Source: Chloroflexota bacterium (GTDB lineage Bacteria > Chloroflexota > Anaerolineae > Anaerolineales > Anaerolineaceae). From it: a DNA stretch of 64,000 bases. Each line of letters starts with the position of its first letter. Positions within the stretch are counted from its first letter, which is position 1. The DNA is taken from positions 310,001 through 374,000 of the forward strand of contig JAKAFP010000005.1 of assembly GCA_021825925.1 (NCBI GenBank), read 5' to 3'. The notes beneath the pieces were generated by a model. That model was not told the origin of the DNA. It saw only the letters and a list, made by a program, of their open reading frames with translations, and did no database searches. Made by a program: the position numbers and the translations under genes. This document shows, in pieces, positions 1 through 64,000 of this stretch.

Positions 1-434
1 TTCCACTCAGCAAGGAGCAGGTGCAGAGCTATATCAACAATTACTTTGGATTCGCCATCCCTGAAATGATCCCCATAATTTTGGATGAAAACGATAAAGT
101 GGTGGCATTTGGCATCACCTTCCCCTCTTTTTCAGAGGCGCTGCAAAAAAGCCATGGCGACATTTTACCCTTCGGGTTTATCCACTTCTTGAAGGCTATG
201 AAGAAAAACAAAATTGCCGATCTTTACCTGGTGGGTGTGCGTGATGAATACCGCGGCAAGGGATTGAACAGCATGCTCATGGTGCAGATCTACGACGCTT
301 TCATCAGCCACGGCATCAGCATCGTTGAAGGTAACCCCAATCTTGAAGAAAATATCAATGTGCAAACCATGTGGAAGTTCTTTGAGAATCGGGTGCGTAA
401 ACGCCGCCGTTGTTTTGTGAAGCACCTTGGATAA
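1..434 (+). CDS. GNAT-like acetyltransferase, C-terminal part (5' end outside window)
   Basis: The open frame runs from the window edge to a TAA at 432-434, so this is only the C-terminal ~143 residues. It reads in frame upstream of the first GTG at 21. The segment around DLYLVGVRDEYRGKGLNSML resembles the beta4/alpha3 acetyl-CoA-binding part of GNAT proteins (R/Q-x-x-G-K/R-G). It is followed by a GNPNLEENINVQTMWKFFE stretch and a basic KRRRCFVK tail, which I have seen in uncharacterised large GNAT-like proteins of Firmicutes and Chloroflexi. The substrate cannot be told. An intrinsic terminator follows about 35 bases after the stop. Family assignment is moderate; function unknown. Confidence 0.6.
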   Translation, partial: PLSKEQVQSYINNYFGFAIPEMIPIILDENDKVVAFGITFPSFSEALQKSHGDILPFGFIHFLKAMKKNKIADLYLVGVRDEYRGKGLNSMLMVQIYDAFISHGISIVEGNPNLEENINVQTMWKFFENRVRKRRRCFVKHLG

Positions 435-468
435 TTTTTGTATTGACATTTGAAAAGTGATAAAATCT

Positions 469-500
469 GCAAATGCTTTCTAAGAAAAGCATTTGCTTTT
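469..500 (+). terminator. Intrinsic terminator after the GNAT-like gene
   Basis: An 11-bp perfect stem (469-479 with 486-496) with a 6-base loop is followed by TTTTTA. It lies between the GNAT-like stop and the lipoprotein at 532. Confidence 0.75.
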
Positions 501-531
501 TATTGGGTTCTTTTAAAGAAAGGATGATCGA

Positions 532-1173
532 ATGAAAAACAAACTTATCAGTGTTTTCAGTGTGATGTTAATTGTTGCACTGACATTAACAGCCTGCAAC
601 CTTCCGGGCAGCCAATCCAACTCTGCAACCGCTGAAGCTAACGCCGTTCCAACAGAAGCACCTTCCACTCCAGGTGCCTGCCTGGTCGGTACGTGGAATC
701 TGAAAGATTTTGCACCTTATATGGATTCCATCAAACAAAACCTGAGTTCCAGCAGTAATAACAATGTGACCTTCACCAGCGGCGATTTTTCAGGTTCCGC
801 CACCTTCGTGTTTAATACGGATGGCACCACCTCATTAAAAATGGATAGCTTCACTCAAAGTTTCACCATGTCCATGACGGTTTCTGAAAGCACCATTGAT
901 ATTCCCATCACATTGACCGTCAATGGCAATTCAAGCGCGGAATACTCTGTTGAGGGCGATCAAATCACATTCACCAATCAGAACCCGGGCGACATGCAGG
1001 TAACCATTGATACCAATGGAACTGCATCCAGCATGGATCAAAGCCTTTTTGGTGATCCAGGCAGCCAGAAGTTGTACCAATATTCCTGTACGGACGCCAA
1101 CACCTTGTCATTAAAAGTGATCGCAGTAGAGAACATGGATCTGGCCCCACTGATCCTTACCAGAGCACAATAA
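532..1173 (+). CDS. Secreted lipoprotein of unknown function
   Basis: A 213-residue protein with a typical lipoprotein signal: basic MKNK start, hydrophobic core, and lipobox LTAC with the modified Cys near residue 22. A Ser/Ala/Thr/Pro-rich linker to about residue 45 leads to a beta-rich domain (GTWNLKDF, repeated short beta strands such as GSATFVFNTDGTTSLKM) that looks like a lipocalin- or META-like barrel, though I recognise no named family. The start has a good ribosome site (AAAGGATGATCGAATG). It is expected on the outer face of the membrane. The CNLPG sequence after the lipobox recurs in the lipoproteins at 5666 and 36922, suggesting a genome-wide lipoprotein style. Function unknown. 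Confidence 0.75.
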   Translation: MKNKLISVFSVMLIVALTLTACNLPGSQSNSATAEANAVPTEAPSTPGACLVGTWNLKDFAPYMDSIKQNLSSSSNNNVTFTSGDFSGSATFVFNTDGTTSLKMDSFTQSFTMSMTVSESTIDIPITLTVNGNSSAEYSVEGDQITFTNQNPGDMQVTIDTNGTASSMDQSLFGDPGSQKLYQYSCTDANTLSLKVIAVENMDLAPLILTRAQ

Positions 1174-1193
1174 TTTACAATAAAAACAAAAAG

Positions 1194-1223
1194 AGAACCG
1201 AATTCTTAGTTGAATTCGGTTCT
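1194..1223. terminator. Bidirectional terminator between convergent genes
   Basis: A 12-bp perfect inverted repeat (1194-1205 with 1212-1223, 6-base loop) lies between the convergent genes ending at 1173 and 1229. A-rich sequence on the left and T-rich on the right suit termination in both directions. Confidence 0.8.
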
Positions 1224-1228
1224 TTGAT

Positions 1229-1663
1229 TTATTTAGATTTTTCAAGTTTTATCACCACCCGTTCAGCCGCTGCATTTTCTAGATCTGACACATTCAGACT
1301 GCCATCCGGATTGAACTTCACTTTAAAATATTTAGCCATGTTGGCATGGCCGATGAAAAAATGAGAAAGCGCTTCTTTGACTTCTGCAGGTGTTTCGATA
1401 ACCGTCCCTGATACATTAAGCGATTTTCCCATGGTGAACAAAGTGGCCTGTGACCCGCCACGCAGGTTACGCCACCAGGTACGGGTGCGCAAACTGATCA
1501 CCGTGAATTTATCCGAATCCTCGATCAAGTTAATCGGAACCGACAGTTCGTTTCCCGTCTTGCGGCCCATCAAGGTAATGACCGCCAGGCCTTTGCCAAA
1601 CACTCTGCCCAAGGGGGACCGAATGAACGCGATCATGAACTGATTCCCTTTGTTTTGTGCCAT
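1229..1663 (-). CDS. F420-type (Ddn-like) nitroreductase-fold protein
   Basis: About 144 residues. The core GRKTGNELSVPINLI followed by WWRNLRGGSQATL is the hallmark of the deazaflavin (F420)-dependent nitroreductase/FDOR family (Ddn, DUF385), a split beta-barrel fold. Members bind F420H2, or sometimes FMN, fatty acids or haem, and reduce diverse substrates. Which cofactor is used here cannot be told. I chose the ATG at 1663 because GGAGAG lies 4-5 bases upstream; an in-frame ATG at 1684 lacks a ribosome site. The gene is alone, convergent with the lipoprotein at 532 and divergent from the TetR gene. F420-type proteins are common in Chloroflexota and Actinobacteria. Confidence 0.8.
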   Translation of the reverse strand: MAQNKGNQFMIAFIRSPLGRVFGKGLAVITLMGRKTGNELSVPINLIEDSDKFTVISLRTRTWWRNLRGGSQATLFTMGKSLNVSGTVIETPAEVKEALSHFFIGHANMAKYFKVKFNPDGSLNVSDLENAAAERVVIKLEKSK

Positions 1664-1786
1664 GCTCTCTCTCCTGCACAACAAGACTGTCTATCTATTT
1701 ATCGTCCAACTTTTATTAATTGTAAGTGATTCTCAAATAAAAACCTATTGTCTTAACACCCATCCTGCTTTTGTAAGTCAGTATCA

Positions 1787-1844
1787 TTGACATTGGTCCC
1801 TCCTATAATATAATATATGAATAATTTATTTTTATATTCATATA
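1787..1844 (+). promoter_or_regulatory. Strong sigma70-type promoter with palindromic operator for the TetR operon
   Basis: TTGACA (1787-1792), a 16-base spacer and TATAAT (1809-1814) form a consensus promoter. A perfect 10-bp inverted repeat (TATATGAATA at 1814-1823 and its complement at 1835-1844, 11-base spacer) covers the expected start site. It is placed as expected for autorepression by the TetR protein encoded at 1854. Confidence 0.7.
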
Positions 1845-1853
1845 AGGATCACC

Positions 1854-2444
1854 ATGCCACGCGGTTTTACAAACAATCAAACCCAAATCATTAAACAAAA
1901 ACTGATTGATTTTGCAATATCCATGATCCAGGAATCTGGTGTTCGCAAAACAACGATTGAACGCCTAACCCGGGCAGCCAATATTTCTACCGGAGCCTTT
2001 TACCATTTTTATCCCTCCAAAGAAGCTTTGTTCTTTAATGTTTATGAAATTTTGGAAGAACAGGTAAAAATTCAATTCCTTGACCAAATCACTTCCATTT
2101 CCATAAACCCAAAAGAAATAAAAGGTGTGATCCTTTCCTTACTTGATTCAGAGAACATGCGTAACCTCTTAACACTGATTCGGAAAGATGAGCTGGAATA
2201 TATATTAATGAATATTGATCCCTCAGTTGTTCAAAAACACCTCAATGATGACAGATTGTTTATGAACAAGTTGATTGATCTCATTTCAGCTCGGGGATTG
2301 TATGTAAGTTTGAATGCCGATCTTATCCTTTCATATCTTCAAGCCCTTTTCACTCTTTGCTATGAGAAAGATCATTACTATCCGTACTCTGACCGGATAA
2401 TATCGTCTTTTCTCGACACCATGTTAAACGATTTATTAAGTTAA
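1854..2444 (+). CDS. TetR/AcrR-family transcriptional regulator
   Basis: A 196-residue protein with an N-terminal TetR helix-turn-helix (residues ~10-60: TTIERLTRAANISTGAFYHFYPSKEALFFNVY), followed by an all-helical ligand-binding domain of unassigned class. The pattern S-T-G-A-F-Y-H-F-Y-x-S-K-E-A-L-F is diagnostic of the family. It is first in an operon with a methyltransferase 16 bases downstream and an ATC-hydrolase-like protein. The upstream dyad suggests that it represses itself and those two genes. AT-richer than its neighbours, hinting at acquisition as a unit. Confidence 0.9.
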   Translation: MPRGFTNNQTQIIKQKLIDFAISMIQESGVRKTTIERLTRAANISTGAFYHFYPSKEALFFNVYEILEEQVKIQFLDQITSISINPKEIKGVILSLLDSENMRNLLTLIRKDELEYILMNIDPSVVQKHLNDDRLFMNKLIDLISARGLYVSLNADLILSYLQALFTLCYEKDHYYPYSDRIISSFLDTMLNDLLS

Positions 2445-2460
2445 GCACTGGCACTGAAAA

Positions 2461-3090
2461 ATGAAATCACAGTACAGAACAAAAATCTTTTACAACTGGA
2501 TGAACAACGTATTAAGCGATCCAAAAATTGGCGATTTGCGCCGCCAGCTTTTAACTCATGTAAGAGGAAAAACTCTGGAAATTGGTTTTGGTACGGGCTT
2601 AAACTTGCCTTACTACCCACAAAAAATGGAATCACTTATCGTCATTGATCCAGTAATGGCATCAATAGTCAAAGTTGCTGATAAACCCGCTTATGATTTT
2701 CAACAAATGGAAGCCGAAAATCTCCTGTTTCAAGATTCAACCTTTGACACAGTCGTATCCACTTTTACCTTGTGCAGTGTAAAAAGCATAGATCTAACGT
2801 TGAGAGAAATTCAACGTGTTTTAAAACCTGATGGAAGATTTTTATTCCTGGAACACGGAAAAAGTTGGATAAAACCATTGTCCATCATTCAAAATATCGT
2901 CAATCCAATTTATAACACTCTTGCAGTTGGTTGCAATGTGAATCGAGAGATGGAACAATCTCTCAGTAATAACAAATTTCAACTCGAGCAAATACAACAC
3001 ATTCGATTTGGACGGCAACCCATATCTGGATTTTTTTACCTTGGTGTTGCTACTAAAAAAGAAAACAAAACTGGAGAAAAATCACCGTGA
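2461..3090 (+). CDS. Class I SAM-dependent methyltransferase
   Basis: 209 residues. Motif I is KTLEIGFGTGLNLPYYP (residues ~38-54), followed by an acidic end of beta2 (VIDPV), the TFDTVVSTFTLCSV segment, and REIQRVLKPDGRFLFLEHG, typical of Methyltransf_11 proteins. The overall layout resembles the METTL7/PmtA-like group acting on small thiols or lipids, but the substrate is not determined by sequence. It follows the TetR gene by 16 bases and its TGA overlaps the next start (GTGATGA), so translational coupling is likely. Possibly it modifies the same compound that the regulator senses (inference). Confidence 0.88.
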   Translation: MKSQYRTKIFYNWMNNVLSDPKIGDLRRQLLTHVRGKTLEIGFGTGLNLPYYPQKMESLIVIDPVMASIVKVADKPAYDFQQMEAENLLFQDSTFDTVVSTFTLCSVKSIDLTLREIQRVLKPDGRFLFLEHGKSWIKPLSIIQNIVNPIYNTLAVGCNVNREMEQSLSNNKFQLEQIQHIRFGRQPISGFFYLGVATKKENKTGEKSP

Positions 3091-3758
3091 TGAAAGTAAA
3101 GATTTGGATCATTTTTACCTTTATGTCGTGGACTGTCCGTTCAGCCATGGTCACACAATTTGGGAGCAACTTTTATCGTCTTTTTCGCATCAAGTCAAGA
3201 AATAAATTATCTGAAATTCTAAAAGAAACGCCAGATATCGGAGACAGCATCTTCGCATTAAACTACCTTTACGGTCCGTGTTATTTCGCCTGGTATCATG
3301 CGTTGCGCTCATTGGAAGTTGAGAAGGAGATTGCGTCTCAGTGGATTTGGACAATTAATGAGAGCCTCGTCAGGTTCTTCCCCAAGCCGCTTTTACATTG
3401 GTTTGCCAAAAATATGTATCTTGGTTCATTCCGAAGAAAAGCAATCAAAGCAGAAAGGAGCGGGAAACAAGGGACCCTCCATCCTTATGACTGGCGAGTT
3501 GAATATGTTGACATCAACCAGACGACTTTTGGAATCAACATTTACGAGTGCGGCATGATGAAACTTGCCGAGAAATTTGGGTTCCTTGAAATGTTTCCAT
3601 CTGTGTGCAGAATGGATTACCTTTTCTCTCATTACTTTGATAACGGGTTCAAACGAACAGGAACACTGGCGGACCAAAATAATTGTTGTGATTGTGTTTA
3701 TCAGTATCCAGGTCAATGCGAGTGGGCACCGGAGAAAGGGTTCATTGATCGCAAGTGA
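3087..3758 (+). CDS. L-2-amino-thiazoline-4-carboxylate (ATC) hydrolase-like protein
   Basis: 223 residues. The C-terminal half (CRMDYLFSHYFDNGFKRTGTLADQNNCCDCVY, residues ~180-212) matches my memory of the ATC_hydrolase family (PF14196), whose namesake opens the thiazoline ring of L-ATC on the route to cysteine in Pseudomonas. Members have conserved Cys near this C-terminal region. An N-terminal hydrophobic stretch (residues 4-22) could be a membrane anchor. The GTG at 3087 overlaps the methyltransferase stop; the adjacent ATG at 3090 is an alternative. GGAG at 3073 is better spaced for the GTG. Last gene of the TetR operon. Family call moderate; biochemical role uncertain. Confidence 0.65.
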   Translation: MMKVKIWIIFTFMSWTVRSAMVTQFGSNFYRLFRIKSRNKLSEILKETPDIGDSIFALNYLYGPCYFAWYHALRSLEVEKEIASQWIWTINESLVRFFPKPLLHWFAKNMYLGSFRRKAIKAERSGKQGTLHPYDWRVEYVDINQTTFGINIYECGMMKLAEKFGFLEMFPSVCRMDYLFSHYFDNGFKRTGTLADQNNCCDCVYQYPGQCEWAPEKGFIDRK

Positions 3759-3818
3759 ACCGATCTAAAATAGAATCCTTTTCGCCCAATACTGGTTAAC
3801 CTCATAGAGGACAAGAGT

Positions 3819-4730
3819 ATGCCCATTACCCCTTCCACCCGCCAGTATTGGACCGAAGCCGGTCGTATAAAAGATTACCCGCTTGCCGAAAAACTGCATG
3901 GTTATTTTTACCTGCGTTTTCCGTACTTCTATATCGCCACAGCTTCCGCATCCAATCGGCTGGGGAAATTTGGTGCGAGAGTGCTAGGCATGATCAACAA
4001 GGTTTTTCCACCCCGCCCTGGCAAAGCGGATCAGATTACGTTCGCCGATACCTACCACGGCAAGGTGATCCCGCTGCAGACCGCAAGAGAACTGGTCAGC
4101 ATCAAACAAAACATCAAAGTGGATGATCTCGAAAAGGTCATCCCCTATCAACTGGCGCGCAGCCTGATCATTGACCACCCCGAGTCGCTGGTCGCCTTGG
4201 ACTGTCCATGCCGTGTGGCGCGCGAAAATCCATGCCTGCCGCTGGATGTGTGTTTGATCGTGGGTGAACCTTTCGCCAGTTTTACGCTTGAACATCATCC
4301 GACACAATCACGGGCCATCAATCACGAAGAAGCCATCGCCATCCTCGAAGCCGAAGAAGCCCGGGGTCATGTGCATCACGCTTTTTTCAAAGAGGCTGTG
4401 CTGCAGCGGTTCTACGCCATTTGCAACTGCTGCCAATGCTGCTGCGGCGCCATGCAAGCCCATGCTTCAGGCACCCCCATGCTGGCTTCTTCAGGTTATA
4501 CAGCCAGTGTGGATGAGACCCTTTGCAAAGGCTGTGGAAATTGCGAACCTTACTGCCAGTTCAATGCCATTGAGATCAAGGATGGATTAAACCACATTAA
4601 CAAAACAGCCTGCATGGGCTGCGGGATTTGCGTCTCGCATTGTGAGCAAAACGCAGTGGAGCTCGTCCTCACACCTTCTAAAGGGGTTCCACTTGAAATG
4701 ACCCGGATTCTTGAGGAGGCAGCCCCTTAA
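3819..4730 (+). CDS. Cys-rich 2x[4Fe-4S] ferredoxin-domain protein
   Basis: 303 residues in three parts. Residues ~1-110 lack Cys. A central Cys-rich region has DCPCRVARENPCLPLDVC (~128-145) and CNCCQCCCG (~204-212). A C-terminal bacterial-type ferredoxin domain has two classic motifs, CKGCGNCEPYC and CMGCGICVSHC (~232-275), for two [4Fe-4S] clusters. The central cysteines could hold a further metal or cluster site. This architecture recurs as an uncharacterised family in anaerobes and is presumably an electron carrier or redox maturation factor. No neighbour indicates a partner. A soluble location is expected because no signal peptide is seen. Confidence 0.7.
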   Translation: MPITPSTRQYWTEAGRIKDYPLAEKLHGYFYLRFPYFYIATASASNRLGKFGARVLGMINKVFPPRPGKADQITFADTYHGKVIPLQTARELVSIKQNIKVDDLEKVIPYQLARSLIIDHPESLVALDCPCRVARENPCLPLDVCLIVGEPFASFTLEHHPTQSRAINHEEAIAILEAEEARGHVHHAFFKEAVLQRFYAICNCCQCCCGAMQAHASGTPMLASSGYTASVDETLCKGCGNCEPYCQFNAIEIKDGLNHINKTACMGCGICVSHCEQNAVELVLTPSKGVPLEMTRILEEAAP

Positions 4731-4735
4731 AAAAG

Positions 4736-4764
4736 TTGAATTTAAGGCATGATTGGACTATACT
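4736..4764 (+). promoter_or_regulatory. Promoter for the small protein at 4785
   Basis: TTGAAT (4736-4741), 17-base spacer, TATACT (4759-4764). An ideal GGAGG ribosome site follows before the ATG at 4785. Confidence 0.6.
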
Positions 4765-4784
4765 AAATCCGGAGGCACAAAAAG

Positions 4785-5015
4785 ATGAAACCAATCTTGC
4801 TTCTCGATGAAAGTTTACAAGTAGAAGTGTTCTTTGAATCAGACGATTGTGGCTATGAAGACAACATCTGTTTAAAGGTAACCGAGTCCTGCCCGGAAGA
4901 AGAAAAAGTCTTCCTGCACGATGAAAGCCATCTTTATCTCACTCCAGCCCAGGCACAAGAGTTGGTGAATGCACTGGACCAGGCGATCAAGTTAAGCAGT
5001 TTTACAAAGAAATGA
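4785..5015 (+). CDS. Small acidic protein of unknown function
   Basis: 76 residues, acidic, with two Cys (residues ~22 and 35). It ends in LTPAQAQELVNALDQAIK, an amphipathic helix. That tail resembles the ends of small uncharacterised Chloroflexi proteins in which a beta-rich half is followed by such a helix. It has its own promoter, a strong ribosome site (CCGGAGGCAC) and its own terminator, so it is probably real. No function can be assigned. Confidence 0.65.
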   Translation: MKPILLLDESLQVEVFFESDDCGYEDNICLKVTESCPEEEKVFLHDESHLYLTPAQAQELVNALDQAIKLSSFTKK

Positions 5016-5036
5016 TCCAGTTAACTCGTTAGAAAA

Positions 5037-5071
5037 ATCCCCTGCAGGTTTGAGACTGCAGGGGATCATTT
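5037..5071. terminator. Bidirectional intrinsic terminator
   Basis: An 11-bp stem (5037-5047 with 5056-5066) and 8-base loop are followed by CATTTTTG. It is shared by the convergent genes ending at 5015 and 5075. Confidence 0.85.
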
Positions 5072-5074
5072 TTG

Positions 5075-5488
5075 TTATTCCAATTTCTTGGCTTCTTCAT
5101 TCAACGCGATGTCTTCAGGGGTGACGGGAACAAAATCCAGGCCGTGCGGCAGGGATTTACCCTCGAGGTCAACATGGATAAAGGTAATGAATCCACGCAC
5201 TGCCAGCTTGCCCAACACTTTTACCTCGATCAGGCTGACTATTTTGGTCTCACCGGTGAGCACCACCCGGCTGGTGAAAACGGGTAATTCACCTTTGCGG
5301 ATCGGCCTGGTAAAGGTCATGCCATGGATCTTGAGACAAACAATGTTCTCGGGTTTGGTCATGGAAGCGGCAGCAATGAATCCGCTCTCTACAAACCACT
5401 CTGCGGTTCGGCCGGCATATAAAGTGCCGTGATGGTTCAAGTCCTCACCCTTAACTAAATGCACACTGGAATAAGTTGGAAATTCCAT
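5075..5488 (-). CDS. Acyl-CoA thioesterase, hotdog fold
   Basis: About 137 residues, a single hotdog domain. The segment DLNHHGTLYAGRTAEWFVESGFIAA matches the catalytic helix region of the YciA/ACOT (BACH) thioesterases, where an Asn/Asp near the HG motif and a downstream acidic residue act on acyl-CoA esters. Substrate chain length is not predictable. I chose the ATG at 5488 (MEFPTYSS) because GAGAGG lies 6 bases upstream; the frame extends to 5536 without a ribosome site there. Single-gene unit. Confidence 0.8.
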   Translation of the reverse strand: MEFPTYSSVHLVKGEDLNHHGTLYAGRTAEWFVESGFIAAASMTKPENIVCLKIHGMTFTRPIRKGELPVFTSRVVLTGETKIVSLIEVKVLGKLAVRGFITFIHVDLEGKSLPHGLDFVPVTPEDIALNEEAKKLE

Positions 5489-5665
5489 AATAATCCTCTC
5501 ACTCTCGGAATGGATTGATTGTAGACCTGCGTGCATCCGCGGTCAAGCGTGATAATCCACACTTAATAGTTGTGTTTTGTCATATTATGGGTCTTGTAAT
5601 TCTCAAAAGCTTGCCTAAAATGATAGGTATATAACTGAGGTAACAGACAATCGAAAGGATCAGCC

Positions 5666-7024
5666 ATGCATAAGATATCAATTAGGCTTGTGGTTGGAAT
5701 TTCAACAATATTGGTACTCATTCTAGTGCTTGCTGGATGCAACCTGCCTGGAACCCTGCCTCAAAATGTGGATGATATCGTTGCCCAAACACTGACCGCA
5801 TTAAGTGCCCAGGCGGTCACACCCACCCATGAAGCCATTGCAACACTGGAACCCACAGGTACAGAAATCTCCACCCCGATGACACCACCAGAGAACACTG
5901 TCGCCCCCATCGTGCATGTCATCATGCCAGGTGAGATGCAGGCCATTGAAAGCACCGTGGATGATGTGCTTTATAACTCGGACGATTTTTCAAGGAATAT
6001 GTATGAACGGCCGTTTACCCAGATGACCATGGAAAATCGTTTTGACCTGGATCTGCAAAAGATTGCCATGTCCACCGATAACACCTTCTTCTACTTCTCG
6101 CTCGCCTTAAAGGATGTGAACATCGGCACCAAGACTGTTGACGGCAATTACGGCATAGAATTTGATCTCGATAAAGACGGCCGCGGTGATTATCTTTTGT
6201 GGGCTTATCAACCTCCCGTCTCAACCAGCTGGGATTACTTGGGCATTGGCTTGTTTTCTGATGTCAACAAGGATGTCGGCGGCACCCATGCCTTGGTATC
6301 AGATCCGACTGACCCGAATTGGAACGGCTACGAAACTGAAGTTTGGCCCGGCAAACCGTTGACCGACCCTGACGGCGCATGGATGCGCCTCTCGCCCAGT
6401 GACGTGACCGTGGTCCAGTTGGCCGTCAAACGCTCTCTGCTTGGCAACCCCGCTTCATTTTTGTGGAGCGCCTGGGCGGATGACCAGGTCAAGGCTCCCT
6501 ATAAATTTGATTACAACGATTTTTACACCGCTGCTGAAGCCGGTTCCCCCATCCTGGGCAATGCCAATTATCCACTCAAGGCACTGGCACAAATGGACAG
6601 CACCTGCCGCGAGGCATGGGGATTCAAAGCCACCGGTAATGAACCCGGCATCTGCAAGAAGGCAGTTGTTCAACCCACGGCAAAACCCAAAGTCACAACT
6701 CAACCAGGGGTCACACCGACCAAAACACCGATCGTCCCCACCAAACAGGTGATCACCGTGACCCAGCCACCGACCTGCACGGATGTTCAAATTGGCGCCC
6801 AGATCACCCCATGGGACGTCGCTTACACCTCAGGAGTGACCCTTTGTCTGGATGGTGGCGAATGCAAGAACCCTGATTCCTTGGGCTACGTGATCTGGTA
6901 CCGCCCCGCAGGTGGCTATACCATTAATGCTTCATCCTCTTATGGCATCTCACCAAGCTCAGTTTCAGTCAAGTTGGGATGCGGTGAAAAATCCTTGAGC
7001 CAATTCACCATAGGACCTGGATAA
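5666..7024 (+). CDS. Large secreted lipoprotein with Thr/Pro linkers
   Basis: 452 residues. The signal peptide ends in lipobox LAGC (Cys ~25). A Thr/Pro/Glu-rich stalk (to ~100) leads to a beta-rich central domain (~100-310) with DLDKDGRGDYLLWAY, reminiscent of calcium-binding or CBM9-like folds. A second Thr/Pro linker (~325-360) precedes a Cys-containing C-terminal domain (~362-452) beginning CTDVQIGAQITPWDVAYT. The protein is probably a surface-exposed binding or sensor protein. I do not recognise a named family with confidence. It is monocistronic with a downstream terminator. Confidence 0.7.
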   Translation: MHKISIRLVVGISTILVLILVLAGCNLPGTLPQNVDDIVAQTLTALSAQAVTPTHEAIATLEPTGTEISTPMTPPENTVAPIVHVIMPGEMQAIESTVDDVLYNSDDFSRNMYERPFTQMTMENRFDLDLQKIAMSTDNTFFYFSLALKDVNIGTKTVDGNYGIEFDLDKDGRGDYLLWAYQPPVSTSWDYLGIGLFSDVNKDVGGTHALVSDPTDPNWNGYETEVWPGKPLTDPDGAWMRLSPSDVTVVQLAVKRSLLGNPASFLWSAWADDQVKAPYKFDYNDFYTAAEAGSPILGNANYPLKALAQMDSTCREAWGFKATGNEPGICKKAVVQPTAKPKVTTQPGVTPTKTPIVPTKQVITVTQPPTCTDVQIGAQITPWDVAYTSGVTLCLDGGECKNPDSLGYVIWYRPAGGYTINASSSYGISPSSVSVKLGCGEKSLSQFTIGPG

Positions 7025-7046
7025 TTTCCATTCCGGTAATTTCATA

Positions 7047-7075
7047 AATCCTCCTCGAAATCGAGGAGGATTTTT
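7047..7075 (+). terminator. Intrinsic terminator of the lipoprotein gene
   Basis: A stem of about 11 bp around ATCCTCCTCGA / TCGAGGAGGAT is followed by TTTTT. It lies immediately upstream of the PadR promoter. Confidence 0.85.
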
Positions 7076-7078
7076 CTA

Positions 7079-7107
7079 TTGACATTTTTTATTATAGTAC
7101 TATAATA
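7079..7107 (+). promoter_or_regulatory. PadR promoter with an 18-bp palindrome over the -10 box
   Basis: TTGACA (7079-7084), 16-base spacer, TATAAT (7101-7106). A perfect 18-bp palindrome (7090-7107) contains the -10 box, placed for autorepression. The predicted transcription start, about 7 bases past the -10, falls at or next to the ATG at 7113. There is no ribosome site, so the mRNA is probably leaderless. Confidence 0.7.
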
Positions 7108-7112
7108 TTCGT

Positions 7113-7697
7113 ATGACAGAATATAACTTGAGCAATGCAGAACTGGCCATCCTCAGCCTGATCGCCGAGCAACCCCGCCACGGTTACGAACTGGAGCAGA
7201 TCATTGAAGAACGCGGCATGCGCAACTGGACGGAAGTCGCCTTCTCCTCGATCTATTTCCTGTTGAATGGATTGGTCAAGAAAGGTCTGGCATCTTCCAC
7301 ACTGCAGCCAGCCGCCGGGCGTGGACCGGCGAAAAAGGTCTTCAGTGCCACACCGCAAGGGTACAAAGCGCTGCACGACGGCATCTACCTTGCCATCTCG
7401 ATCGCGGACCACGATAACCAGCGTTTTTTGCTTGGCCTTTCATGCCTGCCTTTGCTTTCACCTGCCGAAGTTCAAAAAGCGTTCCATGAACGTATGGATA
7501 CCTTATCCGCAAAGATCCATGAATTTTCGATGCATCCCGCATTTACCACACCGGGCTTTCCGCCCCATGTGCGCGCCATGTTCGGATACTCATCGGCCCT
7601 GATCCGCACCGAGCTTGAATGGTCAAAACAATTTCTTGATTATTATTTGAAAGGACTTACCCAAAATGGAAAAACTGGACCTCAAAAAACAATATAA
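7113..7697 (+). CDS. PadR-family transcriptional regulator
   Basis: 194 residues. The N-terminal winged helix (residues ~5-85: LSNAELAILSLIAEQPRHGYELEQII, then FSSIYFLLNGLVKKGL) is characteristic of PadR/Vir proteins. The C-terminal region is a helical dimerisation domain (PadR_C-like). It starts at a probable leaderless promoter carrying a palindrome that it may bind. The 3' end overlaps the following GyrI-like gene by 32 bases, so the two are translationally linked. PadR regulators often sense toxic small molecules, and GyrI-like domains bind such compounds, so a shared drug-response role is plausible but unproven. Confidence 0.9.
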   Translation: MTEYNLSNAELAILSLIAEQPRHGYELEQIIEERGMRNWTEVAFSSIYFLLNGLVKKGLASSTLQPAAGRGPAKKVFSATPQGYKALHDGIYLAISIADHDNQRFLLGLSCLPLLSPAEVQKAFHERMDTLSAKIHEFSMHPAFTTPGFPPHVRAMFGYSSALIRTELEWSKQFLDYYLKGLTQNGKTGPQKTI

Positions 7698-8295
7698 ATC
7701 ACTCTATAACCCATCAGCCAAAGTCAATACCATTATTGACATTCCTCCACTAAAGTACATCATGGTGGATGGGCACGGCGACCCCAATACCGCCCCTGTC
7801 TATGTTGAAGCCATTCAAACACTATACAGCCTGGCGTATACCCTCAAATTTCATTGCAAGGCTGCGATTGAAAAGGATTACACGGTCATGGGCCTTGAAG
7901 GCTTATGGTGGGTGCCTGATATGAGCACTTTTTCCACTGCTAAAAAGTCAGATTGGGATTGGACCATGATGATCATGCAGCCGGATTTCATCACTCCAGA
8001 ACTTTTTGAAGAAGCCAGGAACAAAGCGGTTGCCAAAGGCAAGGCACCCCTGGCTGAGATCGCCAGGCTGGAAACATATAACGAGGGTACCAGCGTTCAG
8101 ATCATGTACTATGGCCCTTACGCAGATGAAGGACCTACCATAGCCAGAATGCATGCTTATGCCCTTGAACAGGGATATGTGCTCGACGGAAAACATCATG
8201 AAATCTATATGAGCGACGCTCGCAAGGTGGCGCCCGAAAAGAACAAGACCATCATCCGCCAACCAATAAGAAAGAAACCAATTGAACAAAATTGA
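7666..8295 (+). CDS. GyrI-like small-molecule-binding protein (copy 1)
   Basis: 209 residues. It opens with LDLKKQYKSLYNPS, then PPLKYIMVDGHGDPN, LWWVPDM and MMIMQPDFITPELFEEA, the pattern of the stand-alone GyrI-like domain proteins (SHS2 fold related to SbmC/GyrI and the BmrR ligand domain). In GyrI-like proteins of this subgroup some members hydrolyse or bind hydrophobic toxins; activity here is untested. It overlaps padR by 32 bases. A second copy lies 59 bases downstream, indicating tandem duplication. Confidence 0.8.
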   Translation: MEKLDLKKQYKSLYNPSAKVNTIIDIPPLKYIMVDGHGDPNTAPVYVEAIQTLYSLAYTLKFHCKAAIEKDYTVMGLEGLWWVPDMSTFSTAKKSDWDWTMMIMQPDFITPELFEEARNKAVAKGKAPLAEIARLETYNEGTSVQIMYYGPYADEGPTIARMHAYALEQGYVLDGKHHEIYMSDARKVAPEKNKTIIRQPIRKKPIEQN

Positions 8296-8354
8296 GGAAA
8301 ATAGAAGCCAACCTTGCCAAGGTTAGTATTTTCAATTGTTGATAGGATTACAAA

Positions 8355-8948
8355 ATGTTCAAGATAGACCACCGTAAAACATTGAAACATCTTTACCACC
8401 CCTCCAGCAAGACGCCGGCCATCATTGATGTCCCCGTAATGAATTACCTGATGATGGACGGCCGTGGAAAACCTGACGGAGAACAATTCCAACAGGCCGC
8501 CAGCCTGCTCTACCCGCTGGCCTATACTTTAAAGTGGATGGTGAGGCTGGGCAGCGATATTGATTTTCATGTCATGCCCATGGAGGTGTTGTGGAAGGTC
8601 AACCGCGATAAGAAAGAGTTTTCTTTTAACATGATGCTCATGCAGCCTGAATATGTCACTGCGGACCTGGTGGCTGAAGCCCGGATAAAAGCAGCAGCCA
8701 AAGTGCAAAATGGTGACCTCTCAAAAGTTCGCTTTGAGTCATTTGCAGATGGCACCTGCGTTCAGTTTTTGCATGTCGGAGCCTATGAAAAAATGAACGC
8801 CTCCGGGAAAATGATGGAAGCTTTTGTTGAACAGCAGGGCTACGCCCTCGCAGCGCATGATTCACATGATATCTATTTGAATGACGTGCGCAAGACCAAG
8901 CCGGAAAATCTGCAATCCGTGATGCGTTATCCAGTAGTTAAGAAGTAG
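8355..8948 (+). CDS. GyrI-like small-molecule-binding protein (copy 2)
   Basis: 197 residues and clearly paralogous to the preceding protein. Shared landmarks in the same order are HLYHPSSKTPAIIDVPVMNYLMMDGRG, LLYPLAYTLKW, VLWKV and MMLMQPEYVTADLVAEA. The GyrI-like ligand-binding domain spans nearly the whole length. The short gap upstream holds only a 6-bp stem-loop (8310-8324) and a GATAGGATT ribosome site, so it is probably cotranscribed with padR and copy 1. The two copies differ mostly in the ligand-cavity segments, suggesting different ligands (inference). Confidence 0.8.
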   Translation: MFKIDHRKTLKHLYHPSSKTPAIIDVPVMNYLMMDGRGKPDGEQFQQAASLLYPLAYTLKWMVRLGSDIDFHVMPMEVLWKVNRDKKEFSFNMMLMQPEYVTADLVAEARIKAAAKVQNGDLSKVRFESFADGTCVQFLHVGAYEKMNASGKMMEAFVEQQGYALAAHDSHDIYLNDVRKTKPENLQSVMRYPVVKK

Positions 8949-8970
8949 ATCATTTTCGCAACTACAACGA

Positions 8971-9894
8971 ATGAGAACGAAGAAGATGGAAATTCTCTCT
9001 CTGCAAATAATGGAATGGGTTACCTCCTGCCTGGGCGATCATGCCAAGATCAAACGTGTTATTCGCCTGCAGGGCAGTACATCCGCGGACCTCTTTTCGT
9101 TGCAGGTCCGCGAACCATCGGGTGAATCAAGATTGGTGCTGCGCTTGCTGACCAACCACGAGTGGCTGCAAAATGAACCAGATCTGGCCGCGCATGAAGC
9201 CTCAGCACTCATTCTGGCTAACAAAAGCGGATTACCCGTCCCCGAAGTGGTCGCCATTGATGCTGACGGAAAGCATTGCGGTTCGCCCGCGGTCTTGATG
9301 ACCGCCGTCTCCGGCAAGGTGAATTTACAGCCGCGAAATTTTGAAGGCTGGCTCAAGCAGATGGCCGCGGTATTGCAGCCCCTGCATGCACTGGACGCCC
9401 AGGATTTTGGCTGGCAGTATTTTGCCTACAACAATGTCAATAATTTGGAAGTACCTGCCTGGTCTGCAAAACCAGAACTCTGGCGGCGTGCGATTGAAGT
9501 GGTCAACCAGCCCCCGCCTCCGACCCGCCATTGTTTCATCCACCGCGATTACCATCCCATGAACACGCTTTGGCAGGGTGGAGTGCTGAGCGGTGTGGTG
9601 GATTGGGTCAACGCCTGCCGCGGACCAGAGCCGTTTGATCTTGCCTGGAACCGTCTCAACCTGATGCAAATGTACGGTCTTGAAGCAGCAAACCGGCTGC
9701 GTGAACATGCCATCGCTCATTGCGGCCGCGAGGTCTGGCATCCTTATTGGGATTTGATGGCCTTGATCGAGATGCTTCCTGGCCCGCCTGATATCTACGC
9801 CCCTTGGCCAGTCTTTGGGCTGAAGGGGCTGTCGGTTCCCTTGCTGATCCAAAGAGCAGACGAATATCTCGAATCACTCATTGCTCACTTATAA
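8971..9894 (+). CDS. Aminoglycoside-phosphotransferase-fold kinase
   Basis: 307 residues of the APH/choline kinase-like fold. The catalytic loop is FIHRDYHPMNTLW (H-x-D-x-x-x-x-N, ~residues 188-198) and the metal-binding motif is VVDWVNACRGPEPFDLAWN. The ATP-lobe Lys region is less obvious. Many such proteins phosphorylate small metabolites rather than aminoglycosides, so antibiotic resistance should not be assumed. It starts 22 bases after the second GyrI-like gene, so it may belong to the PadR operon. An ATG at 8986 is an alternative start with GAACGAAGAAG just upstream. Confidence 0.8.
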   Translation: MRTKKMEILSLQIMEWVTSCLGDHAKIKRVIRLQGSTSADLFSLQVREPSGESRLVLRLLTNHEWLQNEPDLAAHEASALILANKSGLPVPEVVAIDADGKHCGSPAVLMTAVSGKVNLQPRNFEGWLKQMAAVLQPLHALDAQDFGWQYFAYNNVNNLEVPAWSAKPELWRRAIEVVNQPPPPTRHCFIHRDYHPMNTLWQGGVLSGVVDWVNACRGPEPFDLAWNRLNLMQMYGLEAANRLREHAIAHCGREVWHPYWDLMALIEMLPGPPDIYAPWPVFGLKGLSVPLLIQRADEYLESLIAHL

Positions 9895-9897
9895 CAC

Positions 9898-11004
9898 TTA
9901 GAGAATCTTATCTCTCACTGAAGCGAACTGATTTTCAACTTCAAGAAAACTTGAGACGATGTCGGGGTCAAAATGTTTACCTGAATCTGCGACGATGATA
10001 TTCCGGCTTTCATCATGCGAAAACGCCTTTTTATAAGGGCGAACAGAAGTGAGTGCATCGTAAACATCAACCAGGGCGACAATCCGTGCCACCAACGGAA
10101 TGGCTTCCACTTTCAAACCATGCGGATATCCGCTGCCGTCCCATTTCTCATGATGGCCCTCGACAATATCAATTCCCATGCGAATCAATGCATTTCCAGG
10201 ATATTCCTGGTCGACAATGCGCAGTGGTTCCACACCGATCGTGGTGTGCGTTTTCATGATCTCAAACTCTTCCGCCGTAAGTTTTCCGGGTTTTAAAAGA
10301 ATCGCATCAGGAACGCCAACCTTGCCAATGTCGTGCAAAGCACTGGCTTCATAGATGTTATCAATGAATTGACGGGTTATTTCCTTGGCATACTTGTCTT
10401 TTTTTCCAAGCTCTTCGGCGATCACCTTGCTGAGATGACGAACGCGGTCCAAATGCCTACCTGTATCCGAATCGCGTGACTCAGCCAATTTTGCCAGCAC
10501 AAAGATGGTGGCCAGATGAGATGAAGAAATCTGTTTGACCTGTGCTTGAACGCGTTCCTCAAGGTGATGGTTGATCTCCAGCAGTTCGTTTTTTGCAGAT
10601 TCCAATTCACGCTGGGTGAGGCGCAGTGTGAGATGTGTTTTTACCCTTGAAATAACCTCTTCAATTTGAAAAGGTTTGGTAATGTAATCCACGCCACCTG
10701 TGGTAAAAGCTTTGACCTTATCCTGCAGATCATCCAATGCGCTGATGAAGATGACTGGAATGTCTTCAAGGTTTGGATCTGATTTGAGGGCTTCGCAGAC
10801 CTGATAGCCGTTCATTTCGGGCATGTTTATATCCAACAAGATAAGGTCTGGTGGGTCGGTTTTAACAGCCGTGAGTGCCATCTGCCCATTGATCACGGAA
10901 CGAACCCGGTAGCCTTTTTCTGTAAACATTGAAGAAAGCAGCCTTAAATTGGTAGTTGTGTCATCCACGATCAATAAATTAAATTTGTTCTGTGTGTCTT
11001 CCAA
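9898..11004 (-). CDS. Response regulator with HD-GYP domain (putative c-di-GMP phosphodiesterase)
   Basis: 368 residues: receiver domain (~8-125; phosphoacceptor Asp58 in LILLDINMPEMNG), a coiled-coil linker (~128-165), then an HD-GYP domain with HDIGK (His224/Asp225), HHEKWDGSGYP (~284-294) and DVYDALTSVRPYK. HD-GYP enzymes cleave c-di-GMP to GMP or pGpG. It starts 9 bases downstream of the hybrid kinase gene, so the pair probably forms one two-component pathway. The degenerate GGDEF protein at 52172 in the same window gives a possible c-di-GMP link (inference). Confidence 0.92.
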   Translation of the reverse strand: MEDTQNKFNLLIVDDTTTNLRLLSSMFTEKGYRVRSVINGQMALTAVKTDPPDLILLDINMPEMNGYQVCEALKSDPNLEDIPVIFISALDDLQDKVKAFTTGGVDYITKPFQIEEVISRVKTHLTLRLTQRELESAKNELLEINHHLEERVQAQVKQISSSHLATIFVLAKLAESRDSDTGRHLDRVRHLSKVIAEELGKKDKYAKEITRQFIDNIYEASALHDIGKVGVPDAILLKPGKLTAEEFEIMKTHTTIGVEPLRIVDQEYPGNALIRMGIDIVEGHHEKWDGSGYPHGLKVEAIPLVARIVALVDVYDALTSVRPYKKAFSHDESRNIIVADSGKHFDPDIVSSFLEVENQFASVRDKIL

Positions 11005-11013
11005 GATATACCT

Positions 11014-14000
11014 CTAATTTTTTGTGGGTAACAAACCAAGAATGAGATCAAACCGATATTGAGCCACCAAGCCTTCCAAAGCCGTCTTAACCTGACTGTT
11101 CAAGGGTTGAATTTGGTGAATCAACAGGTTTATTTTTTCACCATCAGCCGCTGCGGCCGCCTGCCTTAATTGGGATAGCATTTCATCAGGCAGTTTTGCC
11201 AGTTCTGCCGCCATTGCGGAGGCATCCGGACCCAACGATCCAAGTGCGGAAGTGTCATGAGAGTGTTCTTCTGCATATACGAAGCGCGAACCAAGATGCT
11301 TGCTCAAAACATCAAAAATTTCGTGTTCTTTAAAAGGTTTACGAATAAAATCATTGATGCCTTCGGAGAGGATGATCTTTCGATCTTCTTCAAAAGCGCT
11401 GGCTGTAAGGGCGATGATGATGACGGAATGACCTTTGAGACTTTCTCTGATCTTTTGAGTGGCTTGATGCCCGTTCATCTCTGGCATACGCATGTCCATA
11501 AATATCAAGTCAGGAGACCACTGCTCCCATAATTTCACAGCCTCAAGCCCATTAACCGCTTCGCGTATCTCAAAACCGGATGTTCCATCTTGAGAAGTAA
11601 AGGGCTGCAAAAGCTTGACCAACAGTTTTCGATTGGCATCCCGGTCTTCAACAATAAGGATCCTTTTTTTGGTCTGGCCAGGTTCAAGGCCAATCACTTT
11701 ATGCTGTCTGGGTGCGACTTCAACGTCCTCACCGGTTGAAAGCTGCACGACAATATCAAAGGAAAACAGGCTTCCTTTGCCCTCCTGGCTTTCCACTTTA
11801 ATTGATCCCCCCATCAATTGGATAAAATTCTTGCTGATGGCCAAACCCAGACCGGTCCCTTCCTGGGATTTTTTACCGGCATCCGTTTGGACAAAGTAGT
11901 CAAACAGATCCTTAACCTGTTCCTTCGCAATTCCCAGGCCTGTGTCTTCGATTTCAAAAGCCAACCTGATCTGATCTTTAGGCAGTTGATCCTGCAATCG
12001 TCCACGCAGGGTTACCCCGCCGTTTTCAGTGAACTTTATCGCATTACTCAGTAAATTGAAGAGTATCTGCCGAAGTTTCTTTTCGTCCGTGTGGATGAAC
12101 TGGGGAAGATTGGGCTGCAAGTCAAAGATGAGTGACAGTCCCTTTTCTCCCGTCCTGGATTGAAAGACTTCTTCCACTTCATGAAGAAGTTGATACAGAT
12201 CAAAACTGGTGGGATTTAACGTATTTCTGCCGGCCTCGATTTTTGACATCTCCAACACATCGTTGATCAGGTCAAGCAGGTGTTCACCGCTCTGCTGGAT
12301 GATGGCCAAATCTTCCTTATGGTGATTCGGCAAATTGGGGTCGTGCGTCATCAAATTTGAAAATCCCAGGATCGCGTTCAAAGGTGTGCGCAGCTCATGA
12401 CTCATATTGGCAAGGAAAACACTTTTTGCGATGTTGGCTGCTTCTGCAGCATCCTTGGCTTTAAGCATCTCTGCTTCAGCTTTTTCACGATCGGCTATTT
12501 CACGCAATAGCTGCGTATTCACGTTTTGAAGGTCCGCCGTGCGATCGTTTACCCGTTTTTCAAGCAATTGATACGATTGGCGCAATTCGGCTTCAGCCTT
12601 GTTTCGCTTTAAGATCATGCTTAATTGGGAAGCAATGAATTCGAGTAAAGTTTTGTCATTTTCCGAGAAGCTGGCTTTATCAAGACAGGATTGTATGGTG
12701 ATCACACCGATGGTCTCATTGTCAGCCCACTTAAGGGGAACACCAAGCCAGGCGGTGAAGTTGCCCTCTTGTTTGACGACTTTGCCGGTTTCAAGCGCTA
12801 AATATTGTTTCCTGACCAAATTGAGTGCCTGACCGGTCTGGATGACATATCCGATCAAGTCAGGCGGAGATTCAAGTTTGTATTCCCTTCGATCGGTTTG
12901 ACAATCGTCACAAGTAACGGAACTCATTTGGGTTAATGCGATGGTGTTGTCATCTGAACGAAACATGGCAATCGAAAAGCGATCCGCTTTAAACAAATCA
13001 TTGACTTCACGGTAGGTCAGGGCAAATAACTCGTTTTGGTCACCAGTCGTATTGGCGGTGGCTGAAATGGTGTAAAGGGCATGTTGGAAATTCACCAATT
13101 TGCTGATGGTTTCAATTAATTGATCAATTTCATTTCTAAACACACCTCGACTGCCGGCTTTTTGCAATCGCTGTAGTCCTTCTTCGTGATTTCCTGTATT
13201 GATGGTTTCAGCTGCTCGTGTCAATCGCACAATGGGTTTGGTAAAAACAGAACCAAGACGCATACCCACCAGCACCATGATCAGCAACGATCCCAAAAAC
13301 GAGATGAGTAGCTGGCGTATGATTTCTGCGCCCAGCAAGGAGACGATATGATTCTCAATATCAATCGCCACTCCGGCCACGATCTTGCCTTGTCCATCAC
13401 GAATGTAAGAGTAAATTGAAATCCAGTTTCCCAGGCTATCCACATTCATGTTGATCTGATTGATCAAATCATGTGAAAAAGGATTATTTTTGATCTGTGT
13501 TTCCCACTCGGAAGGTAATACGACAATTTTATTTTCGAGAGCCTCATCATTAATATGCCAGAAGGTGTCTGTAGATATTTCAGCATCATCCGAGGTGTTA
13601 AACGGGATCACCTCTAGAAATTGTTTGGTTTTTGTGGGATTGTATTTTGAATTTAGATCAACCACTGAAATGATCTCACCTGATTTTTGACCCGGGATAA
13701 AAACATATGGCCATGAAGTTGGCGAGACCTTATGTAGGGCATCCAACCAATTCAATGTAGTGGCATAACGTGGGTCTTCTTCAGGGTTGTTTAGTCCAAC
13801 TTTTCCATCTTGAACCAGCGAAGTGATCTCAGCAACGTTGATCCCAGTTTTTGCTGCGTCCAACAATTCAACTCTTGTAGACTGGATCTGCCTTACCGCA
13901 AAGCTGAGAGTTATCGTGAAATACCAAATGGATTGTAATGCTGCAATGATCGCAAAAGTGACCAGAAAATTGAGTAACACACGAAATACAATACTGATAA

Positions 14001-14034
14001 ATATATGCTTGCGTGGATGAGAAGTTTTTGCCAA
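11014..14034 (-). CDS. Hybrid sensor histidine kinase (CACHE/HAMP-GAF-HisKA-HATPase-REC)
   Basis: 1006 residues. An N-terminal membrane segment (~12-35), an extracellular sensor region (~36-230), a second membrane segment (~235-257) and HAMP lead to a GAF-like domain (~310-455) with four Cys in SSVTCDDCQTD and elsewhere. A coiled coil, the HisKA domain (phospho-His546 in ANMSHELRTPLN) and HATPase_c (NLLSNAIKFTENGG, DTGLGI, GTGLGLAI) follow. The receiver domain has Asp847 in FMDMRMPEMNG. The C-terminal ~75 residues are a helical segment commonly found at the end of such hybrids. The start is TTG at 14034 with GAGG 7 bases upstream. It pairs with the downstream HD-GYP regulator. Confidence 0.92.
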   Translation of the reverse strand: MAKTSHPRKHIFISIVFRVLLNFLVTFAIIAALQSIWYFTITLSFAVRQIQSTRVELLDAAKTGINVAEITSLVQDGKVGLNNPEEDPRYATTLNWLDALHKVSPTSWPYVFIPGQKSGEIISVVDLNSKYNPTKTKQFLEVIPFNTSDDAEISTDTFWHINDEALENKIVVLPSEWETQIKNNPFSHDLINQINMNVDSLGNWISIYSYIRDGQGKIVAGVAIDIENHIVSLLGAEIIRQLLISFLGSLLIMVLVGMRLGSVFTKPIVRLTRAAETINTGNHEEGLQRLQKAGSRGVFRNEIDQLIETISKLVNFQHALYTISATANTTGDQNELFALTYREVNDLFKADRFSIAMFRSDDNTIALTQMSSVTCDDCQTDRREYKLESPPDLIGYVIQTGQALNLVRKQYLALETGKVVKQEGNFTAWLGVPLKWADNETIGVITIQSCLDKASFSENDKTLLEFIASQLSMILKRNKAEAELRQSYQLLEKRVNDRTADLQNVNTQLLREIADREKAEAEMLKAKDAAEAANIAKSVFLANMSHELRTPLNAILGFSNLMTHDPNLPNHHKEDLAIIQQSGEHLLDLINDVLEMSKIEAGRNTLNPTSFDLYQLLHEVEEVFQSRTGEKGLSLIFDLQPNLPQFIHTDEKKLRQILFNLLSNAIKFTENGGVTLRGRLQDQLPKDQIRLAFEIEDTGLGIAKEQVKDLFDYFVQTDAGKKSQEGTGLGLAISKNFIQLMGGSIKVESQEGKGSLFSFDIVVQLSTGEDVEVAPRQHKVIGLEPGQTKKRILIVEDRDANRKLLVKLLQPFTSQDGTSGFEIREAVNGLEAVKLWEQWSPDLIFMDMRMPEMNGHQATQKIRESLKGHSVIIIALTASAFEEDRKIILSEGINDFIRKPFKEHEIFDVLSKHLGSRFVYAEEHSHDTSALGSLGPDASAMAAELAKLPDEMLSQLRQAAAAADGEKINLLIHQIQPLNSQVKTALEGLVAQYRFDLILGLLPTKN

Positions 14035-14278
14035 TTCAACCTCGATAATTCAATTAAAGGTAGGTCAATCGTACTGCTTACACGATGGTCTGTTTTATAC
14101 GATCCATAGAGTGTACGAAAAAACCTATCATTTTGTTTTCAAAAAAAATAAACAAATATCTATTATTGAGTGTAAGGGTTTTTGATCAAGACTTCGATGA
14201 AATCTTCATAAATTGAAGGTAAAAATAATCTTTATACTAGCAGTCAAATGTTCTTCTATATAAGTAATTCCGGGATGG

Positions 14279-15310
14279 TCAACTCCTCAACCCCGAATTG
14301 ATGATCTTTGCCACCAGCCCGGGACCTTCATAGATCAAACCGGTATAGAGCTGTATCAGTACGGCACCTGCATCCAGTTTACGTTGGGCATCTGCAGCTT
14401 GCATCACACCGCCGCTGGCCACAATAGGCAGGGTTCCGCCACAGCGGGCATACACTTTTTTGATCATGCTTGTATTCAATTCATTAAGTGGTTTGCCACT
14501 CAAGCCTCCTTCTTCCGTCGCCTTGGAGGAAATCAATCCTTCACGTCTGAGGGTGGTGTTTCCGATGATTACGCCGTCCATCCCCGCGGACTGGATCGCT
14601 TCCAGCGCAGAATCCAGCTCGTCATCCGTCAGGTCAGGCGCCAGTTTGACCAGTAAGGGCACTGGTTTGTTCAGCTGGATGGACTGTGCGGAACGTTCTG
14701 CCGCAATCGGGTTGAGCAGCGCTTCAAGTGCAACCCTTTTTTGCAGGGTACGCAAGCCAGGCGTGTTGGGTGAACTGATGTTGACCGCCAGGTAATCTGC
14801 CTTTGAGGCAAAAGCCCGCACCAGGGAGACATAATCGCCGGCAGCGTTTTCAAGCGGTGTGTTCTTGTTCTTGCCAATGTTGACCCCCAACACCAGTCCC
14901 TTCGGTCTGGGGTGATCGAGATGACGCCTCATGGCCTCCGCTCCGCTGCCCGGAAAACCCATGCGGTTGATCACGGCCTCATCCTCCACCAGGCGGAAAA
15001 CGCGCGGTTTGGGGTTGCCCGGCTGCGGCAGAGGGGTAACCGTACCCACTTCAATGTGCCCAAATCCCAAACAAGCCAATCCGCGCCAGGCGGTGCCTTC
15101 CTTGTCGTAGCCGGCTGCCATGCCCAATGGATTGGAGAATGTCAGGCCAAAAGCCTTGACCTCGGGTCCGTTTTGTTTAATGGGAAACATGGCACGGATC
15201 AGTCCGCGGCCAGGCGCAAGACTTCCACCCAGAGCCAACAAGTTAATGGTGGCATGATGCGCCTTCTCGGGGTCGTTCATGAATATCAAAGGACGAAGTG
15301 ATTTATACAT
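14279..15310 (-). CDS. pyrD: Dihydroorotate dehydrogenase, class 2 (quinone)
   Basis: 343 residues, full length for class 2. It oxidises dihydroorotate to orotate with FMN and passes electrons to quinone at the membrane. Evidence: N-terminal helix LRPLIFMNDPEKAHH, FMN-site GLTFSNPLGMAAGYDKEG, VEVGTVTP-like HIEVGTVTPLPQPGNPKPR, NRMGFPGSG, and the catalytic Ser loop NISSPNTPGLRTLQ. Last gene of the pyr operon, 91 bases after pyrFE. Three tandem copies of an 8-base repeat create two tiny upstream ORFs (Met-Lys-Glu-stop) before its ATG. An alternative NAD-dependent PyrD with PyrK is excluded by the class 2 motifs. Confidence 0.96.
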   Translation of the reverse strand: MYKSLRPLIFMNDPEKAHHATINLLALGGSLAPGRGLIRAMFPIKQNGPEVKAFGLTFSNPLGMAAGYDKEGTAWRGLACLGFGHIEVGTVTPLPQPGNPKPRVFRLVEDEAVINRMGFPGSGAEAMRRHLDHPRPKGLVLGVNIGKNKNTPLENAAGDYVSLVRAFASKADYLAVNISSPNTPGLRTLQKRVALEALLNPIAAERSAQSIQLNKPVPLLVKLAPDLTDDELDSALEAIQSAGMDGVIIGNTTLRREGLISSKATEEGGLSGKPLNELNTSMIKKVYARCGGTLPIVASGGVMQAADAQRKLDAGAVLIQLYTGLIYEGPGLVAKIINSGLRS

Positions 15311-15334
15311 TCTTTCATTCTTTCATTCTTTCAT
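15308..15334. repeat. 8-bp tandem repeat (3 copies) at the pyrD start
   Basis: CATTCTTT repeated three times plus CAT. On the coding (minus) strand this reads GAATGAAA units, giving repeated purine-rich ribosome-site-like blocks and four ATGs at 8-base steps, the last of which is the pyrD start. Confidence 0.85.
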
Positions 15335-15357
15335 ATTTGCTTCACTTCGTTGTTGAT

Positions 15358-15390
15358 AGACCCCCGCGGTTTTATAAACCGCGGGGGTCT
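15358..15390. terminator. Perfect 15-bp GC-rich hairpin between pyrFE and pyrD
   Basis: 15358-15372 pairs perfectly with 15376-15390 around a 3-base TAT loop. No T-run follows on the minus strand, so it may serve as an RNA-processing or mRNA-stability hairpin within the operon rather than a strong terminator. Confidence 0.6.
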
Positions 15391-15401
15391 GCACCGACTA
15401 C

Positions 15402-16829
15402 TTACACAGCATGTAAAAACGCACGCGCTGCTGCAATGTGATCCAAGGGTATCCGCTGATGCGCTTCGTAGTAGTCCAGCAGCTCGGTGAGGGTGAAAAC
15501 CGAATTCAGGCGGTAACCCGCGGATGCCAGCGACTCCGCTGCGCCTGATTGGCGATCAATCAGTACGACCACGTCCTCCACCAGCAGGCCGGCAGCCTTG
15601 AGTTTGTCAATGGCTTCAAATTTGCTTTCGCCAGTGGTGGCCAGGTCGTCAATTACGACTGCCCTCTCCCCTGCCTGATACTCTCCTTCAATTTCCGCTT
15701 TGGTGCCGTAGCTTTTAGTCTCCTTGCGCGGATAGATCAGCGGCCACTCATTCTGCAGACTGATGGCAGTGGCAATGGGCAGTGCAGCGTAGGGCAACCC
15801 GGCCAGTCGGTCAAAATGCAACGGTTCCATTATTTGGCTATACGCTGCTCCAACCTCGGCCAGCAGCGCGGGATTTGACACCAGGCGCCGCAGGTCAAGA
15901 TAGATCGGGGATTGCAACCCTGACTTCAGGGTGAAACTTCCAAACTGCACGCAACCGGCTTTGAGCAACCCCTCAGCCAGAGGGTTTATATATGGAGAAA
16001 CCGCTCTGGCCGACTTGGAGGCAAGCTCCCGGCGAACCTGTCGCATGGCCAGGGTGATGTGTTCCGCCGCCCGGCGTGGATCCTCGGCCTGCGAGATCTG
16101 GCGCGACACCGGCACCAACAGCCCCATCCCATCGGCACGCAGACCAGCCGTCAACGCAGTTTTGAGATCCCCACCCTGTGCTCCAATCCCCGGCGCCAAA
16201 ACCCACAGGTTGGGTGCCACCGCCCTCACCCGCTCCAGCGCCTCGGGATATGTTGCACCCACCACAATGCCGACGTTATCCAGGGCATTCCACTTTACGG
16301 CCAGCTGCGCCACTTTTTCATAGACGGTCAATGGTTGCCCGGCAGTGGCCAGCAGCTGGTCCTGTAGATCGCCCGAACCAGGGTTGGAGGTTTTACACAA
16401 CACAAAAATTCCTTGATAAGGGTCTTTGATAAAGGGTTCAAGCGAATCCCTGCCCAAATAGGGATTCAAGGTGACGGCATCCGCTTTAAGCGATTCAAAA
16501 ACGGAGCGTGCGTACGCGTCTGCGGTCGAGGAGATATCGCCGCGCTTGGCATCCAGGATCACAGGTACTTCGTCAGGAATGGCGGCGATCACGTCCGCCA
16601 GAGCCTGCCAGCCTTCGGCGCCATAAGCTTCAAAGAAGGCAGCATTGGGCTTGAATGCCACGGCAAGATCGTGGGTGGCGCGGATGAGGCGAAGGCAAAG
16701 TTCCCGTGCGGCCAATGCCGAGTTTTCCGTCAGGTCCGCGGGGTGCGGGTCAAGCCCCACGCAAAGGAGAGAATCCAGTTTACGGGCGCGGGCTTCGAGT
16801 CGCGAGAAAAAGGATGTTGATCCCTCCAT
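15402..16829 (-). CDS. Bifunctional OMP decarboxylase / orotate phosphoribosyltransferase fusion
   Basis: 475 residues. The N-terminal half (~1-275) is a type 2 OMP decarboxylase: LLCVGLDPHPADL, catalytic LDAKRGDIS (Lys95, Asp98), ADAVTLNPYLG and PGIGAQGGD. The C-terminal half (~280-475) is an OPRT: GCVQFGSFTLKSGLQSPIYLDLR, and the PRPP loop VVIDDLATTGESK (391-403). One polypeptide thus performs the last two steps of UMP synthesis, with the reverse domain order to animal UMPS. Such F-E fusions are known from some bacteria and kinetoplastids. It starts 2 bases after pyrB, implying coupled translation. All key residues seem intact in both halves. Confidence 0.95.
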   Translation of the reverse strand: MEGSTSFFSRLEARARKLDSLLCVGLDPHPADLTENSALAARELCLRLIRATHDLAVAFKPNAAFFEAYGAEGWQALADVIAAIPDEVPVILDAKRGDISSTADAYARSVFESLKADAVTLNPYLGRDSLEPFIKDPYQGIFVLCKTSNPGSGDLQDQLLATAGQPLTVYEKVAQLAVKWNALDNVGIVVGATYPEALERVRAVAPNLWVLAPGIGAQGGDLKTALTAGLRADGMGLLVPVSRQISQAEDPRRAAEHITLAMRQVRRELASKSARAVSPYINPLAEGLLKAGCVQFGSFTLKSGLQSPIYLDLRRLVSNPALLAEVGAAYSQIMEPLHFDRLAGLPYAALPIATAISLQNEWPLIYPRKETKSYGTKAEIEGEYQAGERAVVIDDLATTGESKFEAIDKLKAAGLLVEDVVVLIDRQSGAAESLASAGYRLNSVFTLTELLDYYEAHQRIPLDHIAAARAFLHAV

Positions 16830-16831
16830 TA

Positions 16832-17824
16832 TTAAGCCTTCCCCAGCACCAACGCCAGCAGGGCCATGCGCACGTACAGGCCGTATTCCATCTGGCGGAA
16901 GTAAGCGGCGCGCGGATCTTCATCAAATTCCATGCTGATCTCGCCCACCCTCGGCAGCGGATGCATGACGATCATTTCACGCTTGGCGTTGGACATCAGT
17001 TCGGGGGTGATCACATAAGAGCCCCGCACTTTCTCGTAATCCTCGGGGTTCTCAAAGCGCTCCTTTTGTACACGCGTCACATAGAGCACGTCCGTCTGGC
17101 CAAGCACCTCGTCCAGGTTGGCGTATTCCGCCTGGGGGATGAGTTTGGCACCAATTTCATCCATTACTTCTGCGGGCATGCGCAGCAGTTCCGGCGAGAC
17201 ATAATTCAGCTTGACATTGTAGAGGGTGAGCAGCCTGGCCAGCGAATGCACGGTTCGTCCGTATTTCAAATCGCCCAGCATGGTGACGGTCAAGCCGTTA
17301 ACGCGGCCCATTTCCTCCTGGATGGTGAAAAGATCCAGCAGCGCCTGGGTGGGATGTTCACCGGTGCCGTCGCCGGCGTTGATGATCGGCTTGCGTCCGT
17401 ATTGGGCGGCCAGGGCGGCCGAGCCTGTTTCAGGATGGCGCAGTACGATCACATCGGAGTAGCATTCCAACGAGCGGATGGTATCAGGCAGGGATTCCCC
17501 TTTAGCCACGGAAGAGTAGCGCACCTCGTTGATGGGAATGACGCTGCCGCCCAGGCGTTCCATGGCGGCGGTAAACGACGAGGAAGTACGGGTGGAAGGT
17601 TCGTAGAACAGGTTGGCAAGGATCTTTCCTTTGAGCATATCAAAGGTGCCCACCCGCCGCACCATCTCTTGCATTTCATGCGCCACACCAAATATGTAGT
17701 TCAGGTCCGCATGGTTGAACTGATTGACCGAGAGGATGTCCTTGCCGTAAAAGGGCGCGTCCTGGCGGTCGCCAAAGGGTAAATAGGGGTTCACCTGATT
17801 GAGAATTGCAGATTGAAGGGTCAT
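16832..17824 (-). CDS. pyrB: Aspartate carbamoyltransferase catalytic chain
   Basis: 330 residues. It joins carbamoyl phosphate and aspartate in the second step of pyrimidine synthesis. Signature: [23 protein letters not shown] (carbamoyl-phosphate loop, ~residues 73-94), the [12 protein letters not shown] motif, and the aspartate-binding HPLPRVGEI near the C terminus. No regulatory subunit gene pyrI adjoins, so the enzyme may be an unregulated trimer or regulated by other means. It lies 25 bases after pyrC and 2 bases before pyrFE. Confidence 0.96.
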
Positions 17825-17849
17825 ACTGGCTCCTTTTAAAAAAGATTGA

Positions 17850-18914
17850 TTAATGGATAATGGCTCTCACATCGCGGCCGGAACCCGGCGCGCACATGAT
17901 CTGATCGTCATTGAAAACTTCACGCCCACGCAGTACCACGCGGGTGACCCTGCCTTGCACCTGGCGGCCTTCAAAGGGCGTCCAGCCGGCGCGCGAATGC
18001 AGATCCGCGCCACGGATGCGCCAAACGGCGTTTTCATCCACCTCAACCCAGGTCTCGGGTTGGTCAGGCAGGTTGAAAATGAGTTTGGGATTGGTGTGGC
18101 AGCGGGCGATCAACTGGTCAAGAGTCAGGTAACCAGACTCGATCGCGGACAAGTAAAGAGGCAATGCCGTTTCAAGCCCCGGAAACCCCGGCGGCGGGGT
18201 GAGTCCGTCTTTTTCAGCCAGGGTATGCGGTGCGTGATCGCTGGCAAAACAGTCAATCGCCTCCAGGTTATCCCAAAGTGCCTGCTGGTCGGCCAGGCTC
18301 GCCAGCCGCGGACGCACTTCAGAGCGACCCGATCCGATCGCGGGGATATCCGTTTCAGTCAGAAAGAGATGATGCGGCGTGACCTCGACGGTGACCGCTG
18401 CCCCCCGTTCCTTGGCCGCGCGGATCAACAAGATTTCGTCTTTTTGCGAGACATGGCAAAAATGGATTGGACGCTTCATCTCTTCGGCCAGTTTGAGGGC
18501 AGCAGCCAGGGTCTCCCCCTCGGCGTGGATGCAAAGCAGTTTGTCGTTTGGCCAACACTCAAAATGACGGCGCCAGACGGTCTGGTCTGTCAACCGCAAC
18601 GGACCGTAGGTCTGGTCGAGGTACAGCTTCAGCCCCGCTGCCCGGCTCACCAGAGCTGGCAACAGAGCGGCATTTTCCTCCCCGGCCCCCACGAATTGAG
18701 CGTAGTCGCAGTGAGCTTTTTGCCCGGCGAGGTTCAGCGCCAGCGAGAGTGTTTCGGCATCACAAACCGGCGGCATGGTGTTGGGCATGGCCAACACCAT
18801 GGTGAAACCCCCTGCCAGGGCGGCGGCGGTGCCGCTCATCCAATCTTCTTTGTGAGTAGCCCCCGGTTCACGCATATGCACGTGCGGGTCAATCAGTCCA
18901 GGCAGACGCAGCAT
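17850..18914 (-). CDS. pyrC: Dihydroorotase
   Basis: About 354 residues of the amidohydrolase fold. The protein begins almost directly at the metal-binding motif ([15 protein letters not shown]; His-x-His), as in the short CAD-like dihydroorotases, without the usual N-terminal beta domain. Further ligands and motifs include [14 protein letters not shown] and the catalytic Asp in [14 protein letters not shown]. The carbamylated-Lys ligand is not obvious. I chose the ATG at 18914 because AAAGGA lies 6 bases upstream; the frame extends to 18944. First structural gene of the pyr operon, preceded by a leader ORF and terminator. Confidence 0.93.
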
Positions 18915-18958
18915 TTCAGATCCTTTCAGGATTAAGGCAGCCACTTCGGGCCGTATAT

Positions 18959-18986
18959 AAAAAAAGAGAGCCTCAAAAGGCTCTCT
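18959..18986 (-). terminator. Intrinsic terminator in the pyr leader (putative attenuator)
   Basis: On the minus strand an 8-bp stem (18986-18979 with 18972-18965) and 6-base loop are followed by six T. It lies about 45 bases before the pyrC start and downstream of the pyr promoter, so it must be read through for operon expression. Confidence 0.8.
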
Positions 18987-19075
18987 CAGAAAAATAAATT
19001 AATTGTGGCGAGACGTCCGCCAGCGGAGACTCTCCCTGGTTTTTGGCGGCGTTTGATGTGTGCGTGGTTTCTCAT
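18986..19075 (-). CDS. Candidate pyr leader peptide (29 aa)
   Basis: ATG at 19075 to TGA at 18988-18986, encoding a 29-residue basic peptide (starts MRNHAHIKRR, ends TINLFF). The final A of the stop codon is the first base of the terminator stem. The codons just before it are extremely U-rich (ATT AAT TTA TTT TTC). This is the geometry of the E. coli pyrBI attenuator, where slow transcription through U-tracts at low UTP lets the ribosome catch up and block the hairpin. No clear ribosome site is present, and the ATG is within a few bases of the predicted transcript start. Length alone is not proof of coding. Confidence 0.5.
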   Translation of the reverse strand: MRNHAHIKRRQKPGRVSAGGRLATINLFF

Positions 19076-19084
19076 ATCGGCATG

Positions 19085-19112
19085 ATTATAGGCCGATTTT
19101 TCATTCTGTCAA
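19085..19112 (-). promoter_or_regulatory. pyr operon promoter
   Basis: On the minus strand TTGACA (19112-19107), 16-base spacer and TATAAT (19090-19085) form a consensus sigma70 promoter. Predicted transcript start near 19078. Confidence 0.8.
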
Positions 19113-19156
19113 GAGTTGTATAGACAACTTCCCTTTGAAACCCATCTTACTTAGTA

Positions 19157-19188
19157 AAGAAAAACTCTGGTCTCTTAAACCAGAGTTT
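19157..19188 (-). terminator. Intrinsic terminator of the gene at 19230
   Basis: A 10-bp stem (19162-19171 with 19179-19188) with 7-base loop; on the minus strand it is followed by TTTCTTT. It separates the 19230 gene from the pyr promoter. Confidence 0.75.
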
Positions 19189-19229
19189 CAATTTACCATA
19201 TCGGGAACAGAAAAAAGAGATAAATGGAT

Positions 19230-19532
19230 CTACTTTTTATAAGCCGCAATGACTGCATCTGCACTGGTCGTGTTTTTACCAGGCGCTGGCGGAGGAGTGT
19301 TTTGTTCTCTTGAGGCCAGGATGCGCAATGCCTCATCACTTTCAGCAGCCGGTTTTTCTCTTACCTCTTCAGCCCTGGGTTCCTGGTTTTCTCTGGGAGG
19401 GGCTGCAACCGGGGGGGTGGCGGTCGGTGATTTTTGGGCATCAGTCTTGTTAACATCATTTTTCGGTTCTGCCGCTTTGACTTCTTGAGCCTTTTGGCCA
19501 TGATTGGCAATACGACTTATTGGACTAACCAT
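19230..19532 (-). CDS. Small disordered Pro/Ala/Glu-rich protein
   Basis: 100 residues, low complexity and probably disordered (runs of P, A, E, K, T; e.g. TATPPVAAPPREN). It begins MVSPISRIANHGQ and ends in a short helix (TTSADAVIAAYKK). The N-terminal short motif plus disordered middle is reminiscent of small flagellar or secretion-related proteins, but no family is recognised. It has its own terminator. The open frame and AGAGGTGAAA ribosome site before the ATG support expression. Confidence 0.55.
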   Translation of the reverse strand: MVSPISRIANHGQKAQEVKAAEPKNDVNKTDAQKSPTATPPVAAPPRENQEPRAEEVREKPAAESDEALRILASREQNTPPPAPGKNTTSADAVIAAYKK

Positions 19533-19660
19533 TTTTCACCTCTCTAAAGCAATAAAAACGCTATTTCTCGTAACTTTATTATCGGCAGCTATTTTTATAA
19601 CTTTAGCTAATCCATTCTTAAAAAAATCACATTTTGGAAGCAAACCTTGAACCAAGGGTA

Positions 19661-20917
19661 TTAATTTTTAACTTGGGTCTTGGGCATCCAAAAGACCATC
19701 ATTAATGCTGCAATCAAGGCCAGAGAACCGCCAAAAATGAAGGGGGCTGATGGGCCGAACCCTCCCCAATTGCCAACCCCCTGCCAGAGGATGCCCGCGA
19801 TCAATGAGGAAGGAAACGCCAGCAACCCGATGACTGCATGGTACGTTCCGTAAGCCGTACCCCGCATGTTTTGTGGTACCAGATCCGCGACCATGGCATT
19901 GGCAGTACCAAATGCCAGCCCATAATAGACGCCGTAGACGATATACAAAACCCACACATGCCAGGCAGATTGCGCCAGCGCAAAACCGAAGTAGATCGCT
20001 GCGTAAACCAGCCATCCGCCGATGATCAGGCGCCTGCGGCCGATGCGGTCTGACCATGATCCGGCAGGCGTGGCGATCAAGGCAACTACCAAATTGTACG
20101 CTGCCAGCATTATCAAGATACCCACAACAGAAATCCCCAAATTTTGAGCGCGCAGCACCAAAAAACCATCTGACGAGTTGCCGAGGGTAAAAATACTAAC
20201 AATGACCAGAAAAATCGTGAAAGGTTTACCCATGTTGCGGAAAGAAAACTTCGGGGCTTCCCGCACTCCAGCCACTTTCACCTCTTTGGTGCCAAATGCC
20301 AGGGTGAGCACCGCCAGTACTGCGGGGATGAGGCTGATCAGAACAAGCGTCTGAAAGGTGGAACGGGTCAGATCAATGGTGTTCTTTTGAGCCAGCCAAA
20401 CCACTAGGGCTGCGATCAGAAGCCCCAGATTGGCTCCGGCTTTATCCATCGCACGGTTGAATCCGAAAGCCAGACCGCGCAAGGCTGTGGGAGTTGAATC
20501 TGCCACCAACGCATCACGCGGAGCCGTGCGGATGCCCTTGCCAACCCGATCCGCCCAACGCACACCCGCCACCAGGCCCCAGGTGTTGGCAATAAAGAAG
20601 AAGGGTTTGGATAATGCTGATAGTGCATATCCAAGTACGGCCAGCCATTTTCGTCCGTGTAATTTGTCAGAAAGCCAGCCTGAGAACATTTTCAAAATGC
20701 TGGCTGTCGCTTCTGCAATGCCCTCAATTAAACCAATCAAGCTGGTTTGCACACCAAGCACATTGGCAAGGAACAGCGGCAGGATATTAAGCACCATGTC
20801 GCTAGAAACATCCATGAAAAAGCTCGTAAAACCGACTGCCCACACATTGCGGGGCAAGTCTTTGATGGTGGGGCGCTGCGGTTGTTCATTTTCAGTGATT
20901 GAGGTCTTTTCTTCCAT
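19661..20917 (-). CDS. MFS transporter
   Basis: About 418 residues with 12 predicted membrane helices. MFS features include WLSDKLHGRKWLAVLGYALSA (loop 2-3 motif A) and the GRRRLIIGGW counterpart in the second half. NVWAVGFTSFFMDVSSDM at the start and VGKGIRTAPRDALVADS belong to an MFS subgroup common near metal or drug resistance genes. Substrate unknown. I chose the ATG at 20917 (GAAAGGTG upstream) rather than the frame's 20935. It follows the ChrB-N-like gene by about 30 bases, suggesting an operon in which the exporter and a ChrB-like sensor or helper cooperate. Confidence 0.88.
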   Translation of the reverse strand: MEEKTSITENEQPQRPTIKDLPRNVWAVGFTSFFMDVSSDMVLNILPLFLANVLGVQTSLIGLIEGIAEATASILKMFSGWLSDKLHGRKWLAVLGYALSALSKPFFFIANTWGLVAGVRWADRVGKGIRTAPRDALVADSTPTALRGLAFGFNRAMDKAGANLGLLIAALVVWLAQKNTIDLTRSTFQTLVLISLIPAVLAVLTLAFGTKEVKVAGVREAPKFSFRNMGKPFTIFLVIVSIFTLGNSSDGFLVLRAQNLGISVVGILIMLAAYNLVVALIATPAGSWSDRIGRRRLIIGGWLVYAAIYFGFALAQSAWHVWVLYIVYGVYYGLAFGTANAMVADLVPQNMRGTAYGTYHAVIGLLAFPSSLIAGILWQGVGNWGGFGPSAPFIFGGSLALIAALMMVFWMPKTQVKN

Positions 20918-20947
20918 TTGCACACCTTTCAACAATAATAATTGTGA

Positions 20948-21550
20948 CTACTTGGATTTACCGCCGAGGACATGATCAGTCAGGTTGCCAGGATCGAAGC
21001 GCATTTTGCTGAGGTGGTCCTGATCTTCGTGAGAGAAAGTGACGGCTTCAAAGGTCTGAAAAGCCTCGCGGCATTTTTCGAGCCATTCGGCGGTGGATTG
21101 CTGCTGCTCGCCGGGCATGTAATCCCTTTTTTTGATCTTTTCAAACCAGACTTCCAGTTTGTTGAGATCCTGTTCGTTCTCTTCACATTCAGCAAAGCTG
21201 AAATTTTTCCGCGCCGTCTCTTTTTCAAGTTCGGCCAGAAAATCTGCACATTGTTCCTTCAATTCTGCGTAATCTTCCGCCCGATCCTGAATGAAACGTT
21301 GATTGATGCCTTCTTCAGTTTCTTTATCGAGTGTATTGGCCAGAAAGGTATTGCTCGTTCCCCCCTGGGTTGAAACGTAATCCTTCATTTCCTGAATAAA
21401 AGCGATTGCGGCTGCTGTATGCGGCAATACCCACACCCCGTTATCGAGTCCGACCGATCCGATGGAGCGCATACGCCGCCAGATGGTCACCCTCGGGCTG
21501 GAAGGGGTGGCCGGAAGCTGCGGGCAAAATAAAAGCCATTTGTAATCCAT
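20948..21550 (-). CDS. ChrB N-terminal-domain-like protein
   Basis: 200 residues. The beginning, KWLLFCPQLPATPSSPRVTIWRRMRSIGSVGLDNGVWVLPHT, matches the N-terminal domain of ChrB (chromate-responsive regulator/processing protein): W-L-L-F/L-x-x-x-L-P-x-x-P-S-S-x-R-V-x-x-W-R-R-L/M. The rest (~60-200) is helical and charged with AELEKE-type coiled-coil potential. The ChrB C-terminal oxidoreductase part is absent. It is first of a two-gene unit with an MFS transporter instead of the ChrA chromate pump. A heavy-metal or oxyanion response is possible but not shown. Start ATG at 21550 with AAAGGAG upstream. Confidence 0.7.
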   Translation of the reverse strand: MDYKWLLFCPQLPATPSSPRVTIWRRMRSIGSVGLDNGVWVLPHTAAAIAFIQEMKDYVSTQGGTSNTFLANTLDKETEEGINQRFIQDRAEDYAELKEQCADFLAELEKETARKNFSFAECEENEQDLNKLEVWFEKIKKRDYMPGEQQQSTAEWLEKCREAFQTFEAVTFSHEDQDHLSKMRFDPGNLTDHVLGGKSK

Positions 21551-21677
21551 ATCAACTCCTTTGAAACACTTGTTACATTTTATGACTTAATTTCCAAAAA
21601 CGCAATAGGTGTTACAAGTGGAAAAAATATTGCAAGCCGTACAGTAATGTGCTAATATGTACGGCAGAGGTAATATT

Positions 21678-21914
21678 ATGCAAAAAACAAAATTAACTGT
21701 GCGAGTTGATCAAGACTTGTTAAACAAATTAAAAAGATATGCATTATTAAATCATACCTCGTTGACCGATTTAATTGATGCCTACTTACGACAGATCCCA
21801 GATCAGAATCCCACGGCACATACCGCTATTGTCAACCAATTAAGCGGTATTTTGTCTCAAGATGTATCCGTTGAAGATTACAAGAAACATCTTGAAGATA
21901 AATATGCACGATAA
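21678..21914 (+). CDS. Ribbon-helix-helix antitoxin-like protein
   Basis: 78 residues. KLTVRVDQDLLNKLKRYALLNHTSLTDLIDAYLR is a typical MetJ/Arc ribbon-helix-helix DNA-binding fold in which the beta strand TKLTVRV contacts operator DNA. The C-terminal tail (SVEDYKKHLEDKYAR) would neutralise the toxin. I chose ATG at 21678 (AGAGG 8 bases upstream). It overlaps the PIN-domain gene by 11 bases, the standard antitoxin-toxin order. AT-rich compared with its neighbours, as expected for a mobile TA module. Confidence 0.85.
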   Translation: MQKTKLTVRVDQDLLNKLKRYALLNHTSLTDLIDAYLRQIPDQNPTAHTAIVNQLSGILSQDVSVEDYKKHLEDKYAR

Positions 21915-22335
21915 ACCTGTTCTGCTCTTAGACATTAATATCCTCTTGGATGTGTTCTACAAGCGGGAGCCGTTTTACGAGTTATCTGCTCGCGTTTTGA
22001 GTATGATTGAAGCTGGTCAGGTAATTGGTTTTGTTGCCTCACATAGTCTTCCTACCCTATTCTATATTGTTAAAAAAAATCAAACCAACAAAATTGCAAA
22101 TAATGTAATCTCAAATCTCCTACAAATTCTCAAAGTAGCTGCAGTTGATCAAGCGACAATCGAACAAGCTTTAAGACTGGACTACAATGATTTTGAGGAT
22201 GCAATACAAATGAGTTCTGCCTTGCAATGCAAGGCAGATTATTTGATCACACGCAACGCCAAAGATTTTCAACCCCCTCTCATTCCTGTCATGTCGCCTG
22301 TGGAATTTTTGGCAATTGCCAACTTGAAATACTAG
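21904..22335 (+). CDS. PIN-domain toxin (PIN_3 type ribonuclease)
   Basis: 143 residues from ATG 21904. PIN-domain acidic residues appear in order: LLLDINILLDVF (first Asp), FEDAIQMSSALQCKADYLITRNAKDF (ED and the D of ADYLITRN). This C-terminal ITRN-x-KDF pattern is that of the PIN_3/COG1569-like proteins, RNases acting on RNA in VapC-like modules. It overlaps the RHH antitoxin by 11 bases and is convergent with the SDR gene 3 bases beyond. Confidence 0.87.
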   Translation: MHDKPVLLLDINILLDVFYKREPFYELSARVLSMIEAGQVIGFVASHSLPTLFYIVKKNQTNKIANNVISNLLQILKVAAVDQATIEQALRLDYNDFEDAIQMSSALQCKADYLITRNAKDFQPPLIPVMSPVEFLAIANLKY

Positions 22336-22338
22336 CCA

Positions 22339-23181
22339 TTACTCCACCGTATGAACCTGCATGGGTGGAACAGTGGGCGGCTTGCCGGTGATGCGGCGCA
22401 GGAGCTCCCTGCCCAGACCGGCCATCATCTTCCCCGTTGAGAGATAATTCACGGTCAAGCCGGTTTTTCCATCCGTGGCCGGTGATGCCATCCACAGCGC
22501 TTTTTGAGCAGGCATCTCTGGCGGATTGCCCCAGATCTGCATCACAGTACCTAGAGGCGCAACGGATTTTTCAAACCCGGGAACGACCTCCACCTGGGTG
22601 AGCATTTCCGTGATGGTCAGCCCTGGATTAAAGGCCATGACCTCCACCCCGCTTTTAGGGTATTCTTTTGCAAGCGCCTTTGTGAAATTTCTGCTCCAGG
22701 CCTTGCTTGAGGCATAAGCATTTTGAAAAGGAACCGGGCCGTCGGCACCACGTCCAAGCAGGTTGATCAGTTTGCCTGACCCTTGGGCGAGAAAGATCTT
22801 CATGGCCACTAATGAACCGTAATAAGTTCCGAGGATGTTGGTATCCACCACGCGCTTGAAACGCTCGGGCGAAATCGAGATGGTCGTTCCGTAGGGTCCG
22901 CTGACCCCGGCGTTGTTCACCCAGATATCCAGCCGTCCAAATTCAGACACCGCCTTGTTTGCCAGCATTTCCACGTCCTGCAGATTTGAAGTGTCACATA
23001 CCATGCCGACGGCTTCATATCCATGTGCTTTAAGCTGATCCACGGCCTGCATGAGAGTGCTTTCCGACCGGGCTGTCAGCACCACTTTAGCGCCGGCTTG
23101 GGCAAAAGCCCGGGCAATGGCGAATCCCAATCCCCGGCTCGAACCGGTGATCACAGCAGTTTTTCCATCCAGTATTTTCAC
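22339..23181 (-). CDS. Short-chain dehydrogenase/reductase
   Basis: 280 residues, classical SDR. NAD(P)-binding TGSSRGLGFAIA (~residues 12-23), VNNAGVSGPYG, and the catalytic YASSK (Tyr/Lys) preceded by a Gly-rich LLGRGADG. The usual Ser before the YxxxK appears replaced by the LLGRG segment, so activity may be atypical. GTG start at 23181 with AGGAG upstream. It is last in a run of four minus-strand genes (MFS, TetR, membrane protein, SDR) that may respond to the same signal. Substrate unknown. Confidence 0.85.
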   Translation of the reverse strand: MKILDGKTAVITGSSRGLGFAIARAFAQAGAKVVLTARSESTLMQAVDQLKAHGYEAVGMVCDTSNLQDVEMLANKAVSEFGRLDIWVNNAGVSGPYGTTISISPERFKRVVDTNILGTYYGSLVAMKIFLAQGSGKLINLLGRGADGPVPFQNAYASSKAWSRNFTKALAKEYPKSGVEVMAFNPGLTITEMLTQVEVVPGFEKSVAPLGTVMQIWGNPPEMPAQKALWMASPATDGKTGLTVNYLSTGKMMAGLGRELLRRITGKPPTVPPMQVHTVE

Positions 23182-23230
23182 GCGTTACTCCTGACACTAA
23201 CCAACCTGATAGACAATTTTATATAAACCA

Positions 23231-23950
23231 TTACTTATTGATGCGTTTGGGTTTCCACAATCCATTATAGGCAATGATCGCGACCGCCAGGTAGGCAATG
23301 GTTTTTGGGATCATGAGCATGCCGATCATGGGGATCTGTTGCGCAAACAGAATGACCGGTGTATAGAACGCAAACGACAGCACGATCATCCAGCCAATTG
23401 CGGTGAAGAGTTTATCTTTCTTTTGTGAAGCTGAATAGAAGAGCAAGCCTAGCAGACCCAGACCTTGAACGATCAGGAACAGGTTGCGGTAAAGACTGAT
23501 GGGCTGCGGAGGAACGAGATCTCCCCACTGATTGGCCGGTAATGCCATGAAGATGATGCGGATCACGCCGAAAGCCAGCAGCAGATTGGTAAACCAGTTT
23601 CCTTTTTGTTGATTTCTTGACTGCCAGACCAGGATTAAGACCATGTAAAACATGGTGACCGTGAAGGCCGTGGTCATCATTCCCAAACCGATCAGGTGCA
23701 TGGGAGCACCAAAGATCATGACCGGTTTATCGAGCGTATTGGTAACCTGTGCGAGTACTCGAAAACCCACATGCCCGGTATCGCCGGCAGCCAGCAGGAT
23801 GAACGCCAGCCGGATCAAATTGGCCGTTTTTCGGTCGGCTTCATTGACTTTTGACATTTTCACGGTCATCAAAATGACCATCCCCCAGACCAGCAGCAGG
23901 TAAACCACATCGAAGATCGTTTCAAAGAGAGCAACAGTAGAGCTATTCAT
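23231..23950 (-). CDS. Seven-helix membrane protein of unknown function
   Basis: 239 residues with about seven predicted membrane helices (for example ~8-28, 42-62, 78-105, 118-137, 155-175, 185-205, 210-230). A conserved-looking GDTGHVGFRV lies in a loop after helix 2 and PPQPISLYRN before helix 5. I recognise no named family. Its position between a TetR regulator and an SDR suggests a role in the same stress or lipid-related unit. Confidence 0.7.
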   Translation of the reverse strand: MNSSTVALFETIFDVVYLLLVWGMVILMTVKMSKVNEADRKTANLIRLAFILLAAGDTGHVGFRVLAQVTNTLDKPVMIFGAPMHLIGLGMMTTAFTVTMFYMVLILVWQSRNQQKGNWFTNLLLAFGVIRIIFMALPANQWGDLVPPQPISLYRNLFLIVQGLGLLGLLFYSASQKKDKLFTAIGWMIVLSFAFYTPVILFAQQIPMIGMLMIPKTIAYLAVAIIAYNGLWKPKRINK

Positions 23951-24036
23951 TATTCACCTTTTGTTTTTATAGTATGTTGTGATGAGTTACGGTACAAGAT
24001 TTCAGGTCTTTTATGGGTAACCTCCATCATTGATTA

Positions 24037-24624
24037 TTATTTAGGTTGCTTGATACCATCCATGAACAAGCCAATGATCAATTCAATTTTTTCACGACTC
24101 AAGGGAGAAGATCCAAAATGGTTGGGATACAAGTAGGGATAAAGCAGCCCTAGCAGGGCCCAGGCGGCAATATCAGGATCCATGGTCTTGAATTCGCCTG
24201 CGTTCATTCCGGCCAGGAAAATATCCTGAACCTTGCCGGTAAATTTTTGATGATAGGTTTCATTGAACAGCTTGCGCGATTCCGCGCTCAACTGAGACAT
24301 TTCCTGTGTGCCCAGGCGGATGACTGCGCGTTGTTCGGCCGGTTGTGTCAAGACATATTCGATGAACTTGACGATCATTTCACTGCAATTCCTGGAAGAA
24401 GACCGAATGGCATCAATCTCCTGGCCGGTGTTATCCAGATTCTGATTGAGCACTGCGATAAAGAGTTCTTCTTTATCCTTGAAGTGATAATACAAGGCCG
24501 CTTTTGAGACACCCACTTCCTCTGCGATCTCGCGCATGGATAGGCCGTGGTATCCGTGTTGAATGAACAGGGATTTTGCCTTTTCAAGGATCGTGTTGCG
24601 TAAGCTGGCGTCTTCTGTGGTCAT
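24037..24624 (-). CDS. TetR/AcrR-family transcriptional regulator
   Basis: 195 residues. The N-terminal HTH reads AKSLFIQHGYHGLSMREIAEEVGVSKAALYYHFKDKEELF, with a C-terminal helical ligand domain. It lies 35 bases downstream of the DHA2 exporter. The exporter promoter carries a 50-bp palindrome with the core ACTTACCGGTCGGTAAGT, a form typical of TetR-family operators, so this protein is the probable repressor of the exporter and of itself. Confidence 0.92.
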   Translation of the reverse strand: MTTEDASLRNTILEKAKSLFIQHGYHGLSMREIAEEVGVSKAALYYHFKDKEELFIAVLNQNLDNTGQEIDAIRSSSRNCSEMIVKFIEYVLTQPAEQRAVIRLGTQEMSQLSAESRKLFNETYHQKFTGKVQDIFLAGMNAGEFKTMDPDIAAWALLGLLYPYLYPNHFGSSPLSREKIELIIGLFMDGIKQPK

Positions 24625-24659
24625 ATGCCCTTGCCTTTTTTGGTCACAAATAAACTAGT

Positions 24660-26078
24660 CTATGCCTTAGATTCTGAGGTCTTTTGGTTGTTTTGCACGG
24701 TGGCGATCTCTTGCTGGCGGTTTTTAAGTCCCAGGGTCAACACCACCATGACGATTGCCACAACACCCACCACGCGATAAGCCGCGCCATAACCCGCCAC
24801 ACCGCCGCCCACGGATGCCGCCACGGCACCGATCAGGGCGCTGCTGATAAGCTGCCCGATACTGGTGGAAAGGGAGATCAATCCCTGCGCAGAAGTGCGG
24901 TTCTCAGCAGAAGCCTCATTGAGCATGATGTAGCGCATCGGCGCGCCAAGCAGTGAAGAAAGTCCCAGGCCAATGATCACCGCCGAGAGGATGAATCCCA
25001 CCAGGGTTGAAGAAATCCAGCTGCTGCTCAACATCATCATGCCGACAGCCAGCAATAGGGTCCCGGCAAAGACCATCACCTTGGAACCGAGCTTGTCCAT
25101 CAGGCGACCAACGAGCGGTGATCCGACGGCCATGGCCAGCACCACCGGCATGAGCATATAGCTGGAATTATGGGTGTTGATGATGGCGGGCAAAGCCGCC
25201 ACCGCAAGCGCCGGAATGAAAACAAGTCCAGATTCTCCCAGGCCGGCACCCGCTGATAACAGGCTGGCCAGTTTGGTCTGGCGGCCTTTAAACAGGTCCA
25301 GATTGATGATCGGATCGGCTGCTTTGCGTTCAATACGCGGTAAAAAGAAGAGCAAAACCAGACCGAGCAGCAAGAAAGGCAACACATTCATTGAAATCAG
25401 GCTGCTGAAGAAATGTTCCGTATCAATTTGATTTAGACTGTACGCCAGGGAAGCCAGGAGGACACTCAAGACCGCCAGCCCAGCCCAATCAAAACCCTGA
25501 TCGGTTTTGGTCTGAACACTCGGCAGCAGCTTCCAACCCATGAGGATCACGATCAGCGCGATGGGCAGGTTGATGATGAACAGCCACTGCCAGGTGGTGA
25601 TCGAGAGGATCACGCCGCCCAAGATCGGACCCACAATAAATGCCAACCCAAATACGGCGCCGATCAACCCCAAAGCACGTCCGCGCTTCTCAGGCGGAAA
25701 AGTATCCCCGATCACCGCGCTGGCCACCGGGAAGATACCCCCCGCTCCAAAGCCCTGCAGGGCACGGCCAGCCAGCAAGACGCCAAACCCTTTTTGTGGC
25801 GAAAGCGCCACGATCAAAGAACCGGCGGCAAACAGCAAGACATCCAGCACATAAAGCGAGCGGCGGCCATATTTGTCAGATAGCTTGGCCATCAACGGCG
25901 TGCCGATCAGGTTGAACAAGACATAGATGCTGAAGGTCCATGCCAGAATGCGATCCCCGACGCCAAAGTAGAGTTTGATCGAAGGCAGTGCGGGGGCTAC
26001 GATGGCAATATCCAGAGCGCCCATTAAGACGCCCAAAAAAAGTACCAATAGAATTCTGTTGCGTGTTTTGTCGTTCAT
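24660..26078 (-). CDS. MFS drug exporter, DHA2 (EmrB/QacA) type
   Basis: 472 residues with 14 predicted membrane helices. Motif A is KLSDKYGRRSLYVLDVLLFAAGS; motif C region is IGAVFGLAFIVGPILGG (antiporter motif), and ALDIAIVAPALPSIK is the DHA2 helix 1 motif D1. Such proteins export hydrophobic drugs in exchange for protons. GAGGAG ribosome site lies in the left arm of the operator palindrome. It leads an operon with the TetR gene and perhaps the membrane protein and SDR that follow. Confidence 0.92.
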   Translation of the reverse strand: MNDKTRNRILLVLFLGVLMGALDIAIVAPALPSIKLYFGVGDRILAWTFSIYVLFNLIGTPLMAKLSDKYGRRSLYVLDVLLFAAGSLIVALSPQKGFGVLLAGRALQGFGAGGIFPVASAVIGDTFPPEKRGRALGLIGAVFGLAFIVGPILGGVILSITTWQWLFIINLPIALIVILMGWKLLPSVQTKTDQGFDWAGLAVLSVLLASLAYSLNQIDTEHFFSSLISMNVLPFLLLGLVLLFFLPRIERKAADPIINLDLFKGRQTKLASLLSAGAGLGESGLVFIPALAVAALPAIINTHNSSYMLMPVVLAMAVGSPLVGRLMDKLGSKVMVFAGTLLLAVGMMMLSSSWISSTLVGFILSAVIIGLGLSSLLGAPMRYIMLNEASAENRTSAQGLISLSTSIGQLISSALIGAVAASVGGGVAGYGAAYRVVGVVAIVMVVLTLGLKNRQQEIATVQNNQKTSESKA

Positions 26079-26082
26079 AACA

Positions 26083-26156
26083 ATAATCTCCTCAACTTAC
26101 TTACCGGTCGGTAAGTAAGTTGAGGAGATTATATGGATTATATACATATGTGTCAA
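26083..26156 (-). promoter_or_regulatory. Exporter promoter with long palindromic TetR operator
   Basis: On the minus strand TTGACA (26156-26151), 17-base spacer and TATAAT (26133-26128). A perfect palindrome with 23-bp arms (26083-26105 and 26110-26132, GGTC between) overlaps the -10, the expected start (~26121) and the ribosome site. The core TTACTTACC-GGTC-GGTAAGTAA is a typical TetR-family operator. Confidence 0.85.
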
Positions 26157-26248
26157 GGGCATTACGTGCAGATGAATCTTTTATGCCAATTTGATTGTGT
26201 GAAAAGTTAATTAGTCATTAATGGGCTTGAAAATCGAAATTATCACCC

Positions 26249-28723
26249 TTATTCTTTTGACAATCTGATAATTAAGGGGTAATCCTTAATCATAAATTCT
26301 TTTATTATCAGAGATCCGTTTTCATTGCTTGACACCAAGGTTTGTTCAATGCCATTAATAACATCAATCCCTGTTGCTTTCCACCCCTCATCATTTGGAA
26401 TTGTTATTGTCGTTTCAATACCTAGGTCGTAATCCACCGCAATTCCGTCATTCCATATAGATAATAATTTCTCACCATTGGGCAAAATAAATCCATACGA
26501 AGCCAGGGGAAAGTCTGTTTTATTAATCGAAATTGGAATCTCTAAAGGTTTAAAACCAGACATAATAGTAGAAAGATATTGATTTGCACTCACCTGTTGA
26601 GGATGGTTCGAGAGAAGGTTTTGAGTGACTGTTACATCTGACCCTAAATGCATCAATAGGGAGCGTGTCAAATATTTTGCGCTTTGGATATTACTATAAG
26701 TAGGCCATCCAGATTCAGGTTGAGAAGGAATAGGCCAATGAATCTCATCAGCAACAAATTCACCCTTAAAGCCGTTAGCTCTTGCAGTCTTTTTAATATT
26801 AATAACCAGATCCGGATATGAATAATAGTATTGTTCGTGATAATCGAAAGCGGGTGAAGAACCATACATCGGATGCCAGGAGATTACATCCACAAGCGGC
26901 ATAATATCCGAGTTTAATACTTTGAATAGATAATCTTGAGAATCCTTATCAATTAGGCTGGTTGTTCCACCGACTACGATCTTGGCTTTGGGGTCCAATT
27001 CACGAATTATAGGTGCTATTCTCTTTATTAATTTGATATAGTCCTTGTAATCTATTTGTTGCGCCGCGTGTGCAGGATCAGGAATATTAGGTTCATTCCA
27101 AACCTCATAAAACGATACCTTGCCATTGAAATGTTGGACAATAAATTTTACATATTCGATGTATCGTGCAATTTCTTCCTCTGTTTGAAACCTTGGGTAG
27201 TGGGGTTGGTTTCCTTTTGAAATCCAATCTGTGTCCCAATATGACAACATATAGGTAAGATTTACCCCATTTTTTAAAAGTTGATCAATAAAACGATCTT
27301 GTTCAGCACTGATACTAAAATCAGAAATGGACCAATCTACTGTTGGGGTTTCCATTCCATTGATTGTGAATCGAAAACGTTTGAATCCCATACTGGTAAT
27401 ATTGCTAGCATCCAGAAATCCATCCGGGTAGACTGGAGGTTCACCCTCCAAATGCCAGAGACTACTACTGTAGGTCCCCATCCAATTATCTTCAAGCTCA
27501 GATGAGGGTAAATAATTCAGAGTAAAAACGGGAAATTCATTGTTTTGTTGCATTAGTTTTGAAGCTGCTATATCAGGAACCGAAGCACTTTGACCTGCAG
27601 TAGGAAATGAAAAACTACTTGAATTTCCTGACTCATCTGTTGCCAAAGATGTCAAATAAGGACCAATAAAAGGGGTTCCCTTTTCTAGAACTAATAATCC
27701 AGCGTCATCAGTTCTTCCTGATATTTCAAAAAACTTCCCTTGTCCAAATTCATCGGAATAAACTTCAACAATACAATTCGAGCATGCTTTAATAGTTATC
27801 TCTCCTTTTTCCAGATCAAAACCAAGGATCTCGGGAGAAGCAATGTTGTCATTTCCCATTCCTGGAGAAATTCCAGCATTTTGATTTTGGAAAATACTAT
27901 TTCTGGTAAACGTGTTTCCTCTCGATCTACCGCTATTCATTTGAATTCCATCAGAGTTAAATGCGATGATATTGTCTGGACCAATTGTGTTATTACTCGT
28001 ACCACTTGATAGGTAAATTCCAGTTCCTGAAATACCAATTGAGGAAGAACCCTTTGAATTTACACCAATAAAATTTCCGGTAATGATGTTATTGGATACG
28101 TCTTTCCCTTGCAAATCGATCTGAGTCCGATTGCCAGTGGAAAGATTACCTTGACCAATTGGACCTACACCCACTGACCGGTTTCCTCCCAAAATATTAT
28201 TTTGAGCCTGATTCATAAATGCAAAACCCGAACCAGGAAAATTGATTACCTGAAGTCCACGGATGATGTTGTCATTAGATTCAATAGAAATACAATTGAC
28301 CCATTCGCCACTCGTTTTACTTCCATCAATAATTACACCTGCATTACTTGCGTCAATAATTAGGGAACCTTGGGTGATACTAGGCAGAGCAACACTTTCT
28401 CCGTGTGTCGTAAGAAAAATCGTCGTCGGTGATTCGGGGGGAAATACTTCAGTATCAAAAACAATCTTATCCCCTGAAATGGCGTCAAGGAGAGCCTGTC
28501 TGAGAGTTCCTGGGCCATCATTCATATAACTGGTAACGACAATCGTTTTTCCAATTGGGGTTGGAACGATCGTTAAAGTTGGATCAAATAAAGTGGGCGA
28601 AGTTAAGATTTTTGTTGGTTTAATTATCGGTGTAGTGTTGGAAGTTTGTGAAATTGGAGTACATCCATTTATTAACAACAAAAGAATAATCATGACTAAA
28701 ATCGCTTGACTAATTTTTGTCAT
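26249..28723 (-). CDS. Surface lipoprotein: beta-helix plus GH39-like glycosidase domain
   Basis: About 824 residues from ATG 28723 (GGAGG upstream). The signal peptide has lipobox LING-C (Cys21). Residues ~60-370 are repetitive (NNIIRG, NNILGG, NNIITGNFIG, NNTIGPDNII), forming a right-handed parallel beta-helix as in pectate-lyase-like proteins. Residues ~400-740 are a TIM-barrel region of GH39/GH5-like clan A: SFYEVWNEP with candidate acid/base Glu544 and VADEIHWP with candidate nucleophile Glu660. A beta-sandwich C terminus follows. Probably a cell-surface polysaccharide-degrading or -binding enzyme. AT-rich relative to neighbours, suggesting transfer. Substrate unknown. Confidence 0.75.
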   Translation of the reverse strand: MTKISQAILVMIILLLLINGCTPISQTSNTTPIIKPTKILTSPTLFDPTLTIVPTPIGKTIVVTSYMNDGPGTLRQALLDAISGDKIVFDTEVFPPESPTTIFLTTHGESVALPSITQGSLIIDASNAGVIIDGSKTSGEWVNCISIESNDNIIRGLQVINFPGSGFAFMNQAQNNILGGNRSVGVGPIGQGNLSTGNRTQIDLQGKDVSNNIITGNFIGVNSKGSSSIGISGTGIYLSSGTSNNTIGPDNIIAFNSDGIQMNSGRSRGNTFTRNSIFQNQNAGISPGMGNDNIASPEILGFDLEKGEITIKACSNCIVEVYSDEFGQGKFFEISGRTDDAGLLVLEKGTPFIGPYLTSLATDESGNSSSFSFPTAGQSASVPDIAASKLMQQNNEFPVFTLNYLPSSELEDNWMGTYSSSLWHLEGEPPVYPDGFLDASNITSMGFKRFRFTINGMETPTVDWSISDFSISAEQDRFIDQLLKNGVNLTYMLSYWDTDWISKGNQPHYPRFQTEEEIARYIEYVKFIVQHFNGKVSFYEVWNEPNIPDPAHAAQQIDYKDYIKLIKRIAPIIRELDPKAKIVVGGTTSLIDKDSQDYLFKVLNSDIMPLVDVISWHPMYGSSPAFDYHEQYYYSYPDLVINIKKTARANGFKGEFVADEIHWPIPSQPESGWPTYSNIQSAKYLTRSLLMHLGSDVTVTQNLLSNHPQQVSANQYLSTIMSGFKPLEIPISINKTDFPLASYGFILPNGEKLLSIWNDGIAVDYDLGIETTITIPNDEGWKATGIDVINGIEQTLVSSNENGSLIIKEFMIKDYPLIIRLSKE

Positions 28724-28822
28724 TATTTCCTCCAAACATTCAACAGACATTTAATTATACACACTCCCCATATTCAAAAAACAACAATGGGGAGTGTGTT
28801 AGTATGGAAAAAATTCAAAAAA

Positions 28823-30127
28823 TCATGCTGCCTTTATCATTTGCTCCAAAATATCTGTTGTCAGCGACTTAGGCCTTTCGATGGGTTTGCCCAGCGCACG
28901 GGACCAGGTCACGTGGGTGGTGATGCCCAAAATACGGCTGAAGCCAAACAGTACGGTGTAAAAATCCATTTCGTTCAGACCAAAGTAGTGCTGCAAGGTG
29001 CCGTTGATGGCGTCCACGTTCGGCCACGGATTCTTGACCTTTTCGTTTTCCTTCAGGATGCCGGGCAGGATCTGGTAGACCTTCTCCACCAATTGGAACA
29101 CGGGGTCATCCGGCAGGTATTTCAAGGCAAACTCGCGCTGTGCCAAAAAGCGCGGATCAGTAACGCGCAGTACGGCGTGTCCGTAACCGGGGATCAATCT
29201 GCCGCTGGCGATGAACTCATGCAAGTAATTGGCTAATTGTTCATCCGTGGGCAATTTACCGTTGAAATGACTCATGACATCCAGCAGCCAGCGCAGGCAC
29301 TCCTGGTTGGCCAACCCATGCAGCGGACCAGCCAGACCGTTCATACCTGATGCGCAGGAGAGGTAGATATCTGCGAGGGCGGAACCCACCAGGTGGCTGG
29401 CATGGGTGCTGACGTTGGCTCCCTCGTGATCGGAATGGAGCACGACAAACAGGCGCATCAGATCCATATAAGCCGGGTCGTGTTTGCCGATCATCCAGGC
29501 AAAGTTGGCGCTCCAATCCAACTTCGGATTGGGCTGCACAAAAATGCCATTGCGATATTTGAGGTTGTAGATGTTGGCAATGATCGTAGGCAGCTTGGCG
29601 GTCAGGTTCAAGCTGTCTTCGAGGTAATATCCCCAGTAATCTTCCTTATCAATGCCGTAATAAAAGCGCCGCGCAAAAACGGACTCACTCTGCAGCGCCA
29701 TGATGGCCTGCGAGAAAAGCGTCATGGGATGGGTATATCCCGGCATCGGCGCCAGAGATTTGAACACATGCTCAGGGACGTTGCTACGCACCTTCCACTC
29801 AATTTCGACCTGGTCGGCTTCCTGTTTGGTGGGCATCTCGCCGGTCATCAACAGGTAATATAAGCCGCCTGCCAGGGGGAATTCGGCACCCTCCGCCTTG
29901 GGCAGTTTTTCAAGTACCTCAGGGATGGTGTAACCGCGCAGCCGAAGGCCCTCGGTGGCGCTGACGTGAGATACGTCCGTCACACCGATGGGAACCCCGC
30001 GGATGCCACCGTAAAGCTGTTCAACGGTGACTTCGGCAACATTGAAACTTCCGTTTTCCTTGACCAGTTTCTTCATCCGGGCACGTTCTGCGGTCAACTT
30101 GGAGATGATGCGGTGTTCTATATTCAT
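28823..30127 (-). CDS. Citrate synthase, mitochondrial (eukaryotic) type
   Basis: 434 residues. It condenses acetyl-CoA and oxaloacetate at the entry of the TCA cycle. The sequence closely follows the mitochondrial enzyme: LRGYTIPEVLEKLP, HSDHEGANVSTHASHLVGSA, GLAGPLHGLANQE, PGYGHAVLRVTDPR. Counting residues gives the catalytic triad His270, His317 and Asp372 (pig H274, H320, D375). It differs from the GltA type II hexamers of enterics, so NADH inhibition is not expected. Its start overlaps the upstream IclR gene by 4 bases, so the regulator and enzyme are cotranscribed. Confidence 0.93.
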   Translation of the reverse strand: MNIEHRIISKLTAERARMKKLVKENGSFNVAEVTVEQLYGGIRGVPIGVTDVSHVSATEGLRLRGYTIPEVLEKLPKAEGAEFPLAGGLYYLLMTGEMPTKQEADQVEIEWKVRSNVPEHVFKSLAPMPGYTHPMTLFSQAIMALQSESVFARRFYYGIDKEDYWGYYLEDSLNLTAKLPTIIANIYNLKYRNGIFVQPNPKLDWSANFAWMIGKHDPAYMDLMRLFVVLHSDHEGANVSTHASHLVGSALADIYLSCASGMNGLAGPLHGLANQECLRWLLDVMSHFNGKLPTDEQLANYLHEFIASGRLIPGYGHAVLRVTDPRFLAQREFALKYLPDDPVFQLVEKVYQILPGILKENEKVKNPWPNVDAINGTLQHYFGLNEMDFYTVLFGFSRILGITTHVTWSRALGKPIERPKSLTTDILEQMIKAA

Positions 30128-30930
30128 GGCTTTTTCCTGTATTGAGTTGGTGAGGAATGCGAGGTGTATCCCAAAAGGCGTGAAATATCCATGGCGGCCA
30201 TCACCGCATCACGCCCATAACGTTCGATTACTTCCTGGCTGAAACGCTGCGAGGGACCTGAAATGGTCAACGCCCCGGCCACCTGATGATCCGGTCCATA
30301 GATGGGGGCGGCAACTCCCGAGGCATCCTGAATCCATTCGCCATGGCTGGAGGCATAACCCTGCTCTCTGATCTTGACCAGTTCCTGTCTGAGCACGTTG
30401 AGGTCTGTAATGGTGTGCCGGGTAAAGGGCTGCAAGGGCACCGTTGCCAGGATGTGCTCCTGCTGCTCCTCACTAAGGAATGCCAGGATCACCTTTCCGG
30501 CGGAACCGGCATAAAGCGGAAGTCGGAGCCCAAGTCTGGCCACAATGCGAACATTCTGTGGAGACTCCAACCGTTCGACACACACCCGGTCGGTACCATC
30601 CAAAACGTAGAGACTGATGGTCTCACGCGAAAGCTGCTGCAGTTCATTCATGATGGGCATAGCCACGGCGCGGATATCCAGAGTTGCCAGGTAGACCCCG
30701 CTCCAGTTGAGAATACGGATGCCCATGCTGTAGGTTTTGGTGTCAAGATTCTGCCGCAGCACACCGCGTTCCTTCATTTCTTGAAGCAGGCGTCCGGTGG
30801 TGCTGGTGGAGAGGCCTGTCATGCGGGCCAATTCACGTACACCAAGATCGGTGCGTTCCTGGGTGAAACAATCCAGGATCTCGCACACGTGCGCCAACAC
30901 TCCTTTTTTTGAACCGTCCAAATCGCTCAT
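30124..30930 (-). CDS. IclR-family transcriptional regulator
   Basis: About 268 residues. N-terminal winged helix (VREL ARMTGLSTSTTGRLLQEMKERG) and C-terminal IclR effector domain with LPLYAGSAGKVILAFL, GYASSHGEWIQDASGVAAPIY and ALTISGPSQRFS. It sits divergent from icd-acn and directly precedes citrate synthase with a 4-base overlap. The intergenic dyad at 30960-30981 is a plausible operator. A role in controlling the citrate-isocitrate segment of the TCA cycle is inferred from position. An ATG at 30942 is an alternative start. Confidence 0.9.
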   Translation of the reverse strand: MSDLDGSKKGVLAHVCEILDCFTQERTDLGVRELARMTGLSTSTTGRLLQEMKERGVLRQNLDTKTYSMGIRILNWSGVYLATLDIRAVAMPIMNELQQLSRETISLYVLDGTDRVCVERLESPQNVRIVARLGLRLPLYAGSAGKVILAFLSEEQQEHILATVPLQPFTRHTITDLNVLRQELVKIREQGYASSHGEWIQDASGVAAPIYGPDHQVAGALTISGPSQRFSQEVIERYGRDAVMAAMDISRLLGYTSHSSPTQYRKKP

Positions 30931-30947
30931 ATTGTGTCCCATATAGT

Positions 30948-30984
30948 AAGACAGCGTCCCACTATTTATTGTATAATAGTGTAC
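30948..30984 (+). promoter_or_regulatory. Promoter and dyad between iclR and isocitrate dehydrogenase
   Basis: AAGACA (30948-30953), 18-base spacer, TATAAT (30972-30977) on plus. A 7-bp inverted repeat (30960-30966 with 30975-30981) covers the -10. Candidate IclR site shared by the divergent transcripts. Confidence 0.55.
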
Positions 30985-31028
30985 ATAATTTAGATGCGTT
31001 TGTCAATTACCCATTTGGAGAATTTTGA

Positions 31029-32312
31029 ATGTCTCAATCAACCACTGCTCAACCCATCACGATTCAAAACGGTAAACTCAATATTCCAGACCACCCGGTT
31101 ATCCCCTTTTTGGAAGGTGACGGGGTCGGACCTGAAGTCATGCGCTCCACCCAGCAGGTGGTGAATGCCGCCGTCCTCAAAGCTTATAAAGGCGACCGCT
31201 CCATCGAATGGCGGGAAGTGTTGGCCGGACAAAAAGCAGAAAAACTGACCGGTAATTCCCTGCCCGAAGAAACCATCAACGCCTTCAAGACTTATCACAT
31301 CGGTCTCAAGGGTCCGTTAAACACATCAGTGGGTGAAGGGGCGCGTTCATTGAATGTCGCCCTGCGCAAGGAGCTGGATCTGTATGCCAACTTCCGCCCG
31401 ACCAAGTATTACTCCCCGGCACCCTCCCCCCTGTCCCATCCTGAACGTGTGGATGTGGTGCTCTTTCGCGAAAATACTGAAGACGTCTACTCAGGCATCG
31501 AGTTCGCCGCCGGCACGGATGGCGCCAGGGCGCTGCTCGAATTCTTCAGAACTCAGTCACCAGAAAATTACGCCCGCATCCGCTTTCCAGAGACCTCCGC
31601 TCTGGGGTTGAAACCTGTCTCAGCCGAAGGTTCCCAGCGCATCGTACGCAGCGCGATCGAGCACGCACTGAAAGCAAAGCGCAAATCGGTCAGCCTGCTG
31701 CACAAAGGCAACATCATGAAGTTCACCGAAGGCGGATTCATGAACTGGGGTTACGATGTGGCTGAAAAAGAATTCGCCGCGGAAACCTACAGCATGCGCC
31801 AGCATAAACGCCTCGCCGCAGAAAAAGGGGAAGAGGCCGCTGGTGAAGCATTAAAAATCGCCAAAGCTGCCGGTAAGGTGATCGTCAAAGATATGATCGT
31901 GGATGCCGCCTTTGAACGCTCGATTGCCCACCCCGAAGACATGGATGTGCTGGTCACCACCAACCTGAACGGCGATTACCTCTCAGACGCGTTGGCCGCG
32001 CTGGTCGGCGGATTGGGCATCGCCCCAGGGGCGAACATCAACTACCTCACCGGCGATGCAGTTTTTGAAGCCGTGCACGGCACCGCACCTGATATCGCCG
32101 GAAAAGACATGGCCAATCCGTGTTCATTGATCTTGTCATCCGTGCTGATGCTGCGCTACATAGGTTGGACGGAAGCCGCCGACCTGGTAGAGAATTCCTT
32201 GAGCCAGACCTTTGCCGGAGGGAACGTCACCCCTGATTTTGCCAGCCAGATGGAAAACGCCATCAGCTGCTCCACCACCCAATTTACTGCCTTGCTGCTT
32301 CAAAGGATCTAA
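31029..32312 (+). CDS. icd: Isocitrate dehydrogenase, E. coli-like fold with NAD-type specificity residues
   Basis: 427 residues. It oxidatively decarboxylates isocitrate to 2-oxoglutarate. Substrate loop EGARSLNVALRKELDLYANFRP includes the Ser107 equivalent of the E. coli Ser113 phosphorylation site. FRENTEDVYSGIE and GDYLSD (metal Asp) are intact. In the coenzyme site the E. coli NADP determinants Lys344-Tyr345, Val351, Tyr391 and Arg395 are replaced by Asp355-Ile356, Ala362, Pro402 and Ser406. The Asp/Ile/Ala set is that of NAD-dependent IDHs and of the classic engineered switch. NAD use is therefore predicted. It is 1 base before the aconitase start. Confidence 0.95.
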   Translation: MSQSTTAQPITIQNGKLNIPDHPVIPFLEGDGVGPEVMRSTQQVVNAAVLKAYKGDRSIEWREVLAGQKAEKLTGNSLPEETINAFKTYHIGLKGPLNTSVGEGARSLNVALRKELDLYANFRPTKYYSPAPSPLSHPERVDVVLFRENTEDVYSGIEFAAGTDGARALLEFFRTQSPENYARIRFPETSALGLKPVSAEGSQRIVRSAIEHALKAKRKSVSLLHKGNIMKFTEGGFMNWGYDVAEKEFAAETYSMRQHKRLAAEKGEEAAGEALKIAKAAGKVIVKDMIVDAAFERSIAHPEDMDVLVTTNLNGDYLSDALAALVGGLGIAPGANINYLTGDAVFEAVHGTAPDIAGKDMANPCSLILSSVLMLRYIGWTEAADLVENSLSQTFAGGNVTPDFASQMENAISCSTTQFTALLLQRI

Positions 32313-32313
32313 G

Positions 32314-34998
32314 ATGAGCCCAAAAAACACCAACCCTTATATCACAGAATTTATCTCCCTTGGCGGAAAGAAATTCCATTACTATCCGCTTCACCAGCTT
32401 AAAGGTGTCGGATCTTTACATGTAGAAGCCCTTCCCTACTGCATCCGCATCTTGTTGGAAAGCGCCATGCGGAATTTCAATGATCAGACCATCACCGCCC
32501 AGAACGTCAAGGATCTGGCCAGTTGGACCAGCATCCCCGGCGATCACGGGCTTGTTTCGTTTAATCCAGCACGCATCCTCCTACAGGACCTGACCGGCGT
32601 GCCCCTGGTTGTAGATCTGGCAGCCCTGCGTGCGGCTGCCCAAAGGAGCGGCAAAGACCCCGCCGGCATCAATCCGTTGATCCCGGTGGACCTGGTCATT
32701 GACCACTCCATCCAGGTGGATTTCGCCGGTTCTGAGGAAGCCCTCGCCAGGAACACCAAACTCGAATACACGCGTAACCGCGAACGTTACGAGTTCCTCA
32801 AATGGGCGCAGTCCTCCATCCACAACTTCAGGGTCATCCCCCCTGCATCAGGTATTGTCCATCAAGTTAATCTTGAATACCTGGCCCAGGTGGCCATGAC
32901 CAGTGCGGAAGGCGGTGAGACCTGGGTATACCCCGACAGCGTCTTCGGCACGGATTCACATACCACCATGATCAACGGTCTGGGTGTCTTGGGCTGGGGC
33001 GTGGGCGGCATCGAAGCCGCAGCCGCCATGCTGCGCCAGCCGGTGGAAACCCTCATTCCTGATGTGATCGGCGTGAACGTGACAGGAGTCCTCAAAGAAG
33101 GCGTTTCGCCCACGGATGTGGTGCTCACCCTCACACATATGCTGCGCAAACTGGGCGTGGTGAACAAGATGGTTGAATTTTACGGTGATGGCCTGGAGGC
33201 ACTCAGTGTACCCGACCGCGCCATGCTTTCCAATATGGCTCCCGAGTACGGCGCCACTGCGGCTTACTTCCCCGTGGACCAGGCCGTGCTGGACTTTATG
33301 CGCCTCACCGGCCGCCCGGAAGAGCTGGTCACGCTGGTTGAAGCCTACTTTAAAGCGCAAGGTCTGTTCCGCTCAAGTGGAAGTGTTGTACCGAGCTACA
33401 CCAGCAAGATCAACCTGGAACTGGATCAAATCGAACCCTCTCTGGCCGGACCCAAACGACCCCAAGATCTGGTTTCGCTGGATCTGGTCAGCGACAACTT
33501 CAAATCCGCACTTGCTGCGCCGCTGGATGCACGAGGATATGCACTATCCGCCGAATCTCTGGATAAAAAGGTCTCGCTCAAACTGAAAGAAGGCAACGCT
33601 GAACTGACGCACGGTTCTGTAGTGATCGCTTCGATCACATCCTGCACCAACACCTCTGACCCGTTCGCGTTGATCAGCGCCGGATTGCTGGCCAAAAAGG
33701 CCGCAGCCCTTGGTCTGAGGGCTCAACCATTTGTAAAGACGAGTTTTGCACCCGGCTCCAAGGCCGTGATGGATTATCTGCACAAAGCCGGACTGGTGGA
33801 GCCACTCGAGCAGCTGGGCTTCCATCTGGTCGGCTACGGCTGCGCCACCTGCATCGGCAACTCGGGTCCGCTCGACCCGGCCATCGGGGATGCAATCACG
33901 CAAAACAAATTGGTGGCCGCATCGGTGATCTCGGGCAACCGCAACTTTGAGGGCCGCGTCCATCCGCTGGTACAGGCCAACTACCTGGCATCCCCCGCCC
34001 TGGTGGTGGCTTACGCCATCAGCGGCAGCGTGGCGCGGAACATGAGACAGGATCCGCTCGGATATGGCAACAACGGTGAACCGGTCTTCTTAAAGGATAT
34101 TTGGCCTTCAAACCAGGAAGTTTATAACACCCTGAACCGGGTGGTCACACCGCAGGTCTATCGCGATGCCTATGCGAATATTACTGAGGGCGGTGAACTG
34201 TGGAAGGCGATCAAAGTGGAACCCAGCCTGCTTTATCCATGGAACCCGACTTCAACCTACATTCTTGAGTCGCCTTTCTGCGAAACCAGCAGCAACAACG
34301 ATACTGATCTGGTCAGTGCGCGTGTGTTAGCCATCTTCGGCGATTCGATCACCACCGACCACATCTCTCCGGCCGGCTCCATCCCAGCCACCTCACCCGC
34401 TGCGGAATACCTGCGCAGCAAGGGCGTACAGCCCGCGGATTTCAATTCCTATGGGGCTCGGCGCGGCAACCATGAAGTTATGGAACGCGGCACCTTTGCC
34501 AATATTCGCATCAAAAACCTGATGCTGCCGGGCATCGAAGGAAGTCAGACCAGGCATTACCCTGACGGTGAACAGATGAGCATCTTTGCCGCCGCCCAAC
34601 TCTACAAACAGGACGGTGTGGACACTGTCATTTTGGCCGGCAAAGAATACGGCACCGGTTCCAGCCGGGACTGGGCTGCCAAAGGTCCATTACTGCTGGG
34701 CGTTAAAGCCGTGATCGCTGAATCGTTTGAACGCATCCACCGCTCCAATTTGGCGGGCATGGGCGTGCTGCCCCTGCAGTTCCTGGCTAAGGACAACCCC
34801 AAAGACCTGGGCCTGGACGGTTCTGAACTGATCTCCTTCCAGGGGTTGAACCAGTTGACCCCCGGTGGCATGATCTCGGTCACTGCCCACAAGAAAGGCG
34901 GCGTCACGGTGCGCTTTTTGGTGAAGGTGCTGCTTAATTCAGAAGCAGAGATCAAGCTTTGGCAAAACGGCGGCATTTTGAAGTCGTTTGTGAATTAG
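32314..34998 (+). CDS. acnA: Aconitate hydratase, AcnA/IRP type
   Basis: 894 residues. It isomerises citrate to isocitrate with a [4Fe-4S] cluster. Cluster ligands are Cys444 (SCTNTSDP), Cys510 and Cys513 ([11 protein letters not shown]). Other motifs: [28 protein letters not shown]-like stretch, [15 protein letters not shown] in the swivelling domain, and [14 protein letters not shown]. I place the start at ATG 32314 (AAAGGA upstream), 1 base after the icd stop; the frame is open further upstream within icd. A decayed duplicate of its last ~330 bases lies 870 bases downstream, and its present terminator and tail may have come with the AT-rich insertion. Confidence 0.96.
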   Translation: [894 protein letters not shown]

Positions 34999-35002
34999 AG
35001 AT

Positions 35003-35037
35003 TTAGCCCTCAAGAATACTTGAGGGCTAATTTTATT
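35003..35037 (+). terminator. Intrinsic terminator after aconitase
   Basis: A 12-bp stem (35003-35014 with 35019-35030), AATA loop, then TTTTATTTTA. Confidence 0.85.
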
Positions 35038-35149
35038 TTATGCTCAAATTAAAAATAAAAATCCCGAGAATTTTTAGTCAAATTGCCTAAAATTAATAAA
35101 CACCGTAAAAACACAAATGATGGCCAAGGTTTGGGTTTAAACAAAATCG

Positions 35150-35632
35150 TTATTTCCACTGCTCCATAAATTCTTCTATTGCCGCGCAAATTGGACGGGT
35201 GCTTTTGGGAATGGCGATATTCCAACGAACATCTAATTCATTGTTTTCGTTCTGCCATATCATGAATTGTGAAACATCAATATTTAATTGGTCATCAATT
35301 CGATTTTCAGCACTAATGGGTAAGTATTTACCAAATGGAAAATAGTTGAAAGCAATAGTCTTACCAGTAATAATATTCTTGATTCTGACGCTGAATTGCT
35401 CATATTGTCCTTTAGTACCGGAACTTAACAATGTAATTATTCCCCTTGTAGTTCCGTTTAAGTTACAAACACCACGGTTCTTGTTCCAGATGATAGGTAT
35501 TTCAAATTCAAAAGGTTCAAGAATTTTTCGAAAGCCCACTTTTGCATCAACAATATGAGTGACACCATTACCTTTGGATATTAATTCAGAATTTTGGTTC
35601 TCGTATATGATCTTCATTTGATTTCTACCCAT
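35150..35632 (-). CDS. Unknown protein in an AT-rich insertion behind aconitase
   Basis: 160 residues, no recognised domain. The predicted content is beta-rich in the first two thirds (KIIYENQNSEL, FEFEIPIIWN, GIITLLSS) with a C-terminal helix (PICAAIEEFMEQWK). The last part (STRPICAAIEEFMEQW) loosely recalls small bacterial effector or immunity-like proteins but I would not assign a function. Strongly AT-biased compared with the flanking TCA genes. It is in opposite orientation to aconitase, and a decayed aconitase tail lies beyond it. This points to horizontal arrival. Confidence 0.55.
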   Translation of the reverse strand: MGRNQMKIIYENQNSELISKGNGVTHIVDAKVGFRKILEPFEFEIPIIWNKNRGVCNLNGTTRGIITLLSSGTKGQYEQFSVRIKNIITGKTIAFNYFPFGKYLPISAENRIDDQLNIDVSQFMIWQNENNELDVRWNIAIPKSTRPICAAIEEFMEQWK

Positions 35633-35670
35633 ATAATATTCAACGATAAACTGGTAAATAAAAACAAATC

Positions 35671-35690
35671 AAAACAAAACAAAACAAAAC
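35671..35690. repeat. Short AAAAC tandem repeat
   Basis: Four perfect copies of AAAAC upstream of the unknown minus-strand gene; an imperfect copy precedes them. Simple sequence in an AT-rich stretch, no assigned role. Confidence 0.8.
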
Positions 35691-35871
35691 TTTATTAGCA
35701 CACTTCAATATTGAAATAAAGTATTCAAATCCTTGTAACAACTCTTTTTTTGTTTATAAGGTTGATTAATTAACATGGATCTCAATTTACAGATTATTAT
35801 ACTTTTTTCCATCTACTTCGACGAAAACTAACGACTCTTATCAAATACTTATTAACATATGACACAGTCAT

Positions 35872-36140
35872 TTTGCTGCCAGGGGTCCGTTTCTGCTGGG
35901 CGTCAAAACCGTGATCGCCGAATCGGTTGAACGCATCCACCGCGCCAACCTGGCGGGCAAGGAATGCTGAACTGATCTCTTTCCATGGATTTAACTAGTT
36001 GACCCCAGGCGGCATGATCTCGGTCACTGTCCACAAGAAAGGCGGCGTCACGGTGTGTGTCCTGACGTAGGTGCAGCTCAATTCAGAGGTAGTGATCAAC
36101 CTGTGTCAAAACGCGGGGATTTTGAAGTCGTTTGTGAAAA
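35872..36140 (+). pseudogene. Decayed duplicate of the aconitase 3' end
   Basis: This segment aligns with 34671-34993 of acnA in the same orientation: CTGCTGGGCGTC, GAACGCATCCACCGC, GGCATGATCTCGGTCACTG, AAGAAAGGCGGCGTCACGGTG and TTTTGAAGTCGTTTGTGAA are shared. By hand the last ~128 bases are about 84% identical. About 60 bases are deleted in the middle, and a TAG interrupts the frame (GTC CTG ACG TAG). It cannot encode a working protein. It is followed by its own GC-rich hairpin, perhaps the ancestral acnA terminator. Confidence 0.88.
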
Positions 36141-36166
36141 AGAGTGAGTTTGATTTGTTAAAGACG

Positions 36167-36184
36167 CCTGCGGAAATCCGCAGG
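36167..36184. terminator. GC-rich hairpin after the aconitase remnant
   Basis: An 8-bp stem CCTGCGGA / TCCGCAGG with short loop; flanks GACG and GGGCTTTG. May be the relic terminator of the ancestral aconitase copy, and could also serve the toxin gene ending at 36201. Confidence 0.6.
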
Positions 36185-36200
36185 GGCTTTGTGTTTGACA

Positions 36201-36473
36201 TTATGGGTTTTTCAAGCACTCATCATGGTTATCCACATTGCGCAGCAGGCAGATGGTCTTGCCGTTTTCCTCGTCCAACTGAAAAGTCATCCGATATTTT
36301 AAATCTATCCTGGCCTCCCAAATGCCCGGTGCACCTTGCACCTTTTTTACACCCAAAGACGGATAAAATGTATCCTCTTCCAGTAAACGCAATGCGCGTA
36401 CCGTCTTTTTCTGGATCTCCTTGGGTAAAGACTGGAAGGCTTTCTTAAAGCGTTCGGTGCGAACAAAGATCAT
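36201..36473 (-). CDS. RelE/ParE-superfamily toxin
   Basis: 90 residues. MIFVRTERFKKAFQSLPKEIQKKTVRALRLLEED followed by VKKVQGAPGIWEARIDLKYRMTFQLD is the compact RelE-like fold, with the Arg-x-x-Tyr-Arg (DLKYRMTF) strand seen in mRNA-interferase toxins and a C-terminal RNVDNHDE (His). It probably cleaves ribosome-bound mRNA, but a gyrase-poisoning ParE type cannot be excluded. It overlaps the AbrB-type antitoxin gene by 4 bases. Confidence 0.82.
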   Translation of the reverse strand: MIFVRTERFKKAFQSLPKEIQKKTVRALRLLEEDTFYPSLGVKKVQGAPGIWEARIDLKYRMTFQLDEENGKTICLLRNVDNHDECLKNP

Positions 36474-36760
36474 TTATCAGATTCCAGATCGTTGATCAAC
36501 TCATCAATATTGTCAAATATTTCCACCTTCCCGGTTTGGATATCCGCTTCTGCCTGGTGCTCACCCTGCTGCCAGCGTTTGCTCCAAAAATAAGTTTGGG
36601 AGCGGTCAATCGCCATTTGCGGAGTTAATCGAATAGAGCCATCGTCTTCCACTTTTACATCCAACAAGTCGCCTGCTTTAAGGTTCGTCTTGCGGCGCAC
36701 TGAAGTGGGTAATGTGATCTGTCCATTCTCCCTTAATTGTAAAACTGAATTATCGGTCAT
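36470..36760 (-). CDS. AbrB/MazE-type antitoxin
   Basis: 96 residues. Swapped-hairpin SpoVT-AbrB domain: LQLRENGQITLPTSVRRKTNLKAGDLLDVKVEDDGSIRLTP. The C-terminal tail (residues ~50-96) is acidic and probably wraps the toxin. Pairing an AbrB-fold antitoxin with a RelE-fold toxin is a known but less usual combination. It comes first, overlapping the toxin by 4 bases. Confidence 0.85.
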   Translation of the reverse strand: MTDNSVLQLRENGQITLPTSVRRKTNLKAGDLLDVKVEDDGSIRLTPQMAIDRSQTYFWSKRWQQGEHQAEADIQTGKVEIFDNIDELINDLESDK

Positions 36761-36882
36761 TTCAACCTCTTAATTTGCGAATTTCGTAATTTCAATATTT
36801 TCTATTTTACAATACTAATAAGTGAAATACAAGTGTATATGCCTGATTGTTGATTGAACAGACAAGTTCAATAACTAAGTTA

Positions 36883-36916
36883 AAAGACACCCGCGGGTTT
36901 CCGCGGGTGTCTTTTT
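36883..36916. terminator. Strong bidirectional terminator
   Basis: A 14-bp perfect stem (36883-36896 with 36901-36914) and GTTT loop; T-rich on both strands. It lies just downstream of the lipoprotein gene ending at 36922. Confidence 0.85.
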
Positions 36917-36921
36917 GTTAA

Positions 36922-38070
36922 TCAATCGCGTGGGTCAAAACCCGGGTTTTCCAATTCCCAGGTCCGATAAGTATCAGCCATCTGCGAGAAGGTCGCCCAT
37001 TGTACCTGTCCGCTGGCCACCAGGGGATCAATCACCTCGGTAAGGAATTTATCCAACACCGCAAACGGGGCGGCGGGGTCGCCGCGAAATTCAGCCGGGT
37101 GTATGGTAAAGTGAAAGACATTCACCTCATCAGCTCTGGCGGTTGCCAGCGAATTCATCAAACTTTGTTCAAGATAGGCAAAATAGGCTTCATCGCCGCC
37201 GGCTGCTTCGGATTGTTTGATGGTCATGACGTCTTCGCGGTCAAACTGACCTTCCGGCAGAAAGATGATCTTGCCCATAGGGTCATGAGTTGAAATGCGC
37301 GAGAAATCTTCACCGTTTGTCCCACCGGAAGGACGCCATGGATTGATGCCCTGCAGCGACATATCCGTGGTCTGAGTTTCAGGGCTTTTCCAATCGCTGT
37401 TGACCCTTAACCCGGCACAGGCTGCAGCCTGGTAAACACGCGGATAGAGATTCCCCCCACTCCAGTAAGTGACTTCATGCACCCCACTGGCCATTTGGAT
37501 CAGACTGATCTCCTCCCGCATCACCTCACACCATTTATCTACTGAAAGTGTAGCGGATTTTGTCCCAAGATGGGCGTCTTCATGAAAATGAAGCGCGATC
37601 TCAAACCCCATCGCAGCCAGATCCTCCAGAATCGAACTGTTTGAAAAAATAACACTTTCTGTAAAAGGTGACTGCACCTGAATGGTCATTACGCCGCCGT
37701 GAGCCGCCACCATATCAGCCACGGTGCGAATATAGTTGGAGTGCAGTTTGAAAAAAGCAGGATCCGCATAATCCCCCTTGTTATTGGCAACATACCCCTG
37801 CATGGATTCACCAAATGGCTCCACATGCATGCCGATCGAGAAAAGGATCACCGGTGCTGCCTTTGAAGTCTCGGATTGGGGTTGTTCGGTTACGATTTCA
37901 GTGGCGACTTGTGTGCTTTCAACCAGAGTCGGTAATGATTCAGGTGTTTGACCCGTTGGGTCTGGCGTTTGAACTGTCGAGTCTGGAATTTGCGTTTCGC
38001 CTCCCAGAGGTAAATTACATGACACCAATAAAAATGCAAGAAGAATAAGAACCAATGGTATTTTTTTCAT
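36922..38070 (-). CDS. Lipoprotein with polysaccharide-deacetylase-like fold (putative)
   Basis: About 382 residues from ATG 38070 (GGAGG upstream). Lipobox LLVSC with Cys ~18 leads into CNLPLGG, then a Thr/Pro/Gln-rich linker (to ~75). The domain that follows contains ILFSIGMHVEPF (Asp replaced at the NodB metal motif), MGFEIALHFHEDAHLG (His-rich), VTYWSGGNLYPRVYQAAACAGLRVNSDW and NVFHFTIHPAEF. This order resembles the NodB-like (CE4) carbohydrate esterase barrel, with the H-F-H pair as likely metal ligands. Substrate not predictable. Surface-anchored. Confidence 0.6.
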   Translation of the reverse strand: MKKIPLVLILLAFLLVSCNLPLGGETQIPDSTVQTPDPTGQTPESLPTLVESTQVATEIVTEQPQSETSKAAPVILFSIGMHVEPFGESMQGYVANNKGDYADPAFFKLHSNYIRTVADMVAAHGGVMTIQVQSPFTESVIFSNSSILEDLAAMGFEIALHFHEDAHLGTKSATLSVDKWCEVMREEISLIQMASGVHEVTYWSGGNLYPRVYQAAACAGLRVNSDWKSPETQTTDMSLQGINPWRPSGGTNGEDFSRISTHDPMGKIIFLPEGQFDREDVMTIKQSEAAGGDEAYFAYLEQSLMNSLATARADEVNVFHFTIHPAEFRGDPAAPFAVLDKFLTEVIDPLVASGQVQWATFSQMADTYRTWELENPGFDPRD

Positions 38071-38185
38071 AAAAACCTCCAAGGAATGATTACTGATCTC
38101 ATAATCATTTTATAAGTTATTTGTGAAGTTATTATGAAGGGCATCCAAAAAATGGATAAATACGAGAAATCGCCATGCTTGCATT

Positions 38186-38215
38186 TTGTAACCAAGTTAC
38201 ACACTGGATTATAAT
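38186..38215 (+). promoter_or_regulatory. Promoter of the lipoprotein at 38247
   Basis: TTGTAA (38186-38191), 18-base spacer, TATAAT (38210-38215). A small dyad GTAAC-CAA-GTTAC (38188-38200) overlaps it. Confidence 0.5.
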
Positions 38216-38246
38216 AACCCCACTTAATTATGTTATTGGAGAAAAA

Positions 38247-38984
38247 ATGAAAAGATTTCTAATGGTTTTATTGATCGCCACCCTGCTGCTCACGGCCTGC
38301 GGTGCCAAATCAGACGCCGTTTCAACAGGGTCGGATGACCTGAGCGGAGCACTTAACCTGTTATTGGGCACCACTGACTCGCCCAGTGTCTTCGATTCTT
38401 ATCACCTTGAGTTGGTGTTGGATTCCCCACAGGCTAACGACGATTACACTGCCGTGGTGAATGAGAAGATCAGCATTTCCGCGGATGTGGCTGGCAAGAA
38501 CATCCACATTTTACAGATAGACCCCGGTGAAACCACGCCCAAAGAAGGCTACATCATCGGTGATACCGAAAAAGAATACAAACTGGTGGACGGCGCCTGG
38601 CAGGAAATGATGGGACAGATTGCCCTGGGTTGGGCCATGTGGCCGATGCAGGTGGTCATGCCCTACGCGTATACGACTTCTGTTTATGCCGGCAAACTGG
38701 GCACTGAAGAGGTGGATGGCCGCAAGGCAGTGGCTTATGAACTGGACACCGCCAAAGCCGACCCTGCCGTCCTGGCAGGCATGGAGGCTTTTGGACTCGG
38801 AAAATTTACCGGCACCGGCAAGGTGTGGATAGACAAGGAAACCGGCGCACTGCTCAAATTGCAGCTTGATTACACCGAAGACGTTTTCAATGCAGACGCA
38901 AGCGCTGTGGTTGCACCCGGAACCGGCTCCATCACCATGGAAGTCACAAAGGTCGGTCAGGTGACGGTCACCTCACCTCATTAA
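38247..38984 (+). CDS. LppX/LolA-like lipoprotein (putative)
   Basis: About 245 residues from ATG 38247 (TTGGAG upstream; the frame opens earlier at 38175). Lipobox LLTAC (Cys ~18). The mature part begins DSYHLELVLDSPQ and continues with beta strands such as KISISADVAGKNIHILQI, EYKLVDGAWQEMMG and a C-terminal VWIDKETGALLKLQLDY. This antiparallel beta sheet cradle is the style of LolA/LppX proteins that bind lipids, often with D-x-x-T-G-x-x-x-x-L/W near the end. Monocistronic, with a strong terminator. Ligand unknown. Confidence 0.68.
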   Translation: MKRFLMVLLIATLLLTACGAKSDAVSTGSDDLSGALNLLLGTTDSPSVFDSYHLELVLDSPQANDDYTAVVNEKISISADVAGKNIHILQIDPGETTPKEGYIIGDTEKEYKLVDGAWQEMMGQIALGWAMWPMQVVMPYAYTTSVYAGKLGTEEVDGRKAVAYELDTAKADPAVLAGMEAFGLGKFTGTGKVWIDKETGALLKLQLDYTEDVFNADASAVVAPGTGSITMEVTKVGQVTVTSPH

Positions 38985-39001
38985 TCAATATCCGATTTTG
39001 C

Positions 39002-39038
39002 AAAACTCCGATTTCAAAAAAAGAAATCGGAGTTTTTT
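39002..39038 (+). terminator. Intrinsic terminator
   Basis: A 14-bp stem (39002-39015 with 39023-39036), A-loop, followed by T-rich sequence. Confidence 0.9.
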
Positions 39039-39084
39039 ATTTAATTGGCATTATAATATTGACAAGCAACCAGGAGTTTTCTGA

Positions 39085-39105
39085 ATGACGACTGATATCC
39101 TCTAA
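39085..39105 (+). CDS. Short upstream ORF in the ABC-F leader (6 aa)
   Basis: ATG to TAA encoding MTTDIL. It has a good ribosome site (CCAGGAG, 8 bases upstream), better than many real genes here. It lies in the leader of the ABC-F gene, ahead of a terminator-like hairpin. Short leader peptides of this kind sense ribosome-stalling antibiotics in several ABC-F genes. Confidence 0.5.
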   Translation: MTTDIL

Positions 39106-39121
39106 AATCCAACCTTTTTTC

Positions 39122-39209
39122 GGGCAACCTTATCGGTCGCGGAGCACGCTCCGCACAGTTACTTTTTAACTATTTCACCGAGGGCATTTGCCCCCGGTTT
39201 TCGTTTTTA
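39122..39209 (+). promoter_or_regulatory. Putative attenuator in the ABC-F leader
   Basis: A terminator-like hairpin (39177-39185 with 39190-39198, one mismatch) is followed by TTTTCGTTTTT, 15 bases before the ABC-F start. An upstream GGGCAA (39122-39127) can pair with TTGCCC (39188-39193), competing with the terminator's 3' arm. A separate strong hairpin sits between (39139-39154). This is an on/off RNA switch layout; proof would need structure probing. Confidence 0.5.
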
Positions 39210-39224
39210 AAGGTCAGGTCATTC

Positions 39225-40853
39225 ATGCTTGTGGTTCATCATCTTTCAAAATCCTTCGGGATCACACCCGTTTTAACTGATATATCCTTTGCCATTAACC
39301 CCGGTGAGAAGATCGCACTGGTCGGACCCAATGGCTGCGGCAAGACCACCTTGCTGCGCATCCTTGCCGGCCAGGATCGAAGCGATTCCGGCAATGTTCA
39401 ATTTAACCCGCCCGATCTAAGCGTGGGCTACCTGCCTCAGGGCGGAAGTTTCAATGCGGAAGATACTTTCGCTGATTTCATCCGTCGCGCTGAGGGAGAT
39501 CTGCCAGGGTTGTCTTTGCAGCTTGAAGGCCTGGCCGGGCAGTTGATGCGCTCCCCTCAGAGTATCGCCTTGCAAAGGCAGTACGATACTGTTCTGGCAC
39601 AAATAGAGGAGCGTTCCAGCTCCGCGACCAGCGCGCCAGCCGTGCTGGCTTCGCTTGGGTTGGACCAACTGCCCGGCAAGCTTCCGCTTTCAGCGCTCAG
39701 CGGCGGACAGAAAACCAGACTGGGGCTGGCTGGCATCCTGCTCGCCAATCCAAAACTGCTCCTTCTGGACGAACCCACCAACCATCTCGATTTCGAAATG
39801 CTGGAGTGGCTTGAAACCTGGCTGCTGCATTCGCGCTGCGCAGTGCTGGTCGTCTCTCACGACCGCGCTTTTCTGGATAACGTCGCCCACACCATCCTCG
39901 AGTTGGATCCTGCCACCCACACCCTAAAATCTTATCCTGGCAATTACAGCGAATACCTCGAACAAAAGCAGGCAGAGCAGAAAAAACAATGGGACGAATA
40001 TCGCGACCAGGAGACGGAAATCCGCCGTATGAAACAGGATATCACCAGAACCAAACAGCAATCTCTGCACGTAGAACTTACCACCACGCCCCGTCAACCT
40101 GGAGTCCGCCGCATTGCAAAAAAAGTGGCAAAAAAAGCCCTGTCGCGTGAAAAAAAGCTGGATCGTTACATTGAATCCGAAGACCGTGTCGAAAAACCAC
40201 ATGAGTCATGGCAGATGAAAATGGATTTTGCCTCAACGCCTGAAAGCGGCCGGGATGTGTTGATCCTTGAGGATCTATCCATTGGCTATGGCCAGACGGT
40301 CATTCTAAGCGGGCTGAACGCCGTGCTTCGTTACGGTGAACGTGCTGCACTGGTGGGTCCCAACGGGTGCGGCAAGACCACCCTGCTGCGTACGGCCGCC
40401 GGCATTCTGGCGGTGCTGGGCGGGCGCTGCCGTCTGGGCGCCAACGTCATCCCAGGCTATATCACTCAAGAGCAGGAAGACCTGGTTTCAGGGTTAAATG
40501 CCTTGACCACCTTTCAACGCAGTGCCAGCCTCAACGAGACGGAATCACGCGCCTTTTTACACAAATACCTCTTCAGTGGGGATGAAGTCTTCACCTCCGT
40601 GGGCAGCCTTTCTTACGGGCAACGCGCCCGATTGGCGCTGGCCTGCCTGGTGGCACGCGGCTGTAATTTCCTGCTTTTGGATGAACCTCTCAACCATCTT
40701 GATCTGCCCTCACGTGCCCAGTTTGAACAAGCACTGGCTGATTTTGAAGGCACCATCCTCACCGTGGTGCACGATCGTTATTTCATCGAACGTTATGCCA
40801 CCCATGTGTGGCAGATCCAGGAAAAAGAACTCAAAACACTAAAGATGCAATAA
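39225..40853 (+). CDS. ABC-F family ATPase (ribosome-associated)
   Basis: 542 residues: two ABC domains on one chain, no membrane segment. Domain 1 has Walker A GPNGCGKTTLLRILAG (~32-47), signature LSGGQKTRLGLA and Walker B LLLLDEPTNHLD. An inter-domain linker (~245-330) is Lys/Arg/Glu-rich. Domain 2 has Walker A GPNGCGKTTLLRTAAG, signature SYGQRARLALA (SYGQ variant) and LLLDEPLNHLD. ABC-F proteins act on the ribosome: some rescue stalled translation, others displace antibiotics from the peptidyl-transferase centre. The regulated leader favours an antibiotic-response type (inference). Confidence 0.93.
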   Translation: MLVVHHLSKSFGITPVLTDISFAINPGEKIALVGPNGCGKTTLLRILAGQDRSDSGNVQFNPPDLSVGYLPQGGSFNAEDTFADFIRRAEGDLPGLSLQLEGLAGQLMRSPQSIALQRQYDTVLAQIEERSSSATSAPAVLASLGLDQLPGKLPLSALSGGQKTRLGLAGILLANPKLLLLDEPTNHLDFEMLEWLETWLLHSRCAVLVVSHDRAFLDNVAHTILELDPATHTLKSYPGNYSEYLEQKQAEQKKQWDEYRDQETEIRRMKQDITRTKQQSLHVELTTTPRQPGVRRIAKKVAKKALSREKKLDRYIESEDRVEKPHESWQMKMDFASTPESGRDVLILEDLSIGYGQTVILSGLNAVLRYGERAALVGPNGCGKTTLLRTAAGILAVLGGRCRLGANVIPGYITQEQEDLVSGLNALTTFQRSASLNETESRAFLHKYLFSGDEVFTSVGSLSYGQRARLALACLVARGCNFLLLDEPLNHLDLPSRAQFEQALADFEGTILTVVHDRYFIERYATHVWQIQEKELKTLKMQ

Positions 40854-40958
40854 TGGCAGCGGTGCTAAATTGGAACACATTCGTTTACATAACATATTGA
40901 AAAGGACTTTTAAACGTAATATAGTGAATAAATACTAAATCTACTCGGAGGGAAAAAG

Positions 40959-41891
40959 ATGAAACATAACTTCGTTTATTCGTTGTTTGTTGCTCTAATC
41001 ATCGCTGCCTTCCCCATGGTTAAAACTTCCGCTGTTTCAGGTTCCGGTGTATGGACGACTCCATCCTCAGGTCTTCCAGGTCAGGAATTGATCATTAACA
41101 TTTCAGGTATGGTGGCAGGGGCCACATGCAGTGTATCTTTTGGATATATTGACCTGGCTCCTGTCACTCTCGATTCAAGTGGAAATGGCTCGATCGTCAT
41201 GACCGTACCTGCCACAGCTGCGGGCACGTATTCGATCATGGTGAGTTGTCCATCTACATTTGGAACGGTCGAGGAACTTGCGTCATTCACGGTACTCCGT
41301 CAATTTTCCCTTTCTCCTATAGACGGAAAACCAGGGGACACCATCAGTCTTTCTGCGATCAACTTTACTGGCGGTAGTGAGTGTGTGGTTTCAATGGCTG
41401 GTGCCAGTGGTTCTGTTACTGGCTTCACAATTGCGTCTGATGGAGAAGCTTATTCCTCATTTAAGATTCCTAATATTTCGACATCAGGTGATTATGCTGT
41501 CACAATGGATTGTTCGGATGGCTTGAATGAAAGTGCCAACCTTCATGTCACAGTCTCCAAAACAATCACAAAAAACTCCACAGCACTCCCAAAGATACCA
41601 ACCTCGACTCCTAAACCTACATCGGTAATAACCAAGATCAGTATTACGAATACCCCGTTGATCAAGATCAATCAACCTGCGGGCAATACAAACAAACCAA
41701 CAAATACACCCTTGATCACTTTTTCAGGTAACACAGCAGCTGCACCATCTTCAGAGACGAATCAATCCACTGCAATGCCAACAGCCACATCACCATTTGT
41801 TGGACTTCCAATCGTCACCTGGATCATCGTGATCGGTCTGCTTGTAGTGATTTTGATCTTGTTGGTCCTGTTGCTCAAAAGGAAAAAATAA
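40959..41891 (+). CDS. Membrane-anchored surface protein with Ig-like domains
   Basis: 310 residues. N-terminal signal sequence (~1-30), two repeats of ~85 residues with a beta-sandwich look (PSSGLPGQELIINISGMVAGATCSVSFGY... and SPIDGKPGDTISLSAINFTGGSECVVSMAG...), each with two Cys placed for a disulfide. A Thr/Pro/Asn-rich stalk (~205-275) precedes a membrane helix (~284-306) with KRKK tail. Architecture of a stalked cell-wall protein. The first repeat pattern GLPGQ...GM/GK resembles IPT/TIG or bacterial Ig domains. Good ribosome site (CGGAGG). Confidence 0.72.
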   Translation: MKHNFVYSLFVALIIAAFPMVKTSAVSGSGVWTTPSSGLPGQELIINISGMVAGATCSVSFGYIDLAPVTLDSSGNGSIVMTVPATAAGTYSIMVSCPSTFGTVEELASFTVLRQFSLSPIDGKPGDTISLSAINFTGGSECVVSMAGASGSVTGFTIASDGEAYSSFKIPNISTSGDYAVTMDCSDGLNESANLHVTVSKTITKNSTALPKIPTSTPKPTSVITKISITNTPLIKINQPAGNTNKPTNTPLITFSGNTAAAPSSETNQSTAMPTATSPFVGLPIVTWIIVIGLLVVILILLVLLLKRKK

Positions 41892-42000
41892 TCAAGATTA
41901 AAACAAGAGCTTGAGTTTTTTCACCTGTGTTTTTGGTAATTGTAATATTAACTTATTTATGATAATTTAGATATATAATATCATAAAATAAGGAGTTCCT

Positions 42001-42747
42001 ATGACTGTTCAACTTGGCGCTTTGGCGCCTGACTTCACCTTACCCAGCCAACTTGGCAAAAAGATCACCCTCAGCGACCTGCGCGGAAAGAACGTGGTGC
42101 TGGCTTTTTATCCCCTGGCCTGGACACCCGTCTGCACTCTGCAAATTCCCCTCTACGAAGCCGAGATGGAAAAATTCGTCGCCCTCGACACGCAGATCCT
42201 TTCGATCAGCGTGGATTCAGCCGACTGCCTGCGCGCCTGGGCCGAGAGCCTGGGCGGCATTCACTACCCGATGCTCAGCGATTTTTGGCCGCATGGCGCA
42301 GTCGCACAGCTCTATGGGGTGCTGCAAGCCGACGGAAGGAGTGAACGCGCCCTCTTCGTCATAGACAAGCAGGGCATCGTGCGTTACATAGACATTCACG
42401 ATATTCACGACCAGCCCTCCAACGAGGTGTTGCGCAAGGCCATCCGCGAGATTGACCCCGAAATCCGTGACCGCCCTGAACTGCCCGACCCCAAACCGGC
42501 AGCGCTTCCCCATGGTGGTATCGTGATGTACTGTACAGCCTGGTGCCCGGATTGCAAACGTGCGCGTAAATGGCTGGCTGATAATAAGATCCCCTATACC
42601 GAAGTGGATATCACCACCACACCTGGTGCAGCCCAGCAGGTTGAACAATGGGCCAACGGCAACCGCACCACCCCCACGTTTGATATTGACGGCACCATCG
42701 TCGTGGACTACGACCTTCCGCGGTTAAAGGAAGTGTTGAAGATGTGA
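42001..42747 (+). CDS. Peroxiredoxin-glutaredoxin fusion
   Basis: 248 residues. Residues 1-160 are an AhpC/TSA-type peroxiredoxin ([37 protein letters not shown]) with peroxidatic Cys45 in the TPVC motif, closest to AhpE/BCP-like one-Cys proteins. Residues 170-248 are a glutaredoxin/thioredoxin-like domain with Cys182-Pro-Asp-Cys185 and the cis-Pro [10 protein letters not shown]. The fused dithiol domain would recycle the peroxidase. Prx-Grx hybrids exist in other bacteria, usually with a different Prx type. Monocistronic. Confidence 0.9.
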
Positions 42748-42774
42748 GATTCATTGGAAGAAGTTCGCTCACAT

Positions 42775-42805
42775 CAAAGCCCTTAATAGTTGATTAAGGG
42801 CTTTG
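42775..42805 (+). terminator. Intrinsic terminator of the Prx-Grx gene
   Basis: A 13-bp stem (42775-42787 with 42793-42805) and 5-base loop. Only short T runs within and after it. Confidence 0.75.
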
Positions 42806-42870
42806 ATTATTAAGAGATAAAGTGATAGTAGGTAAGGAAACCATCCAGATTAAGGATACTGATAATATGC

Positions 42871-42906
42871 TATAATGTAATGCAATAGCAATACATTAGC
42901 AATACA
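42871..42906 (+). promoter_or_regulatory. Promoter and operator repeats of the RelB/YafQ pair
   Basis: TATAAT (42871-42876). Two direct copies of TAGCAATACA (42886-42895 and 42897-42906) one helical turn apart lie between the -10 and the gene, fitting a RelB/DinJ-type autoregulatory operator. Confidence 0.55.
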
Positions 42907-42923
42907 AAAGAATGAGAGTTAGA

Positions 42924-43184
42924 ATGAATAAAACAGCCACAGTTTCCGTGAGAGTAAAACCCGAAATAAAAACCCGTGCAGAAGATGTGTTTGAAAAATT
43001 GGGGATAACCCCCACTGACGCGATTACTATGTTCTATAGCCAGGTCAGTCTCAGACAGGGAATACCGTTTCCAGTGGAAATTCCCAATCCAGTAACCATG
43101 AAAACAATTGCTGATGCCGACGCTGGAAAAGACCTTTATAAAGTGAATAATGTTGATGATCTTTTTTACGAGATCGGCATTTAA
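42924..43184 (+). CDS. RelB/DinJ-family antitoxin
   Basis: 86 residues. ATVSVRVKPEIKTRAEDVFEKLGITPTDAITMFYSQVSLRQGIPFPVEIP is the RelB/DinJ pattern: an RHH N terminus (VSVRV) and the G-I-T/S-x-x-D-A-I motif. The C-terminal tail would wrap the toxin. ATG 42924 is preferred (GAGAG upstream); ATG 42912 is in frame. It is 3 bases before the YafQ gene. Confidence 0.9.
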   Translation: MNKTATVSVRVKPEIKTRAEDVFEKLGITPTDAITMFYSQVSLRQGIPFPVEIPNPVTMKTIADADAGKDLYKVNNVDDLFYEIGI

Positions 43185-43187
43185 ATC

Positions 43188-43457
43188 ATGCGCTCAATTG
43201 TTTATACAGGGCGGTTTAAAAAAGATCTTAAGCGCATGATAAAACAAGGTGCAGACAAGATGTTGCTGCATGAGGTGCTGATAACACTCCAACAAGGCAA
43301 GCCGCTTGATCCCAAATATGATGATCATCCGCTGCACGGAAAATTAGGAGGGAAAAGAGATTGCCACATTACACCGGATTGGGTGTTAATCTACGCTATT
43401 GATAAAAGCGATTTGATACTCTATCGCACTGGAACACATTCAGATCTCTTCAATTAG
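43188..43457 (+). CDS. YafQ-family mRNA interferase toxin
   Basis: 89 residues. KKDLKRMIKQGAD, then DHPLHGKLGGKRDCHITPDWVLIYAID and LILYRTGTHSDLF match YafQ, including the His, Asp-Trp and final His residues used for in-frame mRNA cleavage at the ribosome. Cotranscribed with the RelB/DinJ-type antitoxin. Confidence 0.9.
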   Translation: MRSIVYTGRFKKDLKRMIKQGADKMLLHEVLITLQQGKPLDPKYDDHPLHGKLGGKRDCHITPDWVLIYAIDKSDLILYRTGTHSDLFN

Positions 43458-43479
43458 AAAAAATCCACACACGAAAATC

Positions 43480-43515
43480 AGAACCCCGCGGTTTTAAACC
43501 AACCAGCAGGGTTCT
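43480..43515. terminator. Imperfect hairpin between convergent genes
   Basis: AGAACCC (43480-43486) pairs with GGGTTCT (43509-43515) around a partly paired interior (GGTTT/AAACC). It lies between the YafQ and cupin gene ends; a likely shared terminator. Confidence 0.5.
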
Positions 43516-43547
43516 TGCTCTACAAAAATTTTTATTGAAGTTAAGAA

Positions 43548-43988
43548 TTAATCGTTATTCCACTCGCCGGGTTGCTCGCGGAAAGCAGCCCTGATCAGCA
43601 CCTGCTTTTGATCCTCATCCAGAGCGCAGTAATCCGTGTTGGCGAGACCGGTGTTGCGGTTCTCAACCAGCAGAATGGTGGCATTGTGGCTGAGAACGCA
43701 GCAATGCCAGGCGTTCTTACGCACATTATATAATTTGCAGGGTTCCATCACGATAGGCGTCAGCTCTTCCACAGATTCGTCACCCGTACCCATATAGAGG
43801 ATAGCCTTGCCAGCCAACAGAACAAACACCTCATCTGTTTCGACGTGTCTTTCAACCCGGTTGATGTTGCGCGGGATCAACTCATCAATATAGCGCAGAA
43901 ATGCCACCCGCCAGGTACCAAAATCAATCAGCGGAAGATAGCCAATACCGTCAAATTCCTTAATTTCCAACAGACTCTCATCCATCAT
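43548..43988 (-). CDS. Cupin-fold protein
   Basis: 146 residues. RHVETDEVFVLLAGKAILYMGTG gives cupin motif 1 (H-x3-E/D-E-x-F), and MEPCKLYNVRKNAWHCCVL gives motif 2 (P...H). The fold and size suit a metal-dependent sugar or sugar-acid isomerase or a small-metabolite enzyme, similar to ureidoglycolate-lyase-like cupins. It starts 12 bases after the end of the shorter GH94 gene, so a role in phosphorolysis-product metabolism is possible (inference). Confidence 0.75.
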   Translation of the reverse strand: MMDESLLEIKEFDGIGYLPLIDFGTWRVAFLRYIDELIPRNINRVERHVETDEVFVLLAGKAILYMGTGDESVEELTPIVMEPCKLYNVRKNAWHCCVLSHNATILLVENRNTGLANTDYCALDEDQKQVLIRAAFREQPGEWNND

Positions 43989-44000
43989 GTAATGCCTCTT

Positions 44001-46697
44001 TCAGTCTTCCAGATATGCAACGATTTTGGTCTTTTCAGGCCAGGCTGCGATTTCCTTACGGTCAAAGCAGACTTCCCGTGCGGTAACTTCATGCGTTTTA
44101 CCGTTTACTTCCAACTTTTTAATGTGTGATGATTTGCCGAGCTGTGAACGATGATATTCGACCTCGAGTTCCTTGCCTGCAAATCGTACGTTCACACTGC
44201 AATGGTCAGGTTGTTTTGCCGAGAACCGCGGGGCTAACACCAGATCGCCCAGACGGCCTTTGATGCCGTACACCTCGGTCAACAGGGTTAAGAGATACCA
44301 CGAAGCGGAACCGGTCAGGTAAGGATACATGCCGCGTCCGCGGCTGTTGAAATATTCAGGCAGACCAGGGTACATGTGGCTCTTGTTGAAATCCTGGCTT
44401 TGCCGGTACATGCCTTCAAGCACCTTCCAACCTTCCTCGACTTTGCCGCGTTTATAAAGTGCATTGCCAAACATAACGGACATGTGACTGAACATGGCGC
44501 CGTTTTCTTTATGCCCAAAGGCAAATCCAAACGCGCGGCCAAGATGGTCAACCCCTTCGCCGAAGTAGCTGTTCAGCTTATAACCGCCTACCATTTCATC
44601 ATACAGATACCGGTCCGCGGCATTGACGATCTTTTCGACTTGATCCTCATTGGCGATACCACTCATCAAGGTAAACACCTGTCCGGTAAGGGTCATGCGT
44701 ACGCCGTTGGGATGGTCGCCATCCACCCGGTTCCCCTGGTTGTCATAATAGCCGTTGAACCAGGCTTGCCCTTCCTTGCTGTTGACCCACTCCTGCTGGC
44801 GGATGTGAGCGGTCAACCAATCCGCCTTGCCCTGCAGATCCCAGGCCAGGTCTGAACACTTAACCAGCACCTTCATGCCGCTAAGCTCACCCTCAACCGA
44901 GGTGAAATAGTCCTCAAGTCGCTGATGTTTGGCATCAATGGATTCATATTCCGACACCGGAGCATTGAGTAGGGCGACCAACTCATTGGCCAATTCGATC
45001 TCGGTCACACCCCTGGCTTGAAGCGCCAGGCAGAGTTTTGCCAGTGTGGAAAGGTTCGCCGCATAGAGCGCCGAAAAGGCCACGCTTTCACCCTTCTCGG
45101 CGGCCATATCCAACGCATCGTTCCAATCCGCGCCTTCGAGGCGGATCAGGTTGTGATCGCCCACATTGTAAAAAACGGCCAGATGCTGCACAAGCATGTG
45201 CTCTAGCAGGCTGCCCTGCACCACCTTGCCGGTCCTGGTTTTTAACTGGGTATCGGTTCCTGGTTTCCAATTTAAGTTGGTTTTCTTGGTGCGGTGGCTG
45301 AGATGATCAGCAAAATAGGTCTGTGTGCGCATCAAGAAGTTCAGGTCGCCGCTCAAATCAATGTACTGTTGAACGGTCAGCAGCGGCCAGGCACCATGAT
45401 CCATCCACACACGGGGAATGTTATTACGGTCCGCCTTGAACTCGCCAAGTCGGCTGCCGATGATGGTTGCGTTGGAACCATCCATGCGCACGCCGGCAAA
45501 ACTGTCATGCAACAAGCCAGCCACGTCTTCGGGTTCAGTGAGCAGCAGTGCCAGGGCATCCTGCCAGAGGTCGCGCCAGCCGCGGCCGCCGCGGCCGTAA
45601 TCGTGATAGGGAAGGAAGGAGTTGCCCATCCAACGCCGCAGAATGGGTTGAATGCCCACCCACTTCAACCAACCGTCGAAATCCTCATCGCCTGTATTGA
45701 ACACCAACAGGTCGGATTTTTGTTTCCAGAAGGCGCGTGTTTCTGCCAGATGTTGCTCCGCTTTGGCAGCCGTATCATATTGATCCAACAAGGCCTCGAC
45801 ATCCTGACCTTCAGAGAGGATGGCCAGTACCATGACGTAAGTGATGGAGCTGCCGGGTTTCAAGGTTTGGGTTTTGAACCGCAGACCGCCGATACTTTCG
45901 TAGCCGTCCGGTCCCTTGCCCACGCCCTGAGCAGCAGGCAGATTGTTGACCACCGCTTGCGGCCAATCCAGGCTGCCCCCCTCGCCGATGAAATCCTCCA
46001 CTGAGGGGAAGAAACCCGTCGGGGCGCTGCCGTCGCCTTCGGCGCCCAACACTGCGTAGCGCAGTTGATTGTGGATATGTCCGCGTTCGTCAAATGAAAG
46101 CGTGGGTTTCACCACCACACCATGTTTGACACAGGTAGTACGGTGCAGCAGCGAAGTCACGTGGCGGTGATCGCGCAGATTATCCGCAGAACGGCCAAAA
46201 ATGGGGATGGCCGCAGTCGGAGCGATTTCTATATTTTTATTTCCGTTATTGGTCAGCACCACCCGCATCAGTTCCACGCGGTCAGAGGTCATGGGCACAA
46301 AGCTGGTCACTTCAGCCTGCAAACCGGAGTCATGCCTGCGGGTGACCGACTGCCAGAGCAAGCCGGCCTTAAGCTGTGCCTTTTCGGCTTTTTCGGTAAA
46401 GTGCTTCGAAGTCTGCTGTGCGCTGCCGCCGGTGGCTGACCAGGCTTGCCCATTCACCAGCACCCAAAAGTTGCGCGCCGAGCGGCTGTTATGCAGATCT
46501 TCGACCGAGGTCGGCAAAAGCAGAAATGAATTCTGATCCGCTTTGGCATCGCCGTTGAAGGTGGGCGTCACGCTCGAGATCATGCCGGCCTGGTTTACCA
46601 ATGGCAAATAAAGATAACTTCCGCTTTCAGCATCTGCCTGTTCAAAAGTACCCTGCCTGTCAATGAACTTCCACTGTTTCGGATCGGATGACTTCAT
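44001..46697 (-). CDS. GH94 family glycoside phosphorylase
   Basis: 898 residues, the usual length of a GH94 protein. An N-terminal beta-sandwich (~1-300), helical linker and (alpha/alpha)6 barrel follow. GRGGRGWRDLWQDALALLL (~369-387) is the typical barrel start, RVWMDHGAWPLLTVQQYI follows, and GADWNDALDMA carries the expected general acid Asp527. GH94 enzymes cleave beta-glucosidic bonds with phosphate (cellobiose, laminaribiose, chitobiose, beta-1,2-glucan); acceptor specificity is not clear from sequence. Start at 46697 (GAGG upstream), 33 bases after the longer GH94 gene. Confidence 0.88.
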   Translation of the reverse strand: MKSSDPKQWKFIDRQGTFEQADAESGSYLYLPLVNQAGMISSVTPTFNGDAKADQNSFLLLPTSVEDLHNSRSARNFWVLVNGQAWSATGGSAQQTSKHFTEKAEKAQLKAGLLWQSVTRRHDSGLQAEVTSFVPMTSDRVELMRVVLTNNGNKNIEIAPTAAIPIFGRSADNLRDHRHVTSLLHRTTCVKHGVVVKPTLSFDERGHIHNQLRYAVLGAEGDGSAPTGFFPSVEDFIGEGGSLDWPQAVVNNLPAAQGVGKGPDGYESIGGLRFKTQTLKPGSSITYVMVLAILSEGQDVEALLDQYDTAAKAEQHLAETRAFWKQKSDLLVFNTGDEDFDGWLKWVGIQPILRRWMGNSFLPYHDYGRGGRGWRDLWQDALALLLTEPEDVAGLLHDSFAGVRMDGSNATIIGSRLGEFKADRNNIPRVWMDHGAWPLLTVQQYIDLSGDLNFLMRTQTYFADHLSHRTKKTNLNWKPGTDTQLKTRTGKVVQGSLLEHMLVQHLAVFYNVGDHNLIRLEGADWNDALDMAAEKGESVAFSALYAANLSTLAKLCLALQARGVTEIELANELVALLNAPVSEYESIDAKHQRLEDYFTSVEGELSGMKVLVKCSDLAWDLQGKADWLTAHIRQQEWVNSKEGQAWFNGYYDNQGNRVDGDHPNGVRMTLTGQVFTLMSGIANEDQVEKIVNAADRYLYDEMVGGYKLNSYFGEGVDHLGRAFGFAFGHKENGAMFSHMSVMFGNALYKRGKVEEGWKVLEGMYRQSQDFNKSHMYPGLPEYFNSRGRGMYPYLTGSASWYLLTLLTEVYGIKGRLGDLVLAPRFSAKQPDHCSVNVRFAGKELEVEYHRSQLGKSSHIKKLEVNGKTHEVTAREVCFDRKEIAAWPEKTKIVAYLED

Positions 46698-46730
46698 AAC
46701 GCCTCACTTGCGATTAATGATAAGGTTGGA

Positions 46731-49700
46731 TTAATAGTGCACATCCATGGTCAGGATTTTACCTTCACGTGCCATCCCAGCATAGGGCGAACCAATACTA
46801 TTGCCGTCCACTGTTATTATTTCACCGGAATAAGTTTTTAAACGGATGCTTACAGGTTTGATCCCGAATGTATCTTTTCGGGAAGGATTATGCAGGGTCA
46901 CATCACAGCTCCCCAACAGTTTGAATTTGAAAGTGCCATCTGTTTTAAACAGCCAACCGGGAAGCAAGGGCTGGAAGGTGAGCACAAGTTCACCATCCAC
47001 CATGTCAAATGGTTTTTGCCCGGCAGTTATGATGACCCACATGCTCAGAAACTCGGCTGTGGATCCGCTCAGGCGGGCGACAAACCCGTTCCCTTGCAGA
47101 CTGGGGTCAGGATGTGCACTGGAAGCGATGAAAGATGAATTTTCAAGCGGGCTGCGTCCGTAAACCTCGGGGTTCATGAATGCCGGCACATGATGCTTGA
47201 ACTCGTGATAAAACTCACCGTACAACCCCTTTCGCAGCAGTTCCAGCATCAACTTGAAGTCCATGTGCATCCAGATGGATTCGTTTTCAAGCCAACCGGG
47301 GGTGAAAGCACGCGCGCGTCCGATCATGTGGGGCTGGCTTTCAAGACTGGCATTCAAACGGAACATGTTCAATTTCTGATCGAATAAGGCGCTCTTTCGC
47401 AGCTTTTGATACAGGTTACCAGCCGCGGAAGCATCCAGGGTTCGCAATCGGCGAACAGGTCCTTCCAGGAAGGTCGGCAACGGCTGCGCCTTAAACTCCG
47501 TCACATTGATGATCGGTCTCCCCAATGCATCCTTTTGACCAGTCTTTTCAAACTTGACTGGCTGATGAACAAAATAGGTGGCCGGCAGTTCACCCGCCGC
47601 AGCTTCGGATCTTTTCACTCCGTCAACCAGGTAAGCCTGCATGGCAGTGAGTGTACCGGTCAGGTCAACCATTTCGCAGGTGCCGTCAAATCCGAGGCGC
47701 GTGACTTCTCGATAATGCTCCACTGCGTTGGAAAGCCCCTGCCACACTTCAAAGGGAGTAGGATTGCCTGCCAGGGTTTTTCCAAGGGTTTCCACCAGTT
47801 TAATCGCTTCAATCGGCAGTTCTACTTTTCTTCCGGTTTCGGTTAACAATTCAATCAAGTAGTTGATCAGCCGCAACAATTCATAACTATCTGGCATGGA
47901 AGAACCGAAAAGTGCCGGCATGCCGTTGAGGGCATCATACCAGCCCGGTTTGCCGCCTTCCATTTGCACCCCGTAGCCGGAGGGATCCAGCGCCGCGAAT
48001 TTCAACAGTGCCAGGAGTGCGAATTTTGAGACCAGCGAAACTTTGAAGACATCCCCTTTGCCATATTTTGTTCGGCTCCAATGACCATCCTCCTGGCGGG
48101 CTGCCAGCATGGCGGTTTTTTCTTCATCCTTGTAAACCACATTGAACTGGCGCGGCGCATCTCCATCCAGCACAAAACGCTTGCTGCGCGGATTGATACA
48201 GGTGGCATTGTCGAAGAAAGCCAGCGGTTTCGAATCAAAAAACAGGCGCTCCCGGTTCTCCGGGAAAACCTTCAAGTAGGATTCAACCAGGTCGAGGTTG
48301 TAGCTCCAATGGTCGGACCAATACCCCTCACTGTGAACCGCCTGGATATGCTGCTCCGCCCCGGCAAACACTTTTTCAAGAAACTCGTCAGGCGTGACCG
48401 AAAGACCCGATCTCAAAGCGACAGTCATCACCTGCCCGGGTGTGAAATGCCCACTTAAAACTTTTCGCAGTTCTTCTGGTTCGGCTGCCAGCTTAAGCAG
48501 TGCTGATACCGCATCCGTAGGCAGGGTGAAGTTGGACCCCTGGATGGTTAAAGGATTGTAGCCATCGCTCTGGATAAGACTCATGAACAAGCGGATGTTG
48601 AATTCGCCTGACTTGGAGAAAAAATAAGCGTCGCTGCGGCGGTTCTGGTTGATATCCCGGTAGCTGCCGTTGCCCTGGCTGTAAAGCTCGGGAGCAACAA
48701 CAAAGAAGTTGTAATCGCGTTCAAGGTCCCCATGCCGGCGAGAAAAAACATGATAGGTGTGTTTTCCACCCAACATCAAGGGCATGCCTCCGCGCATCAC
48801 GTTATCGAGCCAGGTTTGACTGCAGTAATCGTCAAAGATCGTTGAGGCGCTTTCGGTATGAATGGGGCTGGTTAATTCGCGCGCCAGTTGGCGTTCTTCC
48901 TCAATTTTTGACAGCATGAAATCCGTTTTCTGCAGGCGCGAGACTTGGGATTGAATGACTTCAAATTGAAGGGCATGACCGTAATAACTGTGGATGGTCT
49001 CAGACTTCCCTTCAGCCAGTTCAAGTTCCGAGCCGAACATGGCGCAGGGCGTGCGCCCCTGAGTGACCTGGTACTCGGCGAGGATGGACGGCAGCCCCCG
49101 ATCCACCAACTTTTGTGGAAAACTAAAAGCCGTATCCGTACCAAACACCGCCTGCGGATCCACCAAAGCTGATAGCAGTTTTCCTTCATGCAGAGCCACG
49201 GCAAAGTTGCCAGCCTTGATCTCCTCCACATGCAGTTTGTCATCCGCGCTGGCCTTGATGCGGAAGAATGGCAGAGCCTCTTGATGGTGGACAACCTCAA
49301 TCCAAGCTTCGATGGTACGGCCCATGTTTTTAAAGGTCTGGTCGTCAATTCCATAGGGGCAGAGCACGGGTAGACCATCCAACAGTTCGAGCTTTAGGGA
49401 ACCCTTGCCAATATTGGTAAAAGTCACCTTGCGAACCAGCGCCGCGAAGGGTTCATTGGGTAAAAGGAAATACAAGACATTGACTTTAAGACCGAGGGTT
49501 TCGTTGACCTCTTCAATTTCGAGATCGTTGAGTCCGGTGGTCATGCTGCGTTTGACCTGGGCTCCACCCACGGCACCAAAGGGTTCGTAATTCCAAAACA
49601 CGCCGCCGCGGTTTCCCTTTAAAAATGTGCGGAAACCTAATTGAGCAGCCACCTGGTAAGCACGCTGGGCGCACTGATATTCCATCAAGGGATGATCCTT

Positions 49701-49865
49701 GCTTTCCACGCCAAAGCCGGCAATGGCCTGTCCACGATTGATATAAAACACCCACATGGGTATTCCCATCAACCCGGCAATACCCGGAAGAAAACTTGAA
49801 AACACTTTTTTTTGTTGAAAATCTTGCAGTAAAAATCGCCCGGAGGAAGATGATAGTTCAGCCAT
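46731..49865 (-). CDS. Large GH94-like protein (putative 1,2-beta-oligoglucan phosphorylase type)
   Basis: 1044 residues from ATG 49865 (GAGGAG upstream; the frame runs to 49907). The N-terminal part is a beta-sandwich of GH94/glucoamylase-like type (GGVFWNYEPFGAVGGAQVKRSM). Its barrel has HTYHVFSRRHGDLERDYNFF, DGYNPLTIQGSNF and GKPGWYDALNGMPALFGSSM, where Asp644 in WYDALNG is the likely general acid. Length and this motif fit the 1,2-beta-oligoglucan phosphorylase (Lin1839-like) branch better than cellobiose phosphorylase. That branch call is tentative. It is next to a second GH94 gene and a BcsB-like gene. Confidence 0.78.
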   Translation of the reverse strand: MAELSSSSGRFLLQDFQQKKVFSSFLPGIAGLMGIPMWVFYINRGQAIAGFGVESKDHPLMEYQCAQRAYQVAAQLGFRTFLKGNRGGVFWNYEPFGAVGGAQVKRSMTTGLNDLEIEEVNETLGLKVNVLYFLLPNEPFAALVRKVTFTNIGKGSLKLELLDGLPVLCPYGIDDQTFKNMGRTIEAWIEVVHHQEALPFFRIKASADDKLHVEEIKAGNFAVALHEGKLLSALVDPQAVFGTDTAFSFPQKLVDRGLPSILAEYQVTQGRTPCAMFGSELELAEGKSETIHSYYGHALQFEVIQSQVSRLQKTDFMLSKIEEERQLARELTSPIHTESASTIFDDYCSQTWLDNVMRGGMPLMLGGKHTYHVFSRRHGDLERDYNFFVVAPELYSQGNGSYRDINQNRRSDAYFFSKSGEFNIRLFMSLIQSDGYNPLTIQGSNFTLPTDAVSALLKLAAEPEELRKVLSGHFTPGQVMTVALRSGLSVTPDEFLEKVFAGAEQHIQAVHSEGYWSDHWSYNLDLVESYLKVFPENRERLFFDSKPLAFFDNATCINPRSKRFVLDGDAPRQFNVVYKDEEKTAMLAARQEDGHWSRTKYGKGDVFKVSLVSKFALLALLKFAALDPSGYGVQMEGGKPGWYDALNGMPALFGSSMPDSYELLRLINYLIELLTETGRKVELPIEAIKLVETLGKTLAGNPTPFEVWQGLSNAVEHYREVTRLGFDGTCEMVDLTGTLTAMQAYLVDGVKRSEAAAGELPATYFVHQPVKFEKTGQKDALGRPIINVTEFKAQPLPTFLEGPVRRLRTLDASAAGNLYQKLRKSALFDQKLNMFRLNASLESQPHMIGRARAFTPGWLENESIWMHMDFKLMLELLRKGLYGEFYHEFKHHVPAFMNPEVYGRSPLENSSFIASSAHPDPSLQGNGFVARLSGSTAEFLSMWVIITAGQKPFDMVDGELVLTFQPLLPGWLFKTDGTFKFKLLGSCDVTLHNPSRKDTFGIKPVSIRLKTYSGEIITVDGNSIGSPYAGMAREGKILTMDVHY

Positions 49866-49989
49866 TAGACTCCTCTTGCATTTTTGGTTTTCATTATAGT
49901 CTGACATGAGTTCAGGTGTTTATAAATTTCACCCTGCTCCTCTTTATTGGGAAAAAGGTGCAGGGTGAAGTAATCCATTCAACGATTTC

Positions 49990-52158
49990 TTATTTCTTTT
50001 TGTTTATCCTCAGTCTGATCTCGATGTAGAGGAAGAGCAGCATCACTGCCAGCAGAACCACCAAGGCAGGAACAACCCACTTGAGCATATTGGTCCTGAA
50101 CGCCTGAACTGCATCCACTCCGGGGGCAACAGGGGTCTGCTGGCCTGAAATGGTGGTGATCTCGCCAGTGGCGATACCGGCATCCAACCAGCCTGTCTCT
50201 TCGTTTTTGCCGGTCACGATCATAAAGTTGTTCTTAGCTGCCTGGTTGCTGACCAGTCCATCCACCGCGTAAGTCAACCCAGCAGGGCTGCTGCCCAACA
50301 CTGCCAGCAGTACTTTGCTGGTGGAGGCATCATATCCGCGGATGGCGAGGTAGCCGGCGTCTTCACCAGCCTGAGGCCGGGTGACCAGTTGAAGTGCGCT
50401 TTGATCGCTTAACAGGTTCTGCGCATCAAACACCAATGACGGGAACTGTGTTTTATCCGTTAGACTGGTGAAACTTGAAGGCGCACCCACCAGGATCAAA
50501 CTGGCATTGGCCGCAAGCGTCGGGTCAATGGCATCAGCAAATCCGGCATTAAGCTGCATGATGGTGTGATCTGGAAGCCCAGCCCCAAGGCGTCCTGCAA
50601 GTTTTGCGGCTGCTTGAATGTTACTAAATTCTGTGGGCGCCACCTCAATTAAAACATTATCCAAACCGGACCCGGTCAGGAAGGCATTGGGGAAATCAGA
50701 GAAGGTCTTTGATACCAGTGAACCACCAACGGCGGTCTCAAGCGGCAGGTGCAGCAATGAGCTTGAACTGACACGCATCCACGCCATATTGGCCGTTGGG
50801 GCGGTGCATAGATCGCGCGTATTCAAGTCGGCCACAAATTCAACCGTGTTGCGTCCGGCATGCACCAGATTGGCCGGCATGATCAACTTGAACATAGCCT
50901 GGTTGGATGTGTTGTCAGTGAGGCGCAGACTTACAGCCGGGTAACCATTGACCAGCATTTGTAGACCTGAGCGTAGGTAATCCAATTGCTGTGAATGGCT
51001 GATCACCAGGTCAAAGCTGGCGTCAGCCCTCACCTGGTTGCCGGCGGGCACAAAGAAATCAAATGATTGAGACAGATTGTTTGGTTTTGTGAATACCAAT
51101 TCACCCACCCCCAGGTCATCCAGGGTCATGTCTTCCGGTCCGGTGGTTACGGCCACAGGATTGATGCCGCTGACCAGCATGGTATTGGCGTCACCGCCAG
51201 CGATCACCTGGTCTGCGCTGACTGCCTGAGCTGCCTTGACGACGCCAGCCTCATCCCCGCTTATCAGCAATCCGTATCCGCCTGCTGGTTTGAAGAAATA
51301 CACCAATCCTTCACCGGCATTCGCCTGTAAATTTGCATTGATGTCAAAGGTGGATAGCGATAGTGTTTTCAATGTATCGCTATTCGCCACCAGGATCACA
51401 TTTTGCGCAGTGGATGCCGCAGGTTGATAATCAGCCTGAGAAATCACCTCCGCAAGTGTTTGGCCCGATGAGATTTGACCGATCCCAGCTGCGAGGATCA
51501 TGGCGGCGCGCAGTTCGCCTGAACTTGGGTTGGCAGGCAGGAGGATCTTTAAGGGCACCGGCTGAACCGAATTCTTCACCACAAAAGGAGCTGGAAAATC
51601 GTTGAGGGTTAAGGATTTCTGGCTAGCATCGTATCCAAAGGTGATTTTGGAAGTCGGTGTAAGTGTGACGCTTGAAAGCAGGTTCATCAAGCATGAGATC
51701 GAACCATCCCAACGGATGCGCAGGGTGTTCACTCCGTCGCGAGTGACCGGGGCAAAAAGTGCTGCATCAAATTCATAATGAATGGTTTGTTGGCCGCTGG
51801 TTTGCAGGGTGTTAATGCCCACCAAGGTATCGTTTAAAAACACACTTAGATCGCCGCCCACCAAACCTGAGAGTGTCTGACTGGATTCAGTCGCCACCAG
51901 ACTTGAAAAGAAAGCCATGATGTCCAGATCCAGGCTGGCAGTGCCTTCAGGCTTCCAATCTGCGGGCAGGTTGAAGGTGAAATTCACCTCTGAAATTGGT
52001 CCGGTTAATGTCTGCGGAACAACCATCCCCAAATCTGTCAGGGTGAGGTCGGCCTGGGAGGTTGTCTGAGCCAGCACCGGTTGCACCGCTGCCAGGTTGA
52101 AACCCAACCCTGCCAGAAGGATGAAACCAAAAAGTTTGTAAATGAATGAACGTTTCAT
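49990..52158 (-). CDS. BcsB-like cellulose-synthase regulatory subunit homologue
   Basis: 722 residues from ATG 52158 (GGAGG upstream). Signal peptide (~1-30), then two repeated modules of beta-sandwich plus flavodoxin-like alpha/beta (for example SLDLDIMAFFSS...LSVFLNDTLVGI... and ASFDLVISHSQQLDY...LQMLVNGYPAVSLRL...). A single membrane helix (~690-714) with a basic tail RLRINKKK ends the protein. This is the BcsB layout, where it sits next to the BcsA synthase and guides the polysaccharide. No BcsA is in the window. The downstream genes are two GH94 proteins and the upstream gene is a Wzz-like protein. Confidence 0.82.
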   Translation of the reverse strand: MKRSFIYKLFGFILLAGLGFNLAAVQPVLAQTTSQADLTLTDLGMVVPQTLTGPISEVNFTFNLPADWKPEGTASLDLDIMAFFSSLVATESSQTLSGLVGGDLSVFLNDTLVGINTLQTSGQQTIHYEFDAALFAPVTRDGVNTLRIRWDGSISCLMNLLSSVTLTPTSKITFGYDASQKSLTLNDFPAPFVVKNSVQPVPLKILLPANPSSGELRAAMILAAGIGQISSGQTLAEVISQADYQPAASTAQNVILVANSDTLKTLSLSTFDINANLQANAGEGLVYFFKPAGGYGLLISGDEAGVVKAAQAVSADQVIAGGDANTMLVSGINPVAVTTGPEDMTLDDLGVGELVFTKPNNLSQSFDFFVPAGNQVRADASFDLVISHSQQLDYLRSGLQMLVNGYPAVSLRLTDNTSNQAMFKLIMPANLVHAGRNTVEFVADLNTRDLCTAPTANMAWMRVSSSSLLHLPLETAVGGSLVSKTFSDFPNAFLTGSGLDNVLIEVAPTEFSNIQAAAKLAGRLGAGLPDHTIMQLNAGFADAIDPTLAANASLILVGAPSSFTSLTDKTQFPSLVFDAQNLLSDQSALQLVTRPQAGEDAGYLAIRGYDASTSKVLLAVLGSSPAGLTYAVDGLVSNQAAKNNFMIVTGKNEETGWLDAGIATGEITTISGQQTPVAPGVDAVQAFRTNMLKWVVPALVVLLAVMLLFLYIEIRLRINKKK

Positions 52159-52171
52159 GTCATCCTCCTCT

Positions 52172-53263
52172 TTAGTTTCCCAGGACCATTTTATCTGCGC
52201 CGGAGCGGGCATCTTTAACCGCTTCTTCAACCCGCAGAATCATCTGGTCGCTGGAATCTTCAGGCTTGCGGGTAACGACACCAGCGACAGGGGTCAGGAA
52301 AATCTTTTCGCCTGATTCAGTCGTGATGGGTTCTTCCAAAGCCATGAGCAAACGTTCAAAAGTCTTCCTGGCCGGCATATCCGGTGTGGAGGGCAGCAGA
52401 ACACCAAATTCAAGTCGGCTCCATCTGCCCACCAGGTCGTTGCCGCGCAGCTGGTCATGAAGTCGTTCAACGACATTCTGCAGCAGAATGGCAGTGATGC
52501 GCTCGGGCAATCCATCTATCAAGTCTTCAAGTCCTTGCAGGTAGATCACGCCAAAAGCCACCGGCACGTCCTTGGGTTTGATGAGTTCGGTGGTGAATGA
52601 ACGCAGCAGGTATTTTCTGGTGAAAGCCAGGGATTGTTTATCGGTAATGGTGCGTTCGCGCAGCGCTTCGAGCGGTGTGCGCAAGAGCTCACGCAGCAGC
52701 AGGAAGATGATTCCGATCAGAAGGCCTGCGCCTGCTGCGATGATCATATAAAGGAATGGACGCGGCTTGAAAGGAGTGGTTGGTTCCACCGCGGTATCGA
52801 GAAAGACGATGTCATAGACCTGGTAAATGCTTTTAATGTAACTGATGCCGTTCTGACCAATGTTATTGGCCAACAGCGTGGCTTCTTGAGGATTCGGTCC
52901 TTCGACGTGGAGCACCAGAATGTTGGTATCAGTCTGCACTTCGGAATAAACCCGCATCTCTTTCAGCGCAGCTTCGTCCAATTGAAGCCGGCTGATCGTA
53001 TCCTGATAAACGCGGTTGCTGTCTAAAATATCCGCGTAGGTGGTTGAGATGGTGCGCTTATCCAGTGTGTCGAGGCTGCTGACCACATCACGGCTGCTGG
53101 TCAACGTGTTATTGGGATAGACCAGGAATTTTGCCGAAGCCCGGTACATGGGTGTGGCCAGTACCGACCAGATCAATGCTCCCACCGCAAAGGCAGTAAC
53201 AAAGATCACCAAAATTCTCCATCCTCTTTGAAATCTCGTAAAACTGGTTCGGTTCGTTGACAT
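52172..53263 (-). CDS. Wzz-like chain-length protein fused to a degenerate GGDEF domain
   Basis: 363 residues. A Wzz module (membrane helices ~15-36 and ~170-192, coiled periplasmic part between, TPFKPRPF Pro-rich motif before TM2) is followed by a cytoplasmic domain (~207-360) with the GGDEF fold order: DKQSLAFTRKYLLRSFTTEL, RGNDLVGRWSRLEFGVLLP, VTRKPEDSSDQMILRVEEAVKDAR. The active-site GGDEF is changed to S282-R-L-E-F286, so synthase activity is unlikely. The inhibitory-site motif R273-G-N-D276 is kept with exact 5-residue spacing. This suggests a c-di-GMP receptor (like PelD) that controls chain length or export. It is 13 bases upstream of the BcsB-like gene. Confidence 0.8.
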   Translation of the reverse strand: MSTNRTSFTRFQRGWRILVIFVTAFAVGALIWSVLATPMYRASAKFLVYPNNTLTSSRDVVSSLDTLDKRTISTTYADILDSNRVYQDTISRLQLDEAALKEMRVYSEVQTDTNILVLHVEGPNPQEATLLANNIGQNGISYIKSIYQVYDIVFLDTAVEPTTPFKPRPFLYMIIAAGAGLLIGIIFLLLRELLRTPLEALRERTITDKQSLAFTRKYLLRSFTTELIKPKDVPVAFGVIYLQGLEDLIDGLPERITAILLQNVVERLHDQLRGNDLVGRWSRLEFGVLLPSTPDMPARKTFERLLMALEEPITTESGEKIFLTPVAGVVTRKPEDSSDQMILRVEEAVKDARSGADKMVLGN

Positions 53264-53288
53264 ACGTCCTCCTCTTTAAAAACGATCG

Positions 53289-54080
53289 CTATTCAAGCGG
53301 GGCAATCACGAACAACCTGCCCCACGAATCTTCATTGCCTTGGGCGATACAAGTTTGAAATGTGGTCCGTGCTCCACCTCCAAAAACGCGGTAGAAAAGA
53401 TCTGTGGAGCTGAGCGTTTCACCGCTCGACAGACTGACGAAATTGCTGGTCGGACTGTTTGGGCTGAGCGCCTGAAATTCTTCAGCATTTGAAACCACAT
53501 ATTCATCCGTGGTTCCATCACCGTAAATCAAAGTGACGGACTGTCCGGGAGAGAGTGAAAAGAAATAAGCACCGGCGAGATAATTGTGGGCCAGAAGTCC
53601 CGTATTGCCAGTGATATTTCTGACCATCGCAAAGTAGGTGGCGGTGTTGGGCACGGTTGAGACATAAGCCGCGTCTGATGAAGGCTGCTGAACAACACGC
53701 AGAGACATCACGTCTTCAACATAAACGCCGACCACCTGGCCTGCATTGCCGTTCTTGAGATTCTCAATAAAAGTATCCAAAAAAGGCGGTGGTAATGGTG
53801 TAGGGGTTGGCAGTGGGGTTGCAGTGCTAACCGGGGTGGCAGTTTCAGTGGGAGTGGCGGTGTTTTCCGGTGTTTGAGTAACAGTCGGGGTTGGCGATAT
53901 CTCAGGTGTGATCGTCGCCGTTGCAGTAGGCGTAAAACGTTTTGTGGGCGTATACAGATGCACCATATTTGCACCTGAGTTGGAATTGCTTCCATTTTGC
54001 AGTTGGCAGCCCGTAAAGATTAGGCAGGCAACGATCAAAATGAGTAAGGGAAACGCATATTTGCGTTGGAATAGTCTCAA
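53289..54080 (-). CDS. Sortase-like lipoprotein
   Basis: 263 residues. Lipobox FTGC (Cys25), a long Thr/Pro stalk (~40-98), then a domain with AHNYLAGAYFFSLSPGQSVTLIYGDGT, TFQTCIAQG and GRLFVIAPL. This is the order of sortase catalytic residues: His165 after LL-A, Cys244 in T-x-x-T-C, Arg255 in G-R-L. Sortases cleave and re-ligate surface-protein sorting signals; a lipid-anchored form is unusual because most use a membrane helix. An inactive sortase-fold sensor is the alternative. First of a possible operon with the Wzz-GGDEF and BcsB-like genes. Confidence 0.7.
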   Translation of the reverse strand: MRLFQRKYAFPLLILIVACLIFTGCQLQNGSNSNSGANMVHLYTPTKRFTPTATATITPEISPTPTVTQTPENTATPTETATPVSTATPLPTPTPLPPPFLDTFIENLKNGNAGQVVGVYVEDVMSLRVVQQPSSDAAYVSTVPNTATYFAMVRNITGNTGLLAHNYLAGAYFFSLSPGQSVTLIYGDGTTDEYVVSNAEEFQALSPNSPTSNFVSLSSGETLSSTDLFYRVFGGGARTTFQTCIAQGNEDSWGRLFVIAPLE

Positions 54081-54207
54081 GGTTAATTCGACCAGTTCAA
54101 GTGTAAGGTAGGGATTCTGCGATAACTCCCTAATTTGATTATAGGCGAGAATCGGTTGAAATCAATAAGCTTCTCGTAAAGAAGGAAATTTTGCCGTTAA
54201 GGTTAAA

Positions 54208-54237
54208 TAAAAAATGAGACAAACGAATTCGTCTCAT
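54208..54237 (-). terminator. Intrinsic terminator of the YjfB-like gene
   Basis: A 7-bp stem (54214-54220 with 54231-54237), followed on the minus strand by TTTTTT. Confidence 0.75.
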
Positions 54238-54258
54238 ATTTTCAATATGTTTATGGAA

Positions 54259-54462
54259 TTATGCGGTACGGTTGATGATTTGCCCCGTACCATCCAAAGA
54301 AGTGTTCTGGATCATTTTCACCAAAGCCGCAGCCTGCGCTTCTTCTTGATCCATCTGTTGTTTCATCACCGCCATAGAAATCTGATTCATCACCTGAGTA
54401 TTTGCCCGGTTGGTGAATGAACTGGCGAGAGAGTCTTCCATGGACGTTCCAGATATAACCAT
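54259..54462 (-). CDS. YjfB-family putative motility protein
   Basis: 67 residues. The middle NTQVMNQISMAVMKQQMDQEEAQAAALVKMIQ matches the YjfB (DUF/PF14070) pattern of a short helical protein with Q-V/I-S-x-A-V-x-x-x-x-M-D and A-x-x-L-x-x-x. The family is linked to motility genes in other bacteria but its function is unknown. No flagellar gene is in the window. It has its own terminator. Confidence 0.7.
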   Translation of the reverse strand: MVISGTSMEDSLASSFTNRANTQVMNQISMAVMKQQMDQEEAQAAALVKMIQNTSLDGTGQIINRTA

Positions 54463-54572
54463 GTTTAAAGTATCGGCAGAAATTTTGAAAAGTTAAATCA
54501 GTTTGTGCTATAACTGGGTAACGATCATGGCGTCATCCATGATCTATAAAAAAATCATTTGGAGAAATCCGG

Positions 54573-55013
54573 TTGTCTCAAACCCCTTTTTGGAAAATCA
54601 AACCGCTTGACCAGCTCTCGCCCGAAGAGTGGGAGTCACTATGTGACGGCTGCGCCAAGTGCTGCCTGATCAAATTTGAAGATGAAGACACTGGGCGGAT
54701 CTATCACACCAACGTGGTGTGCGAACTGCTTGAGATCTTCCATTGCAAATGTACCCGTTATGCCGAACGATCGGTTCTGGTGCCGGAATGCCTCACCCTG
54801 GATGCCACCCTGGCCGGCAGCTTAAAATGGATGCCCGACACCTGCGCCTACCGTCTGTTGGCAGAAGGCAAGGACCTGCCCATCTGGCACCCGCTGGTCA
54901 GCGGCGACCCCAAATCAGTGCATCAAGCCGGCTTGTCCGTACGCGGCAAGGTGGTCTCTGCGCGGGATGTGGATCCTGACGATCTGCCTGATTATGTGGT
55001 GGACGACGATTAG
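54573..55013 (+). CDS. YcgN/UPF0260 Cys-cluster protein
   Basis: 146 residues. WKIKPLDQLSPEEWESLCDGCAKCCLIKFEDEDTGRIYHTNVVCELLEIFHCKCTRYAER followed by PECLTL and LPDTCAYRLLAEGKDLP match YcgN-type proteins with conserved Cys, presumably a metal or Fe-S site. TTG start at 54573 with TTGGAG about 9 bases upstream. The biological role in bacteria is unknown. It precedes the aldolase gene by 130 bases. Confidence 0.88.
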   Translation: MSQTPFWKIKPLDQLSPEEWESLCDGCAKCCLIKFEDEDTGRIYHTNVVCELLEIFHCKCTRYAERSVLVPECLTLDATLAGSLKWMPDTCAYRLLAEGKDLPIWHPLVSGDPKSVHQAGLSVRGKVVSARDVDPDDLPDYVVDDD

Positions 55014-55142
55014 ATGTAGGGGTGGGTTCCAAACCCACCCGTTTATTACCCGTCCAGACAACCTGCGCTAAAACCAAAAACAGGAATATAATTGTGCCCA
55101 GACCATCCCTCCCCTCGGGGAGCTAATCTTAAGGAGAATGAC

Positions 55143-56093
55143 ATGATCGTTACCACGAAAGAATTGTTTAAAGCCGCTTACGGCAAGTACGCCATTGGTG
55201 CCTATAACATCAACAACCTTGAACAAACCATGGGTCTTTTCCGTGGATGCGTTGACAGCCAGGCTCCCTTTATCATCCAGATCAGCAAGGGTGCTCGCAG
55301 CTATACGCATAAACTCATGCTCGAAGGCCTCATCCGCTCCGCCGACCAGGTCTTCCCGGATGCCATTTTTGCCGTCCATCTTGACCACGGCGATGAAGAA
55401 ACCTGCTACGACTGCATTAACAGCGGATTCTATTCCTCCGTCATGATTGATGCTTCAGCCGAACCTTTCGAAAAGAACGTCGAGATCACCAAACGTGTGG
55501 TCGAAGCCGCCCACAAAAAGGGCATCGTTGTCGAAGCCGAACTCGGCCAGCTCGGTGGCGTTGAAGAACACGTCCAGGTGGATGAAGCCAACGCCAAACT
55601 CACCGACCCCAAACAGGCTGCTGAATTCGTTAAACTCACCGGCTGCGATTCACTGGCCTGTGCCATCGGCACCAGCCATGGCGCCTTCAAATTCAGCGGT
55701 TCCCAGGGTCTGCACTTCGACGTTCTCGAACAGATCCAAAAAGTGCTGCCCAACTTCCCGCTTGTCATGCACGGTTCATCCTCCGTGCCCCAGGACGAGG
55801 TGGAACGCATCAACGCCGCCGGTGGCAAACTGGCCGGCGCCAAGGGTGTGGATCCTACTCAGTTCAAACGAGCCGCCGAACTCGGCGTCACCAAGATCAA
55901 CATTGACACAGACGGCCGCCTTGTCTGGACTCGTGTTCACCGTGAATACTTCCTCCAACATCCCGAGAACTTCGATCTCCGCCCTGTTGGCAAGATCTTC
56001 ATGGCCGAATATGCCAAGTTCATTGAACAGAAGAACGAATACCTCGGTAGCAACAACCAGATTGATGCCGTTCGCAAAATTCTCAGCAAGTAA
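55143..56093 (+). CDS. Fructose-bisphosphate aldolase, class II
   Basis: 316 residues from ATG 55143 (AAGGAGAATG). It cleaves fructose-1,6-bisphosphate in glycolysis or builds it in gluconeogenesis with a metal cofactor. Signatures: GAYNINNLEQTMG, VHLDHGDEETCYDCINSGF, VEAELGQLGG, GTSHGAFKF, LVMHGSSSVP and KINIDTDGRL. His and Asp metal ligands are intact. Codon use is strongly biased to C-ending codons as in a highly expressed gene. The length fits the shorter (class IIA/IIB intermediate) FbaA-like group. Confidence 0.94.
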   Translation: MIVTTKELFKAAYGKYAIGAYNINNLEQTMGLFRGCVDSQAPFIIQISKGARSYTHKLMLEGLIRSADQVFPDAIFAVHLDHGDEETCYDCINSGFYSSVMIDASAEPFEKNVEITKRVVEAAHKKGIVVEAELGQLGGVEEHVQVDEANAKLTDPKQAAEFVKLTGCDSLACAIGTSHGAFKFSGSQGLHFDVLEQIQKVLPNFPLVMHGSSSVPQDEVERINAAGGKLAGAKGVDPTQFKRAAELGVTKINIDTDGRLVWTRVHREYFLQHPENFDLRPVGKIFMAEYAKFIEQKNEYLGSNNQIDAVRKILSK

Positions 56094-56110
56094 TTTGTCG
56101 AGCATGCCAA

Positions 56111-56144
56111 GCCCCCGCAGTTTTTTGAAACTGCGGGGGCTTTT
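56111..56144 (+). terminator. Strong intrinsic terminator after the aldolase
   Basis: A 13-bp stem GCCCCCGCAGTTT / AAACTGCGGGGGC, 4-base loop, then TTTT. Confidence 0.9.
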
Positions 56145-56192
56145 CTATGGTTACAAGAAACTGGGGGTTTTGATAATTCCCCAGTTTAGATT

Positions 56193-56270
56193 TTAGTTTG
56201 GGCTGGCAGCAAATTGCTGGCCGAATTCAAAGCAACGATCCGTGGTCTCGCCATCCGGAGCCCACTTTTC
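56193..56270 (-). pseudogene. Decayed tail of a flavodiiron gene
   Basis: On the minus strand this reads EKWAPDGETTDRCFEFGQQF-AASPN-stop in an open frame of 25 codons plus stop. It matches the last 25 codons of the intact flavodiiron gene (57918-57995), 67 of 78 bases identical by hand. Nothing upstream continues the homology; it is a 3' fragment, in the same orientation as the intact gene and about 1.7 kb away. A small hairpin (56158-56187) follows it. The rest of 56145-56555 is AT-rich with no gene seen. Confidence 0.9.
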
Positions 56271-56555
56271 TTATATCATTTTTTTGTAAAATTTGAAACA
56301 AGTAAACCCAACTTCATTATTCAAGTTGTCGTAAAGAATTTTGCGGAACGGAAGAAATAACACAAAAATCTATGTTCAATCACTTTCCCATTTAATCAAT
56401 AGTAAAGTTGTGGGAAAATAATTAATCAATAATTTATTGAGATAGATGTTTTTAAACTTTTTTTGGTGGATTTTTGGAATAACTATACTATTTTAGAAAA
56501 AATATATAATACTAAAAATAATTGATCTTAGGATCTTATTCAAGGAGGATAGCGG

Positions 56556-57725
56556 ATGCCAAATAAGTGGTTTGACAAAATTATTAATAAGCTAACAAGT
56601 AATTTGTCTGATGACGATGGCCCTCCAGATCCATCTGGACATGTAGTTTTCAAACCTGAGATGCTCGAGAAACTTTATGATCCTGATGAAAAAGTACGAG
56701 CGGCGACTGCTGAATTATTGGGTCATACGGCTGATGAACGCGCAATTGAAGCCCTGATCACGGCGATAAGTGATCACTCTTGGAGCGGTTATCGAGAGGC
56801 GACAGAAATTTCACTGGTCAACCATCTAGGGAACGAGGAAAGTGGAAGTATAGCGATAACAAGGCATTCAAACACACTTACTTCAGCCGTTCAGGCACTT
56901 GTGAGATTAAAAGCAACAACAGCAACTCCAACAATTGTAAAATTGTTAAATGATGATAGGGCTGATCCAATTAGGTCCACGATAGTACAAGCTCTTGGCA
57001 AAATTGGCAATCCGGACGCAATAGAAGGACTTTTGGAACGATATAGAAAATGCATATTGGAGATTAAAAAACCATATGCAATCAGCCTTAAACAACTGGG
57101 TTGGAAACCCGATAGTCCACAGGAAGCAGCAGAATTTTATCTGGTCCTTGAAGACAATGATGCCCTTCTACAAACTGGACAAGGCGGTGCAGACCGTTTA
57201 TTCGAGATAGCTAACAAAGGGTACCCTGGAGATAAATATACTGAAAAAATATTCGAAATCTTGGTACAGATGGGAGACCAACGTGTAGCAGATATTATAG
57301 TAAAGTGGATTCAAATTCCTAAGCGCCAAGTGGCCTCCGAAAACCAGATAAATTTGTCTACTTATAGGCTCGAGGAACGTAAATTGATGGCGCTTACTCG
57401 GTATTTAGCTCGATTGAAGGATCCTCGTGTCAACGAGTATTACCTCTGGGTATTAAACAATACTAATGATTATCAAATTTTTAATCAGGTTGTGAGCTTT
57501 GGAGATCCTTCGTTAGCAGGTGCAATTCTCGAGTGTGCTGGTAGGAATAATTGGATGCGCGCTTTGGCAAAAAATTATATTTCTGATCAATTTCCAGAGG
57601 GTACAGAAAAATTATTTGAAACCATGAAACCCTACTTAGAAAACGCAGGTTTTCTCCCTTATGTTAAAGATATGTGGGATAACGCTTTAGATGATGTATT
57701 GGCTAAACAAAAACTTCGAAAATAA
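56556..57725 (+). CDS. HEAT-repeat protein of unknown function
   Basis: 389 residues, cytoplasmic, with HEAT-type helical repeats (PDEKVRAATAELLGHTADERAIEALITAI; STIVQALGKIGNPDAIEGLLERY). AT-rich, with a strong ribosome site (CAAGGAGGATAG). Helical-repeat proteins act as binding scaffolds; no catalytic motif is visible. It sits between the flavodiiron gene and a decayed tail of that gene, in opposite orientation to both. Its composition stands out from the neighbours, pointing to horizontal arrival. Confidence 0.8.
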   Translation: MPNKWFDKIINKLTSNLSDDDGPPDPSGHVVFKPEMLEKLYDPDEKVRAATAELLGHTADERAIEALITAISDHSWSGYREATEISLVNHLGNEESGSIAITRHSNTLTSAVQALVRLKATTATPTIVKLLNDDRADPIRSTIVQALGKIGNPDAIEGLLERYRKCILEIKKPYAISLKQLGWKPDSPQEAAEFYLVLEDNDALLQTGQGGADRLFEIANKGYPGDKYTEKIFEILVQMGDQRVADIIVKWIQIPKRQVASENQINLSTYRLEERKLMALTRYLARLKDPRVNEYYLWVLNNTNDYQIFNQVVSFGDPSLAGAILECAGRNNWMRALAKNYISDQFPEGTEKLFETMKPYLENAGFLPYVKDMWDNALDDVLAKQKLRK

Positions 57726-57835
57726 TAGAATACTTCCAAGATAATATCGTGAACCTAATTACTTAAAAAATCATCATGTAATTGAAAGCACAAGACACAA
57801 GCATCAAAACTCAGTTTAATGGTTGATATGATTTG

Positions 57836-57870
57836 AAAGCAGCAAGAGTCTTGAAGATTCCTGCTGCTTT
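57836..57870. terminator. Bidirectional hairpin between the HEAT-repeat and flavodiiron genes
   Basis: A 9-bp perfect stem (57836-57844 with 57862-57870) extended by further weaker pairs; T-rich on either side. Confidence 0.7.
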
Positions 57871-57917
57871 GTTAATGCAAACCATCTGGAGATTTTTTAA
57901 AATCCACGGTTTAGATA

Positions 57918-59108
57918 TTAGTTTATATTAACGGCAAATTGCTGTCCGAATTCAAAACAGCGGTCCGTGGTCTCGCCATCCGGAGCCCACTTTTCACGCA
58001 GGCCTTCGTTGACGACTTCAAAACCTGCCTCACCCAATCGAGTCGAAATAAGTTTTACGGCTTCACCGCTCCAGCCATAACAGCCAAAAGCAGCCGCTTT
58101 TTTGTTTTTAAATTTCATTCCGCGCATTTCTTCAAGCACTGCCGCCACATCGCGCAGCATGCCGTTGTTGACCGTGGAAGATCCGATCAGCACGGCCTTG
58201 GATCTGAACATCTCGGTCATCAGATCAGTCTTATCCATGCGAGCCAGGTTATAAAGCTTGACGGTCGTACCGGGTGCGGCATTGACAATGCCTTTTACGA
58301 TCACCTCCGCCATCTGACGGGTTCCATCCCACATGGTGTCATAAGCCACTGTGATCTGATCTTCGGCATAATTCTCGGCCCACTTCAAATATTGGTCCAC
58401 GATCTGCAGCGGTTCATTACGCCAGATCACGCCATGGCTTGGACAGATCATCTCGATGGGAAGATTCAATGCCTTGAGCTCATTGATCTTTTTTGTTACC
58501 GCCGGATTGTAAGGCGTAAGGATGTTGGCATAATACTTCATGGCTTCCTGCAACAACTCGCCTTGATCCACCAGATCGCTGTAAAGACATTCAGAAGCCA
58601 GGTGCTGTCCAAAGGCGTCGTTGCTGAAAAGAATATTATCTCCGGTCAGGAAGGTCATCATGGTATCGGGCCAGTGCAGCATGGGAGCTTCAATAAAAAC
58701 AAGTTCCTTGGAACCCAGGCTCAAACGCTCGCCGGTTTTTACAACATGGAAGTTCCAATCCTTATGATACTGTCCGCGTAAAGATTTTTCACCATTGGCT
58801 GTGCAGTAGATCGGCGTGTTGGGAATATGCCGCATCAATTCAGGCATCGCCCCACTGTGATCCACCTCACCGTGATTGATAACAATGTAATCAATTTTCT
58901 CCAGCGGGATCTCGTTTTTCAGGTTTTCAACGAATTCCTTATCAAAGGGCATCCAGACCGTATCAATCAGGACTGTTTTTTCGTCACGGATCAAATAGGC
59001 ATTGTAACTGGAGCCTTTGTGTGTTGAGTATTCTTCTCCATGAAATTTTCGCAGTTCCCAATCAATTTTACCCACCCATTTGCAATTTGCATTAATTTGG
59101 ATCGCCAT
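57918..59108 (-). CDS. FprA-type flavodiiron protein
   Basis: 396 residues. The N-terminal metallo-beta-lactamase domain carries the diiron ligands (NHGEVDHSG, APMLHWPDTM, FSNDAFGQH, CPSHGVIWR). The C-terminal flavodoxin domain (~250-396) binds FMN (AYDTMWDGTRQMA, GSSTVNNGMLRD, FGCYGWSGEAV). These enzymes reduce O2 to water and/or NO to N2O using rubredoxin or F420H2 as donor and protect anaerobes. No extra C-terminal reductase domain is present. Start ATG at 59108 (CAGAGG upstream). A decayed copy of its tail lies at 56193-56270. Confidence 0.94.
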   Translation of the reverse strand: MAIQINANCKWVGKIDWELRKFHGEEYSTHKGSSYNAYLIRDEKTVLIDTVWMPFDKEFVENLKNEIPLEKIDYIVINHGEVDHSGAMPELMRHIPNTPIYCTANGEKSLRGQYHKDWNFHVVKTGERLSLGSKELVFIEAPMLHWPDTMMTFLTGDNILFSNDAFGQHLASECLYSDLVDQGELLQEAMKYYANILTPYNPAVTKKINELKALNLPIEMICPSHGVIWRNEPLQIVDQYLKWAENYAEDQITVAYDTMWDGTRQMAEVIVKGIVNAAPGTTVKLYNLARMDKTDLMTEMFRSKAVLIGSSTVNNGMLRDVAAVLEEMRGMKFKNKKAAAFGCYGWSGEAVKLISTRLGEAGFEVVNEGLREKWAPDGETTDRCFEFGQQFAVNIN

Positions 59109-59238
59109 TTTTTCCTCTGCCCAAAATTTAGTAATTTTTTCTCCCGCAGGAGTAATTGTAGAATATATGAACTCACAATGATTATAGTCCCCATAAATAA
59201 AGAAATTATCAAAATTAGCTTAAAATTTTTAAAGGGTG

Positions 59239-59267
59239 TTGACTTTTGATATCCAAAGTCGTAAGAT
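59239..59267 (+). promoter_or_regulatory. Promoter of the liv leader
   Basis: TTGACT (59239-59244), 17-base spacer, TAAGAT (59262-59267). Expected transcript start near 59275. The 452-base gap 59109-59560 holds this promoter, the leader ORF and a terminator; nothing else seen. Confidence 0.55.
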
Positions 59268-59286
59268 GTTTGAATACTAACACATT

Positions 59287-59394
59287 ATGACATCACTTCA
59301 CCTTGTTTACCTTTACTTTGTCGTTCTCATGCTTGCGACCATTTGGTTTATCTCAAGCCTCTTTACGGTTAGGATGGCAAAACAACAGGGTTAG
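59287..59394 (+). CDS. Leader peptide or small membrane peptide upstream of the liv operon (35 aa)
   Basis: ATG 59287 to TAG 59394: MTSLHLVYLYFVVLMLATIW...MAKQQG. Twelve of 35 residues are Leu, Val or Ile. Downstream, 25 bases past the stop, lies an intrinsic terminator, and then the branched-chain amino acid binding protein. This arrangement could sense branched-chain aminoacyl-tRNA by attenuation as in ilv/leu leaders. Equally it could be a single-pass small membrane protein. It has no clear ribosome site. Too short to be certain. Confidence 0.45.
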   Translation: MTSLHLVYLYFVVLMLATIWFISSLFTVRMAKQQG

Positions 59395-59418
59395 AAATTT
59401 TCAAGAGTTTACCCGAAG

Positions 59419-59447
59419 CCACCTGACCAAAATCAGGTGGTTTTTTT
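59419..59447 (+). terminator. Intrinsic terminator upstream of the liv operon
   Basis: An 8-bp stem (59419-59426 with 59433-59440) and 6-base loop are followed by seven T. It lies between the leader ORF and the binding-protein gene. Confidence 0.8.
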
Positions 59448-59560
59448 CTTCTATTGGAAGAATGGTGAAAGATCCAAGGAGGTGCAGCAATCATCAAACA
59501 CACTTTTTTGAAATACCAGCAACTTATCGCCCAACAAAAATTTACTAAGGAGAAATACAC

Positions 59561-60823
59561 ATGAAAGCAATGAAGTTTTTAGCAGTTTTTATGGTTTTGG
59601 CACTGTTGCTCGCCGCTTGCGGTCAAGCTGCAGCCACTGAAGCACCTGCCGCCGCGACTGAAGCCCCCGCCGCTGCTGCCACAGAAGCCCCTGCGGCTTC
59701 CGGTGCCCCTGAAGCATGCTCCGATGCCCTCGGATGCGCAGTCTTCGCCCAGGGTGACGTCATCAAGATCGGTATGGGCGCCCCCATGACCGGTGGTAAC
59801 GCCAGCTACGGTATTGACATCTCCCAAGGTGCAACCATCGCCATGTCTGACGCCGGCAACATCGAAGGTTGGACCTTCGCTCTGGATGCCCAGGATGATG
59901 GTGGTACCGCTGAAGGCGGCGCCGCAGTTGCCAACAAATTCGTGGCTGATCCCGCGATCGTTGCAGTTGCCGGCCACATCTTCTCTGGCGCAACCGCTGC
60001 TGCCGAACCTATCTACAATAAAGTCGGCATCCCCATGCTTTCCCCCTCCGCAACCAATCCTGCTTTGACCACCACTGGTTCAACTGTCTTCAACCGCATC
60101 GCCTTCACCGACCTCAACCAAGGCAACAATGCTGCTGATTACATTTTCAACACCCTGGGTGTCAAAAAATTGGCTGTCTTGCACGATGGTTCAGACTATG
60201 GCAAGGGTTTGGCCGACATCGTAGCTGCCCAGTTCGTTAAAGACGGCGGCGAAGTTGTGATCGAACAAGCCATCACCCCCGGCGAAACCGATTACACCGC
60301 TGTTCTCTCCACTGTTGCTTCCAAGACCCCCGATGCCGTCTATTTCGGTGGTTACACTGCTGAAGGCGCTGTTCTTGTCAACCAGATGAAAACCACTGGT
60401 CTCGACAAAGCCATCTTCTTCGGTTGCGATGGTACCTACGGTGAAGATTTCCTGACCCGTACCGGCGCCAATGGCGAAGGTGCATATGCATCCATCGCCC
60501 CCGCCAGCCCCGATAGCGAAGCCAAAACCGCTTTCAACGCCGCTTATCTTGAGAAATTCGGTAAAGAAGCCGGTTCCTTATCCCCCTACACCTGGGCTGG
60601 ATATGATGCCGCCGCCGCTTTGGCCGCTGCTGTGAAACAGGTTGCTGTTGTTGCTGATGGCAAACTCTATGTTCCACGTGCTGCCCTGGTTGCTGCTGTC
60701 CGCGGACTCACCAACTATGTTGGTCTTTCCGGAACCTTCTCCTGCCAATCCAATGGCGAATGCAACGTTGACAAACCCCAATTCGTTGTGGTCAAAGACG
60801 GTGCCTGGACCAACGCTGAATAA
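59561..60823 (+). CDS. Branched-chain amino acid ABC transporter, substrate-binding lipoprotein
   Basis: 420 residues. Lipobox LLAAC (Cys ~20), an Ala/Thr/Glu/Pro repeat linker (ATEAPAA units, ~24-47), then a type I periplasmic binding fold of the LivJ/LivK family: IKIGMGAPMTGGNASYGIDISQGATIAM, FVADPAIVAVAGHIFSGATAAAEPIYNK, KKLAVLHDGSDYGKGLADIV, TPDAVYFGGYTAEGAVLVNQMK. Highly biased codon use suggests strong expression. Ligand class (Leu/Ile/Val or other amino acids/amides) is not certain. First structural gene of the liv operon. Confidence 0.93.
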   Translation: MKAMKFLAVFMVLALLLAACGQAAATEAPAAATEAPAAAATEAPAASGAPEACSDALGCAVFAQGDVIKIGMGAPMTGGNASYGIDISQGATIAMSDAGNIEGWTFALDAQDDGGTAEGGAAVANKFVADPAIVAVAGHIFSGATAAAEPIYNKVGIPMLSPSATNPALTTTGSTVFNRIAFTDLNQGNNAADYIFNTLGVKKLAVLHDGSDYGKGLADIVAAQFVKDGGEVVIEQAITPGETDYTAVLSTVASKTPDAVYFGGYTAEGAVLVNQMKTTGLDKAIFFGCDGTYGEDFLTRTGANGEGAYASIAPASPDSEAKTAFNAAYLEKFGKEAGSLSPYTWAGYDAAAALAAAVKQVAVVADGKLYVPRAALVAAVRGLTNYVGLSGTFSCQSNGECNVDKPQFVVVKDGAWTNAE

Positions 60824-60842
60824 TTTCTAATGCTGCACCATC

Positions 60843-60871
60843 AGGCTGGGGAGGTTTGTCCTCCCCAGCCT
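60843..60871 (+). terminator. Hairpin between binding protein and permease genes
   Basis: A 12-bp perfect stem AGGCTGGGGAGG / CCTCCCCAGCCT with 5-base loop and a poor T-run. Placed where partial termination would favour more binding protein than permease. Confidence 0.75.
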
Positions 60872-60902
60872 ATTCTACAGAACATCGAAAGGCAGCCCGC
60901 CT

Positions 60903-62066
60903 ATGAACGACCCCTCTTCTCTTCCCCTTACCCCTAAGGGGAAAAACGATCTTCAGGCCAATACGAATAGTGCTGTAAAAAAGATCCAATCTTTTCAAAA
61001 CAGCAAATTTATGAAACTGCTGCGTCCGATTTTGGGAGTGGTGGTTTCGTTGTATATCGTATTTCGTCTCTACCAGGTGCTGGTTGTTCAACACGAATAC
61101 GGCGCCGATACCTGGACTCGCTTGTTGATTTCAGGTTTGATTATCGGTGGTGTTTACGCTCTGATCGCCATCGGTTACACCTTAGTTTACGGTATTTTGT
61201 TTATGATCAACTTCGCTCACGGCGAAGTTATGATGTTTGGAGCCTATGCCGGATTATATTCGTTTTGGGCTTTTAAGATCATACCCGTTCCCGGTGATCC
61301 TCCGACAAACTTTTTAAATGCCTATCCCATTCTTGCTATCATCCTGGCATTTCTTATCGGTATGACGGTTTCAGCCACGCTTGGCTATTTCCTCGAAAAA
61401 ATCGCATATCGCCCTCTTAGAAAAGCTCCCCGCCTGGTGCCACTGATCAGTGCCATCGGTGCTTCAATTTTTCTTCAAAATGCCGCCATGTTGTTGTTTA
61501 GCCCTCAACTGCGTGACGTGACCAATCCTGACATTTTACGCCGTGGTGCTGGCTGGACGATCGTGATCAATGGCAGCAATGTCATCCTGCCTTACACCGG
61601 TGTTTTCACTTTTATTCTATCCATCCTCTTGCTGATCGGTTTATATATCGTGGTTCGTAAATCCAAATTAGGTCGCGCCATGCGGGCAACCGCTTTGGAT
61701 AAGAAAACCGCAGCCTTGATGGGTGTGGATGTAGACAGCACCATCAGCCGTACTTTTATCATCAGCGGCGCACTTGCAGGTGCTGCCGGTGTCATGTGGG
61801 GCATCCATAATGGCCTGGTCTACTACTTTGTTGGATTCATCCCCGGCATCAAAGCCTTTACCGCGGCTGTTTTGGGCGGTATTGGCAACCTGCCTGGCGC
61901 CATGGTTGGCGGTCTGCTCCTGGGTATCGTCGAATCCATGGGTCCTGCAGCGCTTGGTATTGATTTCCAACTTAAGGATGTTTTGTCCTTCTTAATCTTG
62001 ATCTTCGTACTCACCTTCAGACCCTCAGGCTTGCTGGGTGAAGTGCTTTCGGAGGAAAAGGTATGA
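60903..62066 (+). CDS. livH: LivH-type ABC permease
   Basis: 387 residues. After an N-terminal soluble extension (~1-38) there are about eight membrane helices. LivH features: GLIIGGVYALIAIGYTLVYGILFMINFAHGEVMMFGAY, the AMRATALDKKTAALMGVDVDSTI coupling region (EAA-like loop), and AVLGGIGNLPGAMVGGLLLGI near the end. Forms the channel with LivM. The start is at 60903. It overlaps livM by 4 bases (ATGA). Confidence 0.94.
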   Translation: MNDPSSLPLTPKGKNDLQANTNSAVKKIQSFQNSKFMKLLRPILGVVVSLYIVFRLYQVLVVQHEYGADTWTRLLISGLIIGGVYALIAIGYTLVYGILFMINFAHGEVMMFGAYAGLYSFWAFKIIPVPGDPPTNFLNAYPILAIILAFLIGMTVSATLGYFLEKIAYRPLRKAPRLVPLISAIGASIFLQNAAMLLFSPQLRDVTNPDILRRGAGWTIVINGSNVILPYTGVFTFILSILLLIGLYIVVRKSKLGRAMRATALDKKTAALMGVDVDSTISRTFIISGALAGAAGVMWGIHNGLVYYFVGFIPGIKAFTAAVLGGIGNLPGAMVGGLLLGIVESMGPAALGIDFQLKDVLSFLILIFVLTFRPSGLLGEVLSEEKV

Positions 62067-63625
62067 AATCACTCATCCGTCAAAGCATTCGCACCGGTGT
62101 CACCTTTGGTATCGTTCAGGTTTTCTTTATCCTGATCGCCTTTAATACCATGGTTGGCATTATGCTTGCCAAGATCTCTGGCATTAAGAATCCGGGCGAA
62201 ATCCCCGCACCTAAATTCCTGATCGCTTACACCATCTTGATGGGTCTTTGGGTCGGAATTTCTGCCTTAAGCAAAAAGAGATCACTGTCTGTAGGACAGA
62301 AAATCCTGGCCGGTTTTTCAGCCAGTTTGACCTCGGCAATCCTGGTAGGGTTGTTGGAAGTCGGTATGACTGCCATTCTGGTCAACAAGGTTTTCATCCG
62401 CGATTTTCTAACCGTTCTTTCTTTTGATTTTATCAAGGCAACCTTGTTCGGTTTGACACCCACTATGGGAATTTTGGTAACCATGGGTGCCATCCTGCTG
62501 GGAAGTTTGATAGGGGTTGGATTGAACATCATTACCAACCTCCATGCAGTTCAGGAACATTGGCAAAAAGATCTTGGGTTCATTAAAAACCTGTCCGAAA
62601 AATTCCAACGCACCATTCGTGGCAAGTACCACCTCATCTGGCAAATCGTCGGCATCAGTATTCTGGCTGTGGCGGTCATCTTTATTCCCATGAAGTGGGG
62701 CTCCTACTGGAACTATGTCTTCGGAACCGTTGGTTTATATGTCATCCTCGGTCTTGGTTTGAACATCATCGTCGGTCTCTCTGGCCAACTGGTGCTGGGA
62801 TATATCGCCTTCTTTGCCATTGGTGCCTATACCATGGCCTTGCTCAACGCACCAGAACCGCATAATTTGATGTGGGGATTCTGGCCTGCCTTACTTTTAG
62901 GAGTCGCACTTGCCGCATTATCCGGTATTTTGCTGGGTTTGCCGATCATGCGCCTGCGCGGAGATTACCTGGCCATCGTTACCCTTGGATTTGGCGAAAT
63001 CATCCGCATCTTGCTTAAAAGCGATGTGCTCACCAATTTCACCGGCGGCCCACGCGGCATTCAGAATATCCACGGTCCCTCGTTGTTTGGCAAACCGTTC
63101 AATTCTGAAGTTGATTTTGTCTATCTGATCATCGCAGGTGTCATCCTGGCGAGTTTTGTTTACAATCGTTTGCAGCAATCCCGCACCGGACGTGCCTGGT
63201 TGGCCATCCGCGAGGACGAAACGGTTGCCCGTGCCAGTGGTGTGGATACCATCAAATATAAACTTCTTGCCCTTGCGATCGGTGCAGCTTTCGCCGGTCT
63301 CGCCGGAGGCATCTATGCCAGCCGCAACCAGTTCACCGGTCCGGATGAACACGCCCTGATGGCCTCCATCAACGTGCTCAGCCTGATCATCGTGGGCGGC
63401 ATGGGCAACATCCCCGGCACGATCTTGGGTGCCTTTACGCTAAAAGGCCTGCCCGAAATCCTGCGCGAGTTTGCCAACTTCCGCTTGCTGGCATTTGGCG
63501 CCCTGCTGGTCTTCATGATGCTCTCCCGCCCTGAAGGATTGATTCCCTCCCATCGGCCAAAATATGAAAAACCAGAGGAAGCTTCTGGAGTTTTAAAAAA
63601 GAAGGAGGTGCCCCATGACAAATAA
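62063..63625 (+). CDS. livM: LivM-type ABC permease
   Basis: 520 residues, longer than typical LivM (~420) because of an N-terminal extension (~1-190) with extra membrane helices. The core has [38 protein letters not shown]-type segment, [65 protein letters not shown]-type coupling region and [14 protein letters not shown]. The operon is tight: 4-base overlap with livH, 11-base overlap with livG. Confidence 0.93.
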   Translation: [520 protein letters not shown]

Positions 63626-64000
63626 CATCATTCAAGTACAGGGCGTCTCAAAGATCTTCGGCGGGTTGACTGCGGTGAACAATGTCAATCTTGACATTGC
63701 GGAAGGGTCAATCTATTCCATTATTGGACCGAATGGTGCCGGTAAAACCACCCTCTTCAACTGCATCTCCGGCTTTTACGTTCCAGATCACGGCACCGTG
63801 CTCTTTCAGGGCATCGCCTTAAACGGACGTTCCACAGATACCATCGCTTCTCTTGGCCTCTCCAGAACTTATCAAAACATCAGGCTATTCTCGAACCTGA
63901 CAGCGGTAGAAAATGTTTTGGTCGGCCAACAACCTCGCTTGCGTGAGACCTGGGTCGAATCCATCATTCGCACCCGCCGCAGTCGCAATGAAGAGCATTC
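63615..64000 (+). CDS. livG: LivG-type ABC ATPase (3' end outside window)
   Basis: ATG at 63615 with a strong AAGGAGGTG ribosome site, overlapping livM by 11 bases. The reading frame continues to the window end (128 codons). MTNNIIQVQGVSKIFGGLTAV, Walker A IIGPNGAGKTTLFNCISGFY, and GLSRTYQNIRLFSNLTAVENVLVG (Q-loop, family marker R-T-F/Y-Q-x-x-R-L-F) identify the LivG ATPase of branched-chain amino acid transporters. Confidence 0.93.
   Translation, partial: MTNNIIQVQGVSKIFGGLTAVNNVNLDIAEGSIYSIIGPNGAGKTTLFNCISGFYVPDHGTVLFQGIALNGRSTDTIASLGLSRTYQNIRLFSNLTAVENVLVGQQPRLRETWVESIIRTRRSRNEEH

Follow-up and report, generated by a model that had tools for sequence, protein, structure and literature searches.

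In the 64,000-nucleotide stretch of Chloroflexi DNA analysed here (the window), a flavodiiron gene is separated from its aldolase neighbor by AT-rich DNA carrying a HEAT-repeat gene and, beyond it, by a second copy of the flavodiiron 3′ end. An empty site in congeners, the geometry of the locus, a repeat with two zones of identity, and comparable structures in relatives characterize this arrangement. On balance, we favor the reading that DNA from a relative, bearing its own flavodiiron tail and the HEAT-repeat gene, was joined by one homologous exchange that displaced the native tail. The kind of mechanism is known, namely insertion with long target duplication or single-crossover integration, and is not a new mobile element. 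The features of the locus are as follows.

55092..56093, plus strand: class II fructose-bisphosphate aldolase, the left neighbor (Pfam F_bP_aldolase, E 9e-83); the true start is likely the ATG at 55143, as orthologue ORFs in G001 and G010 begin at the equivalent ATG.
56109..56142, no strand: native terminator hairpin in the aldolase–flavodiiron intergenic DNA (fold of 56098-56150, -30.7 kcal/mol, z -6.8).
56161..56192, minus strand: native sequence just 3′ of the displaced flavodiiron stop, 23/32 identical to 57886-57917, with a possible hairpin (fold of 56155-56195, -12.9 kcal/mol, z -3.2).
56193..56270, minus strand: remnant, the displaced flavodiiron 3′ end of 25 codons plus stop.
56239..56270, minus strand: remnant's copy of the probable exchange tract, matching 57964-57995 at all 32 nt.
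56271..57885, no strand: inserted AT-rich DNA.
56556..57725, plus strand: cargo, a HEAT-repeat protein of 389 aa encoded convergently to the flavodiiron gene (Pfam HEAT_2, E 4e-19).
57836..57870, no strand: terminator hairpin separating the HEAT gene from the flavodiiron gene (fold of 57825-57880, -18.9 kcal/mol, z -4.8).
57918..59108, minus strand: intact flavodiiron gene (NCBIfam PRK11921, E 3e-214).
57964..57995, minus strand: probable exchange tract, intact-gene copy, placed by zone comparison.

A sequence-only reading of the window had described the flavodiiron 3′ end as a direct repeat beyond a convergent HEAT gene, and this is confirmed: 56193-56270 repeats 57918-57995 directly with 67 of 78 positions identical, the remnant translating to EKWAPDGETTDRCFEFGQQFAASPN and the intact gene ending in ...QQFAVNIN. 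Blastn of the window against itself lengthens the repeat to 110 bp (56161-56270 and 57886-57995, 82%, E 5.6e-22). As expected of a single crossover, the whole gene lies at one end and a truncated copy at the other, in the same orientation. The acquisition proposed in that reading is likewise supported by two congeners, G001 and G007, in which the aldolase and flavodiiron genes are adjacent, with a single tail and no insert, and whose alignments run continuously from the aldolase across the remnant copy to 56270. A flanking repeat of this length together with insert-free, single-copy relatives is also the hallmark of insertion with long target duplication. Because these two genomes display the empty site, the locus is an insertion and not a decayed tandem gene; the insertion itself is seen only in the present genome.

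The insert is AT-rich: its GC is 0.367, compared with 0.489 across the window and 0.474 in the flavodiiron gene. The HEAT gene alone, at 0.402, is unexceptional, with 5 of 50 window ORFs below it. No other ORF of at least 60 aa, and no recombinase, transposase or site-specific recombinase gene, is present in 56271-57885, and none of the four listed inverted-repeat pairs bounds the insert, as a transposon or insertion sequence would require. Among 101 relatives and 396 class genomes, the HEAT protein has no more than weak, partial HEAT matches. Pattern scans of genome-contig and viral-contig collections, which detect close relatives only, returned no relative of its gene, and neither tblastn against plasmids nor a comparison with PHROGs gave a match. 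No donor pairing a flavodiiron gene with the HEAT gene was found among the 101 relatives, the 396 class genomes, the two pattern-scanned collections or the plasmids. A defence role was considered and set aside, the PADLOC matches (HEAT-ARM_XIII, E 2e-5; WGR_XIII, E 0.001) being too weak and partial to count as evidence. The terminator hairpin at 57836..57870 would have come in with the cargo. Downstream of the intact flavodiiron stop, a hairpin is at chance level (equaled by 20 of 200 shuffles), and G001 has none there. An extension of the repeat into the aldolase tail, which would make 57726-57834 an aldolase remnant, was rejected as not significant: its score was attained by 16/1000 single-base shuffles with the own aldolase, 155/1000 with G007 and 5/1000 with G001. 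When the terminator region was added, the corresponding counts were 14/500 (own), 0/500 (G007), 3/500 (G001) and 26/500 (G010), and by this comparison of sequences the HEAT-side terminator region may be homologous to G007 intergenic DNA.

The two flavodiiron tails differ unevenly along their length. Identity is 32/32 in the tract adjoining the cargo, 35/46 in the remaining coding nucleotides and 23/32 past the stop, with P 0.002 for the 32-nt tract versus the next 46 nt and P 0.0007, values that are somewhat optimistic because similarity itself set the repeat edge. The coding zone approximates the divergence of congeneric species (intact–G007 37/46, remnant–G001 35/46), and pairs including G001, G007 or G010 share only 23-25 of the 32 nt in the tract. 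At the C-terminus, the remnant (AASPN) resembles G001 (AASLN) and G010 (AAGLN), and the intact gene reads AVNIN; from the zone comparison, the last 46 nt of the intact gene are probably donor-derived. At the 23 differing sites of the 110 bp, relatives carry the remnant-only base at 8, the intact-only base at 5, both at 8 and neither at 2. The polarity over the 110 bp (P 0.006) is too strong, a coding expectation having been imposed on 32 non-coding nt; within the 78 coding nt it is 4 intact-only versus 3 remnant-only (P 0.25). The silent-site excess, 7/11, has P 0.0015 against simple neutrality and P 0.025-0.08 under a fairer null.

In the favored reading, the donor DNA would come from a related species and carry its own flavodiiron 3′ end followed by the HEAT-repeat gene in convergent orientation. 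This fragment was probably linear on entry, shed some end sequence and closed into a circle, an intermediate that we infer, as we do the donor's identity and any benefit of the HEAT gene. A single recombination between this circle and the resident flavodiiron gene would then have taken place within the 32-nt tract, the stretch of perfect identity where exchange could occur. About 30 nt of identity can suffice for homologous exchange. The outcome would be a complete gene, its body resident and its tail from the donor, then the cargo and, adjoining the aldolase, the resident tail that had been displaced.

A second case of the same kind, also pointed out in the sequence-only reading, lies at the aconitase gene and proved real.

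32212..34998, plus strand: aconitase, the core gene (Pfam Aconitase, E 2e-148), ORF as called; the true start may lie further in.
35150..35632, minus strand: cargo protein of 160 aa with no assigned function, with an orthologue at the equivalent place in G001.
35875..36144, plus strand: decayed aconitase 3′ remnant, 70% identical to 34675-35000.

The remnant matches in two pieces and contains internal stops. The cargo protein is 86% identical in G001, and the remaining 14 of the 16 genus genomes gave no match to it. This insertion, unlike that at the flavodiiron gene, is common to G001, and the two cases in the window thus have different histories. At 63 sites of the G001 aconitase, relatives share the remnant-only state at 24, the intact-only state at 19, both at 11 and neither at 9, giving a polarity of P 1.7e-5 under an assumed model of self-copying followed by decay. 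With the insert-free G007 and G010 only, the counts are 25 remnant-only versus 23 intact-only. Under the fairer null, the silent-site excess in the G001 aconitase likewise drops to P 0.004-0.11. The G000 aconitase (26 versus 6 of 46 sites) resembles plain decay. One aconitase block varies among the relatives too.

The recurrence anticipated from these two cases was borne out within 1.93 Mb sampled from five genomes, with 23% of the window's own genome covered. Matches were kept if the match strand had no ORF of at least 90 aa, coverage was at most 0.75, the query end fell at most 20 aa from the C-terminus and the distance was at least 500 bp; distance removed G000C2 141801 (two hits), G031 127650, 367071, 159266 and 237441, and G071 254237 and 220995. 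Seven C-terminal remnants lie downstream on the same strand, a count that includes aconitase twice (G000 and G001; hence 6 loci) and leaves out all middle-of-protein matches as well as G010C6 69354-69968, which originated in the DNA scan only. One lies upstream and one on the opposite strand (7 versus 1, P 0.035; 6 versus 1, P 0.06). Mirror cases at 5′ ends also occur, with four N-terminal matches upstream on the same strand (G000C2 120927, G000C3 121226, G071 378257 and G071 384953, the last a doubtful 19 aa). Five N-terminal matches have geometries not expected from insertion with duplication (G000C2 109277 upstream/opposite; G000C3 215518 downstream/opposite; G031 363254 and, twice, G071 384953 downstream/same), and the geometric asymmetry is clear for C-terminal ends only. 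Other parts of the anticipated pattern fared less well. Convergent cargo is no rule, holding at 4 of 7 distinct 3′-end loci (flavodiiron, aconitase, G010 275-aa and G031) and not at G000 385-aa, G010 204-aa and G071; the cargo differs from locus to locus, with none shared; and no common junction motif was seen by eye across the six junctions compared. The simplest account of the confinement to gene ends is a filter by selection: where the copied stretch takes in a gene end, a whole gene remains.

Several other histories could yield such a locus. Strict insertion with long target duplication, in which a transposition-like step copied the ~110-bp resident end and the copies later diverged, is described for Helicobacter pylori restriction-modification genes in the relevant parts of PMC1643837, PMC3031569 and PMC3154945. 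The geometry and empty site fit it, the polarity in the 78 coding nt is compatible with it, and such self-duplication accounts for the 83-bp repeat of G031, whose copies are 82/83 identical, as well as the favored reading does. We nevertheless hold it to be rather unlikely here, since the differences between the tails are uneven (0/32, then 11/46 and 9/32) and, for the G001 aconitase, the states found in relatives are those of the remnant as often as those of the intact copy. A linear fragment could also have entered by homology-facilitated illegitimate recombination, homologous at one end and joined illegitimately inside the flavodiiron gene, where 3-10 bp of microhomology would be expected. 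This route likewise yields a chimaeric gene plus a displaced native end and accounts for the identical first 32 nt as resident sequence present twice; it has been invoked for displaced 3′ ends at type VI effector and Rhs loci in the portion of PMC5361080 that concerns them. The products described in the corresponding part of PMC3240628, however, generally delete rather than duplicate resident DNA, and at this locus the resident tail and the DNA between the genes are still present, contrary to the expected loss, making this route improbable.

The two remaining explanations are weaker still. The sequence-only reading had placed homeologous single-crossover integration of short circles, of which the exchange fits the two-zone repeat and the circle stays conjectural, beside an unknown class of element exploiting gene 3′ ends. 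A non-autonomous integrative element of that sort, with gene 3′ ends as attachment sites and an integrase acting in trans, would account for gene-end repeats with a restored gene, which resemble integrase islands, and for the excess of C-terminal downstream remnants (7) over N-terminal upstream ones (4). We regard it as very improbable given repeats of 78-334 bp, varied cargo, 5′-end cases, no motif by eye at six junctions and an insert devoid of a recombinase ORF; an element class with fixed sites, lacking shared length, motif, cargo or recombinase, is rejected. A remnant next to another copy is also how the decay of a tandem second flavodiiron gene usually looks, but blastn finds no second copy here in G001, G007 or G010, the three gene-carrying congeners, and in the first two the aldolase adjoins the flavodiiron gene, leaving this origin hardly credible.

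The exchange that we favor has counterparts in known systems. In integrase islands at gene 3′ ends (e.g., icd), the gene end is replaced and a displaced copy lies on the far side, as at the flavodiiron gene; here, in contrast, the insert has no integrase and no fixed site is seen. For E. coli, the pertinent sections of PMC3240628 report that a duplicated lacZ end was amplified by PCR from 56 of 60 Lac-minus clones, that the 14 clones sequenced had lacZ-end duplications of 109-950 bp, attributed to a single crossing-over with a molecule that had been partly degraded and recircularised, and that single crossing-overs rebuilding the whole gene were Lac-plus. There, too, the gene 3′ end is duplicated on both sides of the insert, but the homology was identical and on a laboratory plasmid, whereas here the event is old and natural and the homology diverged. 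The duplicated clones described were also Lac-minus, a selection against an intact gene, while the flavodiiron gene is complete. Insertion with long target duplication (Nobusato et al., 2000, as cited in passages of PMC1643837, PMC3031569, PMC3154945, PMC2749054 and PMC4978471) shares the foreign genes, the long and variable direct repeat of the target and the empty allele in a relative; it differs in frequently involving restriction-modification genes rather than a HEAT-repeat gene, and the copies here bear more resemblance to homologues of two different species. At the Rhs and type VI effector loci, as treated in PMC5361080, acquired DNA anchored on a conserved gene part similarly displaces the native 3′ end downstream, but there a different effector module supplies the new end; at the flavodiiron gene the new end is a homologue of the old one, and the cargo forms a convergent gene of its own.

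For many foreign genes, no mechanism of arrival can be seen. We tentatively suggest, as a possibility less likely than not, that Anaerolineae gain cargo by frequent tail-swap, in which relatives' DNA anchors on gene 3′ ends that are short and diverged, with tens of bp of identity being enough, and leaves datable displaced tails, perhaps one per few hundred kb. Such tails can mark the place of exchange, the identity used and the recipient gene kept whole. If this is true, gene-end scars would be a usable, phylum-wide record of integrase-free gene gain. Counts of such scars in closed genomes could gauge how much gene gain involves neither integrases nor transposases, above all in uncultured lineages that are difficult to study by experiment.

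The displaced end of the flavodiiron gene, the gene itself and the intervening cargo (the gene between two repeat copies) are arranged as follows, in window positions.

56193-56270, remnant: displaced 3′ end of the flavodiiron gene
56556-57725 (+), cargo: HEAT-repeat gene
57918-59108 (-), intact flavodiiron gene

The sequence-only reading had described a second copy of the flavodiiron 3′ end beyond the HEAT-repeat gene, and its coordinates and counts were confirmed: 57918-57995 is repeated at 56193-56270, with 67 of 78 bases identical and the reading frame kept. The repeat continues for 32 nt beyond the stop codon, giving 110 bp in all at 82% identity. The DNA separating the copies has a GC content of 0.367, and its sole ORF of at least 60 aa encodes the HEAT-repeat protein (389 aa). 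The window corresponds to G000:C3:310001-374000; its assembly comprises 15 contigs (3.40 Mb) and is estimated to be 84% complete and 5.6% contaminated. The nearest flavodiiron orthologues are those of the congeners G007 and G001 (91% identity); at E 1e-100, the gene occurs within the genus (16 genomes) only in these two, the window's own genome (G000) and the congener G010. Among the 80 loci listed, many of the next matches lie in Clostridia and other Firmicutes (58-68%), which suggests that the flavodiiron gene may itself have been acquired.

The flavodiiron/HEAT structure is an insertion, because in G001 and G007 the left neighbour, a class II fructose-bisphosphate aldolase gene, directly faces the flavodiiron gene. 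Alignments to these genomes fall into two parts: one takes in the aldolase and the remnant and stops at 56270, and the other starts at 57866 (G007) or 57934 (G001) and covers the intact gene. At the same gap, G010 carries unrelated cargo (L033:9678-11113), namely a 2′-5′ RNA ligase-like ORF and a pair of AbrB-like (named by eye) and PIN genes, with no flavodiiron remnant detected there by blastn or tblastn. Insertions between the two convergent genes are therefore tolerated. The HEAT protein gave only weak, partial matches among 101 relatives (18 at E 1e-3, including G000; best outside G000, E 9e-11) and among 396 genomes of the class (134, including G000; best outside G000, E 1.6e-12). Another variable gap, at 55013-55052 between a CxxCxxCC gene and the aldolase, lacks about 1.6 kb present in G001 and G010; the G010 version holds a 500-aa ORF, LysM-like by eye.

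As to which flavodiiron tail is native, the remnant still has its native flank, and its C-terminus is of the genus type (AASPN; AASLN in G001, AAGLN in G010, AGNLN in G007), and the intact gene ends in AVNIN. At the cargo junction, the first 32 nt of the repeat are identical between copies (32/32), as against 23-25/32 in every comparison with or among G001, G007 and G010. Identity between the copies is 35/46 over the next 46 coding nt and 23/32 past the stop, so that the first zone differs from the rest at P 0.002 (46 nt) or P 0.0007 (78 nt). Outside the first zone, the divergence between copies is at species level (intact copy to G007, 37/46; remnant to G001, 35/46). Silent changes account for 7 of the 11 coding differences, against an expected share of 0.19 (P 0.0015; P 0.025-0.08 under a fairer null). 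Polarity at the coding sites alone is not decisive (intact-only 4, remnant-only 3, both 2, neither 2; P 0.25), and hairpins after the stop are uninformative: a good fold was obtained for the remnant (-12.9 kcal/mol), that of the intact copy does not exceed chance, and none is present in G001. The more likely reading is that the intact gene's tail came with the cargo, with moderate confidence for the flavodiiron locus alone.

The aconitase case, the window's second locus of this kind, is an insertion common to G000 and G001; G007 and G010 have neither cargo nor remnant. G001 (L076:3082-4206) carries the same 160-aa cargo at 86% identity and a better preserved remnant (334 bp at 81%), still open to reading over 95 aa. 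The terminators 3′ of the intact aconitase genes are alike in G000 and G001 (87% over 60 columns), and those 3′ of the remnants have, by eye, a GAAATC loop in common with G007; block identities separate the terminators poorly (G001 remnant side: 0.49 to the intact side, 0.47 to G007, 0.46 to G010). At the 63 sites where the G001 copies differ, the base is found in relatives for the remnant only at 24, the intact copy only at 19, both at 11 and neither at 9, a pattern with P 1.7e-5 under an assumed model of self-copy and decay. These copies diverge unevenly by block (85%, 64%, 94%), the middle block being variable in relatives too (G007-G010 75%). The 46 differing sites in G000 divide into intact-only 26, remnant-only 6, both 13 and neither 1, and the G000 remnant looks simply old.

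Recurrence was assessed by comparing each called ORF of at least 110 aa, itself masked, with its 8-kb surroundings, across 871 ORFs in 1.13 Mb (G000, G001, G010; 23% of the window's genome) and 677 ORFs in 0.8 Mb of two further genomes (G031, G071). C-terminal remnants without an ORF and at least 500 bp distant numbered 7 downstream on the same strand (three in G000, one in each other genome), representing six loci since the aconitase was counted twice, against one upstream on the same strand and one on the opposite strand. N-terminal remnants upstream on the same strand numbered 4, one doubtful, against 5 matches in control geometries; the asymmetry is therefore clear for C-terminal ends only. 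One of these four N-terminal cases, a mirror case, lies outside the window (G000:C3:119718-121927), where a 5′ gene end is duplicated upstream and an AT-rich, Fic-like gene (119967-121139; named by eye) lies between the copies. The clearest replicate, in G031 (L218:18817 to L219:828), is young: 82 of the 83 bp of its gene-end repeat are identical, and the gene has a GC content of 0.62 and the two convergent cargo ORFs 0.42-0.43. A search of the other 145 genomes of the family gave no match to the DUF2335 membrane protein in its cargo. Another replicate, in G010, has convergent phosphotransferase-like and methyltransferase genes as cargo. Relatives' sequence at four new loci was sought within the sample: at the 275-aa locus of G010, G001 matches the gene once, and other DNA lies between that match and the neighbouring gene; at the 204-aa locus of G010, similarity to G000 and G001 ends at the gene; and the 385-aa and Fic-like loci of G000 had no match from relatives within the sample. 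Three related ORFs of 811, 822 and 913 aa, each a carrier of short internal repeats, also stand in tandem in G001 (C48:183866-192168).

The same duplication anatomy is described, in the available text of PMC3240628, for E. coli, where 56 of 60 Lac-minus clones yielded a PCR product of a duplicated lacZ end (109-950 bp in 14 sequenced clones), explained there by recircularisation of a partly degraded molecule and a single crossing-over. Those clones, unlike the flavodiiron locus, were selected as leaving no whole gene. The other 4 clones apparently arose by homology-facilitated illegitimate recombination, which according to the same text generally deletes resident DNA, whereas none is deleted at the flavodiiron locus. 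Insertion with long target duplication has the same layout, and in Helicobacter it has been described with restriction-modification genes (Nobusato et al., 2000, as cited in PMC1643837, PMC3031569, PMC3154945, PMC2749054 and PMC4978471); PMC5361080 also discusses 3′ end displacement at loci encoding type VI effectors and at Rhs loci. Gene 3′ ends may be favoured because such a copy would leave a complete gene, which would require no element preference. A literature search in which three or more of five terms for partial gene duplication and single crossover had to occur matched no paper, and we claim no priority. The observation is real and recurrent in the samples, a known kind of event explains it, and such gene-end scars are of modest use for tracing how genes were gained.
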